A stretch of 27,001 nt of DNA from positions 1 to 27,001 of IMG/VR virus record IMGVR_UViG_3300035698_027371; one strand, given 5' to 3'. Position 1 is the first letter of the stretch. Each line of letters opens with the position of its first letter. This stretch comes from a virus. Below the pieces are notes generated by a model. The model made no database searches and was not told where the DNA came from. It was given only the letters and a program-made list of their open reading frames with translations. This document shows positions 1-27,001 of the stretch, in pieces. Both the position numbers and the translations under genes were made by a program.

Positions 1-521
1 AAATGATTATTAAACGTGGACATGAATCTGTTTTAGAACATGAAAAAATTACAGTCAAAATAATTTGTGATAGAGGAGTATCTCATGAATTAGTTAGACA
101 TCGAATTGCAAGTTTTTCTCAGGAAAGTACACGATATTGTAATTATTCTAAAGATAAATTTAATAACCAAGTATCTTTTATTATTCCATTTTGGTTAGAT
201 TTAAAAGAAAATACAAATTACGAAATAACTGTTCCCTCTGAAGATCCAAAAATGATTTGGTTACGATCTATGTCAAGAGCAGAAGTAGATTATTTTAGAC
301 TTGTTGGTGTTGGTAAATGGTCTCCTCAACAAGCCCGATCAATACTTCCTAATTCTTTAAAAACTGAAGTAGTTATATCAGCAAATCTTAGAGAATGGAG
401 ATTAATTTTTAAACAAAGAACAGCAAAAGTCGCGCATCCTCAAATGAGAGAAATTATGTGCCCTTTATTAGATGAATTAAAAATAAAGCTCCCTATATTT
501 TTTAATGATATAAATTATTAA
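1..521 (+). CDS. thyX: Flavin-dependent thymidylate synthase, 5'-truncated by window edge
   Basis: Methylates dUMP to dTMP using FAD and methylene-tetrahydrofolate, feeding phage dTTP synthesis. The visible 172 residues hold the ThyX signature RHR-x7-S (RHR at 32-34, Ser 42, followed by TR), preceded by GHESVLEH, which in the family normally lies about 50 residues into the protein. The conserved C-terminal NLREWRLIFKQR helix and the PQMREI segment are also present. Family members are about 210-250 residues, so the first ATG in view (position 3) is almost certainly internal and the true start lies left of the window. The next gene starts 2 bases after the stop, suggesting co-transcription. It probably works with the thymidylate kinase at 12430-13140. 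Family assignment is firm; the start is not visible. Confidence 0.93.
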   Translation, partial: MIIKRGHESVLEHEKITVKIICDRGVSHELVRHRIASFSQESTRYCNYSKDKFNNQVSFIIPFWLDLKENTNYEITVPSEDPKMIWLRSMSRAEVDYFRLVGVGKWSPQQARSILPNSLKTEVVISANLREWRLIFKQRTAKVAHPQMREIMCPLLDELKIKLPIFFNDINY

Positions 522-523
522 TT

Positions 524-991
524 ATGAATAAAGAAGAAAAACCAATGAAATTACAAGGGACATTTCTTTATTATGATAAAGAAAATTTAAATGGACAAAT
601 TTATTCTAAAGATATTGCTAAATCCATAATAAAGAAATTTAATAACAAGAAAAAAAATGATCAGGTGGTTTTTGGAGAATTTGATCCAAATTATGGAGAT
701 TATGGAAACGATATTCGATTACGCAATGTATCTCATGAAGTAATAGAAATTCATTTAAATGAAGAAACTGGAACTATAGATGGTACTATAAAAATATTAG
801 ACACACCTGCTGGTAAAACATTAAAAGAATTATTTAAATATGATACAACATCCCATTTAGGTGTTGCTTCTAGAGGATATGGAAATTTAAATTCATCAAC
901 TAATAAAGTAGAAAATTATAAATTAATAACTTTTGATATTGTTTCTGATCTATTTTTTAAAAATTCAAATTTAAAAATAACTGATTTATAA
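524..991 (+). CDS. gp21-fold prohead protease-like protein, catalytic residues apparently replaced
   Basis: A 155-residue protein that aligns by eye with T4 gp21, the serine protease that matures the prohead. Matching segments are NGQIYSKDI (23-31), GEF (51-53), the VSHEVIEIHL strand (69-78), the G-x-IKILDTPAGK stretch (87-98) and GVASRGYG (113-120). In T4 gp21 the catalytic His85 lies in GELNHP and Ser140 is the first Ser of GVSSRG. Here GEFDP has no His and GVASRG carries Ala at the Ser position. The protein is also shorter than gp21 (about 212 residues). It could be an inactive paralogue with a structural role, a divergent enzyme using other residues, or one whose nucleophile is the next Ser (116). 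ATG 524 was chosen because it directly follows thyX; Met8 is an alternative start. Fold assignment is good, activity doubtful. Confidence 0.65.
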   Translation: MNKEEKPMKLQGTFLYYDKENLNGQIYSKDIAKSIIKKFNNKKKNDQVVFGEFDPNYGDYGNDIRLRNVSHEVIEIHLNEETGTIDGTIKILDTPAGKTLKELFKYDTTSHLGVASRGYGNLNSSTNKVENYKLITFDIVSDLFFKNSNLKITDL

Positions 992-1183
992 ATGATAGAA
1001 AATTATTTATTATATTTTTCTATATTAGGAGGTATTGTAATTATTGTAATTAGTATACTTATAATGATTAGAATTAAAAAAGATATAAAAAAAATGGATA
1101 AAGATTCACGAGATTCTGCAATAAAATATATAAGAAAAACATCTAAATATAACAAGCCTAAAAGAAAAAAATTAGAATTTTAA
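992..1183 (+). CDS. Small single-span membrane protein
   Basis: A 63-residue protein whose ATG follows immediately after the stop of the upstream gene. One strong transmembrane helix covers about residues 5-27 (ILGGIVIIVISILIMIRI), followed by a Lys/Arg-rich tail of about 35 residues. The topology suggests a short N-terminus outside and a basic cytoplasmic tail. No family is recognised. Tight coupling to the protease-like gene suggests translation from the same message. It might be a membrane-associated accessory protein, but nothing in the sequence shows a role. Confidence 0.6.
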   Translation: MIENYLLYFSILGGIVIIVISILIMIRIKKDIKKMDKDSRDSAIKYIRKTSKYNKPKRKKLEF

Positions 1184-1195
1184 AAAGTTAACTTT

Positions 1196-1237
1196 AACTA
1201 TAAAAGCTTGAATATATAAAATAAAGCATTTATAGTT
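1196..1237 (+). promoter_or_regulatory. Inverted repeat enclosing a late-promoter-like box, before the endonuclease start
   Basis: Arms AACTATAAAAGC (1196-1207) and GCATTTATAGTT (1226-1237) are complementary at 11 of 12 positions and the ATG at 1238 follows the right arm directly. The 18-base loop holds ATATATAAAATAAA (1212-1225), the element found upstream of several other genes here. In T4, the I-TevI reading frame is controlled by a hairpin that blocks translation of early message and contains a late promoter; this layout is the same in outline. A separate 12-base perfect palindrome, AAAGTTAACTTT, lies just upstream at 1184-1195. Structure is seen; function is inferred. Confidence 0.5.
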
Positions 1238-2068
1238 ATGGAGAAAGATTTTAATTATGTTTATGTTACAACATGTTTAATAAACAATAAACAATATGTG
1301 GGGAGCCATTGTACTAATAACATAGATGATGATTATATTGGATCGGGGAGATTATTTTTAAAAGCTGTTAGAAAATATGGAAAGAAAAATTTTAAAAGAA
1401 AAATAATAGAAGAATGTGAAAATGTTATACAAGCAAGAGAAAAAGAAGGTCCTTTAATAAAAAAACTAAATACACTAGATCCTTTTGGATATAATCTTTC
1501 TCCTAAAGGTGGGATTGGGTTTAAAGGAGCTTTTCATTCAGAATCTACAAAAGAAAAACAAAGAGTTTGGCAAAAAGGAAAAACTTATGAAGAATTATAT
1601 GGTGTGGAGAAAGCTGCTGAAATGAAAAGAAAACAAAGAGAAAAAAAATTAGGAAAAAGTACATCTAGAAAAGGAAAAAATATGAAAACAGTTTTTACCG
1701 AAAAATATGGTGAAAAGGAAGGATTACAAAAATATAATGAATTTATTAATAAACAAAGTGTTTCTCATAAAGATCTTATTCCTTGGATAAAAGGAAAAAG
1801 CCATACGCTAGAATCAAGACAAAAAATGAGTAAAAAACTCTCTGGCAAAAACCATCCAATGTGGAATAAAACTCTTTCTAAAGAAACAAGAAATAAAATA
1901 GCTATAGGTAACAAGAAATCATTTTATAAAAAATTAAATAATGATAAACTAATGATAATTAAAAAACTTTTTGAAGAAAATAATACTTATGTAACAATGA
2001 CTAAACAGACAAATTATAACATAAATAAATTAAAACGAATAATAAAAGAAAAAATATGGGAAAAGTAA
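1238..2068 (+). CDS. GIY-YIG homing endonuclease with NUMOD3-like repeats
   Basis: A 276-residue free-standing homing endonuclease. The N-terminal GIY-YIG nuclease domain (about residues 6-95) shows YVYV at 7-10, YVG-SH at 20-24, IGSGRLFLKAVRKYG with the expected Arg, and a later Glu in AREKEG, ending in a YNLSPKGG segment typical of phage members. The middle is basic. HTLESRQKMSKKLSGKNHP and SKETRNKIAIGNK are NUMOD3-like DNA-binding repeats, and the C-terminus looks like a small helix-turn-helix. The last 13 bases overlap the glycosyltransferase start. Such genes spread by cutting alleles that lack them; the likely target is the adjacent glycosyltransferase locus. Its start lies directly behind an inverted repeat (1196-1237), so expression may be restricted to late infection. 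Confidence 0.88.
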   Translation: MEKDFNYVYVTTCLINNKQYVGSHCTNNIDDDYIGSGRLFLKAVRKYGKKNFKRKIIEECENVIQAREKEGPLIKKLNTLDPFGYNLSPKGGIGFKGAFHSESTKEKQRVWQKGKTYEELYGVEKAAEMKRKQREKKLGKSTSRKGKNMKTVFTEKYGEKEGLQKYNEFINKQSVSHKDLIPWIKGKSHTLESRQKMSKKLSGKNHPMWNKTLSKETRNKIAIGNKKSFYKKLNNDKLMIIKKLFEENNTYVTMTKQTNYNINKLKRIIKEKIWEK

Positions 2069-2913
2069 TAGAGTCACTTGCGATGAATATAAATGCCTTC
2101 GATGCATCTGAACTTTTAGAAAATTTATTAATAGAAATTAGAGATCAAATTGATGTAGTAAATGCAATTTATCAAAAATTATCATATTGGAAGAATCCTA
2201 TGTCAGAAGAGGATATGGAAGAATTGCATAGATTAAAAAAAATAGGCTTAATTGATGAACTTATAGAGTTTAAACCAAATTTCATGAAATATTCTAGAGA
2301 ACAAGAATGTGATAAAAGAAATATGGGTATAGAATTAATGAGAAAAAAAGGAATTTCTCATATAATATCATCTGATGCAGATGAATTTTATGACGCAAAT
2401 CAATTTAGATATGCTAAAGAAAAAATTAATAAAAATGGATGGGGAATAACTTATTGTTCTTATGTCAATTATTATAAAGATTTTGAACATTATTTAGTTT
2501 ATCCATTTAGACCTTTTGTTCCATTTATTCATTCTACAACATTTAAATATACTTATCAGGGTCCGGCTCCGGGACCCACAGATCCTACTAGAAGGATTTA
2601 TAATCCTACTAATTTAGGATCATACATATTTAAAGATGAAGAAATTCGAATGACACATTTAGCTTGGGTACGAAAAGATATTCGTAAAAAATTAGTTAAT
2701 TGGAGTGCTAAAAATCACTTTAAAAAAGAATTAATTGATGAATGTGTTGAAAGATGGGAAAATTGGAAAGAAGGAGAGGATGCAATAATGCTTTTTAACG
2801 TTCCTAACCATAGTGTAAAAGTTAAAAAATTGGAAAAACGAATGACTAATATTCAAATACCGTGGGTAGAAGAAAATATGATAAAATGGAAAAAGAAAAA
2901 TGGAATTATTTAA
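2056..2913 (+). CDS. GT-A type glycosyltransferase
   Basis: A 285-residue protein with features of family-2-like GT-A glycosyltransferases, which move a sugar from a nucleotide-sugar to an acceptor. Residues 10-40 (MNINAFDASELLENLL through VVNAIYQ) look like the first beta-alpha unit. REQECDKRNMGIELMRKKG (81-99) precedes the strand SHIISSDADEFYD, whose DADE (107-110) is the expected metal-binding DxD motif. A possible C-terminal helix region ends in IPWVEENMIKWKKK. Its substrate cannot be told; phages use such enzymes to decorate their DNA, virion or host surface. It is flanked and overlapped by two homing endonucleases. ATG 2056 lies inside the upstream gene; ATG 2083 (MNINAF) is an equally good start. 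Confidence 0.75.
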   Translation: MGKVIESLAMNINAFDASELLENLLIEIRDQIDVVNAIYQKLSYWKNPMSEEDMEELHRLKKIGLIDELIEFKPNFMKYSREQECDKRNMGIELMRKKGISHIISSDADEFYDANQFRYAKEKINKNGWGITYCSYVNYYKDFEHYLVYPFRPFVPFIHSTTFKYTYQGPAPGPTDPTRRIYNPTNLGSYIFKDEEIRMTHLAWVRKDIRKKLVNWSAKNHFKKELIDECVERWENWKEGEDAIMLFNVPNHSVKVKKLEKRMTNIQIPWVEENMIKWKKKNGII

Positions 2914-3583
2914 AGGAATAATATATCGAGTTACTTCGCCATCTAATAAAATATATTATGGAATGTCTCTAAAATCTTTAGAACATAGAAGAAAGAAACA
3001 TTTACAGAATATGTTAAATGGGTTTACTTTACCTTTTCATAATGCTTTACGTAAATATGGAATAGAAAATTTTAAATGGGAAATTATAGAGAAATATCAA
3101 AGTAAAAATAAAAAAGAATTAATTCTTTTATTATATGAAAGAGAAATATTATATATTGCTAAAGATAACACAACAAATAAAAAATTTGGATATAATGTGA
3201 GTCCGGGAGGAAATGGATCTGATATTTTTTCTATGCTATCGAAAGAACGTCAACAAGAAGTTAGAAATATTATATCTTCGGGGGTAAAGAAAAAATGGAA
3301 GGATGAAAAATATAGAGCTAAAGTAATTAAATCTAGAAATACAAAAGAATATAAAGAATTAAAAAGCAAACAATCAAAAGAACAATGGAAAGACCCGACT
3401 GTTCGTCAAAAAAGCTTGGATAGTTTTAAAGAAAAAATTTGGAATAATTCGGATCGAAATGAAAAAATTCGAAATTCATTAAAAAATCAAAAGAAATTTA
3501 AATGTCCATATTGTAATAACGAATATACAAGAGGAAATTATAATAGATGGCATGGTGAAAGATGTCGATTTAAGAGAAGTTAA
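2900..3583 (+). CDS. GIY-YIG homing endonuclease with C-terminal zinc finger
   Basis: A 227-residue endonuclease. The nuclease domain (about 5-110) shows GIIYRVTSPSNKIYYGMS (6-23) as the two GIY-YIG strands, HRRKKH with basic residues, FHNALRKYGIENFKWEII, the catalytic-type Glu in LYEREILYI, and the closing GYNVSPGG. A basic, helical linker follows (about 120-190). The end carries CPYC-x14-HGERC, a probable CCHC zinc finger for DNA binding. It starts 14 bases inside the glycosyltransferase gene and its end overlaps a fragment resembling that gene's C-terminus, so it appears to have inserted at the 3' end of a glycosyltransferase. It is only distantly like the endonuclease at 1238-2068, so it is not a recent duplicate. 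Confidence 0.87.
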   Translation: MELFKGIIYRVTSPSNKIYYGMSLKSLEHRRKKHLQNMLNGFTLPFHNALRKYGIENFKWEIIEKYQSKNKKELILLLYEREILYIAKDNTTNKKFGYNVSPGGNGSDIFSMLSKERQQEVRNIISSGVKKKWKDEKYRAKVIKSRNTKEYKELKSKQSKEQWKDPTVRQKSLDSFKEKIWNNSDRNEKIRNSLKNQKKFKCPYCNNEYTRGNYNRWHGERCRFKRS

Positions 3584-3641
3584 AAAATTAGAAACTAAAA
3601 TTCATAAATTTGAAGTACCTTGGGGAAAGAAGAAAGATTAA
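3552..3641 (+). pseudogene. Leftover C-terminus of a glycosyltransferase gene
   Basis: A 29-codon open stretch, partly overlapping the end of the second endonuclease in another frame, reads REVKKLETKIHKFEVPWGKK near its end and stops at 3641. The C-terminus of the intact glycosyltransferase reads VKVKKLEKRMTNIQIPWVEE. The shared V-KKLE and the PW at the same spacing suggest this is the displaced or duplicated 3' end of the same kind of gene, split off when the endonuclease arrived. It could be read from ATG 3552 but probably has no function. Confidence 0.5.
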
Positions 3642-3647
3642 TTATTT

Positions 3648-4628
3648 TTAAAATGTTTCTTTTTTTTGTTTTGCTAATTTAATTTCTCTTTCTTCTTCAT
3701 CTTCTTCATCTCGTTTTTCTCTAAAAGATTTCCATGCATCTTTTGTTTTTAGGGATGATTCTTTACCAGCTTTTAAATTTTTATCAAACCATTCCATATA
3801 ATCTTTTGGAGTTGGAAATTTTTCTCTGAAGGCTTTTTGTAATTCGTTCTTAAGTTCTTCTCCAGTAGTATTAATATTAAATTCATGTTTTAATATAGTA
3901 CCTAATGGTGTTTGACCTTTCCATCTTAAACTAGTATTAGTAGTATCAAATAAATCATTATAATATAAATATCTTCCAACCCATTCTGCATCATGATCTA
4001 CTTCTGGAAATGGAAATTTTTTCCATCCAAAAGATCCTTTATATTCAATAATATCATCATATATTCTATAAGGAGTTTCAGTATTTTTATTTCCGGTGAA
4101 GAAATCTTTAATGTTTTCATTTACGAATTTTGCTCTCATAGTTTCTTGTATTTTTTGCTTTTCTTGTCCAGCTCTTAATAATTCTGCTTCATCTCTTCCA
4201 GGTTCTTTATTTCTTACATCCACAAAATTTTTACCACTAAGAAGTGTAGCAGTTGTAGGATCAATTTTTATTTTCATACTATTTCGTTCATCTATAATTA
4301 AATAATAATTTAATGTTCCAGTGGATGATTTAACTGTTTTTATAATAGTTCCAATATATATTTTCCCATCTTTTTTATTTAATTCTTCCCCTTCAATAAT
4401 GTTTCCATTATGAATTATTTCCATTTCTTCAAGATCAGATTGTTTAGGCTGTAAAAGTCTATTAAGTGGTTTAATTTCATAAGTATACATCATATTAGGA
4501 CCACCTAAATTAGACGCCCCACCAAAACCACCACGATTCATTTGACCACCACGATTAGTTGGAAATATTGATGATCCACTACTGGAAAATCCTGCGCCAC
4601 CCCATTCTCTAATTAATTTTGCTTTCAT
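3648..4628 (-). CDS. Uncharacterised phage protein with MKAKLIRE N-terminal peptide and Gly/Ser-rich head
   Basis: A 326-residue protein, not recognised. It opens with MKAKLIRE, the same start as two small proteins in this window (14194 and 26873). A low-complexity Gly/Ser/Asn/Arg stretch (about 9-48) follows, then a beta-rich part with YIGTIIKTVKSSTGTLNYYLIIDERN (about 91-116), and a charged helical region from about 150. The last 30 residues are very rich in Glu, Lys and Arg. The start follows directly on the stop of the beta-helix protein, so the two are probably translated from one message. Placement next to a fibre/spike gene and the leader peptide hint at a virion protein, but no function can be assigned. 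Confidence 0.7.
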   Translation of the reverse strand: MKAKLIREWGGAGFSSSGSSIFPTNRGGQMNRGGFGGASNLGGPNMMYTYEIKPLNRLLQPKQSDLEEMEIIHNGNIIEGEELNKKDGKIYIGTIIKTVKSSTGTLNYYLIIDERNSMKIKIDPTTATLLSGKNFVDVRNKEPGRDEAELLRAGQEKQKIQETMRAKFVNENIKDFFTGNKNTETPYRIYDDIIEYKGSFGWKKFPFPEVDHDAEWVGRYLYYNDLFDTTNTSLRWKGQTPLGTILKHEFNINTTGEELKNELQKAFREKFPTPKDYMEWFDKNLKAGKESSLKTKDAWKSFREKRDEEDEEEREIKLAKQKKETF

Positions 4629-6623
4629 TTAATTTATTAATATGTATTCTACTTTAACAGGAAATAATTGTGGATTAAATATATAAAATCCTCCTACTAA
4701 ATTTTTAACATTTGTTGTAGTAGGATCAGTTGTTATTCTTGATGCAAAAGCTCCGACTTTATTCCATAAATCATGTGTATTAACATAATCTAAATATTCT
4801 CCTGCACTTAATATTGTTAATGTTCCTTCAGCGCTTCTTCCAACCTCAATAGCTTTATTATATTTTTGATAATATACTGAAGTATCATCTAATTCCCAAG
4901 TTATAGAAGAATCACATGTAACATTTATCATTATAGTTCTACATTCGTTTAAATATATTGAAGAGTCATCTTGATCTAAACTTACATTATATAATGTACA
5001 ATTTATTAATGATGAATCTGCAACTCTTGAAGTATAAATTGAACAATCTGTAAGAATTGTATTAGTTACAGAAGTATCAATAATATACGAAGTAGTAAGA
5101 GAAGTTCCGTTTGTCCATGAATTTTGAATAGAAGAATCTGTAAGAGTAGTTCCTTTATAAAAACTAGAATTTTTAAACTCTGAATTTTTAATAAAAGCAT
5201 CCTCAAAATAATTATCATACCCAAAAACTTTATTAAGCGAACTATTATATATATTAGAACATAATAATGAAGCATCATTTATCGAAACATCATATAAATC
5301 AGAATTCTGTATCCATCCTCCTGAAATAAATCCGTCTGCTATTGATGAATCTAAGAAAGTTGTATCACAAGCATAATTATTTGATGCATCACAATATTCT
5401 ATAGTTGAGTTGGTTAAAATTGTTAGTTGTAATATATTATTATCGCCACCTTGAATAGTAGAATCTGTTATTCTTGTCATAGAATCAACCGAACCTTCAA
5501 GTCCCATGATATAACTATTAGAAAAAATACAGGTAGATATATCTGAAACATATCTTATACTACCATCTTTTATATAAGATGAAGTTATTGTACCATCTCC
5601 GGTACCACCAGTACCTAAAAAGTCACATCTTAAAGTTGAAGAATCATGTAATGTCATTGCAATTGTTGCTTGATCAATATAATTACAATCTTCAAAATAA
5701 TATCCACTATATATTTGATCATTTGGAACTTCTTGATTATATAAAGATGGTTCAAATGGAATAATATCATAATTAACAGAAATATCTGCTACATTACAAG
5801 ATATATCAAAAGTTAAACTTGGGAAAACTATAGAAGAATCAAATGTGAAAGTTTCATGCGAACTAGCATCATAATAAACGTTTTCTGTTTCATAAACATC
5901 AAACGGACTTACAACAGTATTTGTATAAACCCATTTATCACATCCATTTTCATCGGCAGGATATATTGCTTTTAACACATATCCCATCATTCCGCCATTT
6001 GGATATTTTGCATATGGGATTGCTGAAGAAGTATCTTCTACTAATATATATGTTGATGAATCAATGGTTGATGAATCAATAGTTGTTAATATAACATTTG
6101 TTATATTAAATTCGTATCCCTCAGTACCTCCGGAAAAAGTTAATACGCATGGATCATATGCTAATGTAGTTCCTACTCCAGCAGTTCCTAATGCAATATT
6201 CATTGCATCATCTATATCTATATTTAATGCATTATTTGCACTAGCTTCTACATTTATATTAAAATATTTAAAATTATTATAATAATTAATTGATATATCG
6301 AGTGTCATAAAATATTTAGAAGTTGCATCTACATATCCGGCGGCAGGTATATCGAAATATTGTGTTCTATTCATAAGACCTTTAGTTAATCCTGGAACAT
6401 ATATTACTTCTCCACTTGATAAAGTTTTCTTTTTTTCTAACCATTCTGTAACTGGAATATTAATATTAGAAAGATCTATAATTTGAATAATATCAGCTCC
6501 ACTAACTATAGCAGCTCCATCATTTGTAAATTCAAAATGTGCAGCATCAGAAACTCCGGCACATGGTGCTAAACCTGGATTAATATAATCGTTACTCGGA
6601 TTATTAAATACATCAGTTGACAT
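4629..6623 (-). CDS. Beta-helix virion protein, probable tail fibre or spike
   Basis: A 664-residue protein, unusually rich in Ser, Thr, Asp and Asn. The first 300 residues look like beta domains (for example LTFDISCNVADISVNYDI). From about residue 330 to 580 there is a run of irregular short repeats with recurring cores such as TDSTIQGG, TNSTIEYC, LDSSIADGF, KNSEFKNSSF and TDSSIQNS, as expected for a parallel beta-helix. The last 70 residues form a separate domain ending FPVKVEYILIN. Such proteins are typical receptor-binding fibres or spikes at the tail tip. Numerous cysteines are present for a phage fibre. It heads the pair with the gene at 3648-4628 and follows a terminator at 6660-6685. 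A structural role is likely; which fibre it is cannot be said. Confidence 0.68.
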   Translation of the reverse strand: MSTDVFNNPSNDYINPGLAPCAGVSDAAHFEFTNDGAAIVSGADIIQIIDLSNINIPVTEWLEKKKTLSSGEVIYVPGLTKGLMNRTQYFDIPAAGYVDATSKYFMTLDISINYYNNFKYFNINVEASANNALNIDIDDAMNIALGTAGVGTTLAYDPCVLTFSGGTEGYEFNITNVILTTIDSSTIDSSTYILVEDTSSAIPYAKYPNGGMMGYVLKAIYPADENGCDKWVYTNTVVSPFDVYETENVYYDASSHETFTFDSSIVFPSLTFDISCNVADISVNYDIIPFEPSLYNQEVPNDQIYSGYYFEDCNYIDQATIAMTLHDSSTLRCDFLGTGGTGDGTITSSYIKDGSIRYVSDISTCIFSNSYIMGLEGSVDSMTRITDSTIQGGDNNILQLTILTNSTIEYCDASNNYACDTTFLDSSIADGFISGGWIQNSDLYDVSINDASLLCSNIYNSSLNKVFGYDNYFEDAFIKNSEFKNSSFYKGTTLTDSSIQNSWTNGTSLTTSYIIDTSVTNTILTDCSIYTSRVADSSLINCTLYNVSLDQDDSSIYLNECRTIMINVTCDSSITWELDDTSVYYQKYNKAIEVGRSAEGTLTILSAGEYLDYVNTHDLWNKVGAFASRITTDPTTTNVKNLVGGFYIFNPQLFPVKVEYILIN

Positions 6624-6659
6624 GTTTTGATATAGTTATTTTATTTATTTATTCATACT

Positions 6660-6685
6660 AAAAAAGAGGCGGTAACCTCTTTTTT
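6660..6685 (-). terminator. Rho-independent terminator hairpin (symmetrical)
   Basis: AAAAAAGAGG, loop CGGTAA, then CCTCTTTTTT. The stem is flanked by six A and six T on opposite sides, so it can act on either strand. On the - strand it follows directly on the TAA at 6684-6686 that closes the frameshifted tail of the upstream membrane protein gene. Confidence 0.8.
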
Positions 6686-7108
6686 AAATTTTATCAAAAT
6701 TTTTATGTTCTCCGGGATTTATGGGTATTCCAAAATGGTAGCGGTTGCCTCCCATTCTATTTTTTATTTTAGGTTTTGGTTTTTTTTTATATTTTTTTCT
6801 ATTGCTTTTACATCAACTACTTCAACTCCATCTTTAATCATACTAGCATAGATGTTTTCTTTTGTGAGTTCAGGTTTATCTGGTGATATCTCTTCAACTT
6901 TAATAGGCGGGACATATATACTTACATCTATTTTTTTGGGTTCTTCTTTGAGGCTCTGAATTAATTCTTCCCCTATAGATAATTTATTAATTTCATCTAA
7001 ATTTTTAATTATTTGAGGTTTCTTATCTTTTTTCTTAAGAGGATCTATTCTCCGTTTTTTTCGTTGTTTTTTCGGGGCAGGGGGTTTTTTTTCTAATTTA
7101 TCCTCTAC
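6684..7108 (-). pseudogene. Coding-like tail of the membrane protein gene, reached only by two -1 frameshifts
   Basis: The membrane protein frame stops at 7105-7107. The -1 frame from 7108 to 6764 is open for 114 codons and looks like a continuation of the same charged tail: KPPAPKKQRKKRRIDPLKKK, IDVSIYVPPIKVEEISPDKP, IYASMIKDGVEVVDVKAIEK. It has no usable start before a late internal Met. A further -1 step at the A9 run near 6780-6788 gives KPKPKIKNRMGG then NRYHFGIPINPGEHKNFDKI and a stop at 6684-6686, exactly at the terminator. YHFG also occurs near the end of the upstream frame (GDVYHFGQ). Each step lies at an A-run. This could be programmed slippage, real decay, or two homopolymer under-calls in the assembly. 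Confidence 0.6.
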
Positions 7109-8328
7109 CCCTGTGCTTTTTTTAATGGTTCAGAATCATCTACCTTTTTATCTTTTTCTTGTAATTGACCAAAATGATAAACATCACCATTAGTATCAAT
7201 AAATTCTTTTTTAAGATGCCATCCTCTTTGATTGTTTATAGGTTTTTTCTCAAAACTTCCAATTGCTGGATCTTTATCAAAATCTCCAATTATCGAATCT
7301 TTTTTATCAAAGGTTTGATCTATTTCATCAACATGTTTAATTTCAGGAATTAATTTTTCAAATTCTGTATTAATTTTACCTTTAATTAGTAAATTTTTTT
7401 CTTCTTCAGATAATTCAATTTGAAGAGGTTGTACCTTTTCAAATGGATTTTGCGGTTTTTGATCTAAATTAATTTCTATATGTGGTTTTTCAACAGTTAT
7501 TCCGCCTTCACCAATTGTTGTATTTTTTTCATTTAATGATTCTTCTTTAACTGTATTTTCTATAATTTTATTTTTAAGAGTTTCTAATTGTTTTGTTTTT
7601 ATTGGGGCAACTACAGATTCAACTTTAGACGAATCAATTTTTTGTTCTCTTATTTTCTTTAGATCTTCCTGAATAGTATCATCAATATGTTTACTTATAT
7701 CATTAAAATCTCCTGGTTTTGTGTTCTTACCCATTTCTTCTATATACTCATCCATAGAATTTTTTGATTTAACTTTTTCTTTTAATGTAATATCTCCTTC
7801 ACTTCCAGGTAATGGTGGCGGAGTTAAATCTTTTTCTTTAGCTTTTAATTCATCTTCCTCATCTTTTAATTTAAGATTTTCAGCCACTAAAGCAGTCATA
7901 CCTAATGCAACAATAGGAAGTAATGCTCCGGTTATCCATGAAATAACTACTTTAAACATTTCAGGACCATCTGCCTCCATCCAAAATAATATTGATCGTT
8001 GCCAATAAGTCCAATCTGTTGATCCACTACTATCCATAAATTTAAATGATGCATAAACATTTGCTGTTACTTGTAATCCAGTTAATAAAATCATTAAAGC
8101 CCATGGTAATATTTTTTGTCTATTTTTTGTCATTAAAATAGAAAATAAAACCGATGCTTGACCAATTTCATAAGTAAAACCAAGTAATACAGCCATCCAT
8201 AATGAATTTGCTAATTGAAAAAAGGTAATTGAGTGTATAGTTGAAACAAATCCAACTAATGCATATAATACAAAAAATGTTATTATTAAACCCCAATAAA
8301 GTTTTTTACTATCTCTAATACTTTTCAT
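7105..8328 (-). CDS. Four-helix membrane protein with long charged cytoplasmic tail
   Basis: A 407-residue protein. Hydrophobic segments lie at about 10-31, 35-66, 73-98 and 124-150, giving four (possibly five) membrane helices. A Pro-rich and strongly charged tail follows (KDLTPPPLPGSEGD at about 167-180, then many Glu/Lys/Asp), which is probably cytoplasmic and disordered. Near the end GWHLKKEFIDTNGDVYHFGQ looks like a small folded unit. The frame stops at TAG 7105-7107, but coding-like sequence continues in the -1 frame (6684-7108), so the functional product may be longer. The slip site TTA-AAA-AAA-GCA just before the stop is A-AAA-AAA in frame. Function not recognised. Confidence 0.7.
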   Translation of the reverse strand: MKSIRDSKKLYWGLIITFFVLYALVGFVSTIHSITFFQLANSLWMAVLLGFTYEIGQASVLFSILMTKNRQKILPWALMILLTGLQVTANVYASFKFMDSSGSTDWTYWQRSILFWMEADGPEMFKVVISWITGALLPIVALGMTALVAENLKLKDEEDELKAKEKDLTPPPLPGSEGDITLKEKVKSKNSMDEYIEEMGKNTKPGDFNDISKHIDDTIQEDLKKIREQKIDSSKVESVVAPIKTKQLETLKNKIIENTVKEESLNEKNTTIGEGGITVEKPHIEINLDQKPQNPFEKVQPLQIELSEEEKNLLIKGKINTEFEKLIPEIKHVDEIDQTFDKKDSIIGDFDKDPAIGSFEKKPINNQRGWHLKKEFIDTNGDVYHFGQLQEKDKKVDDSEPLKKAQG

Positions 8329-8336
8329 ATTAATTT

Positions 8337-8723
8337 TTATTTTCGATTTGTAGAATCTATAGAAACTGTATCTGTTCTAGATTTATTTTCTATTTTAATT
8401 GTTGTATTTTCTCTTATTTTTTCAGCAGTTGATTGAACTGCATCTGCTCTTTTATTTGCTTGTATTTCTTTATTTTTTGCTAATTTTACTTCATAATTTA
8501 ACTCTTGTATTGAATCTTTAGCTTCTCCTAATTCAATAATTAATTGTGTTTTTTCAGTAGAATGCATAACATTTAATGAATCAACTAAATAAGTATTTTC
8601 TTTAGTTAATTTTCTTATTGACATATTTCTATTACAACTTTGAAAAGATTTAATAAAAAATAATGCTAAAATTATAAGAGTTATGTATTTTAAATTTTTC
8701 TGAAAATATATTTCAACATTCAT
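8337..8723 (-). CDS. Membrane-anchored coiled-coil protein
   Basis: A 128-residue protein with one N-terminal membrane helix (about 12-27, YITLIILALFFIKSF), then SC-NRN, then a long charged helical part (about 35-105) with heptad-like spacing and a Ser/Thr/Asp-rich end. This is the topology of inner-membrane spanins (Rz-like lysis proteins), but equally of other phage membrane-tethered coiled coils; no partner lipoprotein gene is evident. Its stop lies 8 bases before the membrane protein start at 8328, so the two are probably one operon. A late-promoter-like element lies 9 bases upstream of its ATG. Confidence 0.6.
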   Translation of the reverse strand: MNVEIYFQKNLKYITLIILALFFIKSFQSCNRNMSIRKLTKENTYLVDSLNVMHSTEKTQLIIELGEAKDSIQELNYEVKLAKNKEIQANKRADAVQSTAEKIRENTTIKIENKSRTDTVSIDSTNRK

Positions 8724-8732
8724 TAATTTTTG

Positions 8733-8747
8733 TTTTGTTTTATATAT
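8733..8747 (-). promoter_or_regulatory. Late-promoter-like element ATATATAAAACAAAA
   Basis: One C differs from the ATATATAAAATAAAA found upstream of 13912, 14194 and 22879. It lies 9 bases before the ATG at 8723, in the gap behind the 8751-9362 gene. Confidence 0.4.
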
Positions 8748-8750
8748 TTG

Positions 8751-9362
8751 TTATTTTTTAGATAAAAGATCTTCTATAGAAGGAGCATGAAATAACTTAT
8801 CATGTGCTTCTTTAGTCCCATCTTCTTTTTCTATATAATATCCCTGAGCCATTGAAGCAGCTTTATCGCCAAGCCAGTTAATATCTTTTAATTCTAATCT
8901 TGATTCTTCTAATTTTTTCCCTGTTAATTCAATAACTTCCGCATATAAATTTGATACTTTTTCAACTTCTCTGGCACTTTCAATACCACTTCCACCGGGA
9001 TTAGTTAAAGCATAAAATAAAAATTCAAGAGCTTGATAACCAACTCTAAAACATTTTTTGTTTTTATGCTCTTTTTTAGCTTTTGTTAATTCTTCATGCA
9101 TTCTAATAACGCCCATCCAACCATTTTTAGTCCAATAAACATGTTTTTCCATAAATTCTATAACGAAGTTATAAATATCATCAGCTTGTTTAGGAGCGCC
9201 AATATCGAATTTTTTAGCTTCAAATTCTTTTTTTGCTAATTTAAATTCTTTTTCAGCTTTTTTAATTTCTTTAGGTTTTGGTTTATTTAAAGAAGCATCT
9301 AAATTAAGTTCTTTTATTTTCTTTTTTGCTTCTTCTATACTTTTAAGATCTATTTCTGCCAT
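8751..9362 (-). CDS. Uncharacterised helical phage protein
   Basis: A 203-residue, mainly alpha-helical protein, not recognised. Residues 1-55 are Lys/Glu-rich with heptad character (EEAKKKIKEL, KKAEKEFKLAKKEFEAKK). The central part is less charged and includes FVIEFMEKHVYWTKNGWMGV and a loop ALTNPGGSG, followed by another long helix (SAREVEKVSNLYAEVIEL). The end holds APSIEDLLSKK. There is no signal peptide or membrane segment. ATG at 9362 is preceded by an A-rich leader without Shine-Dalgarno sequence. Its place among small membrane and zinc-ribbon proteins gives no clear functional hint. Confidence 0.65.
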   Translation of the reverse strand: MAEIDLKSIEEAKKKIKELNLDASLNKPKPKEIKKAEKEFKLAKKEFEAKKFDIGAPKQADDIYNFVIEFMEKHVYWTKNGWMGVIRMHEELTKAKKEHKNKKCFRVGYQALEFLFYALTNPGGSGIESAREVEKVSNLYAEVIELTGKKLEESRLELKDINWLGDKAASMAQGYYIEKEDGTKEAHDKLFHAPSIEDLLSKK

Positions 9363-9380
9363 TTTATTTTATTTTATAGT

Positions 9381-9430
9381 TTATTTTTGATTTTTCCCAA
9401 TTATCTTATTTTTGATTTTTCCCAATTATC
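9381..9430. repeat. Perfect 25-bp tandem duplication
   Basis: TTATTTTTGATTTTTCCCAA plus TTATC occurs at 9381-9405 and again at 9406-9430 without mismatch. The second copy and the first meet at the stop region of the zinc-ribbon gene (stop at 9401-9403). Because 25 is not a multiple of three, the duplication changed the reading frame at that gene's end and created its present stop. Confidence 0.9.
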
Positions 9431-9616
9431 ATGGTACTGATTTTTCTTTTTATCGAATCTTCTCATCCAAAATTCTGGTCCTGGATCATTTCTATCTCCA
9501 AATTTCCATTCTTCTATTGTTTTTTTATATTCATTGAAACATTTTGTACATCTAGCAAAACTCCAGAAAAACCAAAATGTTTCATGACCGCATTCACATA
9601 TAAGAGGTTCTTCCAT
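9401..9616 (-). CDS. Small zinc-ribbon protein
   Basis: A 71-residue protein with CECGH at 7-11 and CTKC at 23-26, a CxC-x13-CxxC arrangement expected to bind one zinc. The rest is rich in Trp, Phe, Lys and Asp (WRFFW-like aromatic stretch at 14-20; EFWMRRFDKKKNQYHDNWEK near the end). It could bind nucleic acid or protein; nothing more specific is visible. It starts 2 bases after the nuclease gene stop, so the two are probably co-translated. Its last residues (SKIR) were set by the 25-bp duplication at 9381-9430; without it the frame would run on to NYKIK. Confidence 0.7.
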   Translation of the reverse strand: MEEPLICECGHETFWFFWSFARCTKCFNEYKKTIEEWKFGDRNDPGPEFWMRRFDKKKNQYHDNWEKSKIR

Positions 9617-9617
9617 A

Positions 9618-10394
9618 TTATACAGTTATTAAATATTCTTGATTATATTTTATATGATAATTTTTAATAAGAGTTTTAAATTCATTTTTAAAATGAACTA
9701 ATTCTTTTCCATCACAAATAATTTCTTGTAATTCTTCAGTTTTTGTGTTAATACAAAGTATTGAAGACCATCTAATATTAAGATTTTTAAGTTTATACAT
9801 TTCATCTAATGCATTACTATAGGCTCCTAATTGATATTTATATTTTAATTCTTTTACACTTCCTTTTTTAATATATCCATTACTTGTTTTAAAATCAGTA
9901 AGAGATGGTCCAAAAATTTTTTGTGTGAAAAATACATCTAATATACCTCTATAAAATAAAGTGGGGGAACAAATTCCTAATTCAGCTGCAATTAAACCAT
10001 TATACGCATTTGCAAATTCTGAATAGTAAAATTTATAAAATAATTCTCTACCTTCATCTATTTTATTCTGTGGAATTTTTTGTTCTAGTAATTGCTTGGG
10101 AGTATTTGTTTGGGTTATTCTAAGGGCTTCTGAAGGATCTTTTGATTTAGCATATATGGTTATAAAGTTTTCAATAAAAAGGTGCATAGCAGTTCCTCTA
10201 TAACCCGCTAGTGTAAGTATTTCATCTACTTTTGCTTGTCCAACTTTTTTAACCCAATCTTCCATTTCTGGATCTGGAATCATATCGTTAATAACGGTAG
10301 TAACTCCGGGAATTTTAATAGGATAATATGCTGTAGGTAAACCTTTCCATCCTTTAATCCACTTTACTTTTTTTATATTAAACCCTGCAACCAT
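9618..10394 (-). CDS. PD-(D/E)XK nuclease, RecB/Cas4-type exonuclease-like
   Basis: About 258 residues. The nuclease core is visible in order: RGTAMH with His71, Glu137 in AAELG, GILDVFF with Asp153, TDFKTS with Asp167 and Lys169, and the YQLGAY motif (187-192) whose Gln is typical of RecB-type members. Such enzymes cut DNA ends or single strands in recombination, repair or DNA packaging. No helicase domain or Fe-S cysteine set is attached. An upstream ATG at 10451 is open, but it lies deep in the preceding membrane protein gene. The Met at 10394, overlapping that gene by only 22 bases and giving a natural MVAGFNIKKVKW start, is preferred. Confidence 0.82.
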   Translation of the reverse strand: MVAGFNIKKVKWIKGWKGLPTAYYPIKIPGVTTVINDMIPDPEMEDWVKKVGQAKVDEILTLAGYRGTAMHLFIENFITIYAKSKDPSEALRITQTNTPKQLLEQKIPQNKIDEGRELFYKFYYSEFANAYNGLIAAELGICSPTLFYRGILDVFFTQKIFGPSLTDFKTSNGYIKKGSVKELKYKYQLGAYSNALDEMYKLKNLNIRWSSILCINTKTEELQEIICDGKELVHFKNEFKTLIKNYHIKYNQEYLITV

Positions 10395-10843
10395 GTTAAT
10401 GCTCCATACTTGTTTGCTAATAAAACAATAGTTGTGATTAATACACTCCATTTAACAACCCACCATAATGATAGTTTATTAAAAGAAAATCTATATGCTA
10501 TTAAATAAGTTAATGTTAGATTTTCTTCATCATCAACAAATCGATTAAACTCAGGGGTAAGACATTCAGCAAAACCAAGTTCTTCATCTAAATATCTATG
10601 TAATGGTGCCATACTTTCCATCATTCTTAATTGCATAATACGTTCAGGCAACTGAGCTTCGGATTCTTCGATATCATATGTAAAATAAATTGTATAAAAA
10701 TAATTGTGGTGAAGTTTCCATTTATTAAATTTAGAATTAAGATCTTTTTTTTCCTTTTTAATTGTACGAATCCAATCTGTATAATTTTCAATATCTCTTC
10801 TAACTTTAGTTATTCCCCAAGTTGATGGTTTAAAAAATGCCAT
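10373..10843 (-). CDS. Uncharacterised protein with C-terminal membrane helix
   Basis: A 156-residue protein. The first 125 residues are soluble-looking, with charged helices (ENYTDWIRTIKKEKKDLNSK), an aromatic stretch (NYFYTIYFTYDIEE) and MQLRMMESMAPLHRYLDEEL. One hydrophobic segment at about 127-144 (WWVVKWSVLITTIVLLA) forms a C-terminal anchor, so most of the protein probably faces the cytoplasm. No family is recognised. Its end overlaps the nuclease start by 22 bases, pointing to translational coupling. Confidence 0.62.
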   Translation of the reverse strand: MAFFKPSTWGITKVRRDIENYTDWIRTIKKEKKDLNSKFNKWKLHHNYFYTIYFTYDIEESEAQLPERIMQLRMMESMAPLHRYLDEELGFAECLTPEFNRFVDDEENLTLTYLIAYRFSFNKLSLWWVVKWSVLITTIVLLANKYGALTWLQGLI

Positions 10844-10852
10844 GATTAATAT

Positions 10853-11044
10853 TTATTTTTTGATTTTTGCTATATATTTAATAGCATGTTCTTCTTCATC
10901 TTTTTTCATTTGACGAGAAGTGGTTTCGACAGCTTTTGTTTCTATTGTAAATTTTCCATCCTCTCCTAAAATACCTTTTGTCCATATAGAAAAAAACTGT
11001 CCAGCTATACTAATACCTGCTACATAATTCCACTTTTGTTCCAT
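10853..11044 (-). CDS. Small uncharacterised protein
   Basis: A 63-residue protein. The first half, WNYVAGISIAGQFFSIWTKG, could be beta strands or a weak hydrophobic segment. The second half is charged and helical (RQMKKDEEEHAIKYIAKIKK). The start overlaps the stop of the ECF sigma gene by one base (TAATG), the common arrangement for coupled translation. Function is unknown; because it is coupled to a sigma factor, an accessory or anti-sigma role is conceivable but unsupported by any motif. Confidence 0.55.
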   Translation of the reverse strand: MEQKWNYVAGISIAGQFFSIWTKGILGEDGKFTIETKAVETTSRQMKKDEEEHAIKYIAKIKK

Positions 11045-11670
11045 TAATCTTCTTCATTATAAGCTGTTACTAAATCTGGATAATTCTTTTTAATATTTTC
11101 TTTAATATCTTTACGAGCTTTTCGTAATCTTGTTTTTACTGTTGATGTGTTCCATCCTAATTCATCTGCAATAGTTTGAAGTTGTTTTCTATTAACTTCT
11201 CTTTCTATCATTACAGTTTTATAAGGTTCCTTTAAATTATTTATAGCATTTAAAGATGCATCATATAATTGTTGTATTAATTCTTCACCAGTGGGTCCTA
11301 TTACTTCAGTTTGAAAATTATCAAATGGAGTATATATTTTAAGAATTTTAGAGTGATTTTCAGTCATTTTTTCATGAGAAAAAATTTTGTTTCCTCTACG
11401 AATTATACCAAGTGCTTCATTTCTAGCAATTCTATAAATCCATGTTGAAAAATTTCCTTTTTCAACATTATATTGTTCTATTTTTTCCCAAATCGTTGTA
11501 AAGGTTAAAGATAAAACTTCATTAATTAAATCATTATTTTGGATATATTTATAAATATATGATATTAATCCAGGTTTCAAACGATCTATTAAAATACTAA
11601 ATGATTTATTGTTTCTTTGTTCTATAAATTCTAATGCAATAGTTTGAATAGAATTTTGTTTTTTATGCAT
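11044..11670 (-). CDS. ECF-type sigma factor
   Basis: A 208-residue RNA polymerase sigma factor with the two ECF domains. Region 2 spans about 25-95, with NDLINEVLSLTFTTIWEKI and NFSTWIYRIARNEALGIIRR, the usual core-binding and -10 recognition helices. Region 4 spans about 140-190, with LKEPYKTVMIEREVNRKQL then a helix-turn-helix IADELGWNTSTVKTRLRKAR for -35 recognition. The length is normal for the family. It would redirect host RNA polymerase to a phage promoter class. A gp55-type late sigma factor is also present (18587-18934), so the phage seems to encode at least two promoter-specificity factors. A possible terminator lies upstream at 11701-11732. Confidence 0.87.
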   Translation of the reverse strand: MHKKQNSIQTIALEFIEQRNNKSFSILIDRLKPGLISYIYKYIQNNDLINEVLSLTFTTIWEKIEQYNVEKGNFSTWIYRIARNEALGIIRRGNKIFSHEKMTENHSKILKIYTPFDNFQTEVIGPTGEELIQQLYDASLNAINNLKEPYKTVMIEREVNRKQLQTIADELGWNTSTVKTRLRKARKDIKENIKKNYPDLVTAYNEED

Positions 11671-11700
11671 ATATGAATATTTTAATTTATTAAAAAATAT

Positions 11701-11732
11701 AAAATAGTCAACACATTTATGCTGACTATTTT
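11701..11732 (-). terminator. Rho-independent terminator
   Basis: AAAATAGTCA (11701-11710) pairs perfectly with TGACTATTTT (11723-11732); after an A-C mismatch, CA/TG can extend the stem. On the - strand it follows the stop of the 11750-12052 gene and is followed by an AT-rich run with a T-tract. Confidence 0.7.
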
Positions 11733-11749
11733 ATTTAAAAAGAGAATAT

Positions 11750-12052
11750 TTATTCTTCTGGTATAATTTGCTCTACAAATGTATTAATATTACTAAGTAA
11801 TTTTTCCACTCTTACATATGGAAAATTTCCAATAACATTAATTACTTGAGTAAGTGTATTATGATCCATAATTTCAACATTAATAGCATTAATAAGACCG
11901 GCAATTTCATTAAATGGTCTATCACCAATTGCTTGTAAAATTGCTTGTTTAAGCTCTGGTTTTACTTTATATGTTGGTACATAAGCATCTGTTTCAACTG
12001 GTTGAGTAGCATCAACTTTAGGTTCTTGATTTTTTGTTTTTTCGTCTGGCAT
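11750..12052 (-). CDS. Small soluble protein, uncharacterised
   Basis: A 100-residue protein. A disordered, charged N-terminus (about 1-28) precedes a compact helical domain: KPELKQAILQAIGDRPFNEIAGLINAI (32-58), then NTLTQVINVIGNFPYVRVEKLLSNI (65-89). The two halves look like a repeated helix-loop-helix (AIGDRPFNEIAGLIN against VIGNFPYVRVEKLLS). It ends EQIIPEE. The gene has its own upstream gap of about 125 bases and its own terminator, so it is a single-gene transcription unit and may be strongly expressed. No function recognised. Confidence 0.65.
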   Translation of the reverse strand: MPDEKTKNQEPKVDATQPVETDAYVPTYKVKPELKQAILQAIGDRPFNEIAGLINAINVEIMDHNTLTQVINVIGNFPYVRVEKLLSNINTFVEQIIPEE

Positions 12053-12176
12053 TTTAAAATTATTATTTTAGTTTAGTTTTAATGTATTTATTTTATTCAT
12101 TAAAATATAAAAAGTTTCACATTTTTTGTTATATTTAAATATAATATACAAATAACGTTTTGGTTCTAATATTTTG

Positions 12177-12443
12177 TTAAAATTGTGTTATTTTTATAAA
12201 CCCTGCTTTTTTCATAAAATTAATATAGCTTGGTATTTGTTTTTCTGTGATATAATAAGTATCTGTTATTATACCTGAATGAGTTTTATATTCAACTACA
12301 TCAATTAACCATATATCTTTTGAATTTTTAACACAAAATAATATTGTTAAAGGAGAACGAGGTTTATTTAATTGATAAATTTTAGTATATGAATCAAATT
12401 CAGATATATGATGTATTTGTTTTTCTTTTTTATAATAAGCCAT
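12177..12443 (-). CDS. Small uncharacterised protein downstream of thymidylate kinase
   Basis: An 88-residue protein of mixed alpha/beta character: TILFCVKNSKDIWLIDVVEYKT (33-54) reads as two strands, and EKQIPSYINFMKKAGFIKI (67-85) as a helix plus strand. Its start overlaps the thymidylate kinase stop by 14 bases. No motif or family is recognised. The 124 bases after its stop hold no gene; they contain AT-rich sequence with a TATATTTAAATATA palindrome that may belong to the promoter of the next gene. Confidence 0.6.
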   Translation of the reverse strand: MAYYKKEKQIHHISEFDSYTKIYQLNKPRSPLTILFCVKNSKDIWLIDVVEYKTHSGIITDTYYITEKQIPSYINFMKKAGFIKITQF

Positions 12444-13140
12444 CTTTAATATAATTTTTATATGATTCGAATAAATCTTCAGGTTTTAAAACATACCAAT
12501 GTTGACCTCCTAAATCTCCAGATACTTCAGCACATGGAATAATTTTATAATTTGTATAATGTTTTAAATAGAGATAATTATCTCTTACTCTACTTTGAAA
12601 ACCTAAATCTGCTTCATGTATATCTTCTTTGCCTTTTAAATATTTTCGATCATCACCTTCTCTTTTTCTTGCTAATCTTTCCCAAATTACATCAATAGGT
12701 ACATCTAAAAATATAGTAAGATCAGGATAAGGAAGTTTTAAAAATTTAAATTCAAAATCTGAAATCCATTTTTTTATATCTAAAGATTGACCATCCAATT
12801 TAAATTTAGCACCTTGAAAAGCCATGTTAGAAAATACATAACGATCTAATAAAACTACTTCATTTTCTTCTAATTGTTTTAAAAGTGTTGGAAGATATAA
12901 ATATCTATCCATTGCGTAGATATTTGCAACAAAATATGGATCTACATCATCAATACCGCCAAATTCTCCTCTAAGAAATTTAGCAATTGTTTCACTGAAT
13001 ATATTATGACCATATTTTGGGAAATGTTCATGAACATAAGTAATATTATTATCATCAAAATATTTTGTAATTTGTTTTAGTTGAGTTCCTTTCCCTGATC
13101 CATCTATTCCTTCTAGTACGATTAATTTTCCTTTTCCCAT
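12430..13140 (-). CDS. tmk: Thymidylate kinase
   Basis: Phosphorylates dTMP to dTDP with ATP, the step after ThyX. The 236 residues show the P-loop GIDGSGKGT (11-19), an HFPKYG substrate-binding segment (39-44), the DRY motif (99-101) followed by FSNMAFQGAK, the strand PDLTIFLDVP, and the lid region ERLARKREGDDRKY. Family members are usually 200-230 residues, so it is full length. It starts 3 bases after the stop of the upstream membrane protein gene. ThyX and Tmk in one phage suggest that the AT-rich genome makes its own dTTP supply. Confidence 0.94.
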   Translation of the reverse strand: MGKGKLIVLEGIDGSGKGTQLKQITKYFDDNNITYVHEHFPKYGHNIFSETIAKFLRGEFGGIDDVDPYFVANIYAMDRYLYLPTLLKQLEENEVVLLDRYVFSNMAFQGAKFKLDGQSLDIKKWISDFEFKFLKLPYPDLTIFLDVPIDVIWERLARKREGDDRKYLKGKEDIHEADLGFQSRVRDNYLYLKHYTNYKIIPCAEVSGDLGGQHWYVLKPEDLFESYKNYIKDGLL

Positions 13141-13143
13141 AAT

Positions 13144-13449
13144 TTAATTTTTAAACATGCTAAATACCTTGGATAATATTGTTTCTATAGAAAATCCCAC
13201 AGCTAATATTGCTAAAAATTTCCAGTCTGTAATTAAAATTGTTTTAAGAGCAAATCCAAATGCTAAAGATTTTAAGAATACAAAAGATAAGTTAAACATT
13301 TCATAACTTATCTTAGTAATGTGGGAGTGAATATCTTTTATATTTTCTGCTTCTAATGTTTCTAATACTTCTAATGTTTCTAATTCCGGAATTGGTTTTT
13401 TGTTTTTGTATGAATTTAATCGGTCACTTAAAACATTATTATTTATCAT
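13144..13449 (-). CDS. Small two-span membrane protein
   Basis: A 101-residue protein. The N-terminal 45 residues are polar (with LETLEVLETLEAEN as a short internal repeat); two hydrophobic segments follow at about 52-70 and 76-92, separated by TDWKF. The C-terminus SKVFSMFKN is basic and amphipathic. It overlaps the end of the preceding gene by 11 bases. A holin is a conceivable role given size and topology, but no lysin is adjacent and no family is recognised. Confidence 0.55.
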   Translation of the reverse strand: MINNNVLSDRLNSYKNKKPIPELETLEVLETLEAENIKDIHSHITKISYEMFNLSFVFLKSLAFGFALKTILITDWKFLAILAVGFSIETILSKVFSMFKN

Positions 13450-13912
13450 CTTCTTTCTTTTTAGAAACGTCTAATTTCATTTGTTGTGCTTTAGGTGCTT
13501 TGTCTGCCTTTTTTGTGGTATCATCTGTAGCCTCATTATCTCCTTTAGGTTCTTTATCTTCGGCAGGAGTTTCTTCTTTTTTATTTTTAGGATCTTTTGG
13601 AGGAGAAGTTTCAGCATTTGATGTTTTTACTTGTCCATACATTCCAGGTTTAAAATCTTTTATAGATTTTAAATCTGTTTGTAATTCATATCCAGGTTTA
13701 AAACTGGATCCTTCACCTTTAATTTCAATTTTTACTTCAGTTTTACCTTTTTGATATTCACTTTTTAGCCAATCAAAATTTTTCTTAGTATCATCTGGAA
13801 GAAGAATTCCATCTTTTATAGAATTGGTAATAAATCCTTTCTCCGTATTTTTTTCAGCTTCTTCATCAAGTCTATTTAAATACTCGTTTAAATTAAATTT
13901 TCCTACTTTCAT
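13439..13912 (-). CDS. Acidic, low-complexity protein with LNE-type N-terminus
   Basis: A 157-residue protein opening MKVGKFNLNEYLNRLDEE, a variant of the shared MK-x-KL leader carrying the same LNE. A short ordered part follows (about 25-95, with IKGEGSSFKPGYELQTDLKS), then from about 100 a Lys/Glu/Asp/Pro/Thr-rich tail that is surely disordered. The 29 bases including and upstream of its ATG are identical to those of the neighbouring gene at 14194, so the two share promoter and leader. A head-interior or core protein would suit the composition and leader, but that is inference. Confidence 0.62.
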   Translation of the reverse strand: MKVGKFNLNEYLNRLDEEAEKNTEKGFITNSIKDGILLPDDTKKNFDWLKSEYQKGKTEVKIEIKGEGSSFKPGYELQTDLKSIKDFKPGMYGQVKTSNAETSPPKDPKNKKEETPAEDKEPKGDNEATDDTTKKADKAPKAQQMKLDVSKKKEDDK

Positions 13913-13920
13913 ATATAGTA

Positions 13921-13935
13921 TTTTATTTTATATAT
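13921..13935 (-). promoter_or_regulatory. Late-promoter-like element ATATATAAAATAAAA
   Basis: Lies 8 bases before the ATG at 13912 and overlaps the last codons of the 13928-14194 gene. It is part of a 29-base block (13910-13938) identical to 14192-14220. Confidence 0.5.
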
Positions 13936-14194
13936 CTTTATTATAAGATGTTAATAATTCTAAATTTTGTTCAAATGCTAAACATGCTGCCCAATCAGCT
14001 TTATAAGCTTCACTCCAATCTTCTGCATTTACTTCTCTCCAAAATTCTCCGGAAGCTGCTTCAAATTTTTCCCACTCTAAAGGGCTATTTTCTTGAAGTA
14101 TTTCTTCCATTTTTCCCATAGTTGCTGCAAATTCATATGAATAATTATCAGACATTACTTCATTTAAATTTTCTTTAACTAATTTAGTTTTCAT
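13928..14194 (-). CDS. Small acidic protein with MKTKLVKENLNE leader
   Basis: An 88-residue protein. The first 12 residues MKTKLVKENLNE match those of the gene at 26873 (MKAKLVKESLNE), while the bodies are unrelated. The body is acidic and aromatic (ENSPLEWEKFEAASGEFWREV, EDWSEAYKADWAACLAFEQ) and predicted helical. The Leu-x-Glu of the leader fits the T4 prohead-protease cleavage consensus, so the mature protein may begin after residue 12. It is transcribed just downstream of the tmRNA gene and its terminator, from its own late-like promoter. Function unknown. Confidence 0.68.
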   Translation of the reverse strand: MKTKLVKENLNEVMSDNYSYEFAATMGKMEEILQENSPLEWEKFEAASGEFWREVNAEDWSEAYKADWAACLAFEQNLELLTSYNKDI

Positions 14195-14202
14195 ATATAG
14201 TA

Positions 14203-14217
14203 TTTTATTTTATATAT
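14203..14217 (-). promoter_or_regulatory. Late-promoter-like element ATATATAAAATAAAA
   Basis: Lies 8 bases before the ATG at 14194, in the gap behind the tmRNA terminator, and is identical in sequence and spacing to the copy at 13921-13935. Confidence 0.5.
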
Positions 14218-14226
14218 CTTAAAAAA

Positions 14227-14247
14227 GCCCGTACTTTGGCTACGGGC
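14227..14247 (-). terminator. Terminator of the tmRNA gene
   Basis: GCCCGTA and TACGGGC form a perfect 7-bp, mostly G-C stem around loop GCCAAAG. On the - strand six T follow. It closes the tag-coding half of the permuted tmRNA and may define the 3' end of the primary transcript. Confidence 0.85.
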
Positions 14248-14489
14248 AAATCTCCTGATTATGAGTACGTATTACGCAGCCATAGCCATTGTTGTTTGTA
14301 ATTCGCCGTTTATTGCGATTTTATTAAGTTCTTCACTGTTACTTACATTCTGCTTGTCAAAAGCCATAACATCCCCATTTGCCAACTTTTTAAAAAGTTG
14401 TATTTATATTCTGTAATTTTGTGGAAATGCAGGGAGTCGAACCCTGGTCCAAACAGTTGTCTCTCACAACTAGTTTCAAAGAACAAACT
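14248..14489 (-). ncRNA. ssrA: Circularly permuted tmRNA (two-piece)
   Basis: tmRNA rescues stalled ribosomes by acting first as tRNA-Ala, then as message for a degradation tag. In - strand order the gene first holds the acceptor half. Hairpins AGTTT/AAACT (14472-14489) and GTTGT/ACAAC (14457-14470) come first, then the P2 strand CTGTTTG (14456-14450), the T-arm CAGGG-TTCGACT-CCCTG (14446-14430), the acceptor strand CATTTCC (14429-14423) and discriminator A (14422); CCA is not encoded. After a 45-base spacer (14421-14377) comes the coding half. This has the acceptor strand GGGGATG (14376-14370), GGCTTTTGACA, the P2 strand CAAGCAG (14356-14350), a candidate pseudoknot stem TAAGT/ACTTA, and tag frame AINGELQTTMAMAA with stop (14316-14272). 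The acceptor pairs at 7 of 7 with G3-U70, the alanine identity pair; P2 pairs at 7 of 7 with one G-U. The order is the reverse of a standard ssrA gene. RNA ends after processing are inferred. Confidence 0.88.
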
Positions 14490-14490
14490 T

Positions 14491-14505
14491 AATTTTTTTA
14501 TATAT
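14491..14505 (-). promoter_or_regulatory. Candidate tmRNA promoter, late-like ATATATAAAAAAATT
   Basis: Lies just upstream of the first hairpin of the tmRNA acceptor half and resembles the elements before 24304 and 14194. TATATTATAATATATA immediately upstream also offers a sigma-70-like -10 box, so early transcription is possible as well. Confidence 0.4.
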
Positions 14506-14514
14506 TATAATATA

Positions 14515-14535
14515 ACCAATAATTATGCTATTGGT
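14515..14535 (-). terminator. Hairpin between portal gene and tmRNA, possible terminator
   Basis: ACCAATA (14515-14521) and TATTGGT (14529-14535) pair perfectly around a 7-base loop, 33 bases past the portal stop. A clear T-run is missing on the - strand, so it may be a weak terminator or a processing and mRNA-end stabilising hairpin. Confidence 0.4.
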
Positions 14536-14567
14536 ACTTAAAAAAGATTAATGTTTTGTTATTTTAT

Positions 14568-16373
14568 TTATTCTAAATCTGTAACTTCTTCTTCACCACC
14601 ACCCATATCATCTAAATCACCGCCCATATCGCCCATATCGCCACCCATATCGCCACCCATATCGCCACCTCCAGCAAATCCACCACCCATATCGCCGCCC
14701 ATGTCGCCACCTCCTCCTATATCTTCTCCTGTTGCAGCAGCCAATCTTTTATATGCCGCAATTAATTTTTGAATTTCTGCAATTCTTTCTTTTCTATATT
14801 TTTCATTAAGCTTAATATCAATATCTGACATTTGCATATATTTTTCTATTAAAAACTTAGGATCAAAATATGGAACATCTACTGCTGTTCCATCCGGGCC
14901 AACACTTGGATGAGTAATATTTATTAATGTACTAATTAAATTAGCACCCGCGTTTGCAGTTTCTCTTTCTTTAGCAATTGTAAATAAATTTTCTTCAACA
15001 AATAATAATCCGATTGCGCCCTTAAGATTTTTATCTTTTTCAAACTCGGGATGTTTAAGAACAAATTGATACCATGTTGGTTTTAAAAGAATTTCCTTAA
15101 ATATTGATCTAACACGATTAATAAAATATGAAAATCTCATTTCTTCTCTAGCAATACCATCATCACCTGCTGACCAATTACCACCTTCACCTCCACCGCC
15201 ACCACCGCCATGGGATTCAGATAATGTATTAAATCTACTTTCTGGAACTTTTGTTTCAACAATAAATCTCATCCAGAAATATTTAAGTGAATCTGTATTT
15301 GATAAATCATAACCTTCTGGTTTAAATGAATCAATAACTGTTTCTTTTCCATCTTTTGATGGAAGTATATAAGTTTTTGCAAATGAAAAATTAGGTTGTC
15401 CATTTATTGTTACTTCACCAGATTCATCTGTAATTGTTATATCTTCTTTATACATACCACGTAATTCTGCTAATCTTGTTCGAGCTTTAGCTTCAGATTG
15501 TGTACCGATTGGAACAATAATTTTCATTCTATATTGTGAATTAATTACATTCCAAATAATTCTTGAATTTTCAAGAGTTCTAAGCATATTAAATGAACGA
15601 ACTAATCTTTCAACATATGATAATCTTGAAATAAAATTTGTTCTTGCCCATGACATATAAATTAAGTTGGCATCTAATAATTCTCTTTGTCTTTCAGTAT
15701 CATTTCTATATTGAATCCATACTTTATATTCATTTCCTTCATCATCTTTCTTTAATTCAGGTTCTAAAGAAACCGGATCAAGTTCTTTAAATCCAATTAC
15801 ATTTTTTGCATTATCTTTATCATCTACATCATAAATAATTTCAAACGCTAAAAATCCATCAATTAAAAGTTTCTTTAAATAATGCCATGCATCATGACCA
15901 CCGTTAAACCCAAAAGCATAATATATTTTCTTAAAAGATTCATTTAAATCATTAATAATTTCTTTTGCTTTATCTTTTTTTAATACCGATTTTAATACTT
16001 TTGTATTAGGATATGCGAAAAAATTGTTATCATCATAAATAATTGTTTCATCAGATATAACTTCTAAAACGTGTTCAATTTCACCATTCATTGCAAATCT
16101 TCTAAGAAAATCTCTTCTTGTTGGATATTCTTTGTCATAATAAGCAATAAATTCTTTTTGACCGATATCTGCTCCAGTAAAAATTTGAGACTGACCATAT
16201 AAATTATACATGTTATCCTCAGTAGCTTCTGTAATACCTATAGATTTGGATTGTTTAATTACTTTATCATTCCATTTCATACCAAGAGCTGATAAATATC
16301 TAATATTACGCTGTATGTTTGATACAAAACCAGTTGGTCTTCCATCTATGTTGCGAAGTGTGAACCCTGCCAT
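14568..16373 (-). CDS. Portal protein, T4 gp20-like
   Basis: A 601-residue portal, the dodecameric ring through which DNA enters the head and on which the prohead is nucleated. It aligns by eye with gp20: YPTRRDFLRRFAMNGEIEHVLEVISDETI (about 84-112), the GFKELDPVSLEPE strand, SYVERLVRSFNMLRTLENSRIIW, YRMKIIVPIG, and KARTRLAELRGMYKEDITITDESGEV (the gp20 clip region). Then come an ILPSKDGKETVIDSF loop and PESRFN. Its length exceeds gp20 (524). A Gly-rich loop GGGGGGEGG (about 391-399) follows, and a C-terminal tail of GGDMGGDMGG-type repeats (from about 550) that gp20 lacks. The gene is followed by the tmRNA. Confidence 0.9.
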   Translation of the reverse strand: MAGFTLRNIDGRPTGFVSNIQRNIRYLSALGMKWNDKVIKQSKSIGITEATEDNMYNLYGQSQIFTGADIGQKEFIAYYDKEYPTRRDFLRRFAMNGEIEHVLEVISDETIIYDDNNFFAYPNTKVLKSVLKKDKAKEIINDLNESFKKIYYAFGFNGGHDAWHYLKKLLIDGFLAFEIIYDVDDKDNAKNVIGFKELDPVSLEPELKKDDEGNEYKVWIQYRNDTERQRELLDANLIYMSWARTNFISRLSYVERLVRSFNMLRTLENSRIIWNVINSQYRMKIIVPIGTQSEAKARTRLAELRGMYKEDITITDESGEVTINGQPNFSFAKTYILPSKDGKETVIDSFKPEGYDLSNTDSLKYFWMRFIVETKVPESRFNTLSESHGGGGGGGEGGNWSAGDDGIAREEMRFSYFINRVRSIFKEILLKPTWYQFVLKHPEFEKDKNLKGAIGLLFVEENLFTIAKERETANAGANLISTLINITHPSVGPDGTAVDVPYFDPKFLIEKYMQMSDIDIKLNEKYRKERIAEIQKLIAAYKRLAAATGEDIGGGGDMGGDMGGGFAGGGDMGGDMGGDMGDMGGDLDDMGGGEEEVTDLE

Positions 16374-16395
16374 AATTTATTTTTTAGTTTATTTG

Positions 16396-16409
16396 TTTAA
16401 TTTATATAT
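16396..16409 (-). promoter_or_regulatory. Late-promoter-like element ATATATAAATTAAA
   Basis: Lies 22 bases before the portal ATG at 16373, in the 43-base gap. It fits the element seen before other genes with one substitution and contains TATAAAT. Confidence 0.4.
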
Positions 16410-16416
16410 CTTCTTT

Positions 16417-16725
16417 TTAATCTTCTATTTCTTTTAAAAATACTTCTTCTATAAAAATATTTTGACCAAACTCATTTGTAATTGTACAAAAATTATAATA
16501 TTTCCAAGAATTTTCTACATCTAATTCAGAATTTTCTTTTATTAAAGTATTTCCCGGTGCACCAAATGAAGGGAATGATGTTTTATATTTTTTCCCTTTA
16601 ATAAGTTCTCCAGAACGTATTCTATCCCATTGTTGAAGACCTTCAGAAACTTTTATCCAATTTGAGCCACCTATATAGATATAATTATTTCCTATAAACA
16701 TTTCATTTATCTTTGAGTTTTCCAA
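16417..16725 (-). CDS. Small uncharacterised protein upstream of portal
   Basis: A 102-residue protein of beta character: NNYIYIGGSNWIKVSEGLQQW (13-33), IKGKKYKTSFPSFG (42-55), NSWKYYNFCTITNEFGQNIFIEEVFLKEI. The pattern of short strands and turns suggests a small barrel (SH3- or OB-like). It lies in a packed run of head genes (gp55, gp4, unknowns, portal), with 6 bases to the previous gene, so a head-assembly or structural role is plausible. No family recognised. Confidence 0.62.
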   Translation of the reverse strand: MENSKINEMFIGNNYIYIGGSNWIKVSEGLQQWDRIRSGELIKGKKYKTSFPSFGAPGNTLIKENSELDVENSWKYYNFCTITNEFGQNIFIEEVFLKEIED

Positions 16726-16731
16726 TATAAA

Positions 16732-17274
16732 TTATGTGTTTGTACTTATTTTTACGAATTGTAACTCAGGATATAAACCTAAACTAGCAAACGTATACTT
16801 TTCTTTATTTTTAATAAGAATAATTCCTGGTTCATCAAGAGCTCCGTTTCTCCAAACAAGAACATAATCTAATTTTTCTTTTGAGAACCATACTTTATAA
16901 AATCTTTGTAAACTGTCTCTTTCTTCCTCTAATAATAATTCTTCAAACACCGGTTTATAAATTAAAACATTATCAGCCGGCCCTCTTCTACCATTGACTG
17001 CTACTTTAGATCCGGCTGATATTAATCTAGATAAATTAAAACGAGACCAGTGCTCTTCTTCTTTATTTCTAAATTTTAATTCATCATCAATTTTAACACT
17101 TTTATCGACTTCTTCTAAAAATTCCTTTTCTTCATCTAATTTTGAAAGTTCTTTATTAAGCTCTACATCTTTAGTAAAAACTGTTAATCCTAATTTTCCT
17201 TCAACCTGATTTGGCATATAATCAAGATAAGAAATCTGGCTGCGGTCTTCTTCTATTGTTAATGTTATTATCAT
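16732..17274 (-). CDS. Uncharacterised head-cluster protein, faintly major-capsid-like
   Basis: A 180-residue protein. An acidic N-terminal half contains a charged helix (about 39-75). In the second half, SAGSKVAVNGRRGPADNVLI, then RFYKVWFSKEKLDYVLVWRN and ALDEPGIILIKN follow the order of motifs in T4 gp23-type capsid proteins (RRGxxN, a strand pair with a V-x-Y-K-G-like loop, then aGIi). This similarity is from memory and weak, and a whole capsid protein would be about 450-520 residues. It might be a capsid-derived accessory piece or unrelated. It lies 5 bases after the next gene upstream, in the head cluster. Confidence 0.6.
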   Translation of the reverse strand: MIITLTIEEDRSQISYLDYMPNQVEGKLGLTVFTKDVELNKELSKLDEEKEFLEEVDKSVKIDDELKFRNKEEEHWSRFNLSRLISAGSKVAVNGRRGPADNVLIYKPVFEELLLEEERDSLQRFYKVWFSKEKLDYVLVWRNGALDEPGIILIKNKEKYTFASLGLYPELQFVKISTNT

Positions 17275-17279
17275 TTTAA

Positions 17280-17978
17280 TTATTTGTTATTATTTAATGT
17301 TCTATAATATAGGGAGTGTATTTGTTTTTGGTTCATTAATTTAAATGCATTTTTAGGATCATAAAATGGAATATAATTCCATTCACAATATTCTATCATC
17401 CTTAAAATTTTTATTTTTGTTGTTTTATAAGTTCTATATCCATAAGAAAAGTTAGCTTTAGAAATTTTATTCATTAATTTTATTATTTCATTAGAATTAC
17501 CGGAAATGGCTATTGAAATAAATGCTTTATTAAGAGCTAATTTATCAGCTTCTGTTGTTTTTTCTATGTCTTTAAAAAATTTTTTATAACCATTATAATA
17601 TGTTTCTAAAAATTTTAATCGTTCTAAATTAGGTAAGGTATTAAGATTTATTCCTTTAAAACTATTTTTTTCTATGCTTAAACAAAAAACTAATGGAACA
17701 AAATCTATATATTTTTTAATATTGGTTTTGTCGTATATTTTTATTTCATCTTCAATATGTGTTGGGGGATATATAAAAGTATAAATAAAACCGGGTAAAG
17801 GATATCCGCCATTTAATTTTCTTATTAATCCTTCTTGATCTGTGGAATCAATTTCCCATAATTTTTTCTCTCCTATAACATTTTCAATAATATATTTAGT
17901 AAATAACGTTTGATATGCTATTTCTTTTATATTATGAACATTCATTAATGTTTTGTATTGTTCAATAGGAGAGTTCAT
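17280..17978 (-). CDS. Uncharacterised T4-like conserved protein
   Basis: A 232-residue protein. Residues about 60-140 (LPGFIYTFIYPP, then IYDKTNIKKYIDFVPLVFCLSIEKN, SFKGINLNTLPNLERLKFLE) recall a family common in large T4-like viruses. In that family a beta-rich core reads like yYDrfPLV with a G-x-NLHYLP motif, followed by a helical part with YRTYK and a final Trp/Pro segment (EWNYIPFYDPK). Its function is not known to me. It starts 2 bases from the gp4 stop and belongs to the head-gene run. Confidence 0.65.
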   Translation of the reverse strand: MNSPIEQYKTLMNVHNIKEIAYQTLFTKYIIENVIGEKKLWEIDSTDQEGLIRKLNGGYPLPGFIYTFIYPPTHIEDEIKIYDKTNIKKYIDFVPLVFCLSIEKNSFKGINLNTLPNLERLKFLETYYNGYKKFFKDIEKTTEADKLALNKAFISIAISGNSNEIIKLMNKISKANFSYGYRTYKTTKIKILRMIEYCEWNYIPFYDPKNAFKLMNQKQIHSLYYRTLNNNK

Positions 17979-17980
17979 AA

Positions 17981-18574
17981 TTATTTTTGTTCATAATCAT
18001 TTTCATACCAAAATCTTCCAAGAATTTTTTCAAGTATATCTTCAGTATATACATAAAATAAACAATTATTTCTTTTAGCCCATTCTTTCATAGCTGCAAA
18101 TTTAGCTTCATTTATAAGAAATCTTCTTGCTGCTTCATTAAATCTTTTTTCTTCTTTTAAAGTAGCATCTCTATTTGGTGGAATTGGTTTTTTTAATTCA
18201 TGGGCAGGTTTAATTTCTACAAATGTTTTTTCAGTTATCCCATCTCCTTTATCAGTTTCAAACCAAAAATCTGTATTATAATTTTTTATTTCCCAATTAG
18301 ATGGATCATTTGGATTTAAACCAAATTTTGCACATTCTTCTAATTTAGAAATTCGATCGTAATAAGGTATTTGAATTGGTTCAGATGACCATTTTAAAAC
18401 CGAAGGAGACATATCACAATACCGACAAAATTTTCTTTCCCATGAACTTCTATAGATTATTAATTCTGGATCTCCAATATACTTATTTTTATTCGCAATT
18501 TTATAATAACCTTGTTTAGTTTTACTATTTTGAGACGGTCTATTCCATCTTTTATAACTAGAATTATTTACCAT
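17981..18574 (-). CDS. Head completion protein, T4 gp4-like
   Basis: In T4, gp4 (also called gp50/65) is needed to finish filled heads before tail joining and has a restriction-nuclease-like fold. The 197 residues match well: NKYIGDPELIIYRSSWERKF (31-50; T4 has IYRSSWE), then PSVLKWSSEPIQIPY, NYNTDFWFE with Asp102, and TFVEIKPAHELKKP with Glu120 and Lys122. Together these give the PD-(D/E)XK pattern. A helical end NEAKFAAMKEWAKRN follows, then a YVYTEDIL strand. It is longer than gp4 (about 150), with a 25-residue insertion after PYYD. It stands between gp55 and the 17280-17978 gene, all closely spaced. Confidence 0.88.
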   Translation of the reverse strand: MVNNSSYKRWNRPSQNSKTKQGYYKIANKNKYIGDPELIIYRSSWERKFCRYCDMSPSVLKWSSEPIQIPYYDRISKLEECAKFGLNPNDPSNWEIKNYNTDFWFETDKGDGITEKTFVEIKPAHELKKPIPPNRDATLKEEKRFNEAARRFLINEAKFAAMKEWAKRNNCLFYVYTEDILEKILGRFWYENDYEQK

Positions 18575-18586
18575 TGAATTTTATTT

Positions 18587-18934
18587 TTATAAATTATAAA
18601 TAGTATTATTACTAATAGATATTTTAGATGATTTAGGCATATTTCCATAAAGTTTACGCCATCCTTTCGCAAACCCGTTTTTAATTATTTGTGTATAATA
18701 TGCAAATGCGTTTAGAGATTTATTTGGATCATAGCCCCGCCAATATTGATAACAATCCATTATAGCGAATGCAATACAATCTTCTTTATCTTCTAGATAA
18801 ATATAAGTTAATTTTCCTGAAAATTTATTAGCCATTAAAATAAACATATCTAATGCTTCTTTGGATAATTTGTCATTAATCTTACACTCAATTATTTCTT
18901 CTCGAAGATCTTTATTTTTTACGTGAATTGGCAT
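18587..18934 (-). CDS. Late-transcription sigma factor, T4 gp55-like
   Basis: gp55 replaces host sigma-70 on RNA polymerase and recognises the minimal late promoter TATAAATA. The 115 residues follow gp55 in order: VKNKDLREEIIECK (5-18; T4 VNNKELLQAIIDWK), ALDMFILMANKFSGKLTY (27-44), DKEDCIAFAIMDCYQYWRGYDPNKS (49-73; T4 [20 protein letters not shown]) and NAFAYYTQIIKNGFAKGWRKLY (75-96; T4 HAYITQACFNAFVQRIKK). It is shorter than T4 gp55 (185), and the acidic clamp-binding C-terminus is not evident. Its product is the natural reader of the ATATATAAAAtAAA elements listed in this window. Confidence 0.82.
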   Translation of the reverse strand: MPIHVKNKDLREEIIECKINDKLSKEALDMFILMANKFSGKLTYIYLEDKEDCIAFAIMDCYQYWRGYDPNKSLNAFAYYTQIIKNGFAKGWRKLYGNMPKSSKISISNNTIYNL

Positions 18935-19082
18935 TTTTTTATTTTTTTAAATATTTAATATACATTCTTAATTATTTTTAACATTAATATTGAATTTAAT
19001 TTAAAAATTTTGGTTAAATTTTAAATGTGTTCTTTACAAATTATTTAAAATTAATTTTACTTTATATTACTTTTATTAAGAA

Positions 19083-19108
19083 AAGCGGATCAAGTTTTTG
19101 ATCCGCTT
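19083..19108 (-). terminator. Strong hairpin terminator, both strands possible
   Basis: AAGCGGATCAA (19083-19093) pairs with TTGATCCGCTT (19098-19108), an 11-bp perfect stem with loop GTTT. On the - strand it follows the stop of the 19134-19436 gene and is followed by TTTTCTT. It separates that unit from the gp55-gp4-portal unit; the 148 bases between it and gp55 (18935-19082) are AT-rich and probably hold the gp55 promoter. Confidence 0.88.
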
Positions 19109-19133
19109 AATTTTTTTATGAAATTATTTAAAA

Positions 19134-19436
19134 TTATTCGTTATTTTCCTCTTTAAGTACCTTAGTTAAATTATTTAATTCTTCTAATTGTATATTTTGA
19201 TTATCTATTTGTTTAGCATGCTTAATTAATGCAGAATCTATTTTTGGAAGTTTAGCATCCAAATATATTTTTAAATCATTAAATTTAGAAGTAATTTGTT
19301 CAATTTTTATATTTTTTTTAGGATTTCCTATAAATGCATCGTAAGAAGTAACACTTAATAAATAAATAATAATTATTATTACTGTAAGTGTTATACGTTT
19401 AGATAATTTTCTTTCCCATTTATAACTATTACCCAT
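19134..19436 (-). CDS. Small membrane-anchored coiled-coil protein
   Basis: A 100-residue protein with a basic start (SYKWERKLSKR), one membrane helix (about 15-30, LTVIIIIIYLLSVTS), then a helical, heptad-like region (about 45-98, with KQIDNQNIQLEELNNLTKVL). The positive N-terminus implies the coiled coil lies outside the cytoplasm. It follows the similar 19438-19968 gene by one base and the pair ends at the terminator 19083-19108, so they are probably made together. The topology would suit spanin or membrane-scaffold roles; no family recognised. Confidence 0.6.
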   Translation of the reverse strand: MGNSYKWERKLSKRITLTVIIIIIYLLSVTSYDAFIGNPKKNIKIEQITSKFNDLKIYLDAKLPKIDSALIKHAKQIDNQNIQLEELNNLTKVLKEENNE

Positions 19437-19437
19437 T

Positions 19438-19968
19438 TTATTTTTTTATTTTAATTGTATCTGATATTTTTCTTACATTTATATTATATTCTGGATTTGT
19501 TTGATTAATTAATCGAGGATCTGGAATTGAAGAATTTGTTTCTTGAAATTCATTAGGTGTATATGCTTCTTGAAGTTTTTCAAAAGATTCATTTAACATA
19601 GTTAATTTTTCTATTATATTATTAGTATTTTTCCCTCCTGATGTTAAAATTAAATCAAGTTTTTTATTAGTATTTTCATTTAATTCTTCAACAAGTGTAT
19701 AAATATCTTTAAGATAATCTAAAAGTTCAGCATTATAAATATATTGAGCTTCTTTAAAATCATCAAATCTATCAATTAATGTATATGTAGTTGTAATTGT
19801 TTGTTCGATTTTATCTAATTCTTCATTTTCTTTATTTGACACTTTTTTAGAAAATAAAACATAACTTGAAATAATTATTAAAGATATTATAAGAATATAT
19901 TTTAAAGCAGTAGGAGTTTTATCGTAAAATTGATTTAAATTTATTTTCTCTAAGCGTATAACACTCAT
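19438..19968 (-). CDS. Membrane-anchored coiled-coil protein
   Basis: A 176-residue protein. A short polar N-terminus is followed by one membrane helix (about 23-40, YILIISLIIISSYVLF), then a long charged helical region (about 45-140, with ENEELDKIEQTITTTYTLID and NENTNKKLDLIL). The end is polar, with SIPDPRLINQTNPEYNINVR. It shares architecture with its downstream neighbour (19134-19436), and the two may form a membrane complex. Upstream lie two short palindromes (19978-20003). Confidence 0.6.
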   Translation of the reverse strand: MSVIRLEKINLNQFYDKTPTALKYILIISLIIISSYVLFSKKVSNKENEELDKIEQTITTTYTLIDRFDDFKEAQYIYNAELLDYLKDIYTLVEELNENTNKKLDLILTSGGKNTNNIIEKLTMLNESFEKLQEAYTPNEFQETNSSIPDPRLINQTNPEYNINVRKISDTIKIKK

Positions 19969-19977
19969 TGTATATTA

Positions 19978-20003
19978 ATGAAATTTCATTTCACCCAATT
20001 GGG
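19978..20003. other. Two adjacent short palindromes upstream of a membrane protein gene
   Basis: ATGAAATTTCAT (19978-19989) and CCCAATTGGG (19994-20003) are each perfectly self-complementary and separated by 4 bases, 10 bases before the ATG at 19968. They could bind a dimeric regulator or form a weak transcript-end hairpin for the gene ending at 20039. In an AT-rich genome the first may be chance; the G-C containing second is less likely to be. Confidence 0.3.
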
Positions 20004-20038
20004 CTTAATTTTAATTACCTACTGTATATTACATTTTC

Positions 20039-22879
20039 TTAAACAGAAAGTGTTTTAAGAATTGCTGCGGGCGCAGATGAATTTATAAATTCCCCATCAA
20101 TTTCTTGAATTATTCTAACTTCATCAGCATCACCAACAACTTCAGTATAATCTTTAACATTAATCATTACGTTTTGTAGAGCTTCTCCAGTACTTTCATC
20201 AATAATAACACCTTCTACGTAATTATCTGGATTAGCAAAATCATTAATATTTTCTAATATTCTAATTTGTTTTTTTGGTAAAATTGAAATACTTCCTTCA
20301 ACTAAAATACTTACTGGTTGATCATCAGCTGAATCATTCCATTCTTTAAATTTAACAAAACAATCATTAAGTTTTATAGGTGTATTTCCCATATAAATAC
20401 CACATTTAACATATTGTTCAAATAATGATTTTGTTGTTAAATTTTGAAGTGTTTTTTTATCAAATTTATATGGTGGTTTAGTAGTTTCTACTGGTTTTTT
20501 CCCAACTGCTTTTACTTTTGAAGGAGAAACTTTATGAGAAGATCCTTGTACTTGTACTAATAAATCACCATCATTAGTTTGACCGATAACATAACCTTTA
20601 TTTCTATCAAACATTACGGTATCACCGATTTGAGCATTTTCGTTCAATTTCTTAAACTTTTTTTTTACATTTTTAGATTCAGATACTTTTTTCTTAAGAA
20701 ATACTCTTGGAGCATTTGCAGGTCTTTCTTTTACATCAACATTTTCAACTTCAACTTCATCTGCAACATCTAATTCACCTTTTTTTAATTCGTCAGGTGC
20801 TTCTTCAGGTACTTCTGGTTGAATTATAGCTTCTTCTGATTCTTCTGATTCTTCTGGACCTTCTTCGGATATATCTTTTCGTTCAGAATATTTATCTTCT
20901 TCTTCATCATCCTCAATTTTTTCTTCATCTTCATCCTCAATTTTTTCTTCATCTTCATCGCCTAATCCTAAATCTTCTTTACCTTCTTCATCATCTAATC
21001 CTAAATTTTCTTCACCTTTTATATTTTCTTCACCTTCAACACTTTCTATATCTTCTATATCTTCTGTACCTTCGTCACCTTCTGTACCTTCTTCATCATC
21101 CGCACCGGCTTCAGCAGCATCTGCTGACGCTTCTACATTATCAACACCCAAATCAATTTGATCATCTTGAATAGATGGTGAGTCACCTAATAATTCAGTT
21201 TGATCATCTTGAAAAGTAATTTGAGATGCTGGTGAATCTTCCATATGTTCAGCACCTACAATTGTACCTGTTGTTTGATCAGTTTCTTCTCCTTTTGCAG
21301 TAGAAGTTTTTTGAGGAATAGGTACAGTATATTTTTCTCCATCAACATCAATACTAACTGTAACATTTTCAGCTATATCAGTTGTTTTTTCCATTTCATT
21401 AACATAATCTTTATACTCAGTTTTAACTTCTTTAAGTTCTTCTTCTAAAACATCTAAAACTTCTTTAGTAACTTCTTTAGTACCTTCTAATGAATCTTGA
21501 AGTTTAAATGCTTCAATTTTTTCATTTAAATTAGCAATATATGTAATAAATTCTTTTTTAGTTTCGTTAATTTGAGATATAATTTTTTCTTTATTTGGAA
21601 GAATATCAGCAAATGTTTTAGAAACATCAAATCTCATATGTTCCATCATTATTTTATCTGCTTGTATAGGATTAATATTTCTATAGAATGTAGATTTATT
21701 ATTTGTTACATCATATGTAGTAATAAAAATATTATTTCTTAATCTAATAACATCAGCAGCATGACCTTCATTTTCTTTAAGATAAATTCTTTTAGCAAAA
21801 TCAACTTCTACAATATCATTAAAATTATTTTTTAAAGTTTCAGTTAACATATAAAAATGAGTATTTCCAACCCACTGAGAAATTTCAGTAGCATCTTCAA
21901 ATTCTTTGTTATTCATTTTACGATCATTAATTGTTACTGAATTTTCAGTAATAAGTGCTTTATCATCTCCAATATAAACTTTAATTTTTTTCTTATCAAT
22001 TTCTACATTAGGAATATTAATAGCTTCACAAAGTGCTCTATAATCTTTATTTAATAATGCAACTTCTTCTTTTTTAAGTTTATTAATGTTATTTCCTTTT
22101 TTAACATAAAATGTTCCTTTAATATTAAATAAAACTTCATTTTCTCCTAAATACATAAGTGGAGAATATATTTTTTCAATATTTGCATCTCCACTTGCAT
22201 ATTCCAATTGAAGATCTTTTGCATCTAACATTACAATATTAATAATATCTCTAATAAAAGGATCATAACTAAATTTAACAAGAGTTTCTTTAAGATGACT
22301 TTTTGTTTGATCAGTTTTATTTGTTATATAATTATTTACAACATCTTCAATAAGAGGTAATAAATAGTTACTCTTAGTAACTTTCATCACTTCAATAATC
22401 TTAGTAATATCAATATCACATTTATATTGTCCTATACGTTGTTTTAACGCATCTAATTGAGTAGTAACTCCAGGTACCCAATTATATTCTCCACTTAAAG
22501 CAGAAATAAATTCTTCATAAATTAAAACTTCAGGATATTGATTAATTTGAGTTTCAAAACGTTCTAATATTTGCGCAAGAGTAGGATCATTTTTTGCTTC
22601 TGTTTCTTTAAGTGAATTAATTATTTCTCTAACGCCAATATTTTTTATTGAATATAGTCTTTGTTCATTTGTTAGCCATTTTGTAATTAATTTATTCTTT
22701 GGATGTTTAGACAATCCTTCAAAAAGATTTTCTAATGCAACTCTTTCAATTTCAAAACGAGCCTCAGGTGTTACGGCATTATAAATCGCAGAACTTATGG
22801 CAGCGATGGTAGTTTCACATAGTGATTTCACATCTTGTAAATTAGTTGTTCTTTTTAATTCATGAATCTTTGATATCAT
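20039..22879 (-). CDS. Large acidic phage protein, candidate head-core or internal structural protein
   Basis: A 946-residue protein, family not recognised. Residues 1-230 are alpha-helical. About 235-400 is alpha/beta (VLFNIKGTFYVKKG, KKIKVYIGDDKALI, VIRLRNNIFITTYDV). About 420-500 is a coiled coil. About 560-700 is an extremely acidic, disordered stretch with short repeats (EEKIEDEDEEKIEDDEEE, DLGLGDEDEE). After it come a basic patch with KKFKKLNENAQIGDTVMFDR, an SH3-like unit (NKGYVIGQTNDGDLLVQVQG) and a folded C-terminal domain (about 810-946). LNE in the basic patch fits the Leu-x-Glu prohead cleavage pattern. It lies next to the gp15-like gene and far from the portal, with a late-like promoter upstream. 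An acidic helical body suits a scaffold, but this is inference. Confidence 0.65.
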   Translation of the reverse strand: MISKIHELKRTTNLQDVKSLCETTIAAISSAIYNAVTPEARFEIERVALENLFEGLSKHPKNKLITKWLTNEQRLYSIKNIGVREIINSLKETEAKNDPTLAQILERFETQINQYPEVLIYEEFISALSGEYNWVPGVTTQLDALKQRIGQYKCDIDITKIIEVMKVTKSNYLLPLIEDVVNNYITNKTDQTKSHLKETLVKFSYDPFIRDIINIVMLDAKDLQLEYASGDANIEKIYSPLMYLGENEVLFNIKGTFYVKKGNNINKLKKEEVALLNKDYRALCEAINIPNVEIDKKKIKVYIGDDKALITENSVTINDRKMNNKEFEDATEISQWVGNTHFYMLTETLKNNFNDIVEVDFAKRIYLKENEGHAADVIRLRNNIFITTYDVTNNKSTFYRNINPIQADKIMMEHMRFDVSKTFADILPNKEKIISQINETKKEFITYIANLNEKIEAFKLQDSLEGTKEVTKEVLDVLEEELKEVKTEYKDYVNEMEKTTDIAENVTVSIDVDGEKYTVPIPQKTSTAKGEETDQTTGTIVGAEHMEDSPASQITFQDDQTELLGDSPSIQDDQIDLGVDNVEASADAAEAGADDEEGTEGDEGTEDIEDIESVEGEENIKGEENLGLDDEEGKEDLGLGDEDEEKIEDEDEEKIEDDEEEDKYSERKDISEEGPEESEESEEAIIQPEVPEEAPDELKKGELDVADEVEVENVDVKERPANAPRVFLKKKVSESKNVKKKFKKLNENAQIGDTVMFDRNKGYVIGQTNDGDLLVQVQGSSHKVSPSKVKAVGKKPVETTKPPYKFDKKTLQNLTTKSLFEQYVKCGIYMGNTPIKLNDCFVKFKEWNDSADDQPVSILVEGSISILPKKQIRILENINDFANPDNYVEGVIIDESTGEALQNVMINVKDYTEVVGDADEVRIIQEIDGEFINSSAPAAILKTLSV
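20911..20958. repeat. 24-bp tandem repeat in acidic coding stretch
   Basis: CCTCAATTTTTTCTTCATCT plus TCAT occurs at 20911-20934 and 20935-20958. It encodes two copies of an 8-residue acidic unit (DEDEEKIE) on the - strand inside the 946-residue protein, evidence of recent slippage growth of the acidic region. Confidence 0.85.
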
Positions 22880-22908
22880 ATCTTTTACATTTATTTAAAT
22901 TATGAATA

Positions 22909-22923
22909 TTTTATTTTATATAT
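22909..22923 (-). promoter_or_regulatory. Late-promoter-like element ATATATAAAATAAAA
   Basis: Lies 29 bases before the ATG at 22879 and is identical over 15 bases to the copies before 13912 and 14194. Confidence 0.48.
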
Positions 22924-22960
22924 TTAACAATTTCTTAAAAATTATGTCTTTTTTAATAAG

Positions 22961-24304
22961 TTAGATGATAGTTATATTTTCAATAATTCCATGTACATCA
23001 TTATTTGCACTATTTGCAATATAAAGATTAACTGTTTTATAATCTATAGTCCCAGGAAATATAATACTGGAATCAGGATCGATCCATACAGGGTTTGAAC
23101 TATTTATTTTGTAATTACTTATGTTTAAATATATAGAAGTATCTCCTGTGTAAGAAACTACATTTTCATCATCCTTCATTTCTAAAATTATTCCTAAGCT
23201 TGCTTCTTGATTAAAATTAGAAGGAGCCATAAAATAACCTTCGTTAATAATTATAAAAGAAGATGCATCAATTGCATTAGTACTTTGATCAGGTAAAATA
23301 CTAATAATTGGATTTCTATGAATTTTAACATCACTATCTTCTTTATAAATTATTGATGGTTGACTATAATCTGTAAATGATTCTGGAATATTCCAAATAT
23401 AGTACTCATGGTTCTCAATCCCTTTTTCAATTAAATTCCATGTAGTATCACTACCTGTATTTACATAATAAGAATCAACAAATGGCATTACACCACCTTC
23501 TCTGTTAAATGACCATTCTATCATTAAAGGATGTCCTTTAGGAATTATAGTTCCTTTTTTAGGACTAGTAATTTCAACTTGACCAATATCTCCATCATTT
23601 TCATTATCATGAGAATACATTTTATATCCTATACCTCTCATATAATTATTTGCATCTACTTCAGTTGTTGGATCAAATACAGGTTGATAAGTTTCAACTT
23701 CAATAGTGAATTTAATTTTAATTCTATTATCGGGATCAAATGAGTATTCAATAAGTTTTTCTACTCCAATTTGTTCAGGAAAACCAGAAGTACATCCAAG
23801 TCTCATACCTTTATAATAAACGTAAAAAGTTACAGTTTTATAAAAAGTTTCTCTAATTGCTTGTTCTATTTTTAATGCAGTTATTTGTGTATCTAACCAA
23901 AGTTCACATTCAAAATTTATTGTAAGTGGAATAGAATATAAAAATGATACAAGGGATTGAAGTTTTCCATCAATTTCTTTTACATAACGCCCTTGTACAA
24001 AACGATTAGTAATACGATTAGCATCGATATCAGCTCCGTTATAAGTAATTTCTCCTCTTGGGATTACATCAAAATTTCCATCTGCTGGTCTTGGAAAGTT
24101 ACAATCAGCATAATGAGTATAAAAATCTTGCATAAAACGTTCATCACCAGATTGATTATAAAACCAAGGAACTTTAATTTCTTCAGTTTCTTCATTAGAC
24201 CATATTTGATTGTATCGAATATTATTATTTAAAACACCTAGCATTCCTGCTATAACAGCCCTAGAAATAATATTCTCATTGTTGTAAGTATTATATAAAC
24301 TCAT
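22961..24304 (-). CDS. Tail sheath stabiliser-like (T4 gp15 type) with added Ig-like domain
   Basis: A 447-residue protein. In residues 1-215 the order of features follows T4 gp15/gp3: VPWFYNQSGDERFMQDF (T4 VPLTYASKEHFM), then VIPRGEITYNGADIDANRITNRF (T4 LPRINLHLVDFSYNAPFKTN), IPLTINFECELWLDTQITALKIEQ with AIRETFYKTVTFYVYY, and the closing KIKFTIEVETYQPVFD. gp15 caps the sheath and joins tail to head. T4 gp15 is about 270 residues. Here about 230 more follow, with VEITSPKKGTIIPKGHPLMI then EWSFN, an Ig-like strand pattern seen in surface proteins, and a final beta domain. Assignment of the first half is from motif order; the role of the added half is unknown. Confidence 0.7.
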   Translation of the reverse strand: MSLYNTYNNENIISRAVIAGMLGVLNNNIRYNQIWSNEETEEIKVPWFYNQSGDERFMQDFYTHYADCNFPRPADGNFDVIPRGEITYNGADIDANRITNRFVQGRYVKEIDGKLQSLVSFLYSIPLTINFECELWLDTQITALKIEQAIRETFYKTVTFYVYYKGMRLGCTSGFPEQIGVEKLIEYSFDPDNRIKIKFTIEVETYQPVFDPTTEVDANNYMRGIGYKMYSHDNENDGDIGQVEITSPKKGTIIPKGHPLMIEWSFNREGGVMPFVDSYYVNTGSDTTWNLIEKGIENHEYYIWNIPESFTDYSQPSIIYKEDSDVKIHRNPIISILPDQSTNAIDASSFIIINEGYFMAPSNFNQEASLGIILEMKDDENVVSYTGDTSIYLNISNYKINSSNPVWIDPDSSIIFPGTIDYKTVNLYIANSANNDVHGIIENITII

Positions 24305-24315
24305 TATTAATCTTC

Positions 24316-24328
24316 TTTTTTTATATAT
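24316..24328 (-). promoter_or_regulatory. Late-promoter-like element ATATATAAAAAAA
   Basis: Lies 11 bases before the ATG at 24304, in the 58-base gap behind the two-span membrane protein gene. It differs from the consensus by A in place of T after the first A-run. Confidence 0.4.
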
Positions 24329-24362
24329 TAAGAAAAAATAATAAGTTTTTAGAAAAATGTAG

Positions 24363-24716
24363 TTAAAATGTTATTCCTTGAGCCCAATAATTCCAAGCTT
24401 TTAAAGATAAACCAATTGATTTAGCATATTTTTTAGTATAGAAATGTTTAATTAAATATACAATGAATGCAAATACTCCAATTCCTCCGGACATGATAAA
24501 TATACTAATTAAAATGGTCCATATAATTGTAGGTGCGAAATATTCTTGTAAAGCACCAACAATAAGTCCTATAATAATCATTAACCAACTTACTTTTACC
24601 AACCATTTTGACCAATGTTTAAAAAACCAACAATAAATTTTAGGTGGTTTAAAATTATTTATTGCTTTTTCTTGAGTAACTGTAAGTTTTGAGAATGAAT
24701 TTGATTCGTATTCCAT
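24363..24716 (-). CDS. Two-span membrane protein
   Basis: A 117-residue protein. A polar N-terminus (1-25) and an aromatic/basic patch (IYCWFFKHWSKWLVK) are followed by two hydrophobic helices at about 43-59 (SWLMIIIGLIVGALQ) and 64-90 (TIIWTILISIFIMSGGIGVFAFIVYLI). A basic tail ends in KAWNYWAQGITF. Both ends are probably cytoplasmic. It is downstream of the helicase with only 23 bases between, including part of a 12-bp tandem repeat. No family recognised; a holin-like role cannot be excluded. Confidence 0.58.
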   Translation of the reverse strand: MEYESNSFSKLTVTQEKAINNFKPPKIYCWFFKHWSKWLVKVSWLMIIIGLIVGALQEYFAPTIIWTILISIFIMSGGIGVFAFIVYLIKHFYTKKYAKSIGLSLKAWNYWAQGITF

Positions 24717-24721
24717 TTTTA

Positions 24722-24757
24722 TTTTATTTATTCTTTTATTTATTCTTTTATTTGTAT
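24722..24757. repeat. 12-bp tandem repeat spanning a gene junction
   Basis: TTTTATTTATTC occurs at 24722-24733 and 24734-24745, with a partial third copy to about 24757. On the - strand the unit GAATAAATAAAA contains the helicase stop codon and supplies the A-rich leader of the next gene. Confidence 0.7.
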
Positions 24758-26455
24758 TCGCTGCATGAATTCTGTTGGAAATGCTTTTCTATTTTTATGA
24801 ATTAAGTCTGCTAATGAACCATCTAAAATATAAGTTGTTGCCCAATCATCTTCACTTCGTACACTTCTACCTGTACCTTGCAATACATGCACTATAGCTT
24901 TCCAACGATACCAATTTGGATTTATTTCTAACTTAGTTTTAACGAATTTATCAGCTAATGATAAATATGGTATTTTTGCGAATATTTGAAGTCTGCTCCA
25001 TTCATTTTTAAGATCTAATCCTTCTAATAAACTGGGGCCCATTAAAACTTTTGAGTGATCATTTTTAAGAATTTCAAGTACTTTTCTTTTTTCTGTGGTT
25101 CCTTCATATACTAAAACTCTTCGTTTATTTTTTGGAGATAAGTTATTATGAATTTTCATCGTTAAGTTATAAGAAACAGTATGAATAATTCCATTTTCAT
25201 TAGAATGATTATCTAAAATTTCATTTATTTTATCATATAACCATGGAAGATTTGCTTCCATTTGTTTATAAGTCATTCTTCTTTTATTATAAAAATAAAT
25301 AGGGGATTTAGAATAATCAAAAGTAGATTCCATTTTTATATACTTTGCACTATTAAGAGCAATAGATTGTAAATAATCCTTTGGATCTGCAAATGTTGCA
25401 CTCATTAATAATGTAAATCCTGTATGTGCATGAAAATATTTTTTCATCATATAACTTTCTTCCAAACAATTAAAAATTATTTCATCATCATTTACAGGAT
25501 TTTTAACAATATTTCTGGTAGAAGTTTTATCTATAATGTATACATAATCTTCAATTTTACAATGAAAATCTTTTAACCAATCACAGATACGAAGAGATTC
25601 TCTCCATTCTTTTGGCGGATCATCCTTTGGATATTCTTTTTGAACTTGATCTTTTAACAAATCTATAGAAGATTTATAATTTTCTAAATAAATTTCTATT
25701 CTTCTAAGAGTTTTAAAAAGTTCATCTTGATTATCAAAATCAAATAATGTATTAATTAAAACTTTTAATGATTGAAAATCTTTTTTGTGATCATTAATTT
25801 TATAAGTTTTAAAAAAATCTGTAAGTTTTTCTAATTTTTCAAGAGTTTTTGGATCAAATCTTGGTGAATAATGATTTTGAACAATATCAAGAATTTTATG
25901 ACCTTCATCACATATTGTAAAATCTCTTGATGGAAATAATTGTTGTCCTTCATCCATATGTTGATTAACATAATTTTGCATAATAAGCCAATACGCATAA
26001 TTAAGAAGAGCAGTTGGAGATTCTGCTGCCATATCTCTTGCATTAAAATAAGGACATTGTGAATAACAATGCATTCCTTTAGGTTTTCTATTTCTAATTC
26101 TACATGTACCTAATGAATTTTTTTCCATATTATCAATACACATATAATTATCAATTCCTTTTACAGAACCCCATTTTATGTTAAATCTTTTAAAATCTTT
26201 TTCGTATTGTTCTTGAAGAGAAATATCGGAGGCTAGAATATATCCATCTTTTCCATGTTTATTAAGGATATAAGCTACTGCCATTCCAATAATAGATTTA
26301 CCAGATCCAACAGGCGCATCTAAAATAACTACTTTTGTTTCATTTTTATAAGCTTCTATAATACTTATTATTGCTTCCTTTTGTCCTTTACGCCATACAA
26401 AATTTTCAGGCATAAATATTTCTACAAATTCTTCTAAATATTTTTTTATATCCAT
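24740..26455 (-). CDS. DinG/XPD-type superfamily 2 helicase with Fe-S cysteines
   Basis: A 571-residue ATP-driven 5'-3' DNA helicase by family. Motifs in order: WRKGQKEAI (Q-like, 21-29), Walker A APVGSGKS (47-54), four cysteines at 106, 118, 130 and 134 in the position of the XPD/DinG iron-sulfur cluster, CDEGHK (182-187) as the DEAH-type box, MSATF (motif III) and GPSLLEGLDLKN. These are followed by motif VI QGTGRSVRSEDDW and AFPTEF near the end. Such enzymes act in replication, repair or recombination; here it may serve phage replication. The length is like archaeal XPD. It is preceded by a terminator at 26475-26498 and has its own start 20 bases later. Confidence 0.88.
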   Translation of the reverse strand: MDIKKYLEEFVEIFMPENFVWRKGQKEAIISIIEAYKNETKVVILDAPVGSGKSIIGMAVAYILNKHGKDGYILASDISLQEQYEKDFKRFNIKWGSVKGIDNYMCIDNMEKNSLGTCRIRNRKPKGMHCYSQCPYFNARDMAAESPTALLNYAYWLIMQNYVNQHMDEGQQLFPSRDFTICDEGHKILDIVQNHYSPRFDPKTLEKLEKLTDFFKTYKINDHKKDFQSLKVLINTLFDFDNQDELFKTLRRIEIYLENYKSSIDLLKDQVQKEYPKDDPPKEWRESLRICDWLKDFHCKIEDYVYIIDKTSTRNIVKNPVNDDEIIFNCLEESYMMKKYFHAHTGFTLLMSATFADPKDYLQSIALNSAKYIKMESTFDYSKSPIYFYNKRRMTYKQMEANLPWLYDKINEILDNHSNENGIIHTVSYNLTMKIHNNLSPKNKRRVLVYEGTTEKRKVLEILKNDHSKVLMGPSLLEGLDLKNEWSRLQIFAKIPYLSLADKFVKTKLEINPNWYRWKAIVHVLQGTGRSVRSEDDWATTYILDGSLADLIHKNRKAFPTEFMQRIQIKE

Positions 26456-26474
26456 ATAGCTTTTATGACAAAAA

Positions 26475-26498
26475 AAGACCTAAGTTTTCTTAGGTCTT
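26475..26498 (-). terminator. Rho-independent terminator
   Basis: AAGACCTAAG (26475-26484) pairs perfectly with CTTAGGTCTT (26489-26498) around loop TTTT. On the - strand T-rich sequence follows, just past the stop of the 26520-26873 gene. Confidence 0.9.
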
Positions 26499-26519
26499 GT
26501 TAATGTTTTTTACGGGAAA

Positions 26520-26873
26520 TTATTTAATTGGGATAGGTTCATAAGGACCACTCCATCCAGCGATGACTAATTGTAAATTAGAATAATCATCATTACATGC
26601 AAATTTAAAATTATCAAATAATACTATATTTGTATCTAAATTAATTATTTTAAAATGATCTTTTTCTTTTAATGGTATAAAATAAATGGATTCTTTTTTC
26701 TTTATATCTTGTGGATTATATGGATTGACATATCCTTCCATTTTCATAACATATCCATCTTCATATTCTTGAGCAAGTTCATGTTCTAAAAAATAATCAA
26801 AATAAGGTTCTTTTAATTTTTTTCGTTTAAATATGTTTTCATTTAATGATTCTTTAACTAACTTCGCTTTCAT
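26520..26873 (-). CDS. Small protein with MKAKLVKESLNE leader
   Basis: A 117-residue protein. The leader MKAKLVKESLNE is nearly identical to that of the gene at 14194. The body begins NIFKRKKLKEPYFDYFLEHEL, then mixed strands (YVMKMEGYVNPYNP, ESIYFIPLKEKDHFKIINLD, LQLVIAGWSGPYEPIPIK). No family is recognised. An in-frame ATG at 26909 exists, but it overlaps the end of the upstream gene. The conserved leader makes 26873 the real start. The gene ends just before a strong terminator. The Leu-Asn-Glu at 10-12 would be the cleavage site if the leader works as in T4 head-interior proteins. Confidence 0.72.
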   Translation of the reverse strand: MKAKLVKESLNENIFKRKKLKEPYFDYFLEHELAQEYEDGYVMKMEGYVNPYNPQDIKKKESIYFIPLKEKDHFKIINLDTNIVLFDNFKFACNDDYSNLQLVIAGWSGPYEPIPIK

Positions 26874-26886
26874 ATTTTTGTTATTT

Positions 26887-27001
26887 TTAATATGTGAGTT
26901 CAGTTCCATATTTTACTCCTATTTCCTGTAATGTTTCCCAAGGAATTAATTCATTATTTATATAAATTCCTTGAGAATTAACATATAATTGATGTTCTCC
27001 A
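26887..27001 (-). CDS. Partial CDS entering from the right edge
   Basis: The last 37 codons of a gene whose start lies beyond the window: visible residues include GEHQLYVNSQGIYINNELIP and a C-terminus YGTELTY. The stop is at 26887-26889, 13 bases before the start at 26873. GEHQLYVNSQGIYINNELI resembles a short beta hairpin. Too little is visible to name a function. Confidence 0.6.
   Translation of the reverse strand, partial: GEHQLYVNSQGIYINNELIPWETLQEIGVKYGTELTY

Follow-up and report, generated by a model that had tools for sequence, protein, structure and literature searches.

Two-piece tmRNA, encoded by a permuted gene whose 3' half precedes its 5' half, has separate origins in several lineages of bacteria. 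Models of the permuted form have been built for three main clades of bacteria with permuted genes, the alphaproteobacterial (RF01849), betaproteobacterial (RF01850), and cyanobacterial (RF01851) (PMC11915505). The independent evolution of two-piece tmRNA is cited in PMC3978253, together with the tandem-duplication model. The form also occurs in phages, where it accounts for 53 of 133 unique tmRNA structures (PMC9004378). In view of these published phage examples, the suggestion in an earlier sequence-only reading of the locus described here, that a compact permuted gene beside a T4-like portal gene seemed undescribed, is not valid as a general statement. Permuted tmRNA in phages is already known; in the present case, the tmRNA is one-piece both in sister phages and in the inferred host phylum. 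A search of the main texts of open-access papers found none that deals with permuted tmRNA in phages of Bacteroidota or with one-piece sisters of the Lak type.

The locus is in a window (the whole stretch of DNA that was analyzed) of 27,001 nucleotides (nt), positions 1 to 27,001 of IMG/VR record IMGVR_UViG_3300035698_027371. Our main reading, to which we give a probability of roughly 0.8, is that the gene encodes a working two-piece tmRNA and belongs to a clade of huge T4-like phages, which probably infect Bacteroidota, and that a one-piece ancestor of the gene was permuted within the phage lineage.

Anatomy of a permuted tmRNA gene beside a T4-type portal gene

A permuted two-piece tmRNA gene sits on the minus strand of the window, immediately behind the 3' end of a T4-type portal gene (14568 to 16373, minus strand; PHROG 213, E value of 1.9e-48) that marks the context of the locus. 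The Rfam model tmRNA_permuted (RF04321) matched positions 14471 to 14272 of the minus strand with 69.4 bits (E value of 1.2e-11), and its curated cutoff is 47 bits. ARAGORN run on the window called a permuted tmRNA with the tag GELQTTMAMAA. Both programs had been proposed as checks by the sequence-only reading. Together with the PHROG 213 assignment and synteny in relatives, they bear out its claim of a permuted tmRNA beside the portal gene of a T4-like phage. The T arm, acceptor strands, P2, and 45-base spacer that it had described are all present where it placed them.

All coordinates that follow are on the minus strand. The acceptor piece is flanked on its 5' side by a short hairpin (AGTTT/AAACT, 14472 to 14489), for which the evidence is weaker than for the other helices. 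A hairpin recurs at this place in relatives with different letters, as read by eye. The stretch TGTTCTTTGA (14485 to 14476) lies a short way 5' of the acceptor piece, and we take it to resemble boxA, an antitermination element in the rRNA leaders of Bacteroidota. The whole acceptor piece (14422 to 14456) was delimited by the RF04321 alignment and pairing counts. Its elements, identified from the sequence and the same alignment, are the 3' strand of P2 (CTGTTTG, 14456 to 14450), followed by GAC, then the T arm (CAGGG-TTCGACT-CCCTG, 14446 to 14430) and the 3' strand of the acceptor (CATTTCC, 14429 to 14423). The piece ends with A73 (14422), and CCA is not encoded.

The RF04321 alignment places a 45-nt intervening spacer next (14377 to 14421), which is predicted to be excised. 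The 5' end of the coding piece (14350 to 14376), supported by the sequence, the alignment, and pairing counts, comprises the 5' strand of the acceptor (GGGGATG, 14376 to 14370), GGCTTTTGA, and the 5' strand of P2 (CAAGCAG, 14356 to 14350). In the window, the acceptor pairs at 7 of 7 positions, including G3-U70, the T stem forms five pairs, and P2 forms seven. The tag frame called by ARAGORN (14272 to 14307) starts at the resume codon GGC (14307 to 14305), the context of which is conserved in relatives, and it ends with the stop codon TAA (14274 to 14272). Around this stop codon is a P5-like hairpin (TGCGT/ACGTA, 14266 to 14278), identified by a pairing count in relatives. The 3' end of the transcript is predicted to be at an intrinsic terminator, GCCCGTAGCCAAAGTACGGGC plus a T run (14221 to 14247), which recurs in many relatives. 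A promoter scan at the window locus found no sigma-70-like site exceeding chance.

The helices are conserved and covary in related phages

Relatives were found in IMG/VR through the adjoining portal gene (PHROG 213). Because acceptor positions in these relatives had been picked by best pairing, we ran a decoy control with the identical search. The combination of a 7-bp acceptor carrying G3-U70 and a T stem of 5 bp was present at 33 of 33 homologous loci, compared with 11 of 2252 decoy stretches from the same phages. The tmRNA signal is far above chance.

Pairing statistics were computed for 31 distinct phage sequences with 1000 partner shuffles. The acceptor stem was paired in 217 of 217 cells (best shuffle, 198). 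Its positions 4 to 7 change on both strands (GGGGATG/CATCTCC, GGGCCAT/ATGGTCC, and GGGCTTG/CAGGTCC), and G3-U70 is invariant (31 of 31 sequences). The T stem was paired in 155 of 155 cells (best shuffle, 118), and compensatory changes are present. P2 covaries as well, with 205 of 217 cells paired when at most one bulge is counted (shuffle maximum, 173). The acceptor and P2 counts supply the covariation that the sequence-only reading had suggested looking for in related phage contigs. The 5-bp hairpin at the stop codon was paired in 134 of 155 cases in relatives (best shuffle, 121), and the pair that varies most involves the wobble base of the final Ala codon. When 30 sequences were folded as an alignment, the score was −57.1 versus −5.7 (standard deviation of 2.8) for column shuffles (z of −18.6), and it recovered P2, the T stem, and the acceptor in permuted order.

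The T loops differ from TTCGANT in L258, L261, L271, L032, and L266 (GGCGGAA, GGCAGAA, AGGCATA, and ATCATA), and stem pairing is retained. Spacer length among relatives ranges from 15 to 186 nt. Rfam searches with the spacers of the window and its relatives matched no riboswitch and no other known RNA. Some spacers (L258, L267, L271, L257, L261, L268, L269, L026, and L028) contain recurring modules without an Rfam match, among them CTAACCCGTCGCGTTAGTACGG and AAAGG..TGATTGAGCC..AATCA, which resembles a pseudoknot.

GGC as the most likely start of the tag

The recurring resume context in relatives is TAAA(C/T) and then GGC, or less often GAC, AGC, or GCA. An upstream GCA varies in distance and frame or is absent. 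Because TAAA(C/T)-GGC recurs while the upstream GCA shifts or vanishes, the tag is most likely GELQTTMAMAA from GGC rather than AINGELQTTMAMAA from GCA. The start at GCA (AING) in the sequence-only reading is probably three residues early. We consider a start at GCA less likely because its register varies in relatives, although a TAAAC-GCA context is also found in L271, L275, and L023.

The window tag frame ends with Ala-Ala-stop. A tag frame and stop are retained in all relatives except one (L254, which is unclear), and the tags include GVQTEMAMAA, GENSYALQMAA, GEQFKEYRMAA, and GETVNEMRMAA. The last residues of the tag are MAA or IAA in the phages, whereas they are ALAA in the common host tag. 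The genomes retrieved with the pattern GE(N/T)NYALAA were those of Bacteroidota, apart from one that bears another name. (The genome named Limnohabitans, L124, has a Bacteroidota-type tmRNA tag and was placed among Bacteroidota by genome search, and its name or binning is probably wrong.)

Distribution of the permuted gene among portal relatives

Among searched records with a portal identity of at least 60%, 34 of 38 have the permuted tmRNA, with the same half order and at one place. It lies 141 to 1456 nt downstream of the portal gene where the distance was measured. Contigs bearing it reach 405 kb, and another is 323 kb. The four negatives at this identity, which may or may not have lost the tmRNA, are contigs of 4 to 42 kb; in L187, L210, and L211 among them, ordinary genes occupy the site behind the portal gene. 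No permuted tmRNA was found in 25 records with a portal identity of about 51% or less or in 11 named related phages. No portal relatives were found in bacterial genomes. In a 269-kb relative (L017), the portal gene itself has in-frame stops at about 4517 and 4853, perhaps a recoded stop.

Likely hosts and one-piece sisters

By portal, the nearest named relatives are Prevotella Lak phages (44%) and the uncultured 462-kb phage LR756500 (40%). Next are huge phages (634 to 735 kb) and those infecting Tenacibaculum and Chryseobacterium, and also Sphingomonas phage PAU. Helicase neighbors are similar to the portal neighbors. Shine-Dalgarno motifs are expected to be rare in Bacteroidota genes, and among the 28 genes of the window just 1 carries a motif of this kind. 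Bacteroidetes have been predicted as hosts of Lak phages and of phages larger than 634 kb (PMC7162821). From the portal and helicase neighbors, this published prediction, and the Shine-Dalgarno count, we infer that this clade of huge T4-like phages probably infects Bacteroidota.

One-piece tmRNA scoring above the RF00023 cutoff was found in LR756500, three Lak phages, LR756504, and IMG/VR records G441, G459, and G460. In Lak, G459, and G460, the one-piece gene is upstream of and close to the portal gene, whereas the permuted gene is on the downstream side. The one-piece sister tags GEYNEYRMAA (G460) and GNNAEMRMAA (LR756500) resemble GEQFKEYRMAA and GETVNEMRMAA of the permuted clade, and the Lak tags end in EFRMAA or DFRMAA. 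The P2 flavor TTGATTGCA with TGTAAGAC is common to G459 and the permuted clade. A tree of the portal gave full support to the one-piece sister group, and placing the permuted rows in a single group with the three negatives among them was not rejected (p-AU of 0.504). The basal order is tentative, with one change of tmRNA form in a quick tree and two in a careful one.

All Bacteroidota loci with a local ARAGORN call were one-piece (68 of 68, in a sample picked by tag and hence biased). RF04321 matched 1 of 395 Bacteroidota genomes, with few candidates scored per genome, and a second, overlapping sample of 198 genomes had no permuted match. The single genome with a match (G254) also bears a one-piece tmRNA of 160 bits. 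Therefore, its permuted copy is an extra. This copy (L183) adjoins tRNA genes and is perhaps in a prophage or other mobile element.

Origin of the permutation

We rejected an origin from the known permuted bacterial lineages because the alpha, beta, and cyano models all scored below their cutoffs. The best of them for the window was the beta model (38.7 bits; cutoff of 84). In relatives, the scores were at most 49.8 for alpha (cutoff of 50), 38.3 for beta (84), and 41.4 for cyano (70), and the best model varied. Because the sisters and inferred hosts are one-piece, the sister tags and P2 are alike, and these models fall below cutoff, the simplest reading is that the permutation arose inside the Bacteroidota-phage lineage. 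We lean toward this being a separate origin, additional to those in alphaproteobacteria, betaproteobacteria, and cyanobacteria, with the Lak-type sisters keeping the one-piece form.

Alternatively, the permuted gene might have been acquired ready-made from a crAss-like or other Bacteroidota phage, or from a known permuted bacterial lineage, and have replaced an ancestral one-piece gene with RNA function unchanged. Transfer from another phage is the strongest competing reading, since a permuted tmRNA, annotated only as SsrA, is present in four genomes of Crassvirales (cr125_1, cr10_1, cr130_1, and cr60_1; loci L044, L288, L289, and L287, respectively). The permuted copy in one Bacteroidota genome would also fit an acquisition, as would an unrelated phage contig, L248, with a permuted tmRNA and the tag GESVEMAMAA. 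So would the position of the gene on the opposite side of the portal gene from that in Lak, G459, and G460. However, the tags and P2 agree with those of the one-piece sisters, the three lineage models do not reach their cutoffs, and the tag start in the RF04321 consensus is GCAAAC, whereas in the phages it is mostly GGCGAA. We therefore regard acquisition as possible but rather unlikely.

Some neighbors of these other permuted genes were also recorded. A RAGATH-9 RNA (154 bits) ends 20 nt ahead of the permuted tmRNA match in cr125_1, and a RAGATH-20 RNA (122 bits) is about 240 nt upstream of the permuted tmRNA in cr60_1. A ClpP-family-protease-like gene, identified by eye, is 3 kb from the tmRNA in L248. 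KVP40 and other Vibrio phages were rejected as matches; the KVP40 element is a tRNA.

Proposed mechanism and function

According to our main reading, the one-piece tmRNA of ancestors of this phage group would have been permuted within the phage lineage. When expressed, the precursor would fold with its helices nested in permuted order, P2 outermost and then the T arm and acceptor, so that the acceptor stem is closed by the spacer as its loop. This spacer would be excised by the tRNA-processing enzymes of the host, with RNase P acting at 14376 and 3' processing and CCA addition after 14422. The acceptor and coding pieces would stay joined through the acceptor stem and P2. G3-U70 would lead to charging by host alanyl-tRNA synthetase, and SmpB would deliver the charged RNA to stalled ribosomes. 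The SmpB used would be that of the host, because no SmpB gene was found on the 323- and 405-kb contigs of the permuted clade, which are possibly incomplete. (SmpB is encoded by Lak phages, the 634- to 735-kb phages, and record G456 [L281 to L286].) The ribosome would then move to the tag frame, stop at TAA within the P5 hairpin, and be freed, and the product with its phage-encoded MAA end would go to host proteases.

A different function is conceivable for the same processed and charged RNA. It might mainly displace or interfere with host tmRNA, or mark host proteins, rather than rescue phage translation. The departure of the MAA and IAA ends from the common host ALAA is consistent with this. 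Host-protein tagging has been proposed (PMC9004378), and a passage of PMC11915505 cites inhibition of endogenous tmRNA in E. coli by a tag-less phage tmRNA form (DS6A). However, the near-universal retention of a tag frame and stop suggests that tagging and termination matter, and we think this function unlikely. A functionless remnant or chance assembly of tRNA-like and tag-like sequence might account for the noncanonical T loops of L258, L261, L271, and L032, but it is extremely improbable given the RF04321 score and the same locus in divergent phages, and it is contradicted by covariation, with complete acceptor and T-stem pairing and compensatory changes.

Comparison with known systems

A two-piece phage clade beside a one-piece sister clade, with inferred hosts that are also one-piece, offers a close natural comparison. 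If the phage origin is separate, then the step from one piece to two could be reconstructed and tested, with sisters that are still one-piece. Two-piece tmRNA is found in both huge phages and Crassvirales of Bacteroidota without mention in their annotation, and the phage tags depart from the usual host tag.

The window gene shares with RF04321 and its alpha, beta, and cyano forms the order of the halves, an acceptor with G3-U70, the T arm, P2, and a tag frame. It differs in scoring below the cutoffs of the alpha, beta, and cyano models, and most of the phage relatives start the tag with Gly instead of Ala. Methylophilales phage Melnitz and the pelagimyophages are similar in having permuted ssrA in T4-like marine or aquatic phages (PMC9004378). 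However, the ssrA of Melnitz clusters with that of alphaproteobacteria and is accompanied by a glutamine riboswitch (PMC9004378), whereas the window phage has a Bacteroidota-type tag, no lineage model at cutoff, and no riboswitch found. The Crassvirales tmRNAs are permuted and have the same likely host phylum, but those phages are unrelated to the window clade, their spacers are longer, and their tags are different.

Lak, LR756500, G441, G459, and G460 are portal-related phages with similar tag ends (EFRMAA, EMRMAA, and NEYRMAA) and, in G459, the same P2 flavor. Unlike the window clade, they have a one-piece tmRNA of 357 to 413 nt, and Lak phages also encode SmpB. Finally, Bacteroidota chromosomal tmRNA shares the Gly resume codon, and its TTTTGACAGC and GTTTGGAC flanks are similar to those in part of the phage clade, but it is one-piece, about 365 to 400 nt long, and its tag in the sample studied is GENNYALAA.
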